Below are positions 1 through 64,000 of a stretch of DNA of 64,000 bases, piece after piece. Each line of letters begins with the position of its first letter. Position 1 is the first letter of the stretch. Below the pieces are notes generated by a model, which saw nothing but the letters and a program-made list of their open reading frames with translations, searched no databases and was not told the origin of the DNA. The stretch is taken from assembly GCA_021774735.1 (NCBI GenBank), contig JAJFIS010000022.1, positions 1-64,000 of the forward strand. Direction: 5' to 3'. This DNA is from Alphaproteobacteria bacterium (GTDB lineage: Bacteria > Pseudomonadota > Alphaproteobacteria > Sphingomonadales > Kordiimonadaceae). A program made the position numbers and the translations under genes.

Positions 1-60
1 ATCATAAATCTCCTCGAACTTCATTGTTCGGATTCCTTGTAACATCTCTGTCCGTCTCAT
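1..60 (-). CDS. ISNCY-family transposase, N-terminal fragment (runs off the left edge)
   Basis: Reading the minus strand from position 60 gives 20 codons beginning MRRTEMLQGIRTMKFEEIYD with no stop. This matches the characteristic N-terminus of ISNCY-group transposases (MRRTEML..., followed in the family by a helix-turn-helix and a DDE catalytic domain). A strong Shine-Dalgarno (AGGAGGGG) sits about 5 nt upstream of the ATG. The catalytic part lies outside the window, so it cannot be said whether the element is intact. Confidence 0.7.
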   Translation of the reverse strand, partial: MRRTEMLQGIRTMKFEEIYD

Positions 61-84
61 AAGCGCCCCTCCTAAAGGGCATCT

Positions 85-134
85 TAAAACCGGACAGATC
101 GTATGTTACATAAACCGGACATATCATCTGTTAC
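85..134. repeat. Two tandem 25-bp imperfect repeats at the IS end
   Basis: Positions 85-109 and 110-134 align without gaps and share ACCGGACA, a central ATC and the closing GTTAC. They lie between the transposase start and the presumed element tip. Multiple terminal repeats of this kind are usually transposase-binding sites; that role is inferred. Confidence 0.7.
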
Positions 135-187
135 TGACAAACAAACATTTTAGGGGTATTCAAATTGAAAACAGTTTGATATAATGA

Positions 188-258
188 TCCTAGGCACAGC
201 CTACGAGGTCATCGTATGATGGCTGGCAGGAGCTCGGGTTTTCCCGAGCTTTTGTTTT
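188..258 (+). ncRNA. Candidate small structured RNA ending in a terminator
   Basis: The stretch can fold as a stem CAGCC/GGCTG (197-201 with 221-225) enclosing TACG/CGTA (202-205 with 213-216) around a 7-nt loop, followed by a strong terminator hairpin. A TATAAT box lies at 180-185, although no good -35 element stands 16-18 nt before it. No open reading frame explains the rightward terminator, and the downstream DUF3800 gene is on the opposite strand. It could instead be the tail of a gene cut off by the insertion sequence. No known RNA family was recognised. Confidence 0.35.
231..258 (+). terminator. Rho-independent terminator (rightward)
   Basis: An 8-bp perfect stem AGCTCGGG/CCCGAGCT with a TTTT loop is followed by TTTGTTTT. 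The T-tract exists only on the plus strand, so it ends a rightward transcript and not the leftward DUF3800 gene that stops at 269. Confidence 0.75.
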
Positions 259-268
259 ATTCACTATA

Positions 269-1072
269 TCAATCAAAACAAGAATATTTAATCCCAAGTT
301 CTGCACATTGCTCTTTAGAGAGGTGTCTATCTATGAGTTTCCCATCTCCCATAAGACGGGCGTAAGGTCGGTTTGATTTATCGTACCCACCCATACAGAT
401 TGGCCACAGATATAAATCGGCAATCTGAACTAGAGGAGATGACTTATATTTAAATTTCAAATCATAGAGTGTGTTGCTAAGCAAATCAGAGCCAGCCGGC
501 TGATATTTTGAAGACCTTTTATCATCAAAAGGCATGCCAGTTGATTTCATTCCTTGGAAATATTCCTTTAAGAGGTCGTCATCCGCTTTAGATGAACGCT
601 CTGGATAGATATTTAATTTTCTTCCCTCTAGTGAGGCATATTTAGCGGCTCTCTCAACTGCTATAGTAAATGCAGTTTTGCATAAGGTCCATCTATCCAA
701 CTTGTATTTTTCTTTATATCTCTTGTTATAATTTGGGCGGTCAATCACACATGCATGCCCGATTACAGGCATGTCACGCAGAAGCACATACAGCTCTTCA
801 TAGAACCGGTATTCATCACTTTCAGAAAGCCGACCAATAAAAGAAAAATTATCGCTTTTAGCTCTAATTTCACTTGAATGTAATGGTGCGGTAATATTCC
901 ACCGCGTTACGAACTTTTCATGCAAAGAACGAGCATCATATTCGTCTTCTTCATGTATCAATATTCCACCAAGAGCAAACCAATCGCAACCATGAGCAGG
1001 CGACCGGCCTATCTTCCTATCAGGATGCCGCGTACCAGAATCGTCCATGTAAAAATTTAGCTGTTTTGCCAA
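269..1072 (-). CDS. DUF3800 domain protein
   Basis: A 267-residue protein with the two hallmarks of DUF3800: an N-terminal hydrophobic strand running into an acidic motif (NFYMDDSG, about residues 6-13) and a C-terminal QIADLYLWP motif (about residues 217-225). The family is predicted to have an RNase-H-like fold and is often found in mobile or defence regions; the biochemical role is unknown. Here it stands alone beside an insertion-sequence end, with 75 bp separating it from the next leftward gene, which supports an accessory, possibly acquired origin. No signal peptide or membrane segment is seen. Family call confident, function open. Confidence 0.8.
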   Translation of the reverse strand: MAKQLNFYMDDSGTRHPDRKIGRSPAHGCDWFALGGILIHEEDEYDARSLHEKFVTRWNITAPLHSSEIRAKSDNFSFIGRLSESDEYRFYEELYVLLRDMPVIGHACVIDRPNYNKRYKEKYKLDRWTLCKTAFTIAVERAAKYASLEGRKLNIYPERSSKADDDLLKEYFQGMKSTGMPFDDKRSSKYQPAGSDLLSNTLYDLKFKYKSSPLVQIADLYLWPICMGGYDKSNRPYARLMGDGKLIDRHLSKEQCAELGIKYSCFD

Positions 1073-1147
1073 TACTTAGCCCCCATACCTTAGTCACATC
1101 TAATCCATAGCGCGAAACCTTACAAGCCTTCAACCATATCAGCCGCC

Positions 1148-2899
1148 TCACATCATGTCCCACATGGCCTTAGTGCCGAGCGTGATATGCTGCCAAGTGA
1201 CAGCTCTAGTATCAACCGGCTGGCCGTCGATCCATGTTTTTATAACCTCAATATCCATAATATCCACCGCGTCCACTTTCAAAGGGTTAGCGGCGAGGAT
1301 GGTGAAGTCCGCTCGTTTGCCAGCTGTTATGGACCCGGCGATATGCTCCATACGCAGCTGCCACGCGGCATCGATGGTCATGGCTTTTAAGGCTTCTAAT
1401 CTGCTTATGGCTTGCTTAGGGCCCGCTGCAATATTGCCCTTTTGGGTCAGGCGCGTGACGGCGGTTCTAAAACTGCGCAGGGGGCCGATGGGCGTCGCGG
1501 GGTGGTCACCGTGGAAGCTAACCTTTAAGCCCGCGCCTAAGGCATCTCGCATTGGCATATAGCGCTCAAGCCGCTCACTGCCAACAATATCGGGCAATTT
1601 ATCGCCGTAAAAATAGATATGATCGATAAAAAAGCTGACGGTTATGCCAAGCGCCTTGGCCCGCGTGAGCTGCTCTTTGGTGATCAGCGCCGCATGCTCC
1701 AACCGGTGACGATGGTCCGCGCGGGGACTGTATGCCAGCGCTTTTTCAAATGCATCCAGCGCCCGGTCCACGGCCCGTTCCCCCTGCACATGCACCGCTA
1801 TTTGCAAGCCCATTGCATGGTAACGCGCCACATCAGCGTTAAACTCTTCAGCGCTATAATTCACTGGTGCTAAATGATCTTTCGGCAAACCCAATCTCTC
1901 GGTTATCAGTGCGCTATTTTCATAGGGCTCCGCGAATGCCGCCCCGCCCGCATAGGGGCTGCCGTCCATCCAGAATTTTATACCAAGCTCCTGAAAGCGC
2001 TCATTGCCGCCGAGCTCAGGCACCGCGCCCGTTGTCGCCATTTCAAAGGCCCGCACCCGCACCGGGGCTGTTGCTTTGCTCGCCACCCGCTTTAGCATGG
2101 CCATCGAATCGTCTTTGCGCGGCGTAATGCCGAGCACACCGACGGTGGTATAACCCGCCCGAGCATATTTGCTCAGCTGCAGGCTCAAAATAAGTTCAAT
2201 CGCCGACGCAGGCGCTTGCGGCGTCGCGGCCATAATATAGCCAATAGCCCCCACCTCATGGATGACCCCGGTTAGGGTACCGTCAGCGTCGCGCCTAAAT
2301 GTGCCATGCTCAGGGTTGAGCGTGTCCGGTCCTATGCCCGCCGCCTTCAGGGCTGCGCTATTGACATATGCCTCATGCATCATCTGAGTTAAAATAAGCA
2401 GGGGTTTATCCGGTGATATGGCGTCTAGCTCGGCCAGTGTTGGCGGCTCCAAATCATCGACCATCACCGGGTCCCAGCCAAAGGCCAAAACCCAGTCGTC
2501 CCCGCCCGCTTCTTGAGCCGCGACCTCTAACGTTTTCATGATGGCCGCGCGATTATCAAATTTAAAGCCCGATACATCAACAACAGCCCCCAGCAGGGCC
2601 GACGCTAAGGCATGACTGTGCGGTTCAATAAGACCCGGCAACATGGTCGCGCCTTGCAAGTCAATCAGTTCCGCGTCACCGGCCTGTGCGAGCAGTGCGT
2701 CCAGCGCACCCAGCGCCACGATCACCCCGTCTTTACTATATACCGCTTCGGGGTTTGGGTTTTCAGTATCAAGGCTGACAATATCACCGCCGTGAAAAAT
2801 CACCGCATTTGAAGCCCGCTCAGGCTGTAGCCAAAAGATGAAAACCAAGGATACCAAGACCAAAATCAGTGCAGTACCCTTGAGTATCTTTTTGATCAT
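1148..2899 (-). CDS. Membrane-anchored amidohydrolase (YtcJ-like, amidohydrolase family 3)
   Basis: A 583-residue metal-dependent hydrolase. Residues about 4-24 form one hydrophobic signal-anchor, so the enzyme is probably periplasmic or membrane-tethered. Metal-site motifs of the superfamily follow: PGLIEPHSHA (His94, His96), then AVHVQGERAVD and HRLEHAALI with further ligand histidines. The late acidic motif reads FHGDHPATP where the related protein at 23039-24739 has GGSDAPVEQG. Substrate is unknown; relatives hydrolyse N-formyl or cyclic amides. It lies 40 bp downstream of the carboxyltransferase on the same strand and may be the last gene of that run. Its 579-residue paralogue is in this same window. 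Confidence 0.85.
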   Translation of the reverse strand: MIKKILKGTALILVLVSLVFIFWLQPERASNAVIFHGGDIVSLDTENPNPEAVYSKDGVIVALGALDALLAQAGDAELIDLQGATMLPGLIEPHSHALASALLGAVVDVSGFKFDNRAAIMKTLEVAAQEAGGDDWVLAFGWDPVMVDDLEPPTLAELDAISPDKPLLILTQMMHEAYVNSAALKAAGIGPDTLNPEHGTFRRDADGTLTGVIHEVGAIGYIMAATPQAPASAIELILSLQLSKYARAGYTTVGVLGITPRKDDSMAMLKRVASKATAPVRVRAFEMATTGAVPELGGNERFQELGIKFWMDGSPYAGGAAFAEPYENSALITERLGLPKDHLAPVNYSAEEFNADVARYHAMGLQIAVHVQGERAVDRALDAFEKALAYSPRADHRHRLEHAALITKEQLTRAKALGITVSFFIDHIYFYGDKLPDIVGSERLERYMPMRDALGAGLKVSFHGDHPATPIGPLRSFRTAVTRLTQKGNIAAGPKQAISRLEALKAMTIDAAWQLRMEHIAGSITAGKRADFTILAANPLKVDAVDIMDIEVIKTWIDGQPVDTRAVTWQHITLGTKAMWDMM

Positions 2900-2939
2900 G
2901 CTTTTTCCCTCCCGAAGTTTTTACATAGATACCGTCATG

Positions 2940-4487
2940 TTATGGCCGAAAACTGTTACGCCCCTTGCCGGGCTCAAGTTGGCTTTGCGCCAGCTCCGCA
3001 AAGTCGCACAGCCATGGCCGGGTTTCGCGCGGGTCGATAATATCCTCAACCATAAAGGCCTCTGCGGTGCGGAATGGGCTACGGACCCGGTCTAAACGCG
3101 TATAGATATCCTTCAAGTGGGCTTCCGGGTCATCGGCCTCTGCTAGCTCAGTTTTATAAGCGGCCTCAATGCCCCCTTCCAGCGGCAAGCTGCCCCAATC
3201 GCCCGACGGCCAAGCAACCCGGTATTGAAAGCGGGTATGGTCGCTCATCGCGCTTGCCGCAACGCCGTAAGCCTTGCGAATTATCACGCTTGCCCAGGGC
3301 ACTTTCGCTTCATAGACCGCGCTCATGGCTGCACTGCCCGCACGGATGGTGGCGGCTTTCTCCGCTTCTAAGCCAATCATAAAGCCGGGATTATCAACCA
3401 GATTAACCACCGGCAAGTGGAATATATTGGCCAGATCAACAAAGCGTTCGGTCTTCTTAGCACCGTTTGCCGTGACGCTGCCGCCCAAATAACTTGGATC
3501 ATTGGCGAGTACCGCCACCGGCCAGCCACCTAAGCGGGCAAAGCCGGTGATAACGCCTTGGCCGTACATTTTGCCCATTTCAAAGAAACTGCCCTTATCA
3601 ACGAGGCTCTCAATGATCCGCCGCATGCTGTAGGCTTCTTGGCGACTTTTGGGCACGGCTTCAATCAGCCATGCGTCTCGCCGGTCACGGTCATCGGTGG
3701 GCTCTGTGCGTTCCGCCAAGCTATAAACACTGGGGGGAAGGTAAGACAGGAACCGCTTTGTTGCCTCAAAGGCTTCTTCTTCGCTTTCCACCACATGATC
3801 CACGGTGCCGTTGCGGGCATGAATAGCGACGCCGCCAAGCTCTTCCTTGCTATGGTCTTCGCCCAAGGCTTTCACCACCGGCGGGCCAGCGGCAAATATT
3901 TGGCTTTGGCCTTTTATCATGACGCTGAAATGGGTTGTCACCACCCGCGCGGCACCAAGGCCTGCAGTTGCGCCGAGCGCCAAGCCCACCACGGGAACAG
4001 TGGAAAGATTTGCCACGACAAATTCCCATCCCGGGCAGAAGGGCACATAGGTTAGCCCCATGTCCTCTAAGCTTTTAACCGAGCCACCACCACCTGTGCC
4101 GTCAATCATCCGCACCAGCGGCAAGCGCAGCTCACCCGCCATTTGCTCAGCCAATACCACCTTGCGCCAGATGGCCGCGTCCGCCGCGCCGCCGCGCACG
4201 GTAAAGTCATCGGCTTCAACGATGAGAGGCTTTCCGCCAATTTCCCCACGACCAAAAACCATATTGGCGGGGGTAAAATCTTCTATTTCGCCGTCGTCAC
4301 TATAGGTGGCTTTGCCAGCGATGCCGCCAACTTCCCTGAAGCTGCCATCATCCAAGAAACTATCGATACGCTGGCGCACATCCATTTTGCCAAAGCTATG
4401 CTGGCGCGCGACTTTATCCTTGCCGCCCATTTTGGCGGCCAAACGGCGACGTTCCTCTAATTCATCTACTTCTTTTTGCCAAGACAA
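2940..4487 (-). CDS. Acyl-CoA carboxylase carboxyltransferase (beta) subunit
   Basis: A 515-residue protein of the propionyl/methylcrotonyl-CoA carboxylase beta family, which moves carboxyl from biotin to an acyl-CoA. Visible features are the N-terminal helix with RRRLAAKMGG and the conserved MIDGTGGGGSVK loop. The C-terminal half carries NLVDNPGFMIG and the oxyanion-type stretch IIRKAYGVAASAMS. Length is normal. No biotin carboxylase or biotin-carrier gene is adjacent, so the partner must lie elsewhere and the acyl-CoA substrate cannot be named; a methylmalonyl-CoA decarboxylase alpha role is an alternative. It follows the GFA gene by 26 bp. Confidence 0.88.
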   Translation of the reverse strand: MSWQKEVDELEERRRLAAKMGGKDKVARQHSFGKMDVRQRIDSFLDDGSFREVGGIAGKATYSDDGEIEDFTPANMVFGRGEIGGKPLIVEADDFTVRGGAADAAIWRKVVLAEQMAGELRLPLVRMIDGTGGGGSVKSLEDMGLTYVPFCPGWEFVVANLSTVPVVGLALGATAGLGAARVVTTHFSVMIKGQSQIFAAGPPVVKALGEDHSKEELGGVAIHARNGTVDHVVESEEEAFEATKRFLSYLPPSVYSLAERTEPTDDRDRRDAWLIEAVPKSRQEAYSMRRIIESLVDKGSFFEMGKMYGQGVITGFARLGGWPVAVLANDPSYLGGSVTANGAKKTERFVDLANIFHLPVVNLVDNPGFMIGLEAEKAATIRAGSAAMSAVYEAKVPWASVIIRKAYGVAASAMSDHTRFQYRVAWPSGDWGSLPLEGGIEAAYKTELAEADDPEAHLKDIYTRLDRVRSPFRTAEAFMVEDIIDPRETRPWLCDFAELAQSQLEPGKGRNSFRP

Positions 4488-4513
4488 TAGCTTCCCCCTA
4501 AGTCATGATATTC

Positions 4514-4894
4514 TTACCGAATGGTATCAACATTCGCTTCCCAATTGGAACCATCAAATTCTTTTATTTCTAAGCTGTTGATAGTATCAGGCTTTAAGCA
4601 ATGCACATTCACCGAATATCCATCCGGATGGCTGCGCGGGATATAAAAGCTTTTCACCCCGCAGCGATTACAAAAATAATGCGACGCGGTGCGGGTGTTG
4701 AATTGGTAATTATTTAAGGCTGATTTATCCGACGTCAGTGTGAGCGCATCTCTGTCAACAAACATATGCAGAAAACCCGTCATGCTGCAGATGCTGCAAT
4801 TGCAGTGGACGGCTTGAATGTTGGCTTCAGCGCGCACCGTGAAACGCACAGCACCGCAGTGGCACCCGCCAGAATGCTCAACTATTTCACTCAT
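4514..4894 (-). CDS. GFA (CENP-V/glutathione-dependent formaldehyde-activating) family protein
   Basis: A 126-residue zinc protein with the family's cysteine pattern: GGCHCGAVRF near the start, HCNCSICSMTGFLH in the first third and CNRCGVKSFYIP in the second half. These bind two zinc ions in the beta-tent fold. Glutathione and formaldehyde chemistry was shown only for the founder enzyme; most relatives have no known reaction. Its ATG overlaps the ccoS stop by 4 bp, so it is translationally coupled to the oxidase assembly genes, an uncommon placement. Confidence 0.88.
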   Translation of the reverse strand: MSEIVEHSGGCHCGAVRFTVRAEANIQAVHCNCSICSMTGFLHMFVDRDALTLTSDKSALNNYQFNTRTASHYFCNRCGVKSFYIPRSHPDGYSVNVHCLKPDTINSLEIKEFDGSNWEANVDTIR

Positions 4895-5043
4895 TCTTTG
4901 GGTTCCTCATCATCCATCAATATTCGGTGGGCGGCGCCGTCAAGATCATCAAATTGACCTGAGCGTAGCGCCCAGAAAAAAGCCCCAAGGCCAATGAGGC
5001 CCAAAAGTAGCGCAACCGGGATCAAAAGCACGAGTATATTCAT
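4891..5043 (-). CDS. ccoS: cbb3 oxidase maturation protein CcoS
   Basis: A 50-residue protein starting MNILVLLIPVALLLG with one membrane helix (about residues 2-24), then the typical FFWALRSGQFDDLD and an acidic tail. This is the classical CcoS/FixS signature. CcoS is needed for cofactor (copper/heme) insertion into the cbb3 oxidase. I chose the start at 5043, not the upstream in-frame ATG at 5091, because family members begin right at the hydrophobic helix and the longer form would run into ccoI. It lies 13 bp after ccoI and overlaps the GFA gene by 4 bp. Confidence 0.9.
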   Translation of the reverse strand: MNILVLLIPVALLLGLIGLGAFFWALRSGQFDDLDGAAHRILMDDEEPKE

Positions 5044-5056
5044 TGCCCACCCTCGG

Positions 5057-7240
5057 TCATTTGCTGCCATCAAAGCGCAAACGCATGGCATTCAGGGAAA
5101 CCACCAAACTTGATGCTGACATAGCTATGGCCGCAATGAGCGGCGTGACAAACCCGAGTACCGCCAGCGGCACTGCGATGATATTATAACCAAGCGCAAG
5201 ACCAAAATTACCAATCACCAGACCATGGGTTCGCCTTGATACATGTAAAGTCTCGACAACAGGGGTGAGCTTATCCCCTTGGAAAACAAAATCAGCCGCC
5301 GTTTGGGTGACATCAGCGGCGCTGGAAGGTGACATGGAAACCGCCGCAGCCCTCAGGGCCGGGGCATCGTTCAGTCCGTCGCCAATCATCGCAACGGTCT
5401 GACCATCTGCCTTCAAGGCTTCGATATAAGCGATTTTATCTTGAGGTTGAACTTCGCCTTGCCAATGGCTCAGGCCCAAAGTCTCCGCCACCTCCGCGAC
5501 AACCGATATGCGGTCACCAGACAAAAGATGAAGCTTTATGCCCATATTACTAAGCTGCTTTAGTGTCTCGGCCACATCAGGGCGCAGGGCATCAGAAAAT
5601 ATAAATTGAACTGGCTCACGGCCCGGCTCAACCAGCCAGAGCTCCGGCCCCACGGCAGCATCAGGACAATCCACCCCGACAAATTCGCGCTTACCAAGCT
5701 TGTATTCTGCACCCATCCTGGTACCGATCAAGCCCTCGCCGGGTCGCTCGTTAATCTGGTCAAATTCCGGCAAGCCTTCGCAGGGCAGCGCCCCCGCCAC
5801 CGCCAAGGACAACGGATGATTGCTCGACCGGCCAAGGGCCGCCGCCAGCGCCATGTCATGCTCAGATATATCCTCAGCGTTTTCTAGCGTCATCCGCCCG
5901 AGTGTCAGGGTGCCGGTTTTATCGAACACCATGCTGTCCACCTTAGCCATGCGCTCCAACGCGTCACCGGATTTAACGAATATGCCCCCGCGCAACAGCC
6001 GACCACTGGCCACCACTTGCACCACAGGCACCGCAAGGCCCAAGGCGCAGGGGCAGGTAATGATCAAGACAGCGATAGCGCGGATCAAGCCTTCATGGGC
6101 ATCCCCCAACCACCACCAGGTGCCAGCAAAAGCAAATGCGGCCAGCAAATGCACCGCTGGGGCATAGGCCCGCGCCAGCCGGTCAGCAATACGGACAAAC
6201 TTACCACGGCCTTGTTCTGCGGCTTCCATCAAGCGAACAATTTCCGCCAGTAAAGTTTTATCACCGCCCGAAGTCGCCTGCACCTTTATGGGGGCGGCAA
6301 TATTCAGTGTGCCCGCGAACACTTTATCACCCACACCAACCGCCTCAGGCATAGTTTCGCCAGTGACCAAGCTGCTATCAATTTCGCTATTGCCTTCAAT
6401 GATACTGCCATCCACGGGCACGCGCATACCAGTGGCAACCATAACGGCGGCCCCCGGTTCCACTTGTTCGGCGGGCATAACATGATGGCTGCCGCCTTCG
6501 TCAATAACCGTCGCGGGCACAGCTTGCAAGGCAAGCAGATTACCTGCCGCTTGCCCCGCTTTAGCGCGCATGAGCTGGTCTAGGTATCGCCCAATGAGTA
6601 GGAAAAATAACAACATAACACCCGCATCAAAATAGACATGGGAGCTGCCAACACTGGCCTCATACATGCTGGAAAATAACGATAGCAATACCGCCAGCGA
6701 AATAGGTACATCCATATTCATGGTACCTACCCGGATAGCAGCAAAGGCAGAGCGGAAAAAAGGCCGCCCAGCGTAAGCAATAGCGAGGGTGGCTATTATC
6801 GCAGAAATCCAGTGGAACAGGGTTCGTGTTTCGCCTTGCATGTCAAAACCAAACCAAGAGGACATAGAAAAGAGCATGATATTAGCGGCTGCAAAGCCTG
6901 CCACCGCCATCGCCAACAACAGTGAGCGCGCCGCTTTATCATGTTGACTGCCCGCCATTTCAGCCGAAAAAGGCGTGGCTTCAAAACCAATGTCCGATAA
7001 GCGCTCGATCAAGCCTTCAAGTGTCGAGCGGCTGGAATAAAAGCGGACATGAACCCGCTTATTTCCGAGGTTAACCCGGGCGCTATCAACTGCAATGGTG
7101 GCTGCAAAGCCGCGCTCAATCTTTTGCATACAGCCAGCACAGTGCATGTCGGGCACTAACAAGTCCACTTCCGCCATATTATCGCTTATACGGCGAACAT
7201 AGGCCGCGTGGGCATCGCTGATAACAGCCTCATGGCTCAA
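5057..7240 (-). CDS. ccoI: Copper-transporting P1B-type ATPase CcoI (FixI)
   Basis: A 727-residue pump that exports Cu(I) for assembly of the cbb3 CuB centre. An N-terminal heavy-metal domain carries MHCAGC (Cys34, Cys37). Membrane helices hold the metal-site motif CPCALGLAVP. The soluble part shows the phosphorylated aspartate motif DKTGTLT, the SSNHPLS nucleotide-binding motif and the hinge GDGLNDAPAL. Length is normal for FixI-type pumps. It follows ccoH by 3 bp and precedes ccoS by 13 bp, the standard GHIS order, which favours CcoI over a general copper exporter such as CopA. Confidence 0.95.
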   Translation of the reverse strand: MSHEAVISDAHAAYVRRISDNMAEVDLLVPDMHCAGCMQKIERGFAATIAVDSARVNLGNKRVHVRFYSSRSTLEGLIERLSDIGFEATPFSAEMAGSQHDKAARSLLLAMAVAGFAAANIMLFSMSSWFGFDMQGETRTLFHWISAIIATLAIAYAGRPFFRSAFAAIRVGTMNMDVPISLAVLLSLFSSMYEASVGSSHVYFDAGVMLLFFLLIGRYLDQLMRAKAGQAAGNLLALQAVPATVIDEGGSHHVMPAEQVEPGAAVMVATGMRVPVDGSIIEGNSEIDSSLVTGETMPEAVGVGDKVFAGTLNIAAPIKVQATSGGDKTLLAEIVRLMEAAEQGRGKFVRIADRLARAYAPAVHLLAAFAFAGTWWWLGDAHEGLIRAIAVLIITCPCALGLAVPVVQVVASGRLLRGGIFVKSGDALERMAKVDSMVFDKTGTLTLGRMTLENAEDISEHDMALAAALGRSSNHPLSLAVAGALPCEGLPEFDQINERPGEGLIGTRMGAEYKLGKREFVGVDCPDAAVGPELWLVEPGREPVQFIFSDALRPDVAETLKQLSNMGIKLHLLSGDRISVVAEVAETLGLSHWQGEVQPQDKIAYIEALKADGQTVAMIGDGLNDAPALRAAAVSMSPSSAADVTQTAADFVFQGDKLTPVVETLHVSRRTHGLVIGNFGLALGYNIIAVPLAVLGFVTPLIAAIAMSASSLVVSLNAMRLRFDGSK

Positions 7241-7243
7241 GGG

Positions 7244-7759
7244 TTAGTCCTTTTTTCTTGGCAGAAATAAATTATAATCTTGCCTAAATATAAGGCTTTC
7301 ACCGTCAATTACCAGTAGGCGTATCTGCCAACGGCCTGCAAGGGGTAGATTGAGCATTGCTCGATAGACACCGCCTTCTGCCGCTTCCACCAATGTCACG
7401 GTTTGATCCAAATCACTGCGAGATGGGCGGCGAATATTTAGTTTAATATTTTGAGCTGTTATAGCCGTTCCATCAGCCGCCACTAAGATAAACTTAGCTG
7501 CAACACCGCCTTGCTTAACGGGTAAAGACAAATACCCTTCCCAGCCAAGCGCCTCTTGCGCTGCCACAGCATCCAGCACCGCATTATAGTCCCGGCCTTT
7601 TTGGTAGGCGTCTTCTTCCACCAAACCGTCAAAGCTGTCCAAGGCAAAATTTACCATTATTAAATTGGCGGTAATAACAATGGCAAAGAAGCCAATGATA
7701 GCCCCTAAAAACATCTTACCGGTAAAGCGAAAGCCAGTATCTTTATCCTTGCCCATCAT
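7244..7759 (-). CDS. ccoH: cbb3 oxidase assembly protein CcoH (FixH)
   Basis: A 171-residue protein with one N-terminal membrane helix (about residues 13-37, FLGAIIGFFAIVITANLIM) and a periplasmic FixH domain (YQKGRDYNAV, then a beta-rich end). FixH/CcoH stays associated with the oxidase during its assembly. Its ATG overlaps the ccoG stop by 4 bp and it ends 3 bp before ccoI, so it is tightly coupled within ccoGHIS. Confidence 0.93.
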   Translation of the reverse strand: MMGKDKDTGFRFTGKMFLGAIIGFFAIVITANLIMVNFALDSFDGLVEEDAYQKGRDYNAVLDAVAAQEALGWEGYLSLPVKQGGVAAKFILVAADGTAITAQNIKLNIRRPSRSDLDQTVTLVEAAEGGVYRAMLNLPLAGRWQIRLLVIDGESLIFRQDYNLFLPRKKD

Positions 7760-9300
7760 TTTTTCGGCCCCATGAATGCTGTCGTTTTTGCGAGCATTTC
7801 ACCGTCATCCAAGGCCTCTACATGAAATTGAACCTCCGCCCGGGTGTCCGATATATCCAAAGCGCGCCACTGGGCCAACGGCACGATGACAAACATACGC
7901 ATGTCCTGTCCTTGGTCGGGGCCTATTGTTGCCGTGAAACTGGTCACATTATCGCTGAAGGGAGGGCGAAGCTGCACGCCTTCAATGCCCGTTACCGTAA
8001 TTTTTATCTGCCTGTCATGGGGCAATCGGTTGATAACATTTAGCGAATATCCATTGCGGATATTGCCGCTGGAAAGGGTCACAAATAATGGATTCCGGTC
8101 CCGTATAACCGTGGTCTCTAGCCCCGCGCGGTTTAATAGAGTAGAAATCATGATCGCTAATATAGCTGTAATAAGGACGACATATATAACAGTACGCGGT
8201 CTAATAAGGGGGCTTTTACCAACATTCACCGCACCGCCCACACCAACCCGCGCGGGGGAATAACGGATTAAATTTGGTGCCCGGTCAACTTTTTTCATGA
8301 TGCCATTGCAAGCATCGACGCAGAGCGCGCACTGTATACACTCCATTTGCAGGCCGTCACGAATATCAATGCCCATAGGGCATACGGCGACGCATTGCTT
8401 GCAATCGATACAGTCCCCGCGCCCATCCCAACTACTACCTTTTTTATGGGCACCACGCGCTTCACCGCGTTTGTCATCATAGGCGATTAGATAACTATGC
8501 TCGTCTACCAGCGCCCCTTGAATGCGCGGCCATGGGCACATATAAATGCATACCTGCTCCCGCGCGATACCACCCAACAAATAGGTGAAACCCGCCAGAA
8601 CTGCGATAAAGATATAACTGGTCAATGGGGCATCGCCCGCAAACAAATCAATGAATAATGTCGGAGCATCGGCAAAATAAAAAACCGCCGCGCCGCCCGT
8701 TGCCAGAGCAACCACTAGCCAGCAAATATGCTTGAATATTTTCTTGAATATTTTACTAAACGTCCATGGTGCTTTATCAAGCCGCAGTCGCTGGTTTCTA
8801 TCCCCTTCGATCCAACGTTCAATATGAACGAAAAGGTCGGTCCAAACCGTTTGCGGGCAAGCATAGCCACACCAAACCCGGCCCGCGAGCGCCGTTGCTA
8901 AAAAAAGGCCAAAAGCCGCCACCAGCAACAATCCCGTAACATAATAAACCTCTTGCGGCCAAATTTCGATAGCGAAGAAATAAGCTTTGCGCGTTGGGAA
9001 ATCTATGAGTATGGCTTGGTCGGGCACGCCGATACCGCGATCAAAGCGCAGAAATGGCAACAGATAATAAATGCTAAGCGACAGGGTCATCATCACCCAT
9101 TTAGCCACGCGGAAAGTACCGTAAACCCGGCGGGGGTATACGCGCTTACGCGACGCATACATCGTCCGATCTTCGGCCTTATTTACTGCCGCAACATCAG
9201 GTGTGCCAAGCACCGTACCGCCGGCAGAGGTGCCCGCAGGGGATCGTTTATAGACCAGTGGTTCGGCTTGGTGATTATCTTCTTGGGCTTCTTCAGACAT
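7756..9300 (-). CDS. ccoG: cbb3 oxidase accessory ferredoxin-like protein CcoG (FixG/RdxA)
   Basis: A 514-residue membrane protein. Several helices in the first half include RVWCGYACPQTVWTD. Two [4Fe-4S] binding runs follow, CIDCKQCVAVCP and CIQCALCVDACN, then an Ig-like periplasmic C-terminal domain. CcoG is thought to reduce copper for delivery to the oxidase. It follows ccoP by about 30 bp and overlaps ccoH by 4 bp. About 70 residues precede the first helix, which is within the family range. Confidence 0.94.
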   Translation of the reverse strand: MSEEAQEDNHQAEPLVYKRSPAGTSAGGTVLGTPDVAAVNKAEDRTMYASRKRVYPRRVYGTFRVAKWVMMTLSLSIYYLLPFLRFDRGIGVPDQAILIDFPTRKAYFFAIEIWPQEVYYVTGLLLVAAFGLFLATALAGRVWCGYACPQTVWTDLFVHIERWIEGDRNQRLRLDKAPWTFSKIFKKIFKHICWLVVALATGGAAVFYFADAPTLFIDLFAGDAPLTSYIFIAVLAGFTYLLGGIAREQVCIYMCPWPRIQGALVDEHSYLIAYDDKRGEARGAHKKGSSWDGRGDCIDCKQCVAVCPMGIDIRDGLQMECIQCALCVDACNGIMKKVDRAPNLIRYSPARVGVGGAVNVGKSPLIRPRTVIYVVLITAILAIMISTLLNRAGLETTVIRDRNPLFVTLSSGNIRNGYSLNVINRLPHDRQIKITVTGIEGVQLRPPFSDNVTSFTATIGPDQGQDMRMFVIVPLAQWRALDISDTRAEVQFHVEALDDGEMLAKTTAFMGPKK

Positions 9301-9330
9301 GCCAAGGGATCCTTATAAACCCAGTGGCGC

Positions 9331-10209
9331 TTATTCGCCGCCCCCGAGGGCATGCACATATAGCGCAAGCTGCTTAATGGTAGCTGCATCCAAACGCCCG
9401 GCCCATGCAGGCATAACACCCTTTCGGCTGTTGCTAATAGACGCGTAGAGCACGGCTTTATCACTACCGTAAAGCCATATAGCATCGGTCAGGTTAGGTG
9501 CCCCCTGACTGCGGTCGCCGGTGCCATCCGCGCCGTGACAAGCGGCGCAATTATCAGCAAATAAAGCTGCTCCACGAGCTGCCCTATCCGCATCAGCCTC
9601 ACCACCCGCAATTTTGGTCACATGCTCAACAACATCCAATATCTGAGCCCTGTCCAAAATCCCATCGACCTTAAAGCGTGGCATGTCGCTCAAACGGGTA
9701 TCGTCATCGCCGTCAAAACGTACACCGTGCTGGATGGTATATTCAATATCATTGAGCGTTCCGCCCCAAAGCCATTCATCATCATTTAGGTTTGGAAAAC
9801 CCGTGAAGCCTTGCGCGCCAGTGCCGTGGCAAGGGGCGCAGTTATCACCAAATGCTGCCTTGCCGCCTGCTTGTGCCACTTCCATCAGGGCCACATCAGC
9901 ACGGATTTCATCAAAGCTGGCTGCGGCAATTTTGTTGCTATAAACAGCGCGTTTAGAATTTGCTTCCGCTATGTCTTCGGCCACCGCATCCCGTTGGCTA
10001 TAGCCTATCAAGCCGCTGTAATAGCCCGAAAGACTTGGCCATGATGGATAGACAATCATATAACCAATGGCCCAAACAATGCTGACATAAAAGGTATAAA
10101 GCCACCATTTGGGCAACGGCATGTTAAGCTCTTTAATGCCATCCCAGTCATGGCCGGTGGTTTCAACACCAGTATGATCATCTATGTCGGGTTTGTCATG
10201 CTCACTCAT
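9331..10209 (-). CDS. ccoP: cbb3 cytochrome oxidase diheme subunit CcoP (FixP)
   Basis: A 292-residue membrane-anchored cytochrome c. After the DWDGIKELNMPLPKWW entry motif and one helix (about residues 36-56) come two c-heme sites, CAPCH and CAACH. Conserved methionines follow in LSDMPRF and KGVMPAW, the likely sixth ligands. CcoP passes electrons from soluble cytochrome c toward CcoO. The ATG overlaps the ccoQ stop (ATGA), so the two are coupled. Confidence 0.95.
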   Translation of the reverse strand: MSEHDKPDIDDHTGVETTGHDWDGIKELNMPLPKWWLYTFYVSIVWAIGYMIVYPSWPSLSGYYSGLIGYSQRDAVAEDIAEANSKRAVYSNKIAAASFDEIRADVALMEVAQAGGKAAFGDNCAPCHGTGAQGFTGFPNLNDDEWLWGGTLNDIEYTIQHGVRFDGDDDTRLSDMPRFKVDGILDRAQILDVVEHVTKIAGGEADADRAARGAALFADNCAACHGADGTGDRSQGAPNLTDAIWLYGSDKAVLYASISNSRKGVMPAWAGRLDAATIKQLALYVHALGGGE

Positions 10210-10385
10210 TCTTTTTCCCCGTCATGTAATGTTTGCTCATCAGACCGAAGCGGGGCATCCGCTGCCCGGTCAAAACGTTTTTCATTGCCCGGCCAAAAGG
10301 CATAGCCCATGGTGCCCGCAAAAAGGATCACTAACCACACGAGACCCCAAGTGCCCGCGAAGGCAGATACTGCTTCATATGTCAT
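10206..10385 (-). CDS. ccoQ: cbb3 oxidase small subunit CcoQ
   Basis: A 59-residue reading frame on the minus strand starting MTYEAVSAFAGTWGLVW. It has one helix (about residues 8-30) ending in GYAFWPGNEKRFDRAA, the typical CcoQ/FixQ exit motif, and a short charged tail. It fills the gap between ccoO and ccoP and overlaps ccoP by 4 bp. CcoQ stabilises the association of CcoP with the CcoNO core. Confidence 0.92.
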   Translation of the reverse strand: MTYEAVSAFAGTWGLVWLVILFAGTMGYAFWPGNEKRFDRAADAPLRSDEQTLHDGEKE

Positions 10386-10397
10386 AATCTATCCCCT

Positions 10398-11126
10398 TTA
10401 CCGGTTGTTGGCTTTGGCGTCATAGACCGAAAAATCGACCAATGTTCCAAGCATTTGAAGATAGGCTATCAAGGCATCCAATTCCGTTACTTCATCGGGG
10501 TTGCCGTCAAAGTCCCGCATTATTACCTCGCCGTACCGTGCAACAAGCCCGTCATAATCATCAGAGAATGGATCAAGCTGCGCCTTCAGGTCGATCGCTG
10601 CATTATCAATCATCTCTTGGCTATAGGGGACACCGACCACACTGTGCGCCCATAGAAGCTCGCCAATATGTTTTGTGTCCAGCGGCGTTTTAGCGAGGAA
10701 TGGATAGCCCGGCATTACGGTTTCCGGCACCACACTGGATGGTTTGGTCATATGGACCACATGCCATTCGTCGCTATATTTGCCGCCAACCCGCGCAAGA
10801 TCTGGCCCTGTGCGCTTTGAGCCCCACTGGAAAGGGTGGTCATACATGCTTTCCGCCGCCAAGCTGTAATGGCCGTAGCGCTCGACCTCAGACCGCAGTG
10901 GCCTGATCATCTGGCTATGGCAATTATAGCAGCCTTCACGGATATAAATATCACGTCCAGAAAGCTCCAGCGGTGTGTAAGGCCGCATGCCTTCCACTTC
11001 TTCGATCGTACTTTTGATGAAAAATAGCGGCACGATTTCCACTAAGCCACCAATGGATACGGTCAATAGCGCCAAAACCAAGAGCAGGATGGAATTCTTT
11101 TCGATCGTTGCGTGTGAAAAAGCCAT
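10398..11126 (-). CDS. ccoO: cbb3 cytochrome oxidase monoheme subunit CcoO (FixO)
   Basis: A 242-residue cytochrome c subunit with one N-terminal helix (about residues 11-35). The [19 protein letters not shown] run carries the single c-type heme site (CYNCH) followed by the conserved [15 protein letters not shown]. It relays electrons from CcoP to the CcoN heme b. It is 14 bp downstream of ccoN and 12 bp upstream of ccoQ. Confidence 0.96.
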
Positions 11127-11140
11127 GATATTTCCTCCCT

Positions 11141-12784
11141 CTATTCTGCTGCTACGGTTTGGGCATCATCGCCATATTCACCGATACGCTCATCACCCCG
11201 AATGGTTCGGTAAACATTATAAGCCATGACCAAACTACCAAGCATGAATAAACCGCCACCCAGCGCCCTGATCATGAAATATGGATGGGCCATCGCCACC
11301 GATTCCACAAAGCTATATTCTAGGAAACCAAGGGCATCATAAGCGCGCCACATCAAGCCCTGATAAATGCCCGCCGGCCACATGGCTGCGATATAAAAAA
11401 CGATACCGATGGTAGCTAACCAAAAATGCCATTCGACCAATTTGTCGCTGTAAAGCCTTTTGCGCCCCCACAGCCACGGTACGAGGCAATAGATAGCACC
11501 AAAGCTGACCATACCAACCCAGCCAAGCGCACCTGAGTGAACGTGACCAATGGTCCAATCGGTATAGTGGCTAAGGCTGTTGACGGCCTTGATCGACATA
11601 ACCGGCCCTTCAAAGGTACTCATGCCATAGAAAGCAATAGATACCACCAGCATTCGCACCACAGGGTCGGTGCGCAATTTGTCCCACGCACCAGAGAGTG
11701 TCATCAGGCCATTAATCATACCGCCCCAGCTTGGCATCCACAGCATGACAGAAAAGGCCATGCCCAGTGTCTGTGCCCAATCGGGCAATGCGGTATAATG
11801 CAGGTGGTGTGGCCCTGCCCATATATAAAGAAAGATCAAAGACCAGAAATGCACGATGGATAAGCGGTAGCTGTAAACAGGCCGTTCAACCCGCTTTGGA
11901 ACGAAATAATACATGATGCCCAAAAAACCAGCGGTGAGGAAAAAGCCAACGGCATTATGGCCGTACCACCACTGAATAAGGGCATCCTGAACGCCAGAGA
12001 AATACATGACAGAATGGCTGGAATAAATGCTGACCGGCACCGCGAGGTTATTGATCAGATGCAACATGGCAATGGTGACGATAAAGGCAAGATAGAACCA
12101 ATTAGCCACATAAATATGTGGTTCTTTACGTTTAATGAGCGTACCGAGAAATACTACCAAATAAGCGACCCAAACTATGGTCAACCAAATGTCGATATAC
12201 CATTCAGGTTCGGCATATTCTTTGCCCTGCGTACCACCCATCAAATAGGCCGTTGCGGCGAGAACAATGAAAAATTGATAACCCCAGAAGACAAGCCAAG
12301 CCAGATTGCCGCCGAAAAGCCGAGCATTACAGGTGCGCTGAACAACATAAAGGCTAGAGGCAATAAGGATATTGCCGCCAAAAGCAAAGATTACAGCGGA
12401 TGTATGCAAAGGGCGGAGGCGTCCAAAATTAATGAAACTAGTATCAAAATTTAACATTGGGAAGGCAAGCTGCAAGGCAATTACGAGGCCAACTATGAAA
12501 CCAACAACGCCCCAGAAAACTGAAGCGACCGTGCCATATTTGATAACCTTATCCATATAACCGCGCTCAGTAGCGCCGTCTTGCGCTGCTTTCGCAATCC
12601 AAATAACTGCTAAAAGAAAGAAACCAGTGAAAAGGGAGGCATGAAAACCCATGATAGTGTCATAAGCATTAGCCGCCACATGCAAACTACCAATAGCGCC
12701 TAGCAAAAACAGCAAGCCAACAAACATTGCAAGCACATTGCGGCTTGGTTTGCCCATAGGCACCTGATCCAGCTTTTGCATCAT
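11141..12784 (-). CDS. ccoN: cbb3 cytochrome oxidase catalytic subunit CcoN (FixN)
   Basis: A 547-residue heme-copper oxidase subunit I of the C family, with about 12 to 14 membrane helices. The CuB region [11 protein letters not shown] includes the tyrosine and first histidine. It is followed by the GPHHLHY histidine pair and by [14 protein letters not shown] with the heme histidines. The [15 protein letters not shown] run supplies the low-spin heme ligand. It is the first gene of ccoNOQPGHIS. Two ATG codons are adjacent at the start, preceded by AGGGGGAT. I found no clean FNR/ANR box (TTGAT-N4-ATCAA) in the 210 bp upstream, which is unusual for such operons. Confidence 0.97.
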
Positions 12785-12937
12785 CTTCTAATCCCCCTAA
12801 AATATTCACCATTACCCTGTGGCTTCATACATATATACCAACAAACCCAATTTGTCTGGCAAGATATCGCTTTATAGCAAAAATATTTTTAATAAGAATG
12901 CGGCAGGATGTCACAGAATGCCCTTACTCAACAGCAC

Positions 12938-12967
12938 AAAAAAGGCGACAGAATTGCTTCTGTCACC
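12938..12967 (-). terminator. Rho-independent terminator of the TorF-like porin gene
   Basis: On the minus strand the stem GGTGACAGAA/TTCTGTCGCC (one G-U pair, GCAA loop) is followed by TTTTTT. It lies 28 bp past the porin stop and separates that gene from the cco operon. Confidence 0.8.
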
Positions 12968-12994
12968 TTGTGTTTCTAGATTGATTACTGAAAA

Positions 12995-13696
12995 TTAGAA
13001 ACTTTTACCAAAGCTGAACAATATTGCACCCTTGGTAAGGCGGCCTCTAACATTGGTATCTATATAGGCTATGCCCACATCAAAGCCGCGCAAATCCATG
13101 GATACGCCTGCTTGCCAATCCCATTTACCATCACCAAAAGCACCGTCCTCATATCCCAAATGGCCATCGAATGAGACACCGCTATCACCAAGCGGAGTGG
13201 AGGTATCAAAGGCGATATAAATATTATCGGCATTTCCACTGTTATCTTGGCTTGGAACATAAGCGAACAGAACACTGACATCGCTTCCCCCGATGCTGGT
13301 TCCTGCTGATACATAGGGTTCCCAGTAAGCAGTGCCATCACTGCCTGGATAGGTGTAGAATGTTAAGCCTGCATCAAAACTTACATCACCAGAGCCGAAT
13401 GAATAGCCAACAACATAATCCACTTCAGTAGTTGACGCTGAGGCAGAGGTGCCAGAAAAATCGTCAATACTTGATGCCCAAGCACCAATATGGAAACCTT
13501 TATAGCTGACCCCAACATCGCCTTGAATGGCAATATCCCGGTCTGATAAGGATACACCGCGAAAGCGATAATCAGATATCAACAAGACACTCGCTGAAAC
13601 TTCGACCTCCTCAACATCATCGTCCGCTGAGGCATTTATGGAAGAAATAGAAACTAAGATTGTTGCAACAATTGCATATCTTAAAGTGTTAATCAT
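12995..13696 (-). CDS. TorF-family putative outer-membrane porin
   Basis: A 233-residue secreted beta-barrel candidate. A signal peptide (about residues 1-24, ending INASADDD) precedes alternating strands with VSASVLLISDYRFRGVSLSD, the typical opening of the TorF/TIGR02001 family, and the chain ends in the outer-membrane signature GKSF (C-terminal Phe). The family is common in proteobacteria but its substrate is unproven. It is a single-gene unit, with its own terminator, upstream of the cco operon. Confidence 0.82.
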   Translation of the reverse strand: MINTLRYAIVATILVSISSINASADDDVEEVEVSASVLLISDYRFRGVSLSDRDIAIQGDVGVSYKGFHIGAWASSIDDFSGTSASASTTEVDYVVGYSFGSGDVSFDAGLTFYTYPGSDGTAYWEPYVSAGTSIGGSDVSVLFAYVPSQDNSGNADNIYIAFDTSTPLGDSGVSFDGHLGYEDGAFGDGKWDWQAGVSMDLRGFDVGIAYIDTNVRGRLTKGAILFSFGKSF

Positions 13697-13804
13697 AGGT
13701 TTGCTCCCTGTTAATGAGAACAGAGTGCAACTAAAATATTTATAATTTATTACAATTTACAATATAAATTAAAAAAAATATAGAACCATAAGTTACATGA
13801 CGAT

Positions 13805-15220
13805 TTAACATATGCTTTCAGCTAACTCTTTTACAGCTTCCCACGCGATTTCAACATCTTCCCAAGTGGTCCTAATATGACCGATTTGGAAGCGAATGAC
13901 TGGGCGGCCCCCAACCAAAGTTCGGGTTAAATAGGTTCTACCATCGTCATTCACTGCCAAAATCAGCTTATCATTAAGTATATCTATAGCATCATCACTC
14001 CAGCCTTCTGGTTGATAGCGAAAGCTAAATAAGGACAAATTAACCGGTGATGTCAGCTCGAAATTTGGCGACGCTTCAACAATTAACGCCAACCTTTGTG
14101 CCCAAGCCACATGGGTTCTAATAAAGTCTCGTATGGCTTCTGCACCATATGATCGCAGAACAAACCACAGTTTAAGCGCCCTGAAACGCCTGCCAAGCTG
14201 CAAACCCCAATCGCGGAAATCCGTCACTTCATCCCCTTCGCGGGTCTGCAAATACGCTGGATTAATAGCTAATGTTCGTAGTAATGCATCCTTATCGCGG
14301 ACAAAATGCACTGTGCAGTCAAAATTGGTTAGCATCCATTTATGCGGGTTAAATACATAGCTATCGGCTAGCTCGATACCGTCTAACATCGGGCGGAACT
14401 CTGGGCATAGCATGGCGCTACCGGCCCAAGCTGCGTCCACATGCATGAAAATATCCTCAGCGCCAGCAATTTCGCCGATGTCTCGCAACGGATCCATGGT
14501 GCCAGTGCCCGTGCCGCCAACAGTGGCAATTATCATGACCGGTAAAATGCCTTTCGCCTTATCGCTATGGATCATTTGGCGCAATTTGGAAGGCCGCATG
14601 GAACCAAGGTCGCTCACAGGGACAGATCTGATCGAAAGCCGGCCCATACCAGCCATTTTTATAGCCTTTTCGATCGATGAATGAGCTTCTGCGCTACAAT
14701 ATATCGATAGCGATTTTTGGCCCATCAGCCCGGCTTCATTAGCGGCGCCTCTGGTCGCCCTCTCCCGTGCCATAAGACAAGCGACAAAGGTTGCACTTGA
14801 TGCCGTGTCTTGAATTACGCCCGACCAATCTGAGGGTAATAGCATCAGACTTTTTAGCCAGCTCATCATCCTCTCTTCCAGCTCCGTCGCGGCAGGGCTG
14901 GTCTCCCACAGCATGGCATTGGTACCAAGGCCCGCCATTAACATTTCGGCTAATTGACTGGGAACACTGGCGTTAGACGGGAAAAAAGCAAAAAACCGTG
15001 GGTGTTGCCAGTGGGTTATACCTGGCATGATCTGGTTTTTAAAATCTGTAAATATATCTTCAAAGGGCTCTCCCTTTTCAGGCACCTGGTCGGGGATTAA
15101 ACGCGCGATATCTCCCGGTTTAACCTGTGCCCGCACAGGATAGTCACTTGTATTTTCTAAATAATCCGCAATCCAATCAACCAGTTCATGGCCATGTTTG
15201 CGGTAATCTTCAGGTGTCAT
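13805..15220 (-). CDS. PLP-dependent aromatic-L-amino-acid decarboxylase family enzyme
   Basis: A 471-residue group II decarboxylase. It opens with the family's MTPEDYRKHGHELVDWIADYL, followed by HPRFFAFFPSNASVPSQLAEML. The mid-region HVDAAWAGSAMLCPEFR gives the PLP aspartate, and the PLP lysine is in VFNPHKWMLTNFDC. It probably decarboxylates tyrosine, tryptophan, DOPA or phenylalanine to the amine; the exact substrate cannot be told. Length and motifs look intact. It is a single gene divergent from the histidine kinase across 268 bp. Confidence 0.9.
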   Translation of the reverse strand: MTPEDYRKHGHELVDWIADYLENTSDYPVRAQVKPGDIARLIPDQVPEKGEPFEDIFTDFKNQIMPGITHWQHPRFFAFFPSNASVPSQLAEMLMAGLGTNAMLWETSPAATELEERMMSWLKSLMLLPSDWSGVIQDTASSATFVACLMARERATRGAANEAGLMGQKSLSIYCSAEAHSSIEKAIKMAGMGRLSIRSVPVSDLGSMRPSKLRQMIHSDKAKGILPVMIIATVGGTGTGTMDPLRDIGEIAGAEDIFMHVDAAWAGSAMLCPEFRPMLDGIELADSYVFNPHKWMLTNFDCTVHFVRDKDALLRTLAINPAYLQTREGDEVTDFRDWGLQLGRRFRALKLWFVLRSYGAEAIRDFIRTHVAWAQRLALIVEASPNFELTSPVNLSLFSFRYQPEGWSDDAIDILNDKLILAVNDDGRTYLTRTLVGGRPVIRFQIGHIRTTWEDVEIAWEAVKELAESIC

Positions 15221-15488
15221 AACGTCAAATTCCTGCCCTGGATTTGGTAGTGTAAATACTATTAATCAGATGTGGGGAAATTGCAAACAGATGAAAATCT
15301 ATAACCTAATTTAATATTTCTAATCTTAAGAAAAGTGCCATAATTTTACGCCGCAATAGATGTAAAAAATAAATCCACTCATATAAATTTAAAAAAATAT
15401 TAATAGGTTAATTATATTCTTATACGCGTTAAACTGTTGAAATAATATGCGAATTAATAAAACTTGTGGATGCGATTAAGGCTGAATA

Positions 15489-16919
15489 ATGAAGAATTCA
15501 TCCCTCAAACGTTTAGTTCTTATGATAGGAACTTTGATTGTAGCGACCATGAGCACAGCCTTCATGGTAGGGTTTAATCTATATTCAGCTGCGGTAGAAT
15601 CTGAGGAAGACCGCTTGGTTGTAGCGGCTAAAAGCCTTGCCAGTGTTATTAGCGTTAGCCACCGGCACATTGGGGAAGACTCCGATGAAGAAATTTTACT
15701 AATAATCCAAGAAGCAATGGCTGAATTGAATTATCAAGGATTTGGCACAACTGGTGAAATCGTTTTTAGTCGGAAGATAGGCAAGACAATATCCTTTATT
15801 AGTAAACGGCGACATATTGATAACAGTAATAAAACGGAAAACTCTATTGATGATACACTACCACTATTATCAAAAAGAGCCCTACCCATGCGCTATGCCT
15901 TATCGGGGGAAAGCGGCTCGGTAATTGGGCCTGACTATAGGGGGGTTGATGTCCTTGCAGGCTATTCTCCCATCAAAGGTTTAAATTGGGGCGTCGTTGT
16001 GAAAATAGATTTGAATGAAGTGCAGGCACCCTTTGATGCCGCCTTCCTCATGGGTTTTGCCCTTACCCTTGTTACAACTTTCATCAGTGCCATTCTTATT
16101 TATGCTCAAAATGAAGGCGTGATTAATGACCTGAGCGGAGTAACGCGAAAGCTACAAACAGAACTGCAACGTAGCATAAAGTTAGAACAGGAATTAAAGA
16201 TATCGCTAGACGTTTCTAAGAATGCCAATAAAGCCAAGTCCGACTTTTTATCTTCCATGAGCCATGACTTAAGAACACCATTAAATGCAATTATCGGATT
16301 TTCTGAAGCCATAAGCCTTAGAATATTTGGCCCAGTTGGCTCAATAAAATACGAAGAATATGCCATAGACATTCATAAAAGCAGCCTTTATTTGTTAGAA
16401 CTTATTAATGACATCCTAAATCTGTCCAAGTTAGATGCTGGAAAATATATCATTGATAAGGAAAGTATAGACCCTGAGGAGGCAATAACAGAATGTTATG
16501 ATATTCTGTCTAAGCTTTCACAAGATAAGGGGGTGGAATTATCCATCCAGATCCCTAAGGGCATTCCATCTGTTTTCGCGGACCCTTTATCACTCAAGAA
16601 AATATTAATAAATCTAACATCCAATGCCATCAAATACACACCCAAGGGCGGAAATGTAAATTTATCCATACAACTGGATTCAAAGGGGCACATTTTCAAA
16701 GTTAAAGATACGGGACTTGGCATTCCTAAAGAAAAAATAGTATCTATCGTTGAACCCTTTAGCCGTCATGATGTAAACCCACACCATAGTGAAGAGGGCA
16801 CAGGGCTTGGGTTGTCTATTGTGAAGTCCTTGGTGGATTTACATGATGGGAACTTAGAAATCACAAGCGAACTGCATGTGGGAACAAGCGTCAAAGTTAC
16901 ATTGCCTTTTAAGACCTAG
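15489..16919 (+). CDS. Membrane sensor histidine kinase (orphan)
   Basis: A 476-residue kinase. Two helices (about residues 8-29 and 187-206) flank a periplasmic sensor domain of about 155 residues with a Cache-like look (ALSGESGSVIGPDYRGVDVLAGYSPI). The HisKA box is FLSSMSHDLRTPLNAIIGF (His259). The ATPase domain shows NLTSNAIKYTPKGG (N box), DTGLGIPKEKI (G1) and GTGLGLSIVKSLVDLH (G2). No response regulator is adjacent and no receiver domain is present, so the partner is unknown. It has more AT-rich codons than its neighbours. Confidence 0.9.
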   Translation: MKNSSLKRLVLMIGTLIVATMSTAFMVGFNLYSAAVESEEDRLVVAAKSLASVISVSHRHIGEDSDEEILLIIQEAMAELNYQGFGTTGEIVFSRKIGKTISFISKRRHIDNSNKTENSIDDTLPLLSKRALPMRYALSGESGSVIGPDYRGVDVLAGYSPIKGLNWGVVVKIDLNEVQAPFDAAFLMGFALTLVTTFISAILIYAQNEGVINDLSGVTRKLQTELQRSIKLEQELKISLDVSKNANKAKSDFLSSMSHDLRTPLNAIIGFSEAISLRIFGPVGSIKYEEYAIDIHKSSLYLLELINDILNLSKLDAGKYIIDKESIDPEEAITECYDILSKLSQDKGVELSIQIPKGIPSVFADPLSLKKILINLTSNAIKYTPKGGNVNLSIQLDSKGHIFKVKDTGLGIPKEKIVSIVEPFSRHDVNPHHSEEGTGLGLSIVKSLVDLHDGNLEITSELHVGTSVKVTLPFKT

Positions 16920-16944
16920 TCCAACCATTTAACATGGGTCGGCT

Positions 16945-17496
16945 TTACAAGTCGCAGTTCGGGTCGCCGCATGCATGCCCGTGGTGATGATGGGCTTGGC
17001 GCTGTGCTTTTTGATATTTTTTCATCAGCATCTGGCGCTTCACCGGTTTCAAATGGTCAAGGTACGTCCGTCCATCAAGATAGTCCATTTCATGTTGGAT
17101 AACAGCCGCTAACCAGCCCTCGGCTTTTTGACTTTGCTCTTGGCCGGCTAAATCAATATATGAAACCGATATGCTTTGGTGCCGACTGATCTGCGCCGAG
17201 ATGCCCGGAAAAGACAAGGAGGCTTCTTCATATAATTGAAGGCCATCAGAGCGCTGGGTTATGATAGGGTTTATCATGGTGAACGGGGTCCTGACGCCTT
17301 CTTCTTGCAAGTCAACAACGATGATGCGTTCCAACAATCCTACCATATTGGCCGCTAGACCAATGCCCTTTTCATGGTAAAGAATCTCTAGCATAGCTGC
17401 CGCATTGGCCTTGACCATCTCATTTACATCGCTGATAGATTCCGCCACTTTCCTGAATATGGGATTAGGGGCAAGGATAAGCTCAAGGTCATTCAT
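16945..17496 (-). CDS. Peptide deformylase homologue with degenerate active site
   Basis: A 183-residue protein with the peptide deformylase fold. Active deformylases share three motifs: G-x-G-x-A-A-x-Q, E-G-C-L-S and H-E-x-D-H. Here they read GIGLAANM (Gln replaced by Met51), EASLS (metal-ligand Cys replaced by Ser93) and HEMDY (second metal-ligand His replaced by Tyr139). Only one of the three metal ligands, His135, remains, so ordinary deformylase activity is unlikely. A His/Cys-rich C-terminal tail (HHHHGHAC, then CDL) could bind a metal. The gene overlaps the sufE stop by 8 bp, suggesting coupled expression with Fe-S assembly. Family certain; function unknown. Confidence 0.85.
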   Translation of the reverse strand: MNDLELILAPNPIFRKVAESISDVNEMVKANAAAMLEILYHEKGIGLAANMVGLLERIIVVDLQEEGVRTPFTMINPIITQRSDGLQLYEEASLSFPGISAQISRHQSISVSYIDLAGQEQSQKAEGWLAAVIQHEMDYLDGRTYLDHLKPVKRQMLMKKYQKAQRQAHHHHGHACGDPNCDL

Positions 17497-17911
17497 AGCT
17501 TTTCGCGATCACTCCTATGCGTTCAACCATGGCAAACAGGCCATTGGCCCGCATGGGGCTAAGGTGCCCTTTCAGGTCTAATTGTTCTAAAACCGCCTTC
17601 GCATCGGTCGCTAAAATCTCCGCTGGGGTTTTGCCTGAAAAAATCAACAGCATTAACGCCACTAAGCCTTTTACAATATGAGCGTCACTGTCCCCTTCAA
17701 AGAAAAGGCAGCCCCTATCGCTTAAATGCGGCACCAACCAAACTTGGCTCTGACAGCCCCTAACCTTAAACGCATCGGTGCGACCTGCCTCATCCATCAG
17801 CGGTAATTGTCTGCCAAGGTCTATTAAATATCGGTAACGCTCATCCCAATCATCAATGAAAGCAAATGTATCAAGCACATCATTAAGGCTAATATCTTCA
17901 AAGGCCATCAA
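17489..17911 (-). CDS. sufE: Cysteine desulfuration protein SufE
   Basis: A 140-residue SufE/CsdE-family protein. It contains the family run RYRYLIDLGRQLP and the active-site loop VRGCQSQVWL with the sulfur-accepting Cys53. SufE takes persulfide from a cysteine desulfurase (SufS) and stimulates it. No suf operon genes are adjacent; in alphaproteobacteria sufE is often detached. It is followed, with an 8-bp overlap, by the degenerate deformylase homologue. Confidence 0.92.
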   Translation of the reverse strand: MMAFEDISLNDVLDTFAFIDDWDERYRYLIDLGRQLPLMDEAGRTDAFKVRGCQSQVWLVPHLSDRGCLFFEGDSDAHIVKGLVALMLLIFSGKTPAEILATDAKAVLEQLDLKGHLSPMRANGLFAMVERIGVIAKSYE

Positions 17912-17970
17912 ATTTCCTTATCGTTCCATCCGCATGATCTAGCCTGTTGGGGAGAAAAAGAAAAGGCAGA

Positions 17971-18000
17971 AAAAAAGGCGACCCGGTGAAGGGGCCGCCT
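17971..18000 (-). terminator. Terminator of the psp operon
   Basis: On the minus strand an AGGCGGCCC/GGGTCGCCT stem (one G-U pair) is followed by a TTTTTT run. It lies about 50 bp past the pspC stop and fits a terminator for pspABC. Confidence 0.8.
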
Positions 18001-18050
18001 AATGTTCTTTTGGGAGAGTATCCAATTGAACAAGGTTCTTTGGTTAAGCT

Positions 18051-18437
18051 TTAATCCTCAAGGGCTTTCAGCTCGCGGTCTAGGCGGAAACGCTTACTTG
18101 TTACATAAGCTTCCATCTCTGAGGTGCGGCGCTCTACATCCCGAAACCTGCGACGAAGCTCTGATGTGCTCCAGTCGGGTGACTTGCGGGTCTCTTTCCA
18201 AAACTGCTCTTCTCTTTCATCTTCATACATGTCAGCAGGTTTTTTATCGAGATAGAAACCCATTACGAAATAGACGAAAACAAGCGGCCAACCACCAGTG
18301 AATAAAACCGCCAAGACCGTAAGTATTCTTACAGCGCCAACCTTCATATCAAGGTAATCGGCCATTCCGGCACATACGCCCATACATTTCGCATTCGCTG
18401 GATCGCGGTATAATTTGCTTGGTCTTTTACTAACCAT
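18051..18437 (-). CDS. pspC: Phage shock protein C
   Basis: A 128-residue protein with the PspC domain: KLYRDPANAKCMGVCAGMADYL, then a hydrophobic helix (about residues 39-66, VGAVRILTVLAVLFTGGWPLV...). A charged, probably coiled-coil tail follows. PspC is an inner-membrane sensor that works with PspB to relieve PspA inhibition of PspF. I start at the ATG at 18437; a longer in-frame start (18518) lies deep inside pspB. It overlaps the pspB end by 8 bp. Confidence 0.92.
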   Translation of the reverse strand: MVSKRPSKLYRDPANAKCMGVCAGMADYLDMKVGAVRILTVLAVLFTGGWPLVFVYFVMGFYLDKKPADMYEDEREEQFWKETRKSPDWSTSELRRRFRDVERRTSEMEAYVTSKRFRLDRELKALED

Positions 18438-18651
18438 CGAATTTACTCCTCCAGCCTGGCAGTTCGTCATCCATGATGCGTTCCATGGTGCGCAGGCGCT
18501 CTTCCAGTCGTTCAGCACTTTTGCGAAGTTCCGTTAAGCTAGTTTCGTCGTCAGGGCTCATAATCTTTTGTTCTTTCCACCGTGTGACATAATGAAAAAT
18601 GATCCAAAGTGGCAGTACAATAACAACCAATAAAATGGGAATGGTGTCCAT
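18430..18651 (-). CDS. pspB: Phage shock protein B
   Basis: A 73-residue protein with one N-terminal helix (about residues 3-21) followed by the PspB signature WKEQK and a helical, leucine-zipper-like stretch (LRKSAERLEERLRTMERI). It ends DDELPGWR as in known PspB. It partners PspC in sensing inner-membrane stress. It sits 14 bp after pspA and overlaps pspC by 8 bp. Confidence 0.93.
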   Translation of the reverse strand: MDTIPILLVVIVLPLWIIFHYVTRWKEQKIMSPDDETSLTELRKSAERLEERLRTMERIMDDELPGWRSKFDG

Positions 18652-18665
18652 AGCTCAGCCCTCCT

Positions 18666-19379
18666 TTATTTTTTTGCTTTTTTGGCTGGTTTTTCGTCAA
18701 CACTGTCTTCATTTGCGGCATTGCCGGTTACTTTGGCTTTAAGTGCAACAAATTCTTGCTCGATCTCATCGTTGGTTGCAAGCTCCTCAATTTCATCAGC
18801 TAGATTTGCGCCTTTACCAAGGTCGTACACTTCGGCTTCAGCTTCGATACGGTCAAGGCGTGATTCCACTTTATCAAAGCGGTCAAAAGCGTCCTGAATG
18901 CGGTTATCATACAAATTTTTACGAACACGAACTTGTGCTGTTACGGTTTTAACCCGCGCCTGAATGGTGGCTTTCTTGGCCTTAGCTTCGCGCAATTTGG
19001 CTTCAAGCTTCACCACATCGCCTTCATGGCGACCGAGTGTTTCTGTAAGACGTTCGCTTTCTTCCATAAGGTGAGCTGCCATATCAGCAACTTTTGCTTT
19101 TTCAACAAGAGCACCTTTAGCAAGGTCCTCGCGGCCTTTAGAGATGGCAAGTTCGGCTTTGCGTTCCCATTCAGCTTGGGCGTCATCAAGTTTTTTCAAA
19201 CGACGCGCTACGTCTTTTTGGTCGGCAATTGACCGTGCTGCGCTAGAGCGCACCTCAACAAGCGTATCTTCCATTTCTTGAATAATCATCCGGATGATTT
19301 TTTCAGGATCCTCCGCTTTATCAAGCATGGAATTAATGTTGCTGTTGAAAATATCGGTGAGGCGGGAAAAAATACCCAT
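18666..19379 (-). CDS. pspA: Phage shock protein A (ESCRT-III-like membrane-repair protein)
   Basis: A 237-residue PspA/Vipp1-family protein starting MGIFSRLTDIFNSNINSMLDK. It is almost entirely coiled coil, with the conserved AEDPEKIIRMIIQEMEDTL run near the N-terminus and a Lys-rich tail. It binds PspF to hold it inactive and forms membrane-protecting assemblies on damaged inner membrane. It lies 181 bp after the small first gene of the operon. Confidence 0.95.
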   Translation of the reverse strand: MGIFSRLTDIFNSNINSMLDKAEDPEKIIRMIIQEMEDTLVEVRSSAARSIADQKDVARRLKKLDDAQAEWERKAELAISKGREDLAKGALVEKAKVADMAAHLMEESERLTETLGRHEGDVVKLEAKLREAKAKKATIQARVKTVTAQVRVRKNLYDNRIQDAFDRFDKVESRLDRIEAEAEVYDLGKGANLADEIEELATNDEIEQEFVALKAKVTGNAANEDSVDEKPAKKAKK

Positions 19380-19560
19380 AACAATGTTCCTTTCTTATGT
19401 TCCTCGCTGCCAGATATTATTTTTTTATGTCTGGACTATTTTAAGTTTTGCTGTCTCGTGTCTCGGGCTTTTTAAGAGCCATTTTTGAACCCCTTATACT
19501 ATTATTGTTATTTGGGGCGTTTCCTCGCTGAGCCGTAACCGGCTTCTTATTATTGATATT

Positions 19561-19719
19561 TTAATGATGCTGGGTACGTTTAGCTGTTGTGCCTTGGTCC
19601 CGGGGTGTACGGCCTTCGCTTCTGCGGATAAGACCCAAACAAGCAGCAATATTATCGCTTTCGCTGACCACCAGATTGGCGCTGGCTAAAACCGGTGTTA
19701 GTTGCAGTAATTTGTTCAT
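19561..19719 (-). CDS. Small 52-residue protein, first gene of the psp transcript
   Basis: A minus-strand frame starting MNKLLQLTPVLASANLVVSE and ending in a basic/polar tail (RRSEGRTPRDQG...). The ATG has a good Shine-Dalgarno (AGGAAAG, about 3-4 nt before it). It is the first reading frame after the sigma-54 promoter, with about 65 nt of leader, and is followed by pspA on the same strand. No family is recognised. The hydrophobic first third could be a short amphipathic helix. It could also be a leader peptide; coding status rests on context and ribosome-binding site. Confidence 0.55.
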   Translation of the reverse strand: MNKLLQLTPVLASANLVVSESDNIAACLGLIRRSEGRTPRDQGTTAKRTQHH

Positions 19720-19796
19720 CGTCTTTCCTTCGCTTGGATCTTATGCCCATTCATTGGCCGATGCGTTCGCCCATTTGGGCTCACACAGTCTATATA

Positions 19797-19811
19797 GCAA
19801 CCACCGTGCCA
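19797..19811 (-). promoter_or_regulatory. Sigma-54 (-24/-12) promoter of the psp operon
   Basis: On the minus strand the sequence TGGCACGGTGGTTGC matches the sigma-54 consensus TGGCACG-N4-TTGC at every defined position, with T as the next base. It points toward the 52-codon gene and pspABC, and pspF is divergent on the other side. Transcription should start about 12 nt downstream, near 19786. PspF enhancer sites are expected between 19812 and 19931 but could not be defined by eye. Confidence 0.93.
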
Positions 19812-19931
19812 GTTTTCTTGAGATTAGTAACCCTTTGATTATATTGAATTTTATTTAGACATATATCATTAGATTGAAATAAATATGAAATAATAACTAG
19901 ATATTAGTGTAAATTACTATAGATTAGCATA

Positions 19932-20963
19932 ATGGATATACACCGCGAACAAACACAAATGATTGGGTCGGCGAGCGCACTCTTGGACCTTATGGATCAA
20001 GTGAGCCGCGTGGCGCCGATGAACCGTCCCATATTGGTTATTGGTGAGCGCGGCACCGGCAAGGAACTTATTGCTGAACGATTACACTATCTCTCTAGTC
20101 GCTGGGACGCTGCTTTTCTAAAACTTAACTGCGCCGCATTGCCCGAGACACTTTTGGACAGCGAGCTCTTCGGCGTTGAGCCCGGGGCCTACACAGGCGC
20201 AGTCAAGAGACGCGCAGGCCGCTTTGAGCTCGCCGACAAAGGCACTCTATTTCTTGATGAAATTGCGACATTATCGATGGCGGCTCAGGAAAAACTTTTG
20301 CGCGTGATTGAATATGGCGAATTTGAACGCCTAGGTGGTCAGACAACATTGCGCACCGACACGCGCGTGATTGGTGCCACTAACATTGATCTGCCCGCTG
20401 CTGCTGACATGGGTGATTTTCGTCATGACTTGCTCGACCGGATCGCTTTTGACGTAATCACTGTGCCGCCCCTTCGCGCACGCAGGGATGACATCCCCGA
20501 ACTTGCCCTGCATTTTGGCCTTGGCATGGCACGAGAGCAAGAATGGCCAGCCTTCGCGGGCTTTTCAGAGCGAGCGATGGACGCGCTTTGCAGTTATGCT
20601 TGGCCCGGTAATATCCGCGAGCTTAAAAATGTCGTTGAGCGCGCCATCGCCCGTGCGTGGGACGGCGAAGAACCCATTGATGAGATAACCTTTGACCCGT
20701 TTGACAGCCCGTGGCGCCCTGCTAGGAAACCAGCGACCAATAGATCTGCGGATGTACCTATTCATGATCAGCACCATCAAGATGTAGCCATGCAAGATGC
20801 CTTTGACATCCGCAGTCATGTTCTTGCTTTTGAGAAAAAAATGCTCACATCAGCCCTTGCAAACAACCGATATAATCAGCGCGCGACCGCAAGATGGGTT
20901 GGTTTAAGCTATGATCAATTACGTCATTCTCTCAAAAAGCATGACTTGCTTGAGGGAAGTTAA
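19932..20963 (+). CDS. pspF: Sigma-54-dependent psp operon activator PspF
   Basis: A 343-residue enhancer-binding protein that lacks a receiver domain, as PspF does. Walker A GERGTGKE is at residues 38-45, the sigma-54 contact loop GAYTGA at 85-90 (Tyr instead of the more common Phe), and Walker B GTLFLDE at 104-110. WPGNIRELKNVVERAI leads to a linker and a Fis-type helix-turn-helix at the C-terminus (YNQRATARWVGLSYDQLRHSLKKH). Similarity to Escherichia coli PspF is close throughout. It diverges from the sigma-54 promoter it should activate; PspA is its expected inhibitor. Confidence 0.95.
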   Translation: MDIHREQTQMIGSASALLDLMDQVSRVAPMNRPILVIGERGTGKELIAERLHYLSSRWDAAFLKLNCAALPETLLDSELFGVEPGAYTGAVKRRAGRFELADKGTLFLDEIATLSMAAQEKLLRVIEYGEFERLGGQTTLRTDTRVIGATNIDLPAAADMGDFRHDLLDRIAFDVITVPPLRARRDDIPELALHFGLGMAREQEWPAFAGFSERAMDALCSYAWPGNIRELKNVVERAIARAWDGEEPIDEITFDPFDSPWRPARKPATNRSADVPIHDQHHQDVAMQDAFDIRSHVLAFEKKMLTSALANNRYNQRATARWVGLSYDQLRHSLKKHDLLEGS

Positions 20964-20979
20964 AGTCTATAGTGCTGCC

Positions 20980-21309
20980 ATGAGCGAAAGCCCCTTTATA
21001 AATCGTCGCCAAAGGGCACGAAACAGAAATTACATTCCCATTCGGGCTATTATTATGGGCATCTTGGTTATGGGTGCTATCTGGGCTGGCTTTTGGTTTT
21101 GGCTAGGGCAAGATAGCGAAGCCGCATACTATCTGCTTGAATGGTTCACCGCCGCCATCATGATTGTCACGATATTATTTGGCGCCGCTTTCATTACGGT
21201 GGCCCTGCGAAAGCTATTGGCTAAATTTAAGAAGTCTGACAACAGCTTCGCCGCCTTGGCGGAGGAGGAGAGGGCAGCAGATTCTAGGGATCAACCCCCT
21301 CAAAATTAA
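20980..21309 (+). CDS. Small two-helix membrane protein downstream of pspF
   Basis: A 109-residue protein beginning MSESPFINRRQRARNRNYIP. A basic N-terminus is followed by two hydrophobic helices (about residues 22-42 and 51-75) and a polar tail. The start at 20980, 17 bp past the pspF stop, is preferred over an upstream ATG inside pspF. No family recognised. Position suggests co-transcription with pspF. Its stop overlaps by 4 bp the end of the convergent ligase gene. Confidence 0.65.
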   Translation: MSESPFINRRQRARNRNYIPIRAIIMGILVMGAIWAGFWFWLGQDSEAAYYLLEWFTAAIMIVTILFGAAFITVALRKLLAKFKKSDNSFAALAEEERAADSRDQPPQN

Positions 21310-22673
21310 CGCTTCCTAATAGACGCCATGAAAGCTTTTAACGTTGGTGCTATAGGCCAATCAGGAGGCGGGGCGCCATCCGCCTTTTCTTTAACCATCC
21401 TGACTTGATGACTGTCCCACCCGGCTGGCGCGTCTAATTTACCAGCCACAAAATTTATGAGCAATATCTGCATCGTGATCACAAAATATATCAAGTCTAA
21501 ATAGGCCAGATTGATAACGAGCCCATTCACGGCATAACCAACTACGGTGAACTGCACCGCATAAAGTAAATAACCTGCCCCACGAGTACTGGCATTAGCA
21601 ATAGCCCGCTTGCCCCACTTGTTGCTCTGAATGATGCAGGTGATGAAAATAGATAAATATATAAACAAGCCGACAAAACCATGCTCTCCTAAAACTTGGA
21701 AATAATTTGAGTGCACAGCGCGGCGATGTTCAGGTGGGATATTATATTCAACATATGTTGGTGTATGGTAAAAAATATCAAAGCCCCCTCCCATAATGGG
21801 ATGATCAACCGCATAAGAAAACGCAAAACGCCACATATAGATCCGAGACATCGCTGAAGAATCTTCCTCATAAGTTTGGATCGTATCCATTCGGTCAGTC
21901 CAGCTATCTGGCATGAAGGCAACCCCAGAAATCAGCCCCAAGAATATCATTGGCACGAAAACAAGTTTATTCTTGGTCCGCACCATCATCCAACCCACGA
22001 CAGCCAAGAGACCAACCAAGCCCCCCCGAGACTGCGTGCCTAGCAAAGCAAATAAACTAAGCGAAGCAAGCCCCGCCCCAATGAGGCGAATAAATTTACC
22101 AGATATTTGGAAAAATAAGGCGACTAGTATCGGTATCAAAATAAGCATCGCCATAGCTACACCATTATTATCGCCCCAGGCTGTAGCTGGCGCACCCCAA
22201 ACACGGGCGCCACCACCCGTCATTAACGTAAAGCCGCCACCCTTTATACCAAAAAATAAAATTGATAATACAAATACTGCTGCCAGTGCCAATATCCATT
22301 TTCGGTCCTGCATCAATAGCATTGCTAATAAACAAAGAAGTAGGGTTTTTGAGAACTCCGTTAAATCACCCAGAGATAGTTCCGGAGATGCCGCAAAAAT
22401 GGTTGTGAGGACTGTCCAAAGAAAAAAGGTCAGCAACAAATAAAACAATGTTTTATTAGCCGGCATCCTCATTTCTTTGACGCTTAGCAAAGCACCAAAG
22501 ATTGTTACTATAGCCACACTATTCAGAATTGGTAGGCCATACATAAAACCATACACGAGCTTTTGTGGCGCCATCACCGAAATCCACACCCAAACCAAAA
22601 TGCCAATTTGGGGCCTAAATAAAGCGAGCGGAATTAATGGGATAATGGTTAAGGCCAAAAATATATCACGCAT
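21306..22673 (-). CDS. O-antigen ligase / polymerase-like protein of the exosortase A type
   Basis: A 455-residue polytopic membrane protein (roughly 10-12 helices) of the Wzy/WaaL superfamily. Features typical of the 'putative O-glycosylation ligase, exosortase A-associated' group are the N-terminal MRDIFLALTIIPLIPLALFR, APQKLVYGFMYGLP, and FGIKGGGFTLMTGGGARVWG. A later periplasmic loop reads YNIPPEHRRAVHSNYFQVLGEHG with the usual His. It probably joins or polymerises polysaccharide at the periplasmic face. No exosortase or glycosyltransferase is in the window, so the rest of the pathway lies elsewhere. Confidence 0.82.
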   Translation of the reverse strand: MRDIFLALTIIPLIPLALFRPQIGILVWVWISVMAPQKLVYGFMYGLPILNSVAIVTIFGALLSVKEMRMPANKTLFYLLLTFFLWTVLTTIFAASPELSLGDLTEFSKTLLLCLLAMLLMQDRKWILALAAVFVLSILFFGIKGGGFTLMTGGGARVWGAPATAWGDNNGVAMAMLILIPILVALFFQISGKFIRLIGAGLASLSLFALLGTQSRGGLVGLLAVVGWMMVRTKNKLVFVPMIFLGLISGVAFMPDSWTDRMDTIQTYEEDSSAMSRIYMWRFAFSYAVDHPIMGGGFDIFYHTPTYVEYNIPPEHRRAVHSNYFQVLGEHGFVGLFIYLSIFITCIIQSNKWGKRAIANASTRGAGYLLYAVQFTVVGYAVNGLVINLAYLDLIYFVITMQILLINFVAGKLDAPAGWDSHQVRMVKEKADGAPPPDWPIAPTLKAFMASIRKR

Positions 22674-22722
22674 GGCTATCCCTTTGTTGCATCAATTATT
22701 TGGGTGCAATTAAAGATCAACA

Positions 22723-22830
22723 TTAGCGTTTAGGCCTTTTATTTTTTCTTTGTTTAACATCCTCAATGAATACCCACCAGATCACCGCAGCAATCACCGC
22801 GTTAAAAAAACCGTATAACATAGTTTCCAT
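22723..22830 (-). CDS. Small 35-residue single-helix membrane protein (hypothetical)
   Basis: A minus-strand frame starting METMLYGFFNAVIAAVIWWV with one hydrophobic helix (about residues 3-22) and a strongly basic tail (KQRKNKRPKR), as expected for a small inner-membrane protein obeying the positive-inside rule. A GAG-containing ribosome site lies about 10 nt upstream of the ATG. It stands 49 bp upstream of the ligase gene on the same strand, and an 18-bp palindrome lies 20 bp upstream of its start. No family recognised. Confidence 0.5.
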   Translation of the reverse strand: METMLYGFFNAVIAAVIWWVFIEDVKQRKNKRPKR

Positions 22831-22850
22831 AAGTCACTCTCATTTTAGAT

Positions 22851-22868
22851 ACTGTGAATGTTCACAGT
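22851..22868. promoter_or_regulatory. 18-bp palindrome, candidate operator
   Basis: ACTGTGAA-TG-TTCACAGT is a perfect 8+2+8 inverted repeat. It is 20 bp upstream of the 35-residue membrane gene (leftward) and about 170 bp upstream of the amidohydrolase (rightward). The half-site TGTGA resembles CRP-type sites but the spacing (4) is that of FNR-type sites. The regulator is unknown. Confidence 0.5.
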
Positions 22869-23038
22869 AAAAGATACGCTCAATTAGATAGATTTGCCAA
22901 GGGTTAACACATAGCTTCAAAAGCATAACACTATCCACAGCCGAATGCGGCTAACGGATTGACCAAATTCCGCTCCCGGATTACAGTTGCTCAAGCCCCA
23001 TGCAAGACATACATATTCCTTACAAAACAGGTGACAAA

Positions 23039-24739
23039 ATGATTTTGACCATATCTCGCTCGCTCATTACCAAAATAGTAATGGCCTTCAGCTTTTTATC
23101 TGCTAGCCTATCAGCCCAAGACACGGTTCAGCAAGCCGCCGATATGGTCATTTATGGCGGCACTATATACACAGCTGACGATAACCAGCCCAGCGCTGAA
23201 TTTGTCGCTGTCAAGGATGGCCGCATCCAATATGTTGGTAGCCGGGAAGGCGGTGCGGCTTTCACGGGGCCAGACACAACAGTCATCCAGCTGTCTGGGG
23301 CTTGGCTATACCCCGGCTTCACCGACGCCCATGTTCACCTGCGCGGCGTGGGGGAGCGGGCGCTGACCCTGAACTTGGACCAAGTGTCCTCCGTGCAAAA
23401 CTTGCAAAGCACCTTAAAAAATTGGGCAAATTTGCATGATCATAAGGTCATTGTTGGCCGTGGCTGGATAGAAACCCATTGGCCTGAAAAGCGCTTTCCC
23501 AGCCGCTGGGACATCGATGCTGTAGTCAGTGACCGCCCGGTAATATTATCACGTTCTGATGGTCACGCGGTCGTGGTTAACAGTGCTGCTCTTAAAGCCG
23601 CTGGCATTACGGGCGAAACCCAAGCCCCTTTTGGCGGTGAAATTTTAAAAAATGCACTTGGCGAACCAACGGGCATTCTGGTGGATACTGCCAGAAATTT
23701 AGTTGCCAGCCTTATCCCAACCGCAACAGTGGACCAGCGTCAAGCCGCCCTGATAAAAGGCAGTGAAGTTTATACCAGCCGTGGCTGGACCAGCGTTCAT
23801 GACATGTCGGTCCTTTGGGCCGATCATCTGGCGCTGGAAGAGCTATCTGACGCCGGTGAGGCCACGATAAGAAGCTATAGCAGTATCGATATGGGGGCGG
23901 CGGGCAATCTGTTTGCTTCAGGCCCGCGCATTAACCAAAACGGCAAAATCATCGCCAAAGCCATTAAGATGTATATGGACGGCGCGCTGGGCTCACGCGG
24001 TGCGGCCCTGCTTGCGCCCTACAGCGACGCGGATACTGTTGGCTTGGTCCAAATGCAAGAATCCCCCGCGAAAGCCATTATGCTCCAAGCATTAACACAA
24101 GGCATTCAAATAAACACCCACGCCATTGGGGACCGAGGCAACCGGTTGGTGCTGGATTGGTACCAAGATATATTTAATGACGCCAGCATAGACCATGAGA
24201 CCAATGATTTACGTTGGCGCATCGAGCATGCTCAGATTGTTCATCCCGATGATATTCCCCGCTTTAAGGCCTTAAGTGTCATCCCATCCATGCAGCCGTC
24301 GCATGCCATTGGTGATATGTTTTTTGCGCCCGACCGCTTGGGCGCTGACCGCCTGACCGGTGCCTATGCATGGCAAAGCCTGATCGATAGTGGCGTTATA
24401 ATCGCCGGTGGCTCTGATGCCCCTGTGGAGCAAGGCCAGCCTATGATCGAATTTTATGCTGCTACTGTGCGCCGTAGCCTTGATGGCTTTGCCGATGAAA
24501 ATTGGCATGCTGAAGAAGCCGTGAGCCGCGCCAATGCACTTAAGATGTTCACTCTGTGGCCAGCCATGGCCGCTTTTCAAGAAGATAATCTTGGCAGCAT
24601 CACGGTGGGTAAACTTGCTGACTTCACCGCCTTTGACATCGACCTTATGACAGCTGCACCTGCCGCCATTTTAAAGGGTAAAGCGGTGCTAACCATCATC
24701 GGCGGTGAGATCGTTTACAGCGAAGGCGGTTTACAATGA
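23039..24739 (+). CDS. Secreted amidohydrolase (YtcJ-like, amidohydrolase family 3)
   Basis: A 566-residue periplasmic hydrolase from the ATG at 23039, which follows CAGGTGAC and starts a clean signal peptide ending FLSASLSAQD. An upstream in-frame ATG at 23000 would add 13 polar residues. Metal-site motifs are GFTDAHVHLRGVG, INTHAIGDRGN, RIEHAQIVHPDD and GGSDAPVEQGQP, all intact. Substrate is unknown; the family includes N-substituted formamide deformylases. It is paralogous to the gene at 1148-2899. It is flanked by envelope-related genes on the opposite strand and appears to be a single-gene unit. Confidence 0.87.
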   Translation: MILTISRSLITKIVMAFSFLSASLSAQDTVQQAADMVIYGGTIYTADDNQPSAEFVAVKDGRIQYVGSREGGAAFTGPDTTVIQLSGAWLYPGFTDAHVHLRGVGERALTLNLDQVSSVQNLQSTLKNWANLHDHKVIVGRGWIETHWPEKRFPSRWDIDAVVSDRPVILSRSDGHAVVVNSAALKAAGITGETQAPFGGEILKNALGEPTGILVDTARNLVASLIPTATVDQRQAALIKGSEVYTSRGWTSVHDMSVLWADHLALEELSDAGEATIRSYSSIDMGAAGNLFASGPRINQNGKIIAKAIKMYMDGALGSRGAALLAPYSDADTVGLVQMQESPAKAIMLQALTQGIQINTHAIGDRGNRLVLDWYQDIFNDASIDHETNDLRWRIEHAQIVHPDDIPRFKALSVIPSMQPSHAIGDMFFAPDRLGADRLTGAYAWQSLIDSGVIIAGGSDAPVEQGQPMIEFYAATVRRSLDGFADENWHAEEAVSRANALKMFTLWPAMAAFQEDNLGSITVGKLADFTAFDIDLMTAAPAAILKGKAVLTIIGGEIVYSEGGLQ

Positions 24740-24758
24740 AGGCGGGGAGTAGCTGTTA

Positions 24759-26138
24759 TTATACTAGGCTTTTACCGGCCATATCTGCTTTTGCTGGAAC
24801 GCCGCACAGGGTAGTAACGGTTGGAAACACATCCAAAATAGAAGCCTTTTCCTCATGAACATGCGGTGTGCCGGATCGAACCCAGAGGATGCCGTCCGGA
24901 TGATGGCAACCACTTTTCATGCCATCAATCTTATAAAAATACTTATAAAACGGGACAGAATGGTTACTTCTGCGGTCCTGAATAACCGCATCTTGGTCAA
25001 TCAAGTCACGAAGTTGGCAGCCCATATAAACGGCTTCTTGGCTGTCATTTAAATGCATGCCAAATATAGGGGTGCCATCAAGTGTAAAATCTGAAAAGCG
25101 CTCAATCGCCGCTTTGGCTTCATCTACATTACCAAAGTCGATCATAAACTGGTGGGTCATTGTCGGTTGACCGCTATCAAACTCCACGCCCAAGTCTTTC
25201 AATAAATTTGCAAAATCAAAAGGCCTATAAAATAACTGGCCACCATAACTTTCAGCTTTTAAGAATGGCTGTTGAGATAAGGCCGTCGCGAAGATAACGG
25301 TAGTTTCTTCATCTACTGATTTCATCAGCTCACCGATTTGCCAGTCCATACGTTCATAACCGTGTTGAATGGCCCCTTCATAAGTATCAATTGCGTTCTG
25401 ATCAGGTTGAATTTCATATTCTTCAGGTGACATATGTCGCCAATAGCTATGCTGCAGATGTGCAGTAGAGTTTGAAAAATAAGTAGTAAAGTCAGGATTA
25501 AATTTTTTATAAGCATGCCTAAAAATATCAATTTGAATTTCATCGAGACTAGTCGCACGTTTCCAATATTGATCTAATTTAGATGTTTTCTCACTGATTA
25601 ACTGCTTCGCTAAGCTATAAACAGTCCTAAACCGCATGCCATGGGTCACTAAAAACCATGCAAAACGCACATAATCGTTTAGACTTATCTGAGCAGATTC
25701 ATTTGTATATTCTCGTACCATATGGCTGACAATTTTATGAAAGGGCCTATATTCGGATGGAGCAGGCCTTTCTGATGTGCACCATGGGTCGGGCACATAG
25801 AAGCCCCCATCAAAGTCAAAGCCCTTCACATTCATACTGCCAAAAGATCCAACTTTCTTGCCATTACTCTCCAAGTAAGTCCAAATATCTACTTCATCAC
25901 TTTTGGGTCCATCCGTAAGGTCAAATACACCATGTTTTTCATAAGGCTGACCCGTATGCATAGAAAACCACTGGATCCATGGCTCTAATTCATCAGGCCT
26001 AACCACATCAGGCTCAGTGATGAAAGTATGCGACTCATCTTTTAATTTCTTGAAATTGGGTAGAACATCAGCCTCTATCCACTTATCCATTAAAGCAGGA
26101 CAAAGTTCATTGAACTCGATTAAAAGCACTTTTGACAT
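24759..26138 (-). CDS. Alkaline phosphatase superfamily protein (nucleotide pyrophosphatase/phosphodiesterase-like)
   Basis: A 459-residue protein with the alkaline-phosphatase-like layout: an N-terminal LLIEFNELCPALMDKW strand with a metal-type Glu/Asn, WIQWFSMHTGQPYEKHGVFD (the T/S nucleophile region), YFSNSTAHLQHSYWRH in the middle and a C-terminal HPDGILWVRSG. No signal peptide, so cytoplasmic unless exported otherwise. Similar proteins occur beside polysaccharide and exosortase loci; the substrate is unknown. Neighbouring acyltransferase and ligase genes suggest glycan modification. AT-rich upstream region. Confidence 0.72.
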   Translation of the reverse strand: MSKVLLIEFNELCPALMDKWIEADVLPNFKKLKDESHTFITEPDVVRPDELEPWIQWFSMHTGQPYEKHGVFDLTDGPKSDEVDIWTYLESNGKKVGSFGSMNVKGFDFDGGFYVPDPWCTSERPAPSEYRPFHKIVSHMVREYTNESAQISLNDYVRFAWFLVTHGMRFRTVYSLAKQLISEKTSKLDQYWKRATSLDEIQIDIFRHAYKKFNPDFTTYFSNSTAHLQHSYWRHMSPEEYEIQPDQNAIDTYEGAIQHGYERMDWQIGELMKSVDEETTVIFATALSQQPFLKAESYGGQLFYRPFDFANLLKDLGVEFDSGQPTMTHQFMIDFGNVDEAKAAIERFSDFTLDGTPIFGMHLNDSQEAVYMGCQLRDLIDQDAVIQDRRSNHSVPFYKYFYKIDGMKSGCHHPDGILWVRSGTPHVHEEKASILDVFPTVTTLCGVPAKADMAGKSLV

Positions 26139-26461
26139 GAATTATACCCAAATAATTTTGAAACAAATAAGTTGCATCACATTTCCTATTGTGAAAATAG
26201 TATAAATTCACGCAGAATGTGTCAATTTTAAAGAGGCGCTTTATGATAAGTCATTCAGATATAAAGCCTAAAAATAAATTTTTTATGGGAATAACAAAAT
26301 TTCATTCCCATTTTTCAGATTGTTCTCCGTATATTTTTATATGGAAATTACAAGGCATCATTAGTACAGATGATTCAACCGTTGTTATATATAATTAAGA
26401 TTGAATAATGATAATTATTTATAGTATGCCATATTAAGAAATAAAATTATGTTAGTTTAAT
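26139..26461. other. AT-rich divergent intergenic region
   Basis: This 323-bp stretch lies between the divergent phosphatase-like and acyltransferase genes and is very AT-rich. It holds one weak small frame (26243-26398, listed separately) and a small inverted repeat TGGGAAT...ATTCCCA near 26287-26311. No clear sigma-70 promoter or operator could be assigned with confidence. Confidence 0.6.
26243..26398 (+). CDS. Possible 51-residue hypothetical protein
   Basis: A rightward frame starting MISHSDIKPKNKFFMGITKF with a good Shine-Dalgarno (AAGAGG, about 7 nt before the ATG) and ending IYN. No family, signal or membrane segment recognised. Composition is AT-driven like the surrounding DNA, so chance cannot be excluded. 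It stands 63 bp before the acyltransferase gene on the same strand. Confidence 0.3.
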   Translation: MISHSDIKPKNKFFMGITKFHSHFSDCSPYIFIWKLQGIISTDDSTVVIYN

Positions 26462-27478
26462 ATGTATTTAACTCATCTTCACAATTTTAGAGGCGTCGCT
26501 ATTTGCGGGATTGTGGGCGCGCACGCGCTCCACAATTTTACATGGAATGAAAATTCTTTAGCGTTCAATTTTTTTGATACTTTATTTAACCAATCATCTA
26601 TCTGGTTTTTCTTTATTGCAGGTTTCTTGTTTCAATATCTGTCCCCTAAATTTCGAACTCTTTCCTATTATATAACCAAATTAAAAAATGTCATATTACC
26701 ATATCTGATAATGTCTATACCTGCCCTGTACTACTTTACCCAAATGGCAGTTCAGAATAGCGTACCAGAAGGTTTTTATGATTACTCACTTCTTTCACAA
26801 ATTATTTTGCTTCTGGTCACGGGCAAACATTTAGCACCTTTTTGGTTTGTCCCCACAATTACAATAATATATGCAATAGCCCCGGTTTTACTACTCATTG
26901 ATCGTTCAAAGTGGGGCTATGTTATTCTTTTACCATTGCTTTGTTTATCCGCAATTCTAGGCCGAGATGGACTAGCCATGATGTTAGATTGGTCCCCATA
27001 TTTTTCTCCATTAAGCAAAGCCTTTTATTTGTTATCTGTTTATCTTATGGGAATGTTTTGCGGGAAGTATCACAAACAACTTTTAGATCGGATGGCAAAA
27101 TATCATATTGCTTTTGCGATATTAGCCATTTTAGCATTTGCATTAAATATGTTCGATGCAAAGACATATTATCTTTTCAGCTTTAAAATAATCACTTCAA
27201 TTTTATTAGTGTACTATCTGTTCAAAATGGATGAGATTATCGGTAATAAACTAAAATTTCTTGGCACCATTAGTTTTGGTCTATTTTTCATTCATGGTTA
27301 TGTATTGGGAGCAATAACCATACTAACTTCGCGTTTCATAAATGTGACTCAATACATGCAAGAAGCTACCCTCACCTATCTATTCTTTACATTCATTGTT
27401 ATAGCTTTCTGCTCAGCGTTATTATGGATAGCCATGAAAACTCTAGGCAAGAAAAGCCGTATGGTAGTAGGTTGTTAA
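26462..27478 (+). CDS. Acyltransferase family 3 membrane protein
   Basis: A 338-residue polytopic protein with about 10 helices. The N-terminal LTHLHNFRGVAICGIVGAHA includes the R-x10-H type catalytic His of OafA/WecH-like acyltransferases, and IWFFFIAGFLFQYLS follows. The family O-acetylates or succinylates sugars of surface glycans using acyl-CoA. The gene is distinctly AT-rich with many AT-ending codons compared with housekeeping neighbours, suggesting horizontal acquisition. It sits in the envelope-related region with the ligase and phosphatase-like genes. Confidence 0.82.
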   Translation: MYLTHLHNFRGVAICGIVGAHALHNFTWNENSLAFNFFDTLFNQSSIWFFFIAGFLFQYLSPKFRTLSYYITKLKNVILPYLIMSIPALYYFTQMAVQNSVPEGFYDYSLLSQIILLLVTGKHLAPFWFVPTITIIYAIAPVLLLIDRSKWGYVILLPLLCLSAILGRDGLAMMLDWSPYFSPLSKAFYLLSVYLMGMFCGKYHKQLLDRMAKYHIAFAILAILAFALNMFDAKTYYLFSFKIITSILLVYYLFKMDEIIGNKLKFLGTISFGLFFIHGYVLGAITILTSRFINVTQYMQEATLTYLFFTFIVIAFCSALLWIAMKTLGKKSRMVVGC

Positions 27479-27546
27479 TCGAAGAAATTTGTAACCTAGA
27501 ATTTCATGACGTTGATGATTGCACAAATATGTAAGGCCCAACATAG

Positions 27547-27768
27547 ATGAACATCTGGCTTACAGGCGCTTTGATGCTATTTTTCGCCCTCATTGCCGGT
27601 TGGTGTCACTGGCGAGAGGGGCGTCTTTTGGAGACAAAACCATCGTTGATTTCGCCGACGCTGGTTTTTTACTTTAGCTTGATAGCGCTGATCATTTTAA
27701 GCATCCATATGGTCGAGCATATTATCGGCCAGCCCATCCCATCGGCTTGGGAGCGCGGTGGGCGGTAA
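27547..27768 (+). CDS. Small two-helix membrane protein (hypothetical)
   Basis: A 73-residue protein with two hydrophobic helices (about residues 3-19 and 38-58) joined by a charged loop (HWREGRLLETKP), ending IPSAWERGGR. An AAGGCCC ribosome site lies about 8 nt upstream. No family recognised. It is 68 bp downstream of the acyltransferase on the same strand and converges on the S9 peptidase. Confidence 0.6.
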   Translation: MNIWLTGALMLFFALIAGWCHWREGRLLETKPSLISPTLVFYFSLIALIILSIHMVEHIIGQPIPSAWERGGR

Positions 27769-27788
27769 GGCCATCCAAACAACATCCC

Positions 27789-29843
27789 CTACTCAGCATC
27801 AACATCATATTTTTCGAACCATGCCAAAATATTCGCGACCTTCGACATCAGGTTCGATGGCTTTGCTGCAATGCCGTGCGAAGCGCCGGGGATGCGCACC
27901 ATGACCGTGTCGATTTTGCGCAATTTCAAAGCTTGGTAATATTGTTCCGTTTCCCCCATCGGCGTGCGGTAATCCACTTCGCCTGTCAGCAACATTGTCG
28001 GGGTGGAAACATTACCAACCAGCGACAGCGGTGAGCGCTCCCAGAAATGCTCTGGTGCTTCCCATGGCTGGGCGGGGAACCAATATTTATTGACGAAAGC
28101 CGCAATGTCTGCGGTCAGGGCAAAGCTGGTCCAGTTGATAACCGGCTTGGCGACAACCGCGGCCTTGAAACGGTCGGTTTTGCCGACAATCCACGCGGTT
28201 AACACACCGCCGCCGGAGCCACCGGTGACGAACAAACGGTCTTCGTCCACCGCGCCGCCTGCCACAACACCGTCAACCACATCCATCAGATCGTCATAAT
28301 CGCTAGACGGATAGTTATGGTGAATAAGGTTAGCAAATTCATGGCCATATGAGGTGCTGCCCCGTGGGTTCGACCACACAACCATATAACCCGCTGCGGC
28401 ATAGAGCTGAATTTCGGATGAAAACTGCGGGCCGTAAGCCGCGTGAGGCCCACCGTGGATCTCTAAAATCAGTGGGTATTTCTTGGTGGGGTCAAAGTCA
28501 GCAGGCCGCGCCACCCAGGCTTCAATATCTCTGCCGTCCACGCTTGATTTTACCGTCATGGCAGAAACTTGTGCCAGCGCCTTATGGCCAAGCAAATCTC
28601 CGTTAAGGTCTGTCAAAATCTGTGTTTTATCTCGCCTATTTACCGCAATATCAGCTGGCGATGTAGCTGTTCCGTGTGAATAAACCAAACGCCCGCCGTC
28701 AGCGATAGCAAACTCACCAGATGTATAAGGCCGGCCAAGCGTTGTGCCGCCCAGCTTATCGGTTACACGCTTGATTTTACCGCGCATATCCACTTTTGCA
28801 GCAATGCGCTTGCCGTGATCATCAAAGGAAAAATACAGCGACCGGCCATCGCGCGACCAGCTGATATCATTCACGGCCCGGTCAAGCGTTGCGGTTAAAG
28901 GCTGGCTGTTGCCCCCGTCGATATCCATGACATATAAAATGTTGGCCTGACTGGACATAAATTTATCATCATAGCCCAGATAAGCGATTTTTTTACCATC
29001 AGGGGATATCTGCGGCGATGCATCAGGGCCACGGCGGTCGGTTAGTTTTGTCATGCCACCGCTGGCAATATTAAGCTTATAGAGCTCGCTTTCTGCTGGC
29101 TGGTATTCCCAATTGTCACTGCGATTAGCCGACAAAATTACATTTTTACTGTCCTTGGTCCAAGCCACAGTGCCGCCGTGGTTAAAGTCACCCTTGGTAA
29201 CTTGGCGCGGGGAACCACCGTGCGCGGGCACAACAAATATATGGGTGAAGCCATTTGGTAAAAAACCGCGCCCATCAAAACGGTAGGTGAGGCGGTCCAC
29301 CACTTTGGCTGGTCCCGCCCATTTTGCCCCTTTGGGTGCTTTGGGTATAGTGGTAAGGGTCGTTGGCTTAGAAGGAACAAACATCGCGAAAGCCAACCAT
29401 TTACCGTCCGGTGACCAACTTATGGCAGACGGTCCCGCTGTCAGGTCCGTGACCCGCAGCGTAGCGCCGCTATCCATAAAGCGCACATAAATTTGCGGGC
29501 TGCCTTCAACACCGGTTACATAGGCAATACGGTCACCCTTTGGAGACCAACGCGCATTCCTATAGCTATCCTTGCCTGAAAGAATTGGCCGGTTGGAGGA
29601 GCCGTCGATGGCCGCTAACCACAGATTAGAGCGCGCCCGGTCGGTCATAATGTCGAACGACCGACGCTCATAAAGCACCGTTTTACTATCGGGGGAAACT
29701 TGCAGGCCTGCGGCATATTCAAGGCCAAATATGTCCGTTAGCTCCATCTTATCATCGCTGATAGTTAATGATGAAAAAATAAAGCTCACAACAATTACAA
29801 AGCTTGTTCTAAAAATATTTCGCATAGCTAAACCCTTACCCAC
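27789..29843 (-). CDS. S9 family (prolyl oligopeptidase/acylaminoacyl) peptidase
   Basis: A 684-residue secreted serine peptidase. An N-terminal signal segment (FRTSFVIVVSFIFSSLTIS) is followed by a beta-propeller with WD-like/TolB-like repeats (RWSPKGDRIAYV, SWSPDGKWLAF, QISPDGKKIAYLG). The alpha/beta hydrolase domain comes last, with nucleophile GGSGGGVLTAW, acid GEVDYRTPMGE and GASHGIAAKPS. It should cleave short peptides in the periplasm. Length is normal for the family. It lies 37 bp past the preceding hypothetical gene on the same strand. Confidence 0.92.
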   Translation of the reverse strand: MGKGLAMRNIFRTSFVIVVSFIFSSLTISDDKMELTDIFGLEYAAGLQVSPDSKTVLYERRSFDIMTDRARSNLWLAAIDGSSNRPILSGKDSYRNARWSPKGDRIAYVTGVEGSPQIYVRFMDSGATLRVTDLTAGPSAISWSPDGKWLAFAMFVPSKPTTLTTIPKAPKGAKWAGPAKVVDRLTYRFDGRGFLPNGFTHIFVVPAHGGSPRQVTKGDFNHGGTVAWTKDSKNVILSANRSDNWEYQPAESELYKLNIASGGMTKLTDRRGPDASPQISPDGKKIAYLGYDDKFMSSQANILYVMDIDGGNSQPLTATLDRAVNDISWSRDGRSLYFSFDDHGKRIAAKVDMRGKIKRVTDKLGGTTLGRPYTSGEFAIADGGRLVYSHGTATSPADIAVNRRDKTQILTDLNGDLLGHKALAQVSAMTVKSSVDGRDIEAWVARPADFDPTKKYPLILEIHGGPHAAYGPQFSSEIQLYAAAGYMVVWSNPRGSTSYGHEFANLIHHNYPSSDYDDLMDVVDGVVAGGAVDEDRLFVTGGSGGGVLTAWIVGKTDRFKAAVVAKPVINWTSFALTADIAAFVNKYWFPAQPWEAPEHFWERSPLSLVGNVSTPTMLLTGEVDYRTPMGETEQYYQALKLRKIDTVMVRIPGASHGIAAKPSNLMSKVANILAWFEKYDVDAE

Positions 29844-29880
29844 ATTACGTTATTATAAATTATAGAAGCGAAGTGAAAAT

Positions 29881-30711
29881 TCAGTGCAGGCTTTCATGGT
29901 CCAAATCAACTCTGAAAACCTCAAAGAATTTATAGCCTTTAGCGGCATAGCTTTTCGCGCCAAATTTTCGACTAAAAAGGCGTCGTTTCCCTTTGGGCCC
30001 CACCGCGATAAATATCCCAGAGGGATGGCGGCGAACATATTGACTAATTTCGCTAGCATCCTGCCACATCTTATCTTTCAGCTCGCTGGTTAAGTTGGAA
30101 AAAACATCCCCTACCGAACCACTTTCCTTATGCTTGCGCATAAATATTGTCAGCGCAGAAACGCCAAAAACACCAACGCCGATAAGGCTCACCATTAAGA
30201 GCAGAGTTACCCAGCCTTCAGAAGTGTTTAGAATTATATCTGAACTAGACCCATCAGGTTCAATAAGTTGAGCACTTCGGGTAATCAAACTACCATCTGG
30301 GTTAAAGCCATATATCATGGCGTCTTGGCGGTCGAAGGGAGACACCATGCCATTCCCGCCAAATACATTCAAAAAACCATTACTACCAACCGTCATGCCA
30401 TAGAGCGGAACTCCAGCGCATTTGACTTTCAAATCAATACGCCCATCACTGCGAGCAAATATTTGATAGTCAGAAACCCGATTGCAGCGCATGCGGTATG
30501 ACCTTATTCCCGCCTTTAGCTCAGCCGCAACAGTTGCAGGTTTGCTTTCCTGTTGAACAAGTCGGAATATTCCAAGAGCAATTTCTGTGCGCGTTCGACC
30601 TGCATCACCGGCGTCTTGCGCCGAGAGGGCCACGGGGAGCACAAACACCCATGTCGCCAATATTATGCCTACTGATTTCAATTGCAATTGCACGCCCCTT
30701 GCACCATGCAT
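29881..30711 (-). CDS. Hypothetical membrane protein with N-terminal signal and central helix
   Basis: A 276-residue protein from the ATG at 30711 (a longer in-frame start at 30786 would overlap the preceding gene). A signal peptide (about residues 10-30, ending VALSAQD) precedes a domain with two cysteines (YRMRCNRV, KVKCAGV). A membrane helix follows (WVTLLLMVSLIGVGVFGVSA, about residues 167-189) and then a basic cytoplasmic C-terminal part. No family recognised. It follows the Sel1/prolyl-hydroxylase gene by about 34 bp and may be cotranscribed with it. Confidence 0.6.
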   Translation of the reverse strand: MHGARGVQLQLKSVGIILATWVFVLPVALSAQDAGDAGRTRTEIALGIFRLVQQESKPATVAAELKAGIRSYRMRCNRVSDYQIFARSDGRIDLKVKCAGVPLYGMTVGSNGFLNVFGGNGMVSPFDRQDAMIYGFNPDGSLITRSAQLIEPDGSSSDIILNTSEGWVTLLLMVSLIGVGVFGVSALTIFMRKHKESGSVGDVFSNLTSELKDKMWQDASEISQYVRRHPSGIFIAVGPKGKRRLFSRKFGAKSYAAKGYKFFEVFRVDLDHESLH

Positions 30712-30745
30712 GCAAGAATACCACGAGTGCCATCTGCTTACATGC

Positions 30746-32056
30746 TTAATATTGATAGACTTTATCGCGAATCCACATAGAAGCAATCCATTTTCTACCT
30801 GAGGTCACTTCAACGCTCTCATGCAAAGATTGGTCATCAATGGTTCCATCACTTAAAATGCTTTCAAAATGGATCGCATCACCGCTATTACCCTTATAAC
30901 TATAATCTGGATGACAGAAGCGGGTTTCGCCGCCTTCATAGTCTTCATTTAGATAGAGCAAAACAGTGGAAGGCCGCTGACCACTGCGCTGCAATTCTTC
31001 ATTTGCGCCCATTTGTCCGTCAACCAAACAGTCAAAATGCGGCTCATAGCGCTCACCCGGCACATAATGCAGCAAGGATAACATCTCACCGTTTTCTCTA
31101 GGGTAACCAGCGGCCACACACATGGCCTCAGATACCGCACATACCAGCAAGTCTTGGTCTTCCGGCCAGAAAGTCATATTGCTCGATAAACGATAAGGGT
31201 CGCGAATCATCTGGTTTGAAGTTGGATCAAAAACCATGGACGGATGTAACCGCGGCGCTGCAAGGCCTATGAGATAGTCTGCAATATCCTTTTCAACAAA
31301 GCCCTTGAAGCTTTTAACCCGGGGACGGTCCAACACTGTTTCACCGACATTGGGCTTTGCTTCAATGGCTGCGAGAATCTTTTTCTTCAAAACATCTGCC
31401 TTAAAGGTCGGTATATCAGCATGGCCCTGCGTCGCTGTTATTGGGTCTGCATCAATTTGTGCAACAAAATCATCACCCAGTGGGTGGCCAGCTTCTGCCA
31501 AGGCCAAAGCCGCCGTTTTTGCATATTCTGGGCTTACGTCTTTTTTGCCAGCGATAAAATGACGCGCAATGGGCACAAGGGCCAAAATGTCCCCGCGCGT
31601 GGCTGATGCGAAGAATAATTTATCCGCCAGCTTGCGCTCACAGCGGGCAAATATAAGCAAATATGCCAGTTCCCGCATGGCACCGGGGTTGCCGTTAGCT
31701 GCAGGATTTAACAGCAAATCTAAAGCTACCGACCAGCTTTTCTCGGTTCCGTGGCCTGTGGCCTTTAACACGGAGAATAATTGGCAAGAAGCCCCGTGAC
31801 CTTTTTCTACATTTTGCTCTAAAATAGTGACCGCATGGGGAACATTCTTTGGGACATTTAAGCCTTTGAGCGCAAAGGTTGCCAGCGTATAGCGCGCATC
31901 CGTATGCCCACCAGCTGCGGCCTGTTTTAGCCATAGGATAGCATCATCTTTACGGTTTTGCCCTGATAGAAGCGCTGCCAAGCGATACTGGGCTGTAGTG
32001 TCCCCCGAGCGGGCCTGATTAATCAGTTGTTGCGGGTCAAATTGTTGTTGGGCCAT
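30746..32056 (-). CDS. Sel1-repeat protein fused to a prolyl 4-hydroxylase-type 2OG-Fe(II) oxygenase
   Basis: A 436-residue two-part protein. Residues about 10-200 contain Sel1-like helical repeats (TAQYRLAALLSGQNRKDDAI, DARYTLATFALKGLN). The C-terminal third is a P4H-type oxygenase with the iron ligands in YEPHFDC (His, Asp) and SLHESVEVTSGRKW (distal His and the 2-oxoglutarate Lys). It should hydroxylate proline in a protein substrate chosen by the repeats; the substrate is unknown. It starts 3 bp after lepA, so the two are probably cotranscribed. Confidence 0.86.
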   Translation of the reverse strand: MAQQQFDPQQLINQARSGDTTAQYRLAALLSGQNRKDDAILWLKQAAAGGHTDARYTLATFALKGLNVPKNVPHAVTILEQNVEKGHGASCQLFSVLKATGHGTEKSWSVALDLLLNPAANGNPGAMRELAYLLIFARCERKLADKLFFASATRGDILALVPIARHFIAGKKDVSPEYAKTAALALAEAGHPLGDDFVAQIDADPITATQGHADIPTFKADVLKKKILAAIEAKPNVGETVLDRPRVKSFKGFVEKDIADYLIGLAAPRLHPSMVFDPTSNQMIRDPYRLSSNMTFWPEDQDLLVCAVSEAMCVAAGYPRENGEMLSLLHYVPGERYEPHFDCLVDGQMGANEELQRSGQRPSTVLLYLNEDYEGGETRFCHPDYSYKGNSGDAIHFESILSDGTIDDQSLHESVEVTSGRKWIASMWIRDKVYQY

Positions 32057-32059
32057 GGC

Positions 32060-33862
32060 TTAATTCTCTCTCATCTTCAAAGCGGCGATAAAGGCATCAT
32101 GGGGAATTTCCACCTTGCCATACATCCGCATTTTCTTCTTACCCTTTTTTTGTTTTTCCAGCAGCTTCTTCTTGCGGGTTATATCGCCGCCATAACATTT
32201 GGCGGTCACGTCCTTGCGCATGGCAGACAGGGTCTCGCGGGCAATAACCTTACCGCCAATGGCAGCTTGAATGGGTATTTTAAATAGGGCACGCGGGATC
32301 AGGTCTTTAAGACGTTCGCAGAGCACCCGTCCACGGGCTTCTGCTTGTGAGCGGTGCACCAACATCGAAAGCGCATCTACAGGCTCGCCGTTGACCAAAA
32401 TGGACATTTTCACCAAATCAGAACGGTCATAATTGGTCATCTCATAATCAAAACTGGCATACCCACGGCTGATAGACTTCAAGCGGTCATAAAAATCATA
32501 GACCACTTCGTTCAATGGCAAACGGTAATTCAGCATCGCCCGGGTGCCCACATAGGTCAGGTTTTCCTGAATGCCGCGCTTGTCTTCACAAAGCTTCAAA
32601 ACCGCACCCAAGAACTCATCCGGCACCAAAATCGTCGCATTAATCCAGGGCTCTTCGATATAATCAATGCGCACCACATCGGGCATGTCTGACGGGTTAT
32701 GCAGCTCCAACATATCACCCTTCACCATATGGATTTTATAAATCACACTGGGACTAGTGGTGATCAGCTCTAGGTCGAACTCCCGCCACAGACGCTCCTG
32801 AATAATCTCAAGATGCAGCATGCCAAGGAAACCGCAGCGATAACCAAACCCAAGAGCAGCGGAACTTTCGGCTTCAAACTCGAAGCTGGCATCATTCAGC
32901 CGTAGTTTCGCCAGCGAATCTCGCAGTTTTGGGTAATCATCCGCGTCGGCAGGGAAAAGCCCACAAAAAACCACCGGTTGGCTGGGCTTAAAGCCCGGCA
33001 AAGCCTCAGCACATGGTTTCTTTGCATCCGTAATGGTGTCACCAACATTGGTGTCAGAAACTTCCTTGATCGACGCCGTGATAAAACCAACCTCCCCGGC
33101 GGATAGCTGGTTCACCATCACCCCTTTTGGGGTAAAGACACCTACTCGGTCTATCTGATGCTCGGTACCTGCCGCCATCATCTGCACGGTCTGGCCCTTT
33201 TTAACAACCCCGTCGATCACCCGTACCAGCACCATGACGCCGAGGTAAGCATCATACCAGCTGTCAACCAGCATAGCTTTCAGGGGCGCTGACGGATCAC
33301 CGGTCGGCGCGGGCAAATGCTGCACTACGGCCTCTAAAACATCTTCAATCCCGACGCCACTTTTGGCGGAACATTCAATGGCACCTTCCGTATCGAGGCC
33401 AATGACATCTTCAATCTGACGCTTGACCCGCTCAGGCTCAGCTGCGGGCAGATCAATCTTATTCAAGACCGTTACAATGTCATGGTCGTTTTCAATCGCT
33501 TGGTAGACATTGGCTAGGGTCTGGGCTTCCACCCCTTGGGAGGCATCCACCACCAAAAGTGACCCCTCACAGGCGCTCAGGCAGCGACTGACCTCATAGG
33601 CAAAATCAACGTGCCCGGGAGTGTCCATCAAATTCAACACATAGTTCTCGCCGTTATTCGCTGTATATTTCAGCCGCACGGTTTGGGCCTTGATGGTAAT
33701 ACCGCGTTCACGCTCGATATCCATCGAATCGAGCACCTGCTCTTGCATATCACGCTCGGACAAGCCCCCTGTATGCTGGATCAAACGATCAGCGAGAGTG
33801 GATTTGCCGTGGTCGATGTGGGCAACGATAGAAAAGTTGCGGATATTTTTTTGGTCAGTCAT
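32060..33862 (-). CDS. lepA: Elongation factor 4 (LepA), ribosome-associated GTPase
   Basis: A 600-residue translational GTPase. G1 [15 protein letters not shown]3 DTPGHVDF and G4 NKIDLPAA are intact. EF-G-like domains II, III and V follow, with [13 protein letters not shown]-type sequence (here [14 protein letters not shown]) and the LepA-specific C-terminal domain ending in the basic run [16 protein letters not shown]. Length matches the family. It acts on the ribosome in translation and 30S biogenesis. Downstream, after 3 bp, comes the Sel1/P4H gene. Confidence 0.97.
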
Positions 33863-33886
33863 ATCTATGATATTTGCTCAAAACGG

Positions 33887-34885
33887 TTAAAGTATATCGG
33901 TCATAACTCGGTCAGGTGGACGGTGCTGATCCATATAGGTATGGATATTAATCAACACTTTCTCGCCCATTGCCGTACGGCCTTCAACGGTTGCGGACCC
34001 CATATGGGGGATAAGGACAACATTTTCCAGTTCCAGCAGCTTAGCATTGATCGTTGGCTCATTTTCAAAGACATCAAGCCCTGCTCCTGCGATCCTGCCA
34101 TCTTCAATCAAGTCAGCCAGCGCTTCTTCATCGATGATCTCGCCTCGGGCGGTATTCACCACCACTGCATGGGGCAGCAACAATTTCAACCGGTCACGAT
34201 TAAGTAGGTGGTGGGTTTGCTCAGTCAGTGGGCAGTTAACGGTAATTACATCCATCCGGCTCAGCATTTGGTCCAGATCAGCCCAGTAAGTTGCCTCTAA
34301 CTCGCCTTCTATTTCTGCAGGCAAACGGTTGCGGTTATGATAGTGCACTGCCATACCAAAAGCCCGTGCCCGCTTGGCTACAGCACGGCCAATACGGCCC
34401 ATACCCACAATGCCAAGGCGCTTGCCACCAACCCGGTGGCCCATCATAAAGGTTGGGCACCAGCCATCCCAATTGCCATCACGCAGAAGTTTTTCAGCTT
34501 CAAACATTCTGCGCGGCACCGCCAATATAAGTGCCATGGTCAGATCCGCCGTATCTTCGGTCAGAACACCCGGCGTATTGGTAACCATGATGCCGGCTTT
34601 ATGGGCTGCTTCTAGGTCAATATGGTCCACCCCAGCGCCAAAATTAGCGATTAATTTTAGGCCATCTCCGGCCGCTGCAATTAGATCAGCATCGATGGTA
34701 TCGGTAACCGTTGGTACCAAAACATCAATGCCCTTCAAGGCATCAACCAAGTCATCGCGGCTCAAGGCATCATCTGCCAAATTCAGCCGAACATCGAACA
34801 ATTCGGCCATTCTGGTTTCAATTGCGTCAGGCAATTTTCGTGTCACCAAAACCTTTGGCCGTTTATTTTTACTATTTTTGCTCAT
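33887..34885 (-). CDS. D-2-hydroxyacid dehydrogenase (glyoxylate/hydroxypyruvate reductase type)
   Basis: A 332-residue NAD(P)H-dependent enzyme from the ATG at 34885, which begins MSKNSKNKRPKVLVTRKLPD; the in-frame ATG at 34930 lies 15 residues earlier and has no family counterpart. The Rossmann motif GMGRIGRAVAKRA, catalytic Arg in NTARGEIIDE, Glu in DVFENEP and catalytic His in LIPHMGSAT are all present. It most resembles glyoxylate reductases (GyaR/GhrB); substrate choice within that group is uncertain. It ends 24 bp before lepA on the same strand. Confidence 0.87.
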   Translation of the reverse strand: MSKNSKNKRPKVLVTRKLPDAIETRMAELFDVRLNLADDALSRDDLVDALKGIDVLVPTVTDTIDADLIAAAGDGLKLIANFGAGVDHIDLEAAHKAGIMVTNTPGVLTEDTADLTMALILAVPRRMFEAEKLLRDGNWDGWCPTFMMGHRVGGKRLGIVGMGRIGRAVAKRARAFGMAVHYHNRNRLPAEIEGELEATYWADLDQMLSRMDVITVNCPLTEQTHHLLNRDRLKLLLPHAVVVNTARGEIIDEEALADLIEDGRIAGAGLDVFENEPTINAKLLELENVVLIPHMGSATVEGRTAMGEKVLINIHTYMDQHRPPDRVMTDIL

Positions 34886-35023
34886 CGTGGTGATTGACCT
34901 TTCTGGATCAAGCCCGCAAACTGGGCACAAATGGAAACCCGTTCTCTATCAGATGGCGGGGATTCAATCAAACAGCTTGATCGACATTTGATAGCTTTTT
35001 AGTGCATTAAGGGGGAAATGAGC

Positions 35024-35539
35024 ATGACTATGATCAGATTTAAACTTTTTGCCGTGATTTCTCTGCTTTTCCTCCCTCTAACGGGTGGCGCGCTTTGGGC
35101 TGACCAAGCGACCAGCCTTGGACCATCCGGCAACCCGCTGCCGCGTTTTGTTTCAATCAAGGCCAGTGAAGCATACATGCGTGTGGGGCCCGGACAGCAA
35201 TATCCCATTGACTGGGTTTACCACGCCGCAGGTTTGCCTGTTGAGGTTATCGGTGAATATGGCCCCTGGCGGCGAGTGAGAGATAGAAATGGCACCGCTG
35301 GGTGGATGCATCGCAGTTTGCTAAGCTCTACCCGTGCTGGGGTTGTCATCGGCGGCAAGCGACGGCTTTATGCTGATCCTGACACCGCCAGCCGGATCGT
35401 TATTGAAGCGCAAGAAAGTGCCTTTGGCCAAATATTAGAGTGCCAAAACAAATGGTGCGAAATGGATTTTGACGGTGCAAGCGGTTGGGTCCTCCGCCAT
35501 CATATTTGGGGCCTCTATCCCAAGGAAGTTTTTGATTAG
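35024..35539 (+). CDS. Secreted SH3-domain protein
   Basis: A 171-residue protein with a signal peptide (about residues 3-24, ending GGALWADQ) and two bacterial SH3-like modules: FVSIKASEAYMRVGPGQQYP... and the second around RRLYADPDTASRIV, each with the AYMRVGPG or GWVLRHHIWG type ends. Such proteins bind peptidoglycan or act as envelope scaffolds. Three in-frame ATGs occur at 35018, 35024 and 35030. I chose 35024 because the GGGGG at 35011-35015 is 8 nt upstream of it. It is divergent from the dehydrogenase. Confidence 0.82.
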   Translation: MTMIRFKLFAVISLLFLPLTGGALWADQATSLGPSGNPLPRFVSIKASEAYMRVGPGQQYPIDWVYHAAGLPVEVIGEYGPWRRVRDRNGTAGWMHRSLLSSTRAGVVIGGKRRLYADPDTASRIVIEAQESAFGQILECQNKWCEMDFDGASGWVLRHHIWGLYPKEVFD

Positions 35540-35638
35540 TCCCAAGCAAACATAATTTTTGAAATTCATTATTGATATAGGACATTAAAATAATATATAA
35601 GAACTTATATAAATAGTTATTTAAGAGATTTACCTGCG

Positions 35639-36604
35639 ATGACAACGCCTGATGATACAAAAACTGAATTATTCACCGAACTTGGCCTTGGCACACGACT
35701 TCGCCGTTTGTTAGAGCGCTTAACTGCCGATGCAGAGAGCCTGCAAGCGGACCATGCCCTGCCCTTTAAAGCCAGTTATTTTCCCGTTATTTACGGCTTG
35801 CATAAATCGGGTGAGCTCGCCATTCGTGACATAGCTTTTTTGGCGGGCTTCAGCCATTCCGCCATTAGCCAAACGGTGAAAAAACTTAACGGCCTTGGTA
35901 TAGTAGAGACAAGCCAAAAACATGATGGGCGCGAACGCATCATCCGCTTGAGTGCAAAAGGAAAAGTCTATGTGCGGGAGCTTATCCCCAATTGGCGTTT
36001 GATTGAAACGGCGATGAAAGACGTGATAGCCGAAAGCGGCCATGATATACTAGCGGCTATTACCGCAACTGAAACAGCGCTGGAAAATGAAAGCCTGATC
36101 AGCCGAGTGGAGACACTACATTTTGCTGCCAAGCCTGAGAAATTACAGTTTGATATGGTGCCCTACGACACCAAATACAAACAGGCCTTTTATGACATCA
36201 ACATCAAATGGGTGCGGGAACTTTTCAAAGTTGAACCAATAGACGAGAAAATATTATCCGACCCTGAAGGCGAAATTCTCGACCATGGCGGCGAGATATT
36301 CTTTACGGTAATGGACGGCATCGCTGTGGGTACGGTTGCGATGAAAAATATGGATGGTGGCCGTTTTGAGCTCACCAAACTTGGGGTTTGTGAGGCCGCC
36401 CGTGGCAGCGGTGCAGGCTCTGCCTTAACCCGTAAAGTGATTGAGCGTTTTCAAGCGCGCGGCGGCAAATGTTTGTTTTTGGAAACCAATGATAAATTGA
36501 AAAATTCAATCCGCCTTTATGAGCGGTATAATTTTGTTGAAATGCCAAATCCGGTTCCAAGCCCTTATGTGCGCTCAAATTATTATATGGAATGGCGGGG
36601 GTGA
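35639..36604 (+). CDS. MarR-type regulator fused to a GNAT acetyltransferase
   Basis: A 321-residue fusion. Residues about 1-150 form a winged helix MarR domain (DIAFLAGFSHSAISQTVKKL recognition helix, HDGRERIIRLSAKG wing). Residues about 170-320 form a GNAT domain with the acetyl-CoA loop VCEAARGSGAGSALTRKVIE and SIRLYERYNFVEMP. Such fusions are recurrent in proteobacteria; target genes and acetyl acceptor are unknown. It is a single gene, preceded by an AT-rich 99-bp gap and followed by a bidirectional terminator. Confidence 0.87.
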   Translation: MTTPDDTKTELFTELGLGTRLRRLLERLTADAESLQADHALPFKASYFPVIYGLHKSGELAIRDIAFLAGFSHSAISQTVKKLNGLGIVETSQKHDGRERIIRLSAKGKVYVRELIPNWRLIETAMKDVIAESGHDILAAITATETALENESLISRVETLHFAAKPEKLQFDMVPYDTKYKQAFYDINIKWVRELFKVEPIDEKILSDPEGEILDHGGEIFFTVMDGIAVGTVAMKNMDGGRFELTKLGVCEAARGSGAGSALTRKVIERFQARGGKCLFLETNDKLKNSIRLYERYNFVEMPNPVPSPYVRSNYYMEWRG

Positions 36605-36631
36605 TATCTCCCTCCCAAGAATAAGCCACAA

Positions 36632-36657
36632 AAAAGGCAGCCAAAAGGCCACCTTTT
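36632..36657. terminator. Bidirectional terminator between convergent genes
   Basis: AAAAGG-CA-GCC, loop AAAA, GGC-CA-CCTTTT forms a stem with a 2x2 internal mismatch, an A-run on the left and a T-run on the right. It can serve both the MarR-GNAT gene (rightward) and the flavoenzyme gene (leftward). Confidence 0.65.
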
Positions 36658-36682
36658 CATGCAATGTATTTTAAGGGCCGGA

Positions 36683-38074
36683 TTAATCGCCCGTTTTAAT
36701 CCGCTCAATAAGCTCTTTCACCGTTGGTACAAAGCCGTTGGAATAAAAGGGGTCGGTGGCAAAGCGGAAGGCATTATGACCCGCGAATACCAAGTTATTA
36801 TTGACCGAGCCGCCGTGGGCGACATCATCCAATGTCTTTTGGATACAGAAGCTACGCGGGTCCGCAAGCCGGCCCGTTGAATTTTTCTCGTTATCCGCCC
36901 AGCTTGAAAAGCGACATTGGCTAAGGCAGCCGACGCAGTCTTTTTGGTCTTTGCGAATTTCTGCACATTTTTCTGGCGCAACAAATATCAAGCTACTATC
37001 CGGCGTTTTCAAGGCCTTTTCAAAACCCGCTTTCAGCCAACCAAGCGCCTTGCTTTTGTCTTCACCGCGCACATAATAGTTTTTGCGCTCAACAGTAAGT
37101 TCCGTTGAAAATTCTTCGTCTTGTTTACTGCTAAAGTCGATCTGGCGTCCACTACGGTTTACCAGTTCGTTGATGAAACCATTTTTAATCGCACTGGAAA
37201 AGAAACCAGTGGGGCTGAAATTTTGCAATAACACATCACCCGACTTCAAAGCCATCAAACGGTCTTTCCACGATTTGGATATGGGGCTTTCTTTGGTCAA
37301 CAATGGGCGCGTACCAAATTGGAACATAATTGGCCCAAGCTCTTTATTATTGATCCAATCTTTCCATTCCCTTAGGTTCCAAACCCCGCCCGCCATGATG
37401 ATCGGCACATGATCAAGGCCCAGCTTGCGCATAATGTTACGCAGCTCCACCACCCGTGGGTATGGATCACCTGGTTTTGTTGGGTCTTCGGCGTTTGACA
37501 GGCCATTGTGACCCCCTGCGAGCCACGGGTCTTCATAGACCACGCCGCCAAGCAGCTCGGCCATATTCTTATAAGCCCGCCGCCAAAGAAGGTTGAAAGC
37601 CCGTCCACTAGAGACGATAGGATAATAATGAACGCCGTATTTTGACGCTAGCTCAGCCAGTTTGAAAGGCATGCCAGCACCGCATGTTACGCCGTGAACC
37701 ATTTCCTTAGTTTTTTCCAAAATACCATGCAAGGCCCGCTGTGAACCACCAAGTTCCCACAGCATATTGATGTTTATCAGGCCTTCACCACGGGAAATTT
37801 CCCAGGCTTTGCGAATCTGGTCAATGGTGCCTTTGATAGAAAAATTGACCATTTCATCATGCCGCTCACGCCGTGTACGGCCTTTATAGTCATGGCCAAC
37901 AACATTACCGTGTTGGTCATACTCATCCGCGATAACCGCTGAAATAGTTCCAACTCCGCCTGCTTCAGCCCATGGGCCAGAGCTTGCACCGGTAGAGATA
38001 GCAACCCCTTTGCCACCTTCAATCAGAGGCAAAACTTCTTTGCCACCTAGCCTGATTGGATCGATGATTGACAT
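36683..38074 (-). CDS. Nitronate monooxygenase-like FMN enzyme with C-terminal cysteine cluster
   Basis: A 463-residue TIM-barrel flavoenzyme of the 2-nitropropane dioxygenase/nitronate monooxygenase superfamily. Visible motifs are GVTCGAGMPFKLAEL, HYYPIVSSGRAFN, ENPWLAGGHNG-like sequence (here EDPWLAGGHNGLSN) and PIIMAGGVWNLRE. It is longer than typical enzymes. The extension carries KCAEIRKDQKDCVGCLSQC, a C-x8-C-x2-C-x3-C pattern that could hold an iron-sulfur cluster. Substrate is unknown, and a role in ene-reduction or lipid metabolism is as possible as nitronate oxidation. It is downstream of pnp but separated by a terminator. Confidence 0.78.
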   Translation of the reverse strand: MSIIDPIRLGGKEVLPLIEGGKGVAISTGASSGPWAEAGGVGTISAVIADEYDQHGNVVGHDYKGRTRRERHDEMVNFSIKGTIDQIRKAWEISRGEGLININMLWELGGSQRALHGILEKTKEMVHGVTCGAGMPFKLAELASKYGVHYYPIVSSGRAFNLLWRRAYKNMAELLGGVVYEDPWLAGGHNGLSNAEDPTKPGDPYPRVVELRNIMRKLGLDHVPIIMAGGVWNLREWKDWINNKELGPIMFQFGTRPLLTKESPISKSWKDRLMALKSGDVLLQNFSPTGFFSSAIKNGFINELVNRSGRQIDFSSKQDEEFSTELTVERKNYYVRGEDKSKALGWLKAGFEKALKTPDSSLIFVAPEKCAEIRKDQKDCVGCLSQCRFSSWADNEKNSTGRLADPRSFCIQKTLDDVAHGGSVNNNLVFAGHNAFRFATDPFYSNGFVPTVKELIERIKTGD

Positions 38075-38117
38075 TCATATTCCCCTGGACAACCGCTTAA
38101 AGTTGTATGCTTACTTT

Positions 38118-38152
38118 AAAAATAATATCGGCGCGGAAATTTCCCGCGCCGA
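38118..38152 (-). terminator. Terminator of pnp
   Basis: On the minus strand a GC-rich stem (TCGGCGCGGGAAA/TTTCCGCGCCGA, 38128-38152) is followed by TATTATTTTT. It ends the rpsO-pnp transcript before the flavoenzyme gene. Confidence 0.85.
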
Positions 38153-38211
38153 CAAGATATAGCTCATTTGCCTTAATAATGCATGAAACCACATGTTTCA
38201 CATAACATTAT

Positions 38212-40356
38212 TTAGTCATCATTGCGCTTTTTACCACCCCGAGCTGGCCGCTCATCAGGTAATTCAGCGCCGGTTTCTTGGTCAACAAGGCGCATAGACA
38301 GGCGCACTTTACCGCGCGGGTCGATCTCAAGGCATTTAACCTTAACCATGTCACCTTCGGCAACCACGTCGGTAACTTTATCAACGCGCTCATTTTTCAG
38401 CTCGGAAATATGTACAAGACCGTCCCGTGATCCCATGAAATTCACGAAAGCACCAAAGTCCATAATACGAACGACTTTACCGTCATAGATCGTGCCAACT
38501 TCAGGCTCGGCAACAATACCCGTAATCCAAGCTTTTGCAGCTTCAATCTGGGTCAAGTCACTTGATGAGATGCTAATGGTGCCATCGTCTTCAATGGAAA
38601 CCTTCGCGCCAGTTTTCTCAACAATTTCGCGGATAACTTTACCGCCGGTGCCGATGACTTCCCGAATTTTTTCCTTAGGAACGCTCATGGTTTCAATGCG
38701 CGGTGCATGGGCAGACAGGTCAGAACGACCTGTTGTCAACGCTTTGCTCATTTCGTCCAGAATATAAGTGCGACCACCAGCCGCTTGGGCCAAGGCTTTT
38801 TCCATAATATCACGGGTAATACCGGTGATTTTAATGTCCATTTGCAATGCCGTGATACCCTCGCTGGTACCCGCCACTTTAAAGTCCATATCACCCAAAT
38901 GGTCTTCATCGCCGAGGATGTCAGAAAGAACAGCAAAATCGTCGCCTTCCTTGATCAAGCCCATCGCGATGCCCGATACTGGCCGTGCAAGAGGCACACC
39001 AGCATCCATCATAGCAAGCGAGCTACCACATACGGTCGCCATAGAACTTGAACCGTTTGATTCGGTAATCTCAGACACTAAACGAATGGTATAAGGGAAA
39101 GCTTCTTTCTCTGGCAGTACAGCACGAACAGCGCGCCATGCCAGCTTACCGTGACCCACTTCGCGGCGGCTGGTAAAACCAACGCGGCCAGCTTCACCAA
39201 CACTGTATGGAGGGAAGTTATAATGCAGCATGAAGTTAGACTTATAGGTCCCTTCAAGCGCGTCGATCATTTGCTCGTCGTCTGAAGTGCCAAGCGTAGC
39301 AACCACAAGAGCCTGTGTTTCACCGCGAGTGAAGAGCGAAGAGCCGTGGGTGCGAGGCAATGTGCCAACCATAGCTTCAATTGCACGAACGTCATCAAGC
39401 GCCCGACCATCAATGCGGCCACCTGTTTTCAGGACATTACCCCGAACAATGGTCTTTTCCATTTTCTTGAAAAGGTCACCAAGCAATTGGCCGTCAACTA
39501 CATCATCACCTTCAAAAGCCGCCATAACTTTGGCTTTAACTTCACCAATTTTACCCGAACGTTCGGTCTTGGTTGTGATGGCATAAGCAGCCCGAAGGTC
39601 AGCTTCAGCGATGTCCGCTATTTTTGCTTTCAGCGCGCTATGATCAGCAGGTGCTGCAAGTTCCCATGGCTCTTTGGCGCAAGCTTCAGCCAGCTCAATA
39701 ATGGCATCCAGAACAACTTGTTGACCCTCATGGCCAAAGTTAACCGCACCAAGCATTACATCTTCGCTTAGCTCTTTCGCTTCAGATTCGACCATAAGAA
39801 CAGCGTCTTTGGTGCCTGCAACGATAAGGTCAAGCTCGGTCTCTTCCATTTGGTCAAGGGTCGGGTTCAGCACATATTCGCCGTTGATATAACCAACACG
39901 CGCGCCGCCAATAGGACCAAAGAATGGAATGCCCGAAATGGTAAGGGCGGCAGAGGCACCAACCATCGCAACGATGTCAGCGTCATTTTCCATGTCATGA
40001 CTAATAACCGTACAAATAACCTGCACTTCGTTTTTAAAGCCTTCAGGGAACAATGGACGGATAGGACGGTCGATAAGACGACAGGTCAGCGTTTCTTTCT
40101 CGCTTGGTCGTCCTTCGCGCTTAAAAAAGCCGCCAGGAATTTTACCGGCAGCATAAAATTTCTCTTGATAGTTTACCGTCAGCGGGAAAAAGTCCTGCCC
40201 AGGACGTACTGAACGCGCCCCAACAACGGTACAAAGTACGGTAGTTTCACCGTATGTAGCCATAACAGCACCGTCAGCTTGACGGGCAACATGACCAGTT
40301 TCTAGGGTCAGCTTACGGCCACCCCAATTGATTTCTTTTTTATGTATTTGAAACAT
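38212..40356 (-). CDS. pnp: Polyribonucleotide nucleotidyltransferase (PNPase)
   Basis: A 714-residue 3'-5' phosphorolytic exoribonuclease. Two RNase PH-like cores are seen ([21 protein letters not shown]; then [23 protein letters not shown] and the catalytic [17 protein letters not shown]). KH ([20 protein letters not shown]) and S1 ([20 protein letters not shown]) RNA-binding domains follow. It degrades mRNA, usually with RNase E. It lies downstream of rpsO with a leader hairpin between, the arrangement used for autoregulation in other bacteria. Confidence 0.98.
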
Positions 40357-40405
40357 TTTTTACCTTTCAATGGTTAGCGCCGTTATTTTCTTTGGCTACC
40401 AACCT

Positions 40406-40428
40406 GGCGGAACCCCCATGGCTCCACC
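40406..40428 (-). promoter_or_regulatory. Hairpin in the pnp leader
   Basis: On the minus strand GGTGGAGCC and GGTTCCGCC pair over 9 bp (two G-U) around a 5-nt loop, 50-72 nt upstream of the pnp ATG. In Escherichia coli a double-stranded pnp leader is cut by RNase III for autoregulation; a like role here is inferred. Confidence 0.5.
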
Positions 40429-40514
40429 CCGCTTCATAAGGACGGCGGCATTGCACCTTGACCCATCCAAATTACCAACAACTATTTGCTGGTCATGGCC
40501 TTGAAGAATGGCCC

Positions 40515-40550
40515 GAAAAAAACAAGGCCGGCCATATGACCGACCCTGTT
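40515..40550 (-). terminator. Terminator or attenuator after rpsO
   Basis: Leftward of rpsO a stem CAGGGTCGGTC/GGCCGGCCTTG (ATAT loop, several G-U pairs) is followed by TTTTTTT on the minus strand. It may partly uncouple pnp from rpsO. Confidence 0.75.
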
Positions 40551-40559
40551 AATAGTATT

Positions 40560-40829
40560 TTAGCGACGCAGGCCAAGGCGCTTGATCAAAGATTGATACC
40601 TTGCCTCGTCTTTGCGCTTAAGATAATCAAGTAGACCACGGCGCTTGTTAACAAGCTTCAAAAGTCCGCGACGGCTATGATTGTCTTTTTTATGGTCTTT
40701 GAAATGCTCAGTCAGGTTAAGGATCCGAGTAGTCAGGATTGAAACCTGAACCTCTGGAGATCCTGTATCCCCTTCTTTTACAGCATATTCACTAATAAGC
40801 TCTTGCTTACGTTCAGCAGTTATCGACAT
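40560..40829 (-). CDS. rpsO: 30S ribosomal protein S15
   Basis: An 89-residue protein starting [16 protein letters not shown], with the conserved [26 protein letters not shown]-type sequence (here [16 protein letters not shown]) and LDYLKR motifs. It is the normal S15 length. The ATG at 40829 is preceded by AGGAGA (TAAAGGAGAAGACG); the longer in-frame start at 40931 would overlap truB and is rejected. It follows truB by 17 bp. S15 binds 16S rRNA helices 20-22 and nucleates the 30S platform. Confidence 0.97.
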
Positions 40830-40846
40830 CGTCTTCTCCTTTAACG

Positions 40847-41764
40847 TTACATATTGAAGACCCGCAAGGGCTGAACCATGCCATCGATGACTTTTGCAAT
40901 TGCAAGCGGACTTCCGTCCATCATCAGGCAAAGCGGACCTTGCGTGCTTGCCAAATCCGAAAGCTCCTCGCGTACTGGTACAGGATTACCGCACCTAACA
41001 CGGATCGCCTCCGTTTCTGTAATGGCAAACGCCGGGATGTCGGCCAGCGCTGTCATCACCGAAAGAACATACGATTCGGCGGGCGCACTATGACCTAAGT
41101 CCTCAAGCTTTTCCAGCGAAATCGTATGTGATACATCAAACGGCCCAACTCGGATGCGCCTTAACATAGAAATATGTCCGCAAGTCCCAAGTTTATGGGC
41201 TATATCACGCCCTAACGACCGCACATAAGTACCCTTGCCGCATGTAACCTCAAAAGTGGCTTCTGATAGGTCCTCATTTAAGCTAAGTAATTGGAGTTTA
41301 TAGATATTTACTTGCCGCGCCTTCATCTTTACCTCTTGGCCATCCCGCGCAAGGGCATAGGCCCTTTTGCCGTCTATTTTGATGGCGCTATAGGCGGGCG
41401 GAACCTGCTCAATTTCCCCGATGAAATCTGGTAATATATTCTCAATGTCGGCTCTGCTCGGCCTAATATTTGAGGTCGTCACCACTTCGCCTTCCCGGTC
41501 ATCGGTGTTGGTGGCGCTACCAATGCTTATGGTGAAGCTGTATGTTTTGCTGCTATCGACGATGAAAGGCATGGTCTTGGTCGCTTCACCAAGGCCAATG
41601 GGCAAAACGCCTGTTGCCAACGGGTCTAACGTACCGGCATGGCCAACCTTTTGGGCCTTAAGTAGCCATTTAACCTTCGAGACAACTTGACTACTGGTCA
41701 TGCCAAGCGGCTTGTCGATAACCAACCAGCCGTTTATTTTATTGCCTTTGCGGTGTCTGACCAT
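40847..41764 (-). CDS. truB: tRNA pseudouridine-55 synthase
   Basis: A 305-residue TruB-family enzyme. Motif [18 protein letters not shown], the catalytic motif [18 protein letters not shown] (Asp in TLDPLA) and [19 protein letters not shown] are all intact, followed by the C-terminal region ([15 protein letters not shown]). It makes pseudouridine 55 in the T loop of nearly all tRNAs. It is immediately upstream of rpsO. In most alphaproteobacteria rbfA sits directly before truB; here a 2.3-kb stretch intervenes. Confidence 0.97.
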
Positions 41765-41848
41765 GGAATTTGCCTAATTTAAAAACGCATGTTGCGCATA
41801 AATATTCGCGCATTGCTGTGTTCTATTAGGTAAAACTCAGACCGCTGT

Positions 41849-42067
41849 CTATTCTTTATCGCCTTTTGCCTTCTGTTGTTGGTCATAATTGGCACCAATG
41901 GCAATGCCCGCACCCACGCCGATGCTAATGCCAATCGGCAACCATAAGCCAATATTATCTGTCACCACACCAATGGTCACGCCGAAGGTGACACCGAACG
42001 CTGCCCCTAATGAAATACCAAGGCCGACGCCACTAACTTTTTCTTTCTTTTCTTCATCATTTTCCAT
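41849..42067 (-). CDS. Small glycine-zipper membrane protein (hypothetical)
   Basis: A 72-residue protein with a charged N-terminus (ENDEEKKEK), then two stretches rich in spaced glycines (GVGLGISLGAAFGVTFGVTI and GISIGVGAGIAIGANY), a glycine-zipper pattern suited to helix packing in membranes, and a charged end. No family function is known. It lies between truB and the GntR cassette. Confidence 0.65.
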   Translation of the reverse strand: MENDEEKKEKVSGVGLGISLGAAFGVTFGVTIGVVTDNIGLWLPIGISIGVGAGIAIGANYDQQQKAKGDKE

Positions 42068-42197
42068 GCTTCAATTCTCTTCATCCGCAACTGTTTTTCT
42101 AGACTAGTATTTTAATCGGTTTTCCGATTTTTCTTATCTCGCTGTGTAACTCAGGCCGGCCTTTTTGGCTCATTCCTGTATCTTAGGTGGGCTAGCC

Positions 42198-43082
42198 TCA
42201 AGTTGGGCTAACCCTGTTGTCTGCGCGGTATACCTCAAAATCTACATCATCAACTCTGTAATTATTAAACTCGATATTAAGGCCTATACTCACAATCAGT
42301 TGAAAATAGATGCTCATCAGAATGGGCTGGTAGTGATGCAAGTCATGGGTCTGTACATACAGATTTATAATCAAGAAAATGCTTACACCGATACTAGCCG
42401 CCAACGTAGACTTAACGACAATGCCGATGGTCTTGAGCTTATCTTTTTCAGATTGGTGCGGGTCTAACCTCTTGCCATACATAATACGGATAACGACACC
42501 GATATAGATAAGGTTCATCGCAGCAATTCCCGCAATCGTGGCTATCGCCTCTGGGTCGTCCGAAACAGTAAAATCTTTCCAATATAGATAATATACCAAC
42601 TGTGCCGCATAGAGTAGGACCGCCAGAAATAAATATTTAAGCGAGATAAAATCAGACAAGCGGCGTGGTTGCAGATCAGCCCGGCGAACAGAATTTTCAT
42701 TAGCTTGCCGCATGAGCTTATAATGCTTCATCGTGCTTTTGGACGCTAGCATGAGCGGGGCCACTTGAAGCATAAAATAGAATAGAATCAGCATTTCTTC
42801 TGAGCCATCAGGTCGATATCCCGTGATTAGCATCCAGCTCAATATAGCAAAACCAACGAGGGCTGCGAAAATATTCATCTTTCGATAAAAATTCAGCCTT
42901 GCTTTACCGGCCATATCAGAATCATAGCCATAGGCTTTGGGATAAAATTTGGGATATTCAGAAGGGGGGTAGTTATCCAGAATATAGCTGACACGCTTTA
43001 TAAATTCATTTGGATAATAGTAAGAAATGAGAAATATCTGGCTTAAAAAAAGCAGCAGAAATGTTATTTCAAAAAATGTCAT
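42198..43082 (-). CDS. Polytopic membrane protein paired with a GntR regulator
   Basis: A 294-residue protein with about seven hydrophobic helices in two halves: N-terminal (FFEITFLLLFLSQIFLISYYY), two more around residues 70-110, then four between about 148 and 270. Loops are charged and contain YPPSEYPKFYPKAYGYDSD. No family recognised and no ATPase is adjacent, unlike typical YtrA-regulated ABC transporter loci. It begins 10 bp after the GntR gene, so regulation by it is likely. Confidence 0.65.
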   Translation of the reverse strand: MTFFEITFLLLFLSQIFLISYYYPNEFIKRVSYILDNYPPSEYPKFYPKAYGYDSDMAGKARLNFYRKMNIFAALVGFAILSWMLITGYRPDGSEEMLILFYFMLQVAPLMLASKSTMKHYKLMRQANENSVRRADLQPRRLSDFISLKYLFLAVLLYAAQLVYYLYWKDFTVSDDPEAIATIAGIAAMNLIYIGVVIRIMYGKRLDPHQSEKDKLKTIGIVVKSTLAASIGVSIFLIINLYVQTHDLHHYQPILMSIYFQLIVSIGLNIEFNNYRVDDVDFEVYRADNRVSPT

Positions 43083-43092
43083 GGTCTTTACC

Positions 43093-43473
43093 TCAACTGT
43101 TAAGTGCGTTCATGGCTGATGAAAAACCGATGCGAATTTCTGAATCCGTGACACCTGCTTTTTTAAAAGCCTCTATTTTGTTTCTTAATTCCTGAAGAAC
43201 CCAGGCGTTTAAATCCACCGTGCAATTATTTCTTGCATCCGGATGAATGAAAGTTCCGCGATACCCCCGTGTTTGGATAACGCTGTCCCGCTCCAGCAAA
43301 CTATATGCCTTGGCAACCGTTTTGCTATTCATGCCGAAATCATTGGCCATTTGGCGAATGGAAGGCAAGGCATCACCGGGTGATACCGAGCCATTTTGAA
43401 CCGCCTGTTTTATCTGCTTGATCAGCTGAGAAAACAACGGTTCTGTATCCTCTATGTCAATTATTATTTCCAT
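43093..43473 (-). CDS. GntR-family (YtrA subfamily) transcriptional regulator
   Basis: A 126-residue short GntR protein with an N-terminal winged helix: PLFSQLIKQIKQAV, PSIRQMANDFGMNSKTVAKAYSLLERD and the wing TRGYRGTFI. A short helical C-terminal part (about 45 residues) follows in place of a ligand-binding domain, as in YtrA-type regulators. Three TGTACC/GGTACA half-sites lie 20-52 bp upstream, indicating autoregulation. It leads a two-gene unit with the membrane protein. Confidence 0.86.
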   Translation of the reverse strand: MEIIIDIEDTEPLFSQLIKQIKQAVQNGSVSPGDALPSIRQMANDFGMNSKTVAKAYSLLERDSVIQTRGYRGTFIHPDARNNCTVDLNAWVLQELRNKIEAFKKAGVTDSEIRIGFSSAMNALNS

Positions 43474-43492
43474 GATTATTTATTGCTCCATA

Positions 43493-43525
43493 TGTACCGT
43501 GTATACTATTGGTACAAGGGGTACA
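43493..43525. promoter_or_regulatory. Operator-like GGTACA/TGTACC half-sites upstream of the GntR gene
   Basis: TGTACC at 43493-43498 and GGTACA at 43511-43516 form an inverted repeat with a 12-bp spacer, and a second GGTACA lies at 43520-43525. They sit just before the regulator gene, in the place expected for its promoter. YtrA-type GntR proteins bind inverted repeats of this general kind. Confidence 0.6.
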
Positions 43526-43618
43526 TATAAAACACAAGATAATTATTAAAAAAAATTAACTGCATGAAATATATGGGTTAATTATGATATAGATGAATAT
43601 ATACAAGGCGCATGGTGG

Positions 43619-44056
43619 CTATGTTGATGAATCAACTCCGCCACCATCGGCATCAGATTCGCTATTTTGAAGGTCTTGCTGCACCTTTTCTGATCGCAAA
43701 ATATTCTCAATATGACTTGCTTCGCCGTAACTTTCATCGATACGAAAGGCTGGCTTTGGCAGATATTTCATATGAACCATTTTACCCAGCTGACCGCGAA
43801 TATAGGGGGCCGCCCCGTTCAAGGCTTTCAAAATAGACTTTTGATCACCCCCGCCCAGCGGCATGATAAAAATGGTTGCGTGACGCAGGTCAGGACTGCA
43901 CCTTACTTCTGACACAGTGATCGAAACACCAGTTAGGGCATCATCTTGAATGTCACGACGTTGCAAGATGGTGGATATGGCATGGCGAATATTTTCGCCA
44001 ACCCGCAATAGCCGCAGGCTAGGTCCAGCGGCTTCGGTGCTGCGTCCCTTTTTCAT
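43619..44056 (-). CDS. rbfA: 30S ribosome-binding factor A
   Basis: A 145-residue RbfA. The conserved N-terminal helix LRLLRVGENIRHAISTIL, EVRCSPDLRHATIFI with the KH-type fold and ending RIDESYGEASHIENIL are all seen. It matures the 5' end of 16S rRNA and associates with pre-30S subunits. It follows infB by 48 bp. Its usual downstream partner truB is displaced by the GntR cassette. Confidence 0.95.
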   Translation of the reverse strand: MKKGRSTEAAGPSLRLLRVGENIRHAISTILQRRDIQDDALTGVSITVSEVRCSPDLRHATIFIMPLGGGDQKSILKALNGAAPYIRGQLGKMVHMKYLPKPAFRIDESYGEASHIENILRSEKVQQDLQNSESDADGGGVDSST

Positions 44057-44104
44057 CGATTGAGCCTCTCAAAAATACTTCCGGTGATCAATGTTGCTCG
44101 TAAA

Positions 44105-46690
44105 TTAAATTACGCGCTCAACTTCTTTCAGCTCGAACACTTCCATCACATCGCCGGCACGGAAATCATTATAATTTTCAAATGACATCCCACATTCCTG
44201 ACCGCTTTTAACGTCGTCCACATCATCCTTGAAGCGGCGTAAGTTACCAATAGCACCGTTATAAATGATCACATCATCGCGCAAGATACGGGCATGAGCA
44301 GAGCGTTTAATGCTGCCATCGACAACAATACACCCAGCCGCACGGCCTTTACCGGCGTTAAAGACATCCTTAATCTCTGCGCGGCCAATAACCGTTTCCT
44401 GAATTTCAGGGCCAAGTTGCCCAGCCATTCCAGCCCGCACTTCATCAACCAGATCATAAATAACCGAGTAATATTTGAACATCACGCTGTTCTGCTCTGC
44501 AACTTCACGGGCTTGCTTATTTGGGCGCACATTAAAGCCGATGACCAAAGCTTCTGACGCATTGGCCAGCGTTATGTCGCTCTCCGTAATACCGCCCACT
44601 GCGGAATGCAAAACCCGCACTTTAATATCATCATTGCCCAGGTTCTCAAGCGCTGTAACGATAGCCTCAGCGGACCCTTGCACGTCTGATTTCAGAACGA
44701 TTGGGAATTCAGCCCGCTCAGATTCTTTCAAGTTAGTAAAGAGCGATTCTAGCGTTCTTGGTCCAACACCAGTACGCTTTTTGGTAGCTTGTCCTTGTCT
44801 ATATTCAGCCACCTCACGGGCGCGGGCTTCGCTGTCAACAACAGCAAAGTCATCCCCGGCTCCCGGTGTGCCATTCAGTCCAAGTACTTCAACAGGTTGG
44901 CTCGGCCCCGCTTCTTCGATCTGTGCGCCTGCATCATTAATCAGCGCGCGCACCTTGCCCCATTCACCGCCTGAGACAAAAATATCCCCTATCCGCAGGG
45001 TCCCGCGTTGAACCAGAACAGTTGCAACAGGGCCGCGGCCTTTATCAAGCTTGGCCTCCACCACGACGCCCTCGGCGGCACGGTCTGGATTGGCTTTAAG
45101 CTCTAATATTTCAGCTTGGAGGGCAATCGCTTCTTGTAATTTATCCAGACCCGCACCGGTAATAGCAGAAACCTCTACATCCTGGGTTTCCCCTTGAAGG
45201 GCCTCAACTATAACTTCATGGCGCAGCAATTCTTGACGCACTTTATCGGCATCAGTTCCAGGGCGGTCCATTTTGTTGATCGCAACAATCAAAGGCACAC
45301 CTGCGGCTTTCGCATGGTTTATAGCTTCAATAGTTTGCGGCATAACGCTGTCATCAGCCGCAACGACCAGCACAACAATATCGGTTACACTGGCACCCCG
45401 TGCCCGCATTTGGGTAAAGGCAGCGTGACCCGGTGTATCAAGGAAGGTGATTTTATTACCCGCTTCCATCTGCACTTGATAGGCACCAATATGCTGGGTA
45501 ATGCCACCAGCTTCACCGGTGACAACACTGGTTTTACGCAGGGCATCAAGCAGCGATGTCTTGCCGTGGTCCACATGGCCCATAACGGTAACGATCGGGG
45601 CACGAGGATCCTGAGCTTCGTCCGCATCTTCGTCACCAAACAGACCAATTTCAACATCAGATTCACTAACGCGTTTTGGCTTATGGCCAAATTCTTCAAC
45701 AATAAGTTCTGCTGTGTCATGATCAAGGTTTTCATTGATCGTCGCCATCACGTCCATCTTCATCAAGGCCTTGATGACCTCGGTGGACTTTTCAGCCATC
45801 CGGTTGGCAAGCTCTTGCACAGTGATGACTTCAGGAATGACAACTTCGCGGCTTTTGCGAGCGACTGGGCCTGTACTGCCCATTTCTTGCCGACGTTGCT
45901 TGGCTTGTGAGCGTTTATAGGCCGCCAGTGAGCGAGTGCGTTCACCGCCACCGGTCGCTGATGTAACTGTCAGGCGACCACGCTTGCGATTGTCATCACG
46001 GCCACGGCCACGGCTTTGTTTTTTCTTATCTTCTCGGTGAACAGGCTTCGTCTTACGGTGTCCACGTTCATCCGTATTGCCCGCTGCACGCGCTTCTTGT
46101 GCTTTGCGCAATTGAACTGCACGGGCTTCAAGGTCAGCTTTTTTGCTCGCCTCCTCGGCCAATCGCTTTTCATCAGCTGCTTCTTTTTCAGCTTTTTCTG
46201 CGTCTTCCAAAGCTTGTTTCTTCGCATGCTGATCTTCTGATAGCTTACGGGCTGCATCCTCAGCTTTATGGCGAGCCTCTTCTTCAGATGATAGTTTCTC
46301 CTGGTTGTCAGCCTCTTCTTGCCTGCGGGCTGCGTCTTCAACTTCACGCTGCTTACTAACTTCCGCTTCCAGCTTCATCGCCTCGCCTAATACCTTGGCA
46401 CGGTTTTCAAGCTCTCTGTTGGTCAGCGAGCCAGCCTCATCCACTGGGCTAAAGGCTTTTTCTTCCAGTGTCTTCGCGGGCTTTTTAATAGCAAAGCTCT
46501 GGGGTGCCGGTGTGGATTGTTCAGCCACAGGAGCGGCAGCGCCTTTTTTGAGGACGCGCTTCTTTTTATGCTCGACCACAACTGACTTAGACCGTCCATG
46601 GCTGAAGTTTTGACGTACCTTGCCAGAATCGCCGCCACCGCCTACGCCGAGTGTGCGCCCTGAAAGGGTTAATTTTTTATCGTCGCTCAT
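44105..46690 (-). CDS. infB: Translation initiation factor IF-2
   Basis: An 861-residue GTPase. I start at the ATG at 46690 ([15 protein letters not shown]), the typical alphaproteobacterial N-terminus; a TTG four codons upstream overlaps the ylxR stop. A long charged, Ala/Glu/Lys-rich N-terminal region (to about residue 270) precedes IF2_N and the G domain: [14 protein letters not shown] (G1), DTPGHAAF (G3) and NKMDRPGT (G4). C-terminal beta-barrel domains bind fMet-tRNA. It follows ylxR directly. Confidence 0.97.
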
Positions 46691-46698
46691 ATCGCTCT

Positions 46699-47358
46699 TC
46701 AATCCTTTTGGTCCGTCATTATAGACGTAGTTCCACGAAATCCGCTTAGGCGGTCAATATCGGCCAATAATGGCTTTCCTCGACCCCCTGATAGCACCGC
46801 AGCATGAACAACATTGTTCCGGCCCAGTGCCTGACTTAATTCATCACGGTCAAAAAATTCGACCATTCGACAACTGCTCTGGGATGGCACTCCCAAGGCT
46901 TTTGCCTTTAATTTATCGCGCCCATCGTCTGATGCGTCAGACGCAGTTATTAGCGCGACAACTGCCTTGTGCTGGTCACCAAGTGATGCCCGCACCTTTT
47001 CAAACCCTATCACCAACCGTCCGGCGCGTCGCTCTAATCCTAGCCGGTCCAATATCCGCTTGGCCAACAAGCTCTCAATCAAAGCATCCAACTCGTCCGG
47101 CACTGCAGACGGTTTAACCCCCACCTTGAGGGACCGAGAAGCACCTTTAATCAGTCGGCCATCCTTGGCTGCAGCGGCTATCAATGCCCCATCAGCACTA
47201 ATCCAAAGCCCTCGCCCCGGTAACCGTTCTGCCAAATCCGGCACCAGAATATCTTCTGGCCCCATAACCAATCGCACCATCCCTGTAGCCGGGTCACTTT
47301 CCCCAGTAATGATGCACCGCCGTTCACGCACGTCCGATACTATGTCTTTTTGGCTCAA
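46699..47358 (-). CDS. ylxR: YlxR-like RNA-binding protein (DUF448) with L7Ae-like C-terminal domain
   Basis: A 219-residue protein. The N-terminal YlxR domain has [11 protein letters not shown] and [10 protein letters not shown]; the C-terminal half ([17 protein letters not shown]...) resembles an L7Ae/L30e fold, the usual two-domain form in alphaproteobacteria. It is thought to bind RNA and affect transcription or RNase P; function is not settled. It lies 10 bp after nusA and directly before infB. Confidence 0.88.
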
Positions 47359-47368
47359 ACCAGTACCT

Positions 47369-48985
47369 CTATTCGCTCACAGCCACCTCAGCTGCATCCA
47401 CGCCAACATCGCTTTCAGCAGCTTCTTCAGCTTCACTCGCGGCTTGTATAGACGCTAAATCTTCTGCTGTAATCCAGCCAAGCGCTAAACGGGTTGACAT
47501 AATCATGTCACTGGCAACTTCTTCGTCCATGTCAAAGCTGCGCAAAATACCATCAACCTTACTGGTGAGCTCATCCGCCGCACAGCCAGCAAAATCTTCC
47601 AGCGTTTTAACTTGCTCTTCACCGAGCGCCACTAACATTTGTGGTGTTAAGCCTTCCACCCCTGCCAAGTCATCATCAACACCAAGCTCGCGGCGTTTCT
47701 CATCAGCAGCAGTTGCTTCACGCTGGAGGAACTCACCTGCACGACGCTGTAATTCGCCGACCAAGCCCTCGTCAAAGCCCTCAACATTCATCAACTCTTC
47801 AGGCTCAATATAGGCAATTTCTTCCATTTCTTCAAAGCCTTCAGCGACCAGAAGCTGAGCCAAAGTTTCATCAACATCCAAGCCTTCAACAAAAACCTTG
47901 GTTGAGGCAACAAACTCTTCTTGGCGACGCTCAGATTCTTCCGCTTCGGTCAAAATATCGATGGTCCAACCGGTCAACTGTGACGCAAGACGCACATTCT
48001 GGCCGCGACGACCAATCGCCAAAGACAATTGATCATCTGGCACCACCACTTCAACACGGGTGTTATCGTCATCCAAGACCACCTTGCTAACCTCAGCAGG
48101 CGCAAGGGCGTTCACAATGAAAGAGGCAAAATCTGGTGACCACTGAATAATATCAATCTTCTCACCCTGTAGTTCGTTCACCACAGCTTGCACCCGGCTT
48201 CCCCGCATACCAACGCAGGCACCAACGGGGTCAATGCCACCGTCCATGCTAGCAACGGCAAATTTAGCCCGACTGCCCGGGTCGCGCGCAACTGATTTAA
48301 TCTCGATCACACCGTCGTAAATTTCCGGTACCTCTTGGGCAAACAACTGCGCCATATATTCAGGCTTGGTACGTGACATAAAAATTTGCGGACCGCGATT
48401 TTCCCGGCGCACATCATAAATATAACCACGGATACGTTCATTCTGGCGAATATGCTCTCGTGGAATAACCTGATCGCGGCGCATAATGGCTTCCGATTTA
48501 CCAAGATCAACAATCACATTGCCATATTCAACCCGCTTCACTAGGCCGGTGATCACTTCACCTACTCGGTCTTTATATTCTTCAAACTGGCGCTCACGTT
48601 CTGCGTCGCGCACTTTTTGCACAATAACCTGTTTGGCCGTTTGAGCAGCGATGCGGCCAAAGTCCATTGGCGGCAGTGGGGTCGCCAAGAAATCGCCAAC
48701 AGCGGCATCTTCTTTATCCAACAAAGCATCTACAAGACGAATTTGCGTTGCAGCGTCTTCAACCTCTTCCACAACTTCAACCACTTGAAAAAGGCGAATA
48801 TCGCCTGTTTTTTCATCGATTTGCGCGCGGATATCATTTTCCACACCGTAGCGGGACCGTGCCGCTTTTTGAATTGCTTCTTCCATCGCTTCCAGCACGA
48901 TCGATTTATCAATCGATTTTTCCTGCGCTACCGCATTAGCGATTTGCAGAAGTTCCAGTCGGTTTGCACTAACAGCCGTGGCCAT
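47369..48985 (-). CDS. nusA: Transcription termination/antitermination factor NusA
   Basis: A 538-residue NusA from the ATG at 48985 ([16 protein letters not shown]), which has a GGAGATAGG site upstream; a longer start at 49015 adds 10 residues. The N-terminal RNA polymerase domain is followed by S1 ([20 protein letters not shown]), KH1 and KH2 ([38 protein letters not shown]). Two acidic C-terminal helix-hairpin repeats ([37 protein letters not shown]) follow. It couples pausing and termination and binds rRNA antitermination complexes. Confidence 0.97.
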
Positions 48986-49031
48986 TGGCCTATCTCCGTA
49001 AATAGTGCGACCCATCCATTAGGTCGCTTCC

Positions 49032-49550
49032 TTATTCCTGCCCAGCATTGCCAGACGGTTTAAATCCTTTTGCCGCTGCCTTCAACAATTTATCAGTCAG
49101 CAACAGCTTTGCCTTGGAAACTTCAGCGATGGCAAAGTGAACAACACCTACCTCGCCTGCACCAGTGTCTAGGCCTATAAGTCCGTTTTCAACACCTAGC
49201 AATGTGCCACGGTAGCGTCGGCGACCTTCACGGTCTTCTCCCAGCTCTACCTTTGCGTCAAACCCAGCCCAACGCCCAAAGTCCTTTTCCCGGGTCAGTG
49301 GCCGGTCAATCCCCGGCGAGCTTACCTCAAGCAAATATTCAGTTGGTAAAGGATCTTCAACATCTAAGAGCACCGATAGTTCCCGTGATAGTGTCGCACA
49401 ATCACCGACACCCATGGTTCCATCTGGCCGTTCTGCCATGATCTGTAATGTCGGCTTGCGGCCTCCGCCATAATTAACCCGGACCAATTCGAACCCTAGT
49501 GATTCTACGGTCGGGGTTATTAATGTCGTAATTCTATCTGCCGCTTCCAA
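49032..49550 (-). CDS. rimP: Ribosome maturation factor RimP
   Basis: A 172-residue RimP. Its two-domain pattern is seen in ADRITTLITPTVESLGFELV and the central SRELSVLLDVEDPLPTEYLLEVSSPGIDRPL, followed by a C-terminal Sm-like part. It is required for 30S maturation. It is the first gene of the rimP-nusA-ylxR-infB-rbfA run, with its own promoter and two leader hairpins, and is 46 bp before nusA. Confidence 0.95.
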   Translation of the reverse strand: MEAADRITTLITPTVESLGFELVRVNYGGGRKPTLQIMAERPDGTMGVGDCATLSRELSVLLDVEDPLPTEYLLEVSSPGIDRPLTREKDFGRWAGFDAKVELGEDREGRRRYRGTLLGVENGLIGLDTGAGEVGVVHFAIAEVSKAKLLLTDKLLKAAAKGFKPSGNAGQE

Positions 49551-49591
49551 AGTCGTTCCTTTACCTGTTTCACTGCTCCCTTAACATTGAA

Positions 49592-49648
49592 CCGGATCGA
49601 TTTTTTGATCCGGGTTCGCCAAATCGCAAAGTGGGCGGTGGCCCACTT
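49592..49648 (-). promoter_or_regulatory. Two hairpins in the rimP leader
   Basis: Read leftward, the leader first forms AAGTGGGC/GCCCACTT with a 4-nt CACC loop (49629-49648). It then forms GGATC/GATCC extended by GAACC/GGTTC with one bulged C (49592-49613). Conserved leader structures before rimP-nusA operons are known in other proteobacteria, so a control element is plausible; neither hairpin has a long T-run. Confidence 0.5.
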
Positions 49649-49686
49649 CCCACCAAGCAAACTAAATTTCAAGGAGAAGCGGGACC

Positions 49687-49715
49687 TATATAGCCCCATG
49701 CCATTAGAACAGCAA
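49687..49715 (-). promoter_or_regulatory. Sigma-70 promoter of the rimP-nusA-infB operon
   Basis: On the minus strand TTGCTG (-35) and TATATA (-10) stand 17 bp apart, the optimal spacing, 17 bp from the trmB stop. Transcription would start near 49680 and give a leader of about 130 nt before rimP. Confidence 0.7.
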
Positions 49716-49731
49716 GCCTTTTAGGGACTTT

Positions 49732-50466
49732 TTAACCGGCACGGCAATCAATGCTCCGAGATGAGCGGACAAACCTGAAATATGTCGCAGGACGTCCTTC
49801 CTTCAAAGACTTGATTTCATAGCGTGTTTCGGGCCAGTCATCTGGGCGCTTTGCCCAATCTGACGGGATTTCTGCGGTCCATGTGAAATCTTCCCGTTGC
49901 GCCATTTGCAAGGCGGTCCATTCGCGGTAAACGGGGTGGTCGGTGCCGACTCGAAATTCGCCGCCGTCAACCAGAACTCGGGCGATCTCATCTAGGTTTT
50001 TAGGGCCAATAAAGCGCCGCTTAGCATGGCGGGTCTTGGGCCATGGGTCAGGGTGCAATAAAAAAAGCCGGTCAACGCTGGCCTCTGGCAAAGCCGTCAA
50101 TATATGGCGGGCATCATCGCCGTAGATGCGAATGTTATCAATGTCACTTTCATCAATATGAGTGAGCAAGCCCGCAATGCCGTTCAAATATGGCTCACAA
50201 CCAATGAAAGCTACATCCGGATTATGCGCTGCTTGCCACGCCATATGTTCGCCTTTGCCGAAGCCTATTTCTAACCAAACTTTGGTCTGGGCTTCACTGA
50301 ATAAAGCAAGGGCATCCAAATTTGAAGGCACTATATCACTGACATCAACAGAAAGTTTTGGTAGCAAATCATCCATCAAGCCTTGCTGACGTTGGGAAAG
50401 CGTATGGCCTTTACGGCGACCATAAAAGCGGTCGACTCCGGGATATGTCTGTGGCTTTTCACTCAT
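49732..50466 (-). CDS. trmB: tRNA (guanine-46-N7)-methyltransferase
   Basis: A 244-residue TrmB. It carries the family's RRKGHTLSQRQQGLMD start, the SAM-binding KVWLEIGFGKGEHMAWQA, the DDARHILTALPEASVDRLFLLHPDPWPKTRHAKRR run and a final GTDHPVYREWT and ETRYEIKSLKEGR. It makes m7G46 in tRNA. It lies 88 bp after the XRE regulator on the same strand; metK, commonly between them in alphaproteobacteria, is absent. Confidence 0.95.
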   Translation of the reverse strand: MSEKPQTYPGVDRFYGRRKGHTLSQRQQGLMDDLLPKLSVDVSDIVPSNLDALALFSEAQTKVWLEIGFGKGEHMAWQAAHNPDVAFIGCEPYLNGIAGLLTHIDESDIDNIRIYGDDARHILTALPEASVDRLFLLHPDPWPKTRHAKRRFIGPKNLDEIARVLVDGGEFRVGTDHPVYREWTALQMAQREDFTWTAEIPSDWAKRPDDWPETRYEIKSLKEGRPATYFRFVRSSRSIDCRAG

Positions 50467-50554
50467 GGTCTATGGGCGGCCTTCTTCCAAATCAAAAATA
50501 CCGGAGTGGATATAGCACCCCCGGCAACTTTAACAAGGTTTAAGGCTAATAGAT

Positions 50555-50941
50555 CTAACCGAGTGCATTTATTAAATTAAGAATTGCCTCGTGAGTTGCT
50601 TTATCTTCGATACGATCTAAAACGCGAACAAGCTCTAATGTTTCTCGGCGCAACATGGTATGGTCAGCTTGGAATGTGGCCGCGCCTTCTGACATACCTT
50701 TTTTACCAAACCCTGATATTTCCTCTGGCATCTCTTCAAAAAACCATTCCGCTCCTACTCCCAGAAACATAGCAATATAAAACAAACGGCTGGCACCAAC
50801 TCGGTTGGTTCCGCGTTCATATTTTTGAATTTGCTGAAATGTTAAGCCTAGAGCTTTTGCTAGCTTTTGCTGGCTCATACCTGCCAGCGTCCGCCTAAGG
50901 CGAATTCTTGAACCCACATGAACATCAATTGGATCAGGCAT
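50555..50941 (-). CDS. XRE-family helix-turn-helix regulator
   Basis: A 128-residue regulator with an N-terminal Cro/C1-type HTH: DVHVGSRIRLRRTLAGMSQQ, KLAKALGLTFQQIQKYERG and TNRVGASRLFYIA. The C-terminal part is helical. The start at 50941 (MPDPIDVHVG) follows GGGGGGACC and is preferred over 50968. This gene family commonly lies between lnt and metK in alphaproteobacteria; targets here are unknown. Confidence 0.87.
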   Translation of the reverse strand: MPDPIDVHVGSRIRLRRTLAGMSQQKLAKALGLTFQQIQKYERGTNRVGASRLFYIAMFLGVGAEWFFEEMPEEISGFGKKGMSEGAATFQADHTMLRRETLELVRVLDRIEDKATHEAILNLINALG

Positions 50942-51077
50942 TTTGCATGGTCCCCCCATAAGTAACAATCAGATGTAAAGCCACACCAACCTATGGAAAA
51001 GACATAGTCAAGTCCAAATAAAGACGATTATGAGAATAAAGCCTCACATCACCCTGTAATGAAAATTTGGGTTGTTT

Positions 51078-52721
51078 TTATAGTTTTGTTTTTCTCCTAT
51101 AGAGGATAAATAGGCCCAGAAGGACAAAAGACAGATAAAATATTATACTCTTCATCTTCACTCTCATCACATTAAGATCCAATGGTTTTGGCAAAGGGCT
51201 ATTGATCACCCCTTGACGGTTCACCCCAAGCGAACGGACAATGCGACCATATGGATCAATGACAGCTGAAATGCCTGAACCTGCTGAGCGAACAACTGAC
51301 ATGCGCTCCTCCACCGCCCGCATAACAGCAAGCGCAAGATGTTGATAGGGCCCATCCGACTGACCAAACCATGCGTCATTGGTGACATTTAATATCCATT
51401 TGGGCGGGTCATTGGTGTCTATTACCCCACCCGGAAAAATTGCTTCATAGCAAATAGTAGGAGAAAAGGCTGGAAGCCCAGGAAGCCGCATAGTTATGGG
51501 GCCAGTTCCCGAGGTGAAACCTGTTGAACCATTAAGGGACTTTATGCCTAGGCTTGTGAGTAGATTGTTAAAGGGTAAATATTCCCCGAAAGGCACAAGA
51601 TGGTGCTTATCATAGCGGCCCACCATGTTTCCGTCCCGGTCGAGGGCCATTAAACTGTTATAATAGCTTACCGCTTGTGAGCCTTGCCCTGCTACATCTT
51701 TACCATTCTCGGCTTCCTCAGCAGCCAGTTGGTACCGTGGCACACCCGTTATGGCATAACCGCCGGGCTCTAACAGTCGCGACAGACGCCACCGTTCCAC
51801 CGAACCTTCACGGTCGAAATAATAACTTTGAACCGATGTCTCAGGCCATATCAGCACATCGACATTTTCGGCAGTGCCCGCCGCACTACCCCCCCGGGAC
51901 AAGCGGATATGCTGGTCAAAATGATCGGCTATTAAATGGCTCAACCATTTTTCTTTTTGGCTAATGTTCGCCTGAACCAAGCGTAAATTGATACCTTCAT
52001 AAAAACGGGTTTCGGCCATTGCCAAGTTAAAGGCTCCAAGAGTTATCATGGCAATAAAAATTGCCAGCATACTACCCGGCAACAATCTGCTCGCAAGCCC
52101 CTTACTGCCATCAAAGAACAGTATAACTGAAGACGCCATTAAAACCGTGAGTAAAGATAGGCCGTGGGTGCCTAGCCACGCTATGGATTGCAAAATAGTG
52201 AGCCAGTTTGCCCAAATGGAGGCCGTAACATGCCAGGGAAAGCCAGTGAATAAAACGGAACGGCCATATTCCGTAAGCATCCAGAAGAAAGTAAAGATAA
52301 GCACGCGCATCCAGCCGGATGTCCAATATCGTTTTGACAATGCAAGCGCCAATCCGGGATAAAGTGCCAGAACCATGGCAAGCAGAACCACGGCTATTGG
52401 TGCGAGTGCTGGCGGAACAGCAGATTGCTGGGCGAAGCTGTTCCCAATCCAAAAAAGACCGGCTATGAAAAAGCCAACCCCGAAAGCCCAACCCCTTACA
52501 AAAGCACTTTTGTGCGACTTGGCACCATCTACCATCAATATCAGTAGCGGAAAAACCACAAAAGCCAGCGGTGCCATATTGGTGGGGGCGAAAGCAGACG
52601 CAAAACTGATGCCAAGAAAGAAACAGAATGCATAGGTAATAAATCTATGCTTTGCACCCAGCCAACGGTTCAGCCCGGCACCTAAAGAAGAGGTTTCATC
52701 GCTCACTGCTCTGTCAGTCAT
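51078..52721 (-). CDS. lnt: Apolipoprotein N-acyltransferase
   Basis: A 547-residue inner-membrane enzyme of lipoprotein maturation. Several N-terminal helices precede the carbon-nitrogen hydrolase domain with its triad in LIWPETSVQS (Glu), YDKHHLVPFGEYLPF (Lys) and FSPTICYEAIFPG (Cys). A final helix (SIIFYLSFVLLGLFILY) anchors the C-terminus. It transfers an acyl chain to the N-terminal Cys of apolipoproteins. Its ATG shares one base with the corC stop (TAATG). Confidence 0.96.
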   Translation of the reverse strand: MTDRAVSDETSSLGAGLNRWLGAKHRFITYAFCFFLGISFASAFAPTNMAPLAFVVFPLLILMVDGAKSHKSAFVRGWAFGVGFFIAGLFWIGNSFAQQSAVPPALAPIAVVLLAMVLALYPGLALALSKRYWTSGWMRVLIFTFFWMLTEYGRSVLFTGFPWHVTASIWANWLTILQSIAWLGTHGLSLLTVLMASSVILFFDGSKGLASRLLPGSMLAIFIAMITLGAFNLAMAETRFYEGINLRLVQANISQKEKWLSHLIADHFDQHIRLSRGGSAAGTAENVDVLIWPETSVQSYYFDREGSVERWRLSRLLEPGGYAITGVPRYQLAAEEAENGKDVAGQGSQAVSYYNSLMALDRDGNMVGRYDKHHLVPFGEYLPFNNLLTSLGIKSLNGSTGFTSGTGPITMRLPGLPAFSPTICYEAIFPGGVIDTNDPPKWILNVTNDAWFGQSDGPYQHLALAVMRAVEERMSVVRSAGSGISAVIDPYGRIVRSLGVNRQGVINSPLPKPLDLNVMRVKMKSIIFYLSFVLLGLFILYRRKTKL

Positions 52722-53608
52722 TAAACTTGTTTCCTGCGGGGGTGAATTCGAACCTTGGTTATGCGCCGTGGATTAGCATTCACAACTTCAAAAATAAGGT
52801 CTGAGCTATGCTCAAAGGTTTCCCCTATTTCAGGCACTCTGCCCGCAATGGCAAAAACGAGCCCGCCTAAGGTGTCAAATTCTTCTTCGCCGTCATCAAG
52901 CGATAAATCCAACCCTAAAGCTTCCTCAAGTTCTTTAATTTCAATCCGTGCGTCAACGTCATATTTCCCGCCGTCAAGCTTAACAAGTTCCATATCATCA
53001 ACGGCGTCATGTTCATCTTCTATCTCACCAACAATTTCTTCCATTAAATCTTCAATAGTCACCAATCCGTCGGTGCCGCCATATTCATCAACCACCACTG
53101 CCATATGGGTCCGGTCTTTGCGCATTTTAGCCAGCAAATCCATTACCTTCATCGAAGCTGGGACGAATAAAACCGGACGCTCCAATGTCGCAGTCTCAGG
53201 CGACACACCTTCATTATCCTGTGCAGCAATAGCGATCAGTACATCTTTCACGTGGACCATTCCTTGCACTTCATCAAGGGAACCACGATAAAGGGGCAAG
53301 CGGCTATGAGCGGCACTTGCGAACTCTTTCACCATCTCATCAAATTCCATTTCTACGTCAAGGGCAATGATATCAGCCCTTGGCACCATCACATCATCCA
53401 CCCTTAGCCCGCCGAATTCAGTAATATTAAACAGCATGGCCCGCTCATCAGCACCAAGCTTTCGTGTATGGCTATCTTCTTCATGCTCATCGATGGCTTC
53501 GGCCAAAGTATCCCGCAGACTGCCATCTCCATTACGGCTGGTGAAAACGTCTTTGATGCGCTTCAGCAATGACATTTTTGGCGCCTGTTCATTCATATCA
53601 ACAGTCAT
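52721..53608 (-). CDS. corC: CorC/HlyC-type CBS-domain protein
   Basis: A 295-residue cytoplasmic protein without the DUF21 membrane domain. Two CBS modules (RVDDVMVPRADIIALD and LLAKMRKDRTHMAVVVDEYGGTDGLVTIEDLMEEIVGEI) are followed by the CorC_HlyC domain (DTLGGLVFAIAGRVP). The chain of CBS motifs is intact. It is named for cobalt/magnesium efflux association, but in lnt-linked loci its role is not settled. It overlaps ybeY by 4 bp and lnt by 1 bp. Confidence 0.9.
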   Translation of the reverse strand: MTVDMNEQAPKMSLLKRIKDVFTSRNGDGSLRDTLAEAIDEHEEDSHTRKLGADERAMLFNITEFGGLRVDDVMVPRADIIALDVEMEFDEMVKEFASAAHSRLPLYRGSLDEVQGMVHVKDVLIAIAAQDNEGVSPETATLERPVLFVPASMKVMDLLAKMRKDRTHMAVVVDEYGGTDGLVTIEDLMEEIVGEIEDEHDAVDDMELVKLDGGKYDVDARIEIKELEEALGLDLSLDDGEEEFDTLGGLVFAIAGRVPEIGETFEHSSDLIFEVVNANPRRITKVRIHPRRKQV

Positions 53609-54171
53609 TTCTCGGTCCTGATATTATAAGGGTCTGCGATCCCTATCTCTGCAAGTATATTACGTTCTAGATTTTCCATATGTTCGGCATCTGTGTCATC
53701 AATATGATCATAGCCCAGCAAATGTAAAACCCCATGCACAATAAGATGATAATAATGATCATGCAGGCTCTTGCCTTGCTCAGATGCCTCTTTTGATATC
53801 ACACCACTAGCCATTACCAAATCACCCAGCAAAACCTGCGGCCCTCCATTTTGGGCCCAATCATAGGCTTCTAAAATTTCAGTAGGGTCGTGCGCAGGAA
53901 AAGACAAAACATTGGTCGGCTTATCAATAGAGCGATATTGACCATTTAACGCGCGGCTTTCTGTATCTGAGACAATTCTTACCGATAATTCTAGGGCAAC
54001 GCCCTGCAACATTGAAGCCCCCGCAAGAGCCTGTATTACAGCACCCTTAGCCACCGATTTAGCATCAAAATCTAAGAAAAGATTTGGGTCGCCTAGATCA
54101 AAATCAAATTCTAAGTCAGCGCTACTACTTGAGGGTTCCTCAACAGTGCCTGAAAGGGTTGCGTCATCCAT
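53605..54171 (-). CDS. ybeY: Endoribonuclease YbeY
   Basis: A 188-residue YbeY with the zinc/catalytic motif HGVLHLLGYDH and the conserved KPTNVLSFP. I chose the ATG at 54171 (MDDATLSG), which has AAGG about 7-8 nt before it; another ATG at 54177 is almost as good. The first 35 or so residues are an acidic extension (EEPSSSSADLEFDFDLGDPN) before the core begins, longer than in many YbeY. It acts in 16S 3' end maturation. It is 13 bp after phoH and overlaps corC by 4 bp. Confidence 0.93.
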   Translation of the reverse strand: MDDATLSGTVEEPSSSSADLEFDFDLGDPNLFLDFDAKSVAKGAVIQALAGASMLQGVALELSVRIVSDTESRALNGQYRSIDKPTNVLSFPAHDPTEILEAYDWAQNGGPQVLLGDLVMASGVISKEASEQGKSLHDHYYHLIVHGVLHLLGYDHIDDTDAEHMENLERNILAEIGIADPYNIRTEK

Positions 54172-54184
54172 CGTCATGCCTTGT

Positions 54185-55261
54185 TCATTTCCGGTCAGCA
54201 CGGCCACGGTGAAGGGTATCATCGTCATAAGCATCAACAATGCGCGCCACCAATGGGTGCCTAACAACATCTTTCGAGGTGAAGCGTGTTACAGCAACCC
54301 CTTCAACGCCCTGCAAAATATCGAGCGCATGGCTCAAGCCAGAGCGTGTACCGTGGGGTAAATCCACCTGACTTGGATCGCCGCATACCACCATTTGGCT
54401 ATTTTCACCAAATCGGGTCAGCAACATTTTCATCTGCATTGTGGTTGTGTTTTGTGCTTCATCCAATATAATATAGGCATTAGCAAGTGTGCGCCCACGC
54501 ATATAAGCAAGCGGCGCAATTTCGATCTGATTATTTGCCATGCGTTTATCGACCTGCTCAGCCGGCATCATATCATAAAGCGCGTCATAAAGTGGCCGCA
54601 GATAAGGATCGACTTTCTCTTTCAAATCGCCCGGCAAAAAGCCAAGGCTTTCCCCTGCTTCAACTGCAGGGCGTGACAGAATAATCCGCTCAACTTTGCC
54701 TGCCAGCATATTAGATACTGCCATGGCAACAGCCAGATAGGTCTTGCCCGTGCCTGCGGGACCAACCCCGAAGACCATATCTTCCCGCATGAGCTTAGCC
54801 ACATAATCAGCCTGCGCAGGGGACCGGGGTGTTACAATACGGTTGCGGGTGGTAATTTTTAACGGCTCTTCACCCACCTTAGGGCGTGGTTCACTCACGC
54901 GGTCCGCTAGCACATCAAGGGCTTGGGGAGCACCTGCGCCTTCTGCCATACGGATAATACCGTCCACATCACCAGTTTCTATCGGCTCTCCGCGCCGTGC
55001 CATGTCATAAAGGTCCACAAGTGCATGGCGGGCAATGTCTCGCCGGTCCTCGGCCCCTTCAATGGCGATACGGTTGCCGCGATTAACAAGCACCACACCC
55101 AATTGCTGCTCAATGCGGGCAAGGTTGCTATCATGCTGACCAAAAACGGATCCGAGCAATCTGTTATCTTCAAATTCTATGATTTGCCGTCCAACCCCTT
55201 TGGAGACGGGGGTTTCATTGGCGCGGGTTTTTATCTCTTTGGCTTTCGCGGGCGTAGACAA
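54185..55261 (-). CDS. phoH: PhoH-like ATPase
   Basis: A 358-residue PhoH/PhoL family ATPase. Walker A is GPAGTGKTYLAVAMA (middle of the chain), Walker B YIILDEAQNTT and then MVVCGDPSQVDLP. The N-terminal 130 residues carry a KH-like region typical for the phoH-ybeY pair. It is thought to act with YbeY in RNA metabolism. It lies 52 bp after miaB. Confidence 0.93.
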   Translation of the reverse strand: MSTPAKAKEIKTRANETPVSKGVGRQIIEFEDNRLLGSVFGQHDSNLARIEQQLGVVLVNRGNRIAIEGAEDRRDIARHALVDLYDMARRGEPIETGDVDGIIRMAEGAGAPQALDVLADRVSEPRPKVGEEPLKITTRNRIVTPRSPAQADYVAKLMREDMVFGVGPAGTGKTYLAVAMAVSNMLAGKVERIILSRPAVEAGESLGFLPGDLKEKVDPYLRPLYDALYDMMPAEQVDKRMANNQIEIAPLAYMRGRTLANAYIILDEAQNTTTMQMKMLLTRFGENSQMVVCGDPSQVDLPHGTRSGLSHALDILQGVEGVAVTRFTSKDVVRHPLVARIVDAYDDDTLHRGRADRK

Positions 55262-55313
55262 GCGGTATTTTCTCTCCGGTTATGGGGGCAGAGGTCACTA
55301 TGCCATTTGGCGT

Positions 55314-56693
55314 CTAGGCCACTTTGCCCTGAAGGCTATTTGGGCCACCACTGATGATTTCAACATCAACAAGCTTGCCCATGAGACCAGTGTATGGTGT
55401 GTGGGCGCTTTCGTCCAGTTTATCTTTCACATCAACATATACGGCTTGCAAGAATGGGCTGCGCCCCACCAATTGGTGCTCGAACTTACCCCGGCGCTCT
55501 AATAACACCGCCATTTTTTGGCCAACAGAGGCCGCATTAAAGGCGCTTTGTTGCTTGTTCAGTTCTGCTTGCAATTCAGCAAGCCGTGCGGCTTTAACGC
55601 TTTCGTCCACTTGGGTTTCCATCACGGAAGCTGGCGTTCCTGGGCGCGGGCTATATTTAAAGCTGTAGGCCTGCGCATATTGCACCTGCCTTACCAGTTC
55701 CATCGTTGCCTCAAAATCCGCATCGCTTTCGCCGGGGAAACCAACAATGAAATCTGAGCTCAGAGCAATATCTGGTCTCGCTGCGCGAAGCTCGACCACA
55801 AGCTCCATATAACGCTCCGCACTATGCTTACGGTTCATCGCGTCTAAGATAGCATTGGACCCACTTTGAATGGGTAAATGCAGGTAAGGCATCAGCTTGG
55901 CCACATCCCGGTGAGCGGCCAACAAGTCTGCATCCATATCTCGGGGGTGGCTAGTGGTATAACGAATGCGCTCAATACCAGCTATTTCTGCAACATGATG
56001 GATTAGGTCTGAAAGGGATACAATGCCGCCTTTGCCATTATCGCCGTGATAAGCATTAACATTTTGCCCAAGGAGCGTGACCTCAATAATGCCCGCATCG
56101 GCCATGCGCTTGGCTTCATCCATCAGGTCCCCAAGCGGGCGGCTAAATTCAGTTCCCCTTGTATAGGGCACCACGCAAAAGGTGCAAAACTTATCGCAAC
56201 CTTCTTGCACGGTCAAAAATGCTGCAGGCCCTTTGCCGCGCATATCCTTTGGCAGGTGATCAAACTTGGCTTCCACCGGAAAATCGGTATCCAGAACCCG
56301 TGACTTGCCAGTGCTCGCACGTTGTGTCTTAGATTCCTTCATCATAGCGGGTAAACGGTGGTATGTTTGCGGACCCAAAACCATATCAATCGTCGGGGCG
56401 CGGCGCATCATTTCTGCCCCTTCGGCTTGGGCTACACAGCCTGCCACAGCCAAATAGGTTTCCTTGCCGTCTTTCGTACGCTTTTCCCGAATTTGTCTTA
56501 AACGACCAATATCGCTATAAACTTTTTCTGCTGCTTTTTCCCGAATATGACAGGTGTTCAAAATCACCATATCTGCGTCATCAGGATTATCTGTAGCGCT
56601 ATAGCCTTCACCGTCCATTACATCAGACATGCGCTCACTGTCATAGACATTCATCTGACAGCCATATGTTTTGATGTAAAATTTCTTGCTCAT
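55314..56693 (-). CDS. miaB: tRNA-2-methylthio-N6-dimethylallyladenosine synthase (MiaB)
   Basis: A 459-residue radical-SAM methylthiotransferase. The N-terminal cluster site carries [28 protein letters not shown] and LAVAGCVAQ. The radical-SAM CxxxCxxC is in [15 protein letters not shown], and a C-terminal TRAM-like domain follows. It adds methylthio to i6A37 of tRNAs reading UNN codons. It is 107 bp downstream of the acyltransferase gene. Confidence 0.96.
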
Positions 56694-56800
56694 GAAAGCG
56701 CTTTCTACTGATAGTGGCCGAATCTAAAAGGTGGAGGAAAATACCACCAAGGTCCACCAAGTCAAGACCAAGTCAAAAGCTATCGCCTAATGCTCAACTT

Positions 56801-57673
56801 TTACTGTCCATGCCTAGGCTGCGGGCCATGCTGATGCTCATCGCGGTGGGCACGTTCTAACCCTTCCTTCACTTTTAGCTCGCAGAAAGCTGCTAGTTCC
56901 TTTCGGCAGCCAAAATCTCGCAAATGAATGGGAGCATGGAGTTCCACCCGAACTTTTATGCGCCCACGCTGGAGCAATTGCACCAAATGCGGTGACAGTT
57001 CCATATCCCCTATCCAAGCGACCCATGGCTTTTGGCCGCGCACCAATGGAGCCCCATTTACGCCCACATAAGAAATAGTAATGGGCTGGACCAGCATATC
57101 ACCATCGTTTTCGGCCGCTTTTTCTGCCACGCCAAATAACGCAGATTTAAAGGGAATTACATGCTGGCCCCAAGTGGTGGTACTTTCAGGAAATAGAATA
57201 AGGCTATCCCCTTGAGCAACCCGGTCCGCCAGCTCATTTGTCGTTGTTCCCGTCGTATTGCGGCGAGCGCGGTCAACATAAATAGTTTTATGGAGGGAGG
57301 CAATTTTACCAATCACACCCCAAGTTTCGACCTCAGCTTTGGCGACAAAACTCGCACGGGGTAAATGGCCCCCTAAAACCAAAATATCAAGCCAACTGAT
57401 ATGGTTGCTAGCGTATAATACGGGGCCCTCAGCAAAGCCATGACCGGTAAATTCCACTTGCAGCCCTAGCATTCGAGTGACCGTTCGGTGCCATAGTGCT
57501 GCACCATTCCACCAAAAAGGCCATCGGATAAAGATTGCCAGCGCCTGCAAAGCTAATATGGGAGAAGAGACAAATAATATCCCGACCACCCTGAGATAAA
57601 TCAACCATCCTGCCGGTTTTCCATCTGGATCGGTGCCCTGTAAATCTACATTTTGGTCAGAAGCTTGGTCCAT
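56801..57673 (-). CDS. 1-acyl-sn-glycerol-3-phosphate acyltransferase family protein (PlsC-like)
   Basis: A 290-residue acyltransferase with an N-terminal helix (LIYLRVVGILFVSSPILALQ) and the PlsC H-x4-D motif in YASNHISWLDILVLG. Glycerol-phosphate-type FPESTTTWGQHVIPFKS follows, and the tail is His-rich (HRDEHQHGPQPRHGQ). It probably makes phosphatidic acid or acylates a related lipid. It follows fur by 11 bp in the usual alphaproteobacterial order. Confidence 0.9.
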   Translation of the reverse strand: MDQASDQNVDLQGTDPDGKPAGWLIYLRVVGILFVSSPILALQALAIFIRWPFWWNGAALWHRTVTRMLGLQVEFTGHGFAEGPVLYASNHISWLDILVLGGHLPRASFVAKAEVETWGVIGKIASLHKTIYVDRARRNTTGTTTNELADRVAQGDSLILFPESTTTWGQHVIPFKSALFGVAEKAAENDGDMLVQPITISYVGVNGAPLVRGQKPWVAWIGDMELSPHLVQLLQRGRIKVRVELHAPIHLRDFGCRKELAAFCELKVKEGLERAHRDEHQHGPQPRHGQ

Positions 57674-57684
57674 TGATGCTCCGC

Positions 57685-58113
57685 TTAATCTTCTTCTTTG
57701 TCAAGGGGTACACCGTATAGCTCCATCCGGTGATCAACCAGCTTGAAACCAAGCTTTTTAGCTATTTCTTCCTGCAGGGCTTCAATCGCATCATTATGAA
57801 ACTCCAGCACTTTGCCCGTTTCAATATCAATTAGATGGTCATGGTGTTCATCTGGCACCGGCTCATAGCGTGAGCGACCATCACGGAAATCATGCCGCTC
57901 TAGAATGCCCGCTTCTTCAAATAATCGCACGGTTCTATATACCGTAGCAATTGATATCTTAAAATCAATTTCCACCGCACGCTTATAAACTTCTTCAACG
58001 TCGGGATGATCTTGCGCGTCGGATAGTACCTTCGCAATAACACGCCGCTGATCAGTCATTCGCATGCCTTTGACTTGGCATAATTCTTCAATATTCGGAG
58101 TATTCTCTGGCAT
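57685..58113 (-). CDS. fur: Ferric uptake regulator family protein
   Basis: A 142-residue Fur-type winged-helix regulator. The N-terminal VKGMRMTDQRRVIAKVLSDA and DHPDVEEVYKRAVE form the DNA-binding part. HDFRDGRSRYEP and the metal-site DEHHDHLIDIETGKV follow. The usual C-terminal CxxC pairs are absent, as in many alphaproteobacterial Fur/Mur proteins. Gene order supports Fur; a manganese-responsive Mur role cannot be excluded. Confidence 0.88.
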   Translation of the reverse strand: MPENTPNIEELCQVKGMRMTDQRRVIAKVLSDAQDHPDVEEVYKRAVEIDFKISIATVYRTVRLFEEAGILERHDFRDGRSRYEPVPDEHHDHLIDIETGKVLEFHNDAIEALQEEIAKKLGFKLVDHRMELYGVPLDKEED

Positions 58114-58291
58114 TTTCTATCACATTTCTTTGGAAATATTTATCTTAAATCTACCATAAAACATTTTTCACCTAAAGTCCTATAGCCAAAGTCAAAATAA
58201 TAAAAAAAGCGGCAACCATTTCTGATCCCGCCCTGCTTTGCTTTCACTGATCCACTTAACTAGATCTAGTAATTTTTATCACCCTCAAAAA

Positions 58292-58711
58292 TTATTTCCG
58301 CTTTTTACGACCTGTGCGACCCAATCCGATTTTTTTGGCTAGCTCTTGTCTTTGCTTGGCATAATTTGGAGCGACCATAGGATAGTCACCTGCAAGGCCC
58401 CACCTTTCTCTATATTCTTCAGGCGTTAAATTATAATGTGTTTGTAGGTGACGCTTTAACATTTTCAACTTTTGGCCATCTTCAAGACAAATCAAAAAAT
58501 CAGGTGTGATTGACTTTTTAATCGAAACTGCAGGCTGTGGTTTAACGGCTTTACTTTGGGATTTAGTACTCAACCCTTCAATTGTTTCAAATACCTTTTC
58601 GATTAATTGTGGCATTTCTGAAACAGGAACCGGATTGTTAGCCACGTGAGAAGCAACAATATCAGCGGTTAGAGCCAATAGCTCTTCTCGGTTACTCATC
58701 GGATTATCCAT
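58292..58711 (-). CDS. mucR: MucR/Ros-family transcriptional regulator
   Basis: A 139-residue regulator starting MDNPMSNREELLALTADIVASH, with AGGAGC about 4 nt upstream of the ATG at 58711. The DNA-binding region reads DFLICLEDGQKLKMLKRHLQTHY, then LTPEEYRERWGLAGDYPMVA. The Ros zinc finger would be CxxC-H-H; here the second Cys is Asp (CLED), with His in KRHLQTH. Such one-Cys variants occur in many alphaproteobacterial homologues. MucR-type proteins control exopolysaccharide, motility and cell-cycle genes. Confidence 0.92.
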   Translation of the reverse strand: MDNPMSNREELLALTADIVASHVANNPVPVSEMPQLIEKVFETIEGLSTKSQSKAVKPQPAVSIKKSITPDFLICLEDGQKLKMLKRHLQTHYNLTPEEYRERWGLAGDYPMVAPNYAKQRQELAKKIGLGRTGRKKRK

Positions 58712-58866
58712 AGTTGCTCCTGCATGACTTTTAACGTGCAATATACAATACATCGTCCCCCACTACTCACAGGCGATATATGTAACCTACATAGGAATTG
58801 TAATAAAATTCAAGTAAATAAAATAAAGATTTAATAATTAATCATCAGTTTATGATTAATAAAGTG

Positions 58867-59355
58867 TTAATCATTTAATAATAAAGTGAAGATAAGTGCA
58901 TCAATTTTTATACCTTTTACAGTATTGAAGTAAGCTTTCCTCACACCTTTCTTTTGAAAGCCGTATCTATTGTATAAAGAAATTGCGTTGGTATTATCCG
59001 CACGAACCTCTAGATGAATAAGTCTACACCCCTTTTCCTTCAAGGCCTTAGCGGTTGTATCCAATAATATATAACCCACTCCTTTTGAGCGTTCTTCAGG
59101 TAAAACAGCAAGTGTTAGTATCTCTGCTTCATCTATTGTTTGGCTATAAAGAATAAATCCCAGTGGAATGTTCTCGCATATCGATATTTTTGAAGCAACT
59201 ATAGGAGTAGATAACAATTGTTTGAACTCTTGTGAAGCCCAGCCTCGCTCGCCTTGAGGTTCAAAAGCTTGCTGATGGATATGTGCGAGGACATTAAAAT
59301 GCTCTGGGCCACTATCTTTAACGGTTAAAGTGGGTAATTTTGATATAGCCATCAT
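58867..59355 (-). CDS. rimI: Ribosomal-protein-alanine acetyltransferase-like GNAT (RimI)
   Basis: A 162-residue GNAT enzyme with the acetyl-CoA loop LPEERSKGVGYILLDTTAK and LHLEVRADNTNAISLYNRYGFQKKGVRKAYF, close to RimI. It acetylates the N-terminus of S18 in other bacteria. It overlaps tsaB by 4 bp, the standard tsaB-rimI pairing. The gene is somewhat more AT-rich than tsaB. Confidence 0.88.
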   Translation of the reverse strand: MMAISKLPTLTVKDSGPEHFNVLAHIHQQAFEPQGERGWASQEFKQLLSTPIVASKISICENIPLGFILYSQTIDEAEILTLAVLPEERSKGVGYILLDTTAKALKEKGCRLIHLEVRADNTNAISLYNRYGFQKKGVRKAYFNTVKGIKIDALIFTLLLND

Positions 59356-60032
59356 TGGTATTGAAAAACGGGTTTGGCCCGTATGGCATCAGCCTCACGC
59401 ATATAAAGTGGCACCGCTTCGCCCTTCACTTGGCCAGCTGTTACCGCACGGCAAATAGCATCAGGGCTCATTTTTGCTTGTTGTATATTCAGCCCTAGAG
59501 CCGCTTCGGCCTCTGACAATGTTGCTCCTGGCAGAAATACTCCAACTATAGTCCCTGCTTGTGGCATATCACCAACTTCACTTTCAGCTAAAACCATTGT
59601 TATCACATCGCCAGAAGGCATCCAGCATCCATCCATAAGCTCAAAACTTTGCCACTGCAACAAACCACCACGAGCCGCGACACAAGCATGAAGCGGTTGA
59701 GGTAAGGTGGTGTCAGCCGATAGGGCCATCAAATCAAACACTGATATACCGTATAGAGATGCACCTGTTGCCAGTGCCAATCCTTGCGCCGCAGCTATAG
59801 CAACCCGCACTCCAGTAAAAGTGCCCGGCCCCGTGACACAAATAATTTCTGATAATTGCTCATAGACGACACCAGCTTCAGCCATTGTTTCCTCAACCAT
59901 TGGTAATAGCCTTTCAGCGTGCCCCCGGCCCAATGTTTCAGACATTCGTGCAATAACTTCTCCATCTCTGAAAATGTAAGCATTACAGTCGCTTAATGTT
60001 GTATCAAGAAATAATTGAGTCATAGGATTCAA
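59352..60032 (-). CDS. tsaB: tRNA threonylcarbamoyladenosine biosynthesis protein TsaB
   Basis: A 226-residue TsaB with LFLDTTLSDCNAYIF at the start, GHAERLLPMVEETM and ICVTGPGTFTGVRVAIAAAQGLA. It is the inactive partner that supports TsaD in making t6A37 of tRNA. It overlaps rutE-like and rimI by 4 bp each, so all three are translationally coupled. Confidence 0.94.
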   Translation of the reverse strand: MNPMTQLFLDTTLSDCNAYIFRDGEVIARMSETLGRGHAERLLPMVEETMAEAGVVYEQLSEIICVTGPGTFTGVRVAIAAAQGLALATGASLYGISVFDLMALSADTTLPQPLHACVAARGGLLQWQSFELMDGCWMPSGDVITMVLAESEVGDMPQAGTIVGVFLPGATLSEAEAALGLNIQQAKMSPDAICRAVTAGQVKGEAVPLYMREADAIRAKPVFQYQ

Positions 60033-60619
60033 AGCACACTTACGGCTTCGGCAAAGTCAAGCCGAGGACTGCGAGGGAAAATACCGTCACTGCTGCCATA
60101 ACCCAAAGCGCAAATGAAATTTGACTTTATTTGTGTGCCTTTAAAGAAGTCCGCGTCCACCGCTCCGTTATCAAAGCCTGACATAGGACCGCAGTCTAAG
60201 CCCAATGTCCGGGCCGCCAACATCAAATAAGCGCCTTGCAAAGTTCCGTTTCTAAAAGCTGTCATCTCAGCTACTTCTGGGTCCGCGAACCAGCTTGCTG
60301 CCGTTTGGTCATGGGGGAAAAGTTTGCTTAAATGATCTGCAAAAGCCAAATCATAGCCTATTATAACTGTTGCAGCTGAACTCAATATCTTGGGCTTATT
60401 GCTATCCATTACATGGCTGGCCAAGCGTGTTTTAGCAGCATCTGTAACATTAAACACAAATCGCGCCGGGGAGCAATTGGCACTGGTCGGCCCAAATTTC
60501 ATCAGATCATACAATTGCTGCCAAATACCATCCGGTACCTTTCTATCTGACCAGACATTAGCGGTTCTGGCCTCTATGAACAATTGGTCTTGAACGGCAC
60601 TGTCTAAAGAGTTTGCCAC
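60029..60619 (-). CDS. Nitroreductase family protein (RutE/malonic semialdehyde reductase type)
   Basis: A 196-residue FMN reductase. The chain shows FIEARTANVWSDRKVPDGIW, FGPTSANCSPARFVFN and LGLDCGPMSGFDN, which are hallmarks of the RutE/HadB group of the nitroreductase superfamily. RutE reduces malonic semialdehyde in pyrimidine breakdown; without other rut genes nearby the substrate is uncertain. It overlaps tsaB by 4 bp. Confidence 0.86.
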   Translation of the reverse strand: MANSLDSAVQDQLFIEARTANVWSDRKVPDGIWQQLYDLMKFGPTSANCSPARFVFNVTDAAKTRLASHVMDSNKPKILSSAATVIIGYDLAFADHLSKLFPHDQTAASWFADPEVAEMTAFRNGTLQGAYLMLAARTLGLDCGPMSGFDNGAVDADFFKGTQIKSNFICALGYGSSDGIFPRSPRLDFAEAVSVL

Positions 60620-60712
60620 GAGGTTTCTCCACTGAATAAAAATTCTAGCTCATTTTATACGTTTCTAAGTGGGCACTTGCCAGTTTTTTAAAACTGGGTC
60701 AAACTGCTTGTT

Positions 60713-61768
60713 ATGAACAGGCATCTTTTTACAGCATTTTGGACACTATTCTCTGCTTTAACCGCTGCGGTTATTTCCTATTCACCAAGCGTTTATGCTG
60801 AAGACACATCCGCTGTTGTGTTGGTTTATCACCGTTTTGGGGAAGACAGTATTCCTTCGACTAATATTCGCTTAGAACAATTTGGGGCGCAGCTGAAGTA
60901 TTTGGCGGAGAATGATTTTCAATTTTTGCCGCTAGACCAAATTATCACACGCTTGAAAAGTGGTCAGTCTGTGCCAACTAAAACCATCGCAATTACCGTT
61001 GATGACGCTTATCGCAGTGCCCTAATACAGGCTTGGCCAAGATTAAAGGCTGCGGGCATTCCGCTCACCCTGTTTGTTTCAACCGACCCTGTGGACGCTG
61101 GCACAAGGGGCTATATGAGCTGGGATGAAATTCGCCTGCTTCAGGCTGATGGCGTTTTAATTGCCCACCACGGAGCCGCCCACATCCATATGCCACATGC
61201 TGGCTTACAAGCCGCGAAAGCCGATATGGAGCGCGCCTCAGCTCGGTTTAAAGCAGAGCTGGGCATGGTACCTAAGTTATTTGCTTTTCCTTACGGCGAA
61301 TATAACCCCGCCTTAATGCAAATGATTGAAGACATGGGCTTTACAGCAGCTTTTGCACAGATATCTGGTGCCGCTGGCGCGTCCGGGCCCTTTTATGCCC
61401 TGCCACGTTTTCCGATAAATGAAAATTATGGCACCATGGACCGCTTTAAGCTGGTAGCTGCTACTAAGGCATTGCCGCTGCGAGATGTAATACCCAAAAG
61501 CCCGGTTATTGAGGCAGAGCATAATCCACCCCTGCTCGGCTTCACGGTTACAGATAGCAAAATATCGCTGAAAAATATGCAGTGCTACCCTAGCCACTTG
61601 GGCAAGGCGGCAAATCTTGTACAAGTTGGTGACAGCCGCTATGAAGTGCGCTTTGACAAGCCCTTTCCCAAAGGCCGCAACCGTATTAATTGCACAGCCC
61701 GTGACCGTGATGGCCGCTGGTTCTGGTTTGGCAAATTTTTCTTGGTCCCCGGCGGCAAGTTAGATTAA
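60713..61768 (+). CDS. Secreted polysaccharide deacetylase
   Basis: A 351-residue NodB-fold enzyme with a signal peptide (about residues 1-29, ending SPSVYAED). The metal-site TVDDAYRS (paired Asp) and HHGAAHIHMPHAG (two His) are intact, and a FAFPYGEYNP loop follows. A C-terminal beta domain of about 100 residues (CYPSHLGKAANLVQVGDSRYE, WFWFGKFFLVPGG) is extra to the catalytic core. It probably removes acetyl groups from an envelope or exported glycan. It is divergent from the rutE-like gene. Confidence 0.88.
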   Translation: MNRHLFTAFWTLFSALTAAVISYSPSVYAEDTSAVVLVYHRFGEDSIPSTNIRLEQFGAQLKYLAENDFQFLPLDQIITRLKSGQSVPTKTIAITVDDAYRSALIQAWPRLKAAGIPLTLFVSTDPVDAGTRGYMSWDEIRLLQADGVLIAHHGAAHIHMPHAGLQAAKADMERASARFKAELGMVPKLFAFPYGEYNPALMQMIEDMGFTAAFAQISGAAGASGPFYALPRFPINENYGTMDRFKLVAATKALPLRDVIPKSPVIEAEHNPPLLGFTVTDSKISLKNMQCYPSHLGKAANLVQVGDSRYEVRFDKPFPKGRNRINCTARDRDGRWFWFGKFFLVPGGKLD

Positions 61769-61785
61769 TCGTCACCTAAATGGAT

Positions 61786-62349
61786 TTATTCCACCGCCCG
61801 CACTTCGGTCACTTCAGGCACATAATATTTTAACAGATTTTCAATGCCATGCTTTAAAGTCATACTGCTGCTTGGACAACCCGCACAGGCCCCTTGCATT
61901 TTAAGGTAAACCACACCTTCTTTGAAACCATGATACACGATATCACCGCCATCTTGCGCCACAGCAGGCCGTACCTTCTGGTCTAGCAACTCTTTGATCT
62001 GGTGAACTATTTCTGGGTCCGCACCATCATCCTCATCGCCACCCGTTATAACGACGCCTTCTTCCAATATGGGGCTGCCCGTCATGAAAAACTGCATCAA
62101 GGCACCAAGTACGTCAGCCTTTAAATCTAGCCAATCAAGGTCTTGATCTTTTGTGACGGTAACAAAATCATAACCAATGAATACACCCGCCACGCCATTT
62201 ATGCCAAAAAGACCGCGCGCAAGCGGTGATTTTTCCGCTTCTTCAGATGTTGGAAAGTCCACCGAACCAGCCTCCAACATAACTTTGCCCGGCAAAAATT
62301 TTAAAGTTTCTGGGTTAGGGGTGATCTCGGTTTCTATAAACATGACCAT
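61786..62349 (-). CDS. NifU-like Fe-S scaffold protein (Nfu type)
   Basis: A 187-residue protein with an Nfu N-terminal domain (MFIETEITPNPETLKFLPG, SPLARGLFGINGVAGVFIG) and a C-terminal NifU domain (VRPAVAQDGGDIVYHGF, GACAGCPSSSMTLKHGIE). Cys155 and Cys158 form the CxxC that holds a [4Fe-4S] cluster between two subunits. It delivers clusters to target proteins. It converges with the deacetylase gene across 17 bp. Confidence 0.93.
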   Translation of the reverse strand: MVMFIETEITPNPETLKFLPGKVMLEAGSVDFPTSEEAEKSPLARGLFGINGVAGVFIGYDFVTVTKDQDLDWLDLKADVLGALMQFFMTGSPILEEGVVITGGDEDDGADPEIVHQIKELLDQKVRPAVAQDGGDIVYHGFKEGVVYLKMQGACAGCPSSSMTLKHGIENLLKYYVPEVTEVRAVE

Positions 62350-62479
62350 TTTCCTCTGAATTCAATTTCTACCCACTTATGTGGCGCTTTGGAGCCCATT
62401 CGTCAAGCCACATAACAATCATTTTTTTTCGCCCCTTCCCATAAAGGCCATAATTCGCGTAAGAATATAAGATAGTAAC

Positions 62480-64000
62480 ATGAAAACACCCGCAAATTTC
62501 AGTAAAGGCCCTCCATTGGCACGAAAACGCAAAATTATTCATAAAGCGACCCGGTCGGATAAAAAACGCTTTATCAACAAAGCCGATAAAAAGGCCATGG
62601 ACCCCTTTGCTCCCTCAAGGCCTCTGCTGCGCAAAATAAGCTATTGGAGTGCGGTTTTTGGCATATGGTCGATCATTTTCGGCATTATAGGCTTTTTGTA
62701 TCTTGCCCATGATTTGCCTGATTTAGATGATTTACCCCAACCCGGCGCAGGTGACCAAGCCATTGTAGTTAAAGCGAGCAATGGCACGACGCTGGTGAGA
62801 TATGGCCCTGTTTATGGTTCTTTTTTGCCCTATCAGCAAATTCCAGATAGCATGACCCAAGCCATCATAGCTATTGAGGACAGGCGTTTCCTTAGCCACA
62901 GCGGTTTTGACAGTCGGGGCTTTTTCCGCGCCATGTGGCAAAATATTACATCCGGCAAAATTCGTGCGGGCGGCAGTACGCTAACCCAGCAGCTCGCTAA
63001 AAACATGTTCCTATCTTCTGAGCGCACCATGACCCGCAAAGCGCGGGAGCTGCTGTTAGCCTTTTGGCTAGAAGTGAAATTTTCCAAGCAAGATATATTA
63101 ACGCTGTATTTGAACAGGATTTATTTTGGCGGCGGGGCTTACGGCATTGACGCAGCCTCGCGCAAATTTTTCGGCCATAGCGCCAACCATTTGTCGATAC
63201 CAGAGGCCGCCATGCTCGCGGGGTTGGTCCAAGCCCCATCCCGACTTGCTCCCCATATAAATGCCGATGGCGCTTGGGCGCGAGGGCAAATTGTTCTCGG
63301 CCGCATGGCCCGCGAAAATATGCTAACCGAAAATGCTGCCACCAACTTAAAGCAACGCCCACCAACAATTATAATTCCAGCTGTAGGCCAAGATGTGCGA
63401 TATTTCACAGATTGGATTAGCAGCCGCATTACAAATACTCTCGGTCCAACAGGGCGGTCGGTAATTATTTATACGACCCTAGACCCTGCAGCACAGTCAG
63501 CCGCAGCCTCTGCTCTTGATCGTGGCATTAGCGGAGAAGGTAAAAAACGCAATGCCTCACAGGGGGCCATTATTGCAATAGACCCGGACGGAGCGGTGCG
63601 GGCGATGGTCGGCGGTGTTCACTATGCCAAAAACCAATATAACCGGGCTGCCCATGCCCAAAGACAGCCCGGCTCTGCTTTCAAGCTATTTTCCTATCTC
63701 ACAGCGATTGAAAACGGTTTGGAGCCAGATGACATCTACATCGACGAGCCAATAACGGTAGATAAATGGAGCCCCAAAAACTATAGCGGAAAATATAGCG
63801 GTAAAATGACCGCTGCTGAAGCTTTCGCCCGTTCCATTAATACTATTGCTGTCAAAATATCCGAAGAAACTGGCCGCGATAAAATTGTTACCATGGCGAA
63901 ACGGTTAGGCATTAGCAGCAGTATTAAACCCGTTGCCAGCCTGCCACTTGGTACCGAAGAAGTTTCGGTTTTAGACCTTGCGGGAGCCTATGCAGCCATT
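62480..64000 (+). CDS. Bifunctional penicillin-binding protein 1A-type (partial, cut by window end)
   Basis: An open frame of 507 codons with no stop. Its basic N-terminus (residues 1-50) precedes one membrane helix (about 60-77). The glycosyltransferase-51 domain has AIIAIEDRRFLSHSGFD (catalytic Glu), GGSTLTQQLAKN, RKARELLLAFWLE and LNRIYFGGGAYG. The transpeptidase domain follows with active Ser399 in RQPGSAFKLF (SxxK). It polymerises and cross-links peptidoglycan. The end of the transpeptidase domain and the later SxN and KTG motifs lie outside the window. Confidence 0.95.
   Translation, partial: MKTPANFSKGPPLARKRKIIHKATRSDKKRFINKADKKAMDPFAPSRPLLRKISYWSAVFGIWSIIFGIIGFLYLAHDLPDLDDLPQPGAGDQAIVVKASNGTTLVRYGPVYGSFLPYQQIPDSMTQAIIAIEDRRFLSHSGFDSRGFFRAMWQNITSGKIRAGGSTLTQQLAKNMFLSSERTMTRKARELLLAFWLEVKFSKQDILTLYLNRIYFGGGAYGIDAASRKFFGHSANHLSIPEAAMLAGLVQAPSRLAPHINADGAWARGQIVLGRMARENMLTENAATNLKQRPPTIIIPAVGQDVRYFTDWISSRITNTLGPTGRSVIIYTTLDPAAQSAAASALDRGISGEGKKRNASQGAIIAIDPDGAVRAMVGGVHYAKNQYNRAAHAQRQPGSAFKLFSYLTAIENGLEPDDIYIDEPITVDKWSPKNYSGKYSGKMTAAEAFARSINTIAVKISEETGRDKIVTMAKRLGISSSIKPVASLPLGTEEVSVLDLAGAYAAI

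Follow-up and report, generated by a model that had tools for sequence, protein, structure and literature searches.

Deformylase relatives that have lost their enzymatic residues are already known, both as inactive second deformylases (PMC12690207) and as an NCBIfam subfamily of alphaproteobacterial proteins, NF009484, that lacks the same residues as the protein described here. The type 3 deformylases of Staphylococcus aureus and Streptococcus pneumoniae are second copies with altered motifs for which laboratory activity was not found (PMC12690207). Motif loss alone is no proof of inactivity, because deformylases with altered motifs can keep their activity, as does the type 3 deformylase of T. 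brucei according to a citation within PMC12690207. B. subtilis DefA, acting on PtkA, offers an earlier example of a deformylase that, in an inactive and metal-free form, does something other than catalysis (PMC11194573). Here we report a further deformylase relative from a member of the Kordiimonadaceae, which on our best reading represents an old alphaproteobacterial clade of pseudo-deformylases. We found no description of this clade (the Met/Ser/Tyr clade, after its residues at three defining positions) in the open-access literature on inactive or deformylase-like proteins in alphaproteobacteria.

The window, i.e. the whole stretch of 64,000 nucleotides that was analysed, carries the following features at this locus:

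16945..17496 (-): pseudo-deformylase gene, 183 aa, with Met51, Ser93, His135-Glu136 and Tyr139 (ORF, Pfam match, alignment to 53 distinct orthologues)
17344..17346 (-): codon for Met51, where deformylases have the catalytic Gln (counted from the ATG at 17496-17494)
17218..17220 (-): codon for Ser93, where deformylases have the metal-ligand Cys (counted from the ATG)
17080..17082 (-): codon for Tyr139, where deformylases have the second metal-ligand His (counted from the ATG)
16987..17046 (-): C-terminal basic helix spanning roughly residues 151-170, a helix in the model, with Lys153, Lys160 and Lys163 kept; it corresponds to the helix by which E. coli deformylase binds ribosomes
16948..16992 (-): His/Cys tail HHHHGHACGDPNCDL, residues 169-183, of low model confidence and probably disordered
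17489..17911 (-): sufE, an ordinary SufE with the motif GCQSQVW, its last 8 bp overlapping the start of the pseudo-deformylase gene

The pseudo-deformylase frame comprises 183 codons and a stop with no internal stops, and its start is well placed, because only four codons separate the ATG at 17496 from the preceding in-frame stop (a 187-residue open frame). A membrane histidine-kinase-like ORF (15489-16919, +) converges on it, with 25 bp between the two ORFs. The encoded protein matches Pep_deformylase (PF01327) at E = 3e-43 and 147.5 bits against a gathering cut-off of 22.8, and lacks three residues by which the enzyme is recognised: the Gln of motif I (GxGLAAxQ), the Cys of motif II (EGCLS) and the second His of HExxH. 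Motif I reads GIGLAANM, with the catalytic Gln replaced by Met51; motif II reads EEASLSFPG, with the metal Cys replaced by Ser93; and motif III reads QHEMDYLDG, with the second metal His replaced by Tyr139 and the first metal ligand His135 and catalytic Glu136 retained. Two of the three metal ligands and one catalytic residue are thereby replaced. An AlphaFold2 model of the protein, built on a 26-sequence alignment, has low confidence in the tail only (pLDDT 93, pTM 0.87), and lies within 1.1-1.4 A of E. coli deformylase structures, with a TM score (target length) of about 0.94. Ratios of dN/dS of about 0.06-0.16, from pairs with unsaturated and estimable dS, indicate purifying selection. A sequence-only reading of this DNA had described exactly these three substitutions in a well-kept fold and a maintained protein with an intact frame, and the Pfam match, predicted structure, absence of internal stops and selection estimates bear it out on each point.

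Orthologues were collected by searching 60 genomes of the order and by a single scan of named genomes; at roughly 41-57% identity, they came from Kordiimonas, Pseudokordiimonas, Sneathiella, Emcibacteraceae and various alphaproteobacterial MAGs. When all searches were pooled into one alignment, the set Met/Ser/His-Glu/Tyr was found in 53/53 distinct orthologues, Gln/Cys/His-Glu/His in 49/49 canonical sequences, and His/Ser/His-Glu/Gln in 13/13 distinct NF009484-type sequences; rows were assigned to the three groups according to what stands at the Gln position, and the remaining positions then agreed without exception. Because the substitutions are identical in every orthologue and absent from every canonical sequence, they are neither chance nor a quirk of one strain, which answers the earlier question of whether an orthologous group would share them. 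Beside M51, S93 and Y139, an alignment of 42 orthologues showed G46, N76, P77, E91, P97, R105, Q134, H135, E136, G142 and D147 to be invariant. Positions fixed at >=90% in the clade and differing from the canonical majority comprise the catalytic 51, 93 and 139, together with 98 (Glu to Gly), 132 (Cys to Val) and conservative changes of Ile to Leu at 6 and 157, so that clade-specific fixation affects 3/5 catalytic positions and 4 of the roughly 161 remaining ones, a concentration in the active site with Fisher p = 0.0005. At residue 95, two after Ser93, the orthologues are divided between Ser (27/53) and Cys (26/53), where canonical sequences have Ser in 48/49; this Cys does not occupy the metal-ligand position.

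The gene is rare across the class, with 9/387 genomes of a broad sample carrying it (the window's genome counted), and common in the window's family, where it is present in 18/21 genomes and missing from 3/21. In a plasmid collection queried with the window protein, no record's best match reached 60% identity, and the best among the matches listed was 42%. A duplicate in decay and about to disappear would account for the missing catalytic residues and this patchy occurrence in the class, but is contradicted by substitutions conserved across deep lineages, purifying selection, intact frames and carriage by most of the family; we give it hardly any credence.

In the window's family, the genomes that encode the pseudo-deformylase also have another deformylase gene. 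In the window's own genome a canonical def in which every motif is present is located elsewhere (G000:C11) and has an fmt-like ORF after it, so the search for a def-fmt pair elsewhere that the sequence-only reading had proposed was successful, and a second, canonical-scoring deformylase match was present in 18/18 carriers of the 21-genome family sample. Motif loss, invariant replacement residues and this constant company of a canonical-scoring def together make a role in deformylation unlikely, and we think it very probable, judging from these sequence comparisons, that the clade protein is not a working deformylase. One might instead imagine an active hydrolase of changed substrate with a rebuilt metal site, in which Ser93, His135 and Tyr139 or residues of the tail served as ligands. 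Deformylases with altered motifs can be active (PMC12690207), the replacement residues do not vary within the clade, and the metal ligand His135 and general base Glu136 of HExxH show no change anywhere in the clade. However, the catalytic Gln is gone along with two of the three metal ligands, every carrier in the family sample has a canonical-scoring def, and the clade alignment contains no fixed, clade-wide new Cys, His, Asp or Glu able to replace the lost ligands. We therefore rate an active hydrolase as distinctly improbable.

Changes in the active site extend beyond the catalytic residues. The equivalent of E. coli position 93 is Phe or Tyr in 53/53 orthologues, and position 125, a Leu in E. 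coli that sits in the pocket for the methionine side chain, has Trp, Phe or Tyr in 50/53. As the fixed catalytic replacements are accompanied by changed positions near the pocket, the active site has been rebuilt and not merely eroded, and the aromatic residues beside it may argue against binding of formyl-Met itself. They bear directly on the most interesting rival to our reading, a formyl-peptide sensor, whose metal-free pocket would bind N-formyl peptides when oxidants poison the iron-dependent deformylase, with the bound form regulating another protein and the Cys-to-Ser change giving insensitivity to oxidation. The minor deformylase DefA of B. subtilis inhibits the kinase PtkA most strongly as an inactive apo form, and formyl peptides strengthen that inhibition (PMC11194573); also in its favour, His135, Glu136, Gly46, Glu91 and Arg105 are invariant in the clade. 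Against this stand the new aromatic residues in the pocket, which more than anything else speak against formyl-Met being bound tightly, the lack of a conserved partner gene nearby, and the nature of DefA itself, which is an active, metal-binding enzyme. A sensor of this kind thus strikes us as unlikely, if somewhat less so than a rebuilt hydrolase.

Our preferred reading, a binding protein, draws on the C-terminal helix. In E. coli deformylase, L149, K150, R153 and K157 touch uL22, and K160 and R163 touch 23S rRNA (PMC12690207). The equivalents of K150, K157 and K160 are each basic in 52/53 orthologues, the R153 position is variable both in the clade and in the canonical sequences used here (in which Met is commonest), and a C-terminal helix is predicted at residues 151-170 of the window protein in the AlphaFold2 model. 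The clade keeps a basic C-terminal helix, which supports retained ribosome docking. A ribosome-associated binder was among the options of the sequence-only reading, and the kept helix favours it; the docking itself we infer. We propose that the pocket of the clade protein no longer holds the catalytic metal and would not hydrolyse formyl-methionine, and that its conserved basic C-terminal helix still brings the protein to the ribosomal exit. Once there it would act by binding: it would either compete with the active deformylase or use its remodelled pocket to hold N-termini or short peptides. A His/Cys tail was added in Kordiimonadaceae and some of their relatives and probably binds a transition metal. 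The conserved basic residues may be mere inheritance from an active ancestor, and we put the case for a pseudo-deformylase still docking at the ribosomal exit through its kept helix at about even.

The tail itself (AHHHHGHACGDPNCDL) is present in the window protein as first described. Defined as at least three His or Cys residues of which at least one is Cys, such a tail occurs in 28/53 distinct orthologues and 0/49 canonical deformylases, in two main forms: one is CxDPxC (CGDPNC in the window), the other HVHGPxC or, more loosely, HxHxxxC. Every orthologue read from a genome of the window's family carries it, and those of Sneathiella and Emcibacteraceae do not; a MAG labelled Kordiimonadaceae (L047), which the tree places with Emcibacteraceae, also lacks it. 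The proposed check on whether the tail is conserved along with the substitutions was thus positive for part of the clade and negative for the remainder. As only about half of the clade has one, the tail cannot represent the core function, and it looks like a metal-binding addition in a subset of lineages. We also considered the tail as a module shared with other proteins and rejected this, as a search of the 21 family genomes for the HVHGPxC pattern in DNA matched clade tails: four of these genomes each held two clade-tail copies, and one extra match, in a frame overlapping another ORF, looks like chance.

The sequence-only reading had described the gene as coupled to sufE (SufE Pfam E = 2e-45; 8 bp in common, ATGAATGA) and suggested a metal- or sulfur-handling partnership with SufE; on such a view the tail would carry metal for Fe-S cluster assembly. 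The 8-bp overlap was confirmed from the ORF coordinates and tails of CxDPxC or HxHGPxC type recur in 28/53 orthologues, but the linkage does not recur: in 17/17 other family genomes with both genes, sufE was on a different contig or at least about 270 kb away, and none was found near other orthologues in the DNA examined (mostly 1.5-5 kb on each side, less at contig ends). With the tail missing from about half of the clade as well, a SufE partner is rejected on synteny and is in our view very improbable. Adjacency to sufE is peculiar to the window's genome, the sole representative of its genus in the sample, and SufE is a chance neighbour; the overlap may bring about translational coupling in this strain and is no evidence of shared function. 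A conserved operon with any other gene was likewise rejected, since neighbours were common only to close relatives and no gene neighbourhood was shared among orthologues beyond these. Upstream of sufE, a likely phage-shock locus spans 18051-20963, its genes named from their sequences only: PspA-like (18666-19379, -), PspB-like (18430-18651, -), PspC-like (18051-18518, -) and a divergent PspF-like activator (19932-20963, +). A terminator-like hairpin (18000-17976, -) lies between this locus and sufE, of a kind no commoner than chance in this DNA.

To place the clade relative to NF009484, we inferred a tree of 85 rows under a mixture model, in which a branch with support 100/99 split off the Met/Ser/Tyr clade and another with 100/100 the NF009484 set, the bootstrap being not fully settled. 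The best tree sets the two clades apart, and on that topology the same three residues would have been lost twice, with Cys becoming Ser both times; a tree constrained to unite them is worse by 4.1 log units, without being rejected by the AU test (p-AU 0.43). The window protein scores 126-127 bits against NF009484 (PRK12846.1-5), below the curated cut-off of 190. A protein annotated 'peptide deformylase' on Sinorhizobium meliloti pSymB (CP090106.1, L134:4001-4519) reads GIGITASH, SEGSVSMPG and LQHEIDQLNG, with His/Ser/Gln at the three defining positions, and reaches 274.9 bits against the same cut-off. Rhizobial sequences of this type are presumably entered in UniProt as 'peptide deformylase-like'. 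We can imagine the Met/Ser/Tyr clade as metal-free proteins that have no enzymatic function, read N-formylated N-termini at the ribosome exit and go on working when oxidants disable the iron deformylase, with the metal-binding tail as a second input in Kordiimonadaceae and NF009484 perhaps having taken the same route independently; we offer this as a speculation with long odds against it.

These relationships matter for annotation. The equivalog model TIGR00079 'peptide deformylase' scores the window protein at 138.6 bits against a cut-off of 103.95, and NF001159 at 132 against 125, and the NCBIfam models searched do not separate the Met/Ser/Tyr clade. As both models accept a protein without three of the five catalytic residues, automatic annotation will call it an enzyme, and through TIGR00079 per-genome deformylase counts and lists of inhibitor targets include probable non-deformylases.

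Set against the systems described to date, the window protein shares with canonical type 1 E. coli Def (PF01327) the fold, the His-Glu pair and the basic C-terminal helix at about 36% identity, and differs from it in its added tail and in the loss of the catalytic Gln together with two of the three metal ligands. Type 3 deformylases have altered motifs I and II, and the Met/Ser/Tyr clade also loses the second His of motif III (compared by description only). The precedent of DefA differs in that DefA is itself an active metal enzyme. NF009484, seen in Sinorhizobium, Mesorhizobium, Aminobacter and others, is the closest parallel: like the Met/Ser/Tyr clade it belongs to the deformylase fold family, has replaced the catalytic Gln, the metal Cys (likewise by Ser) and the second metal His, retains the His-Glu of motif III and has Gly for the Glu at E. 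coli position 95, and it differs in its fixed set of His/Ser/Gln. Two alphaproteobacterial clades with parallel, fixed replacement at the same three residues provide a clear-cut, testable example in which the duplicate of an essential enzyme has turned into something else, possibly while still placed on the ribosome.
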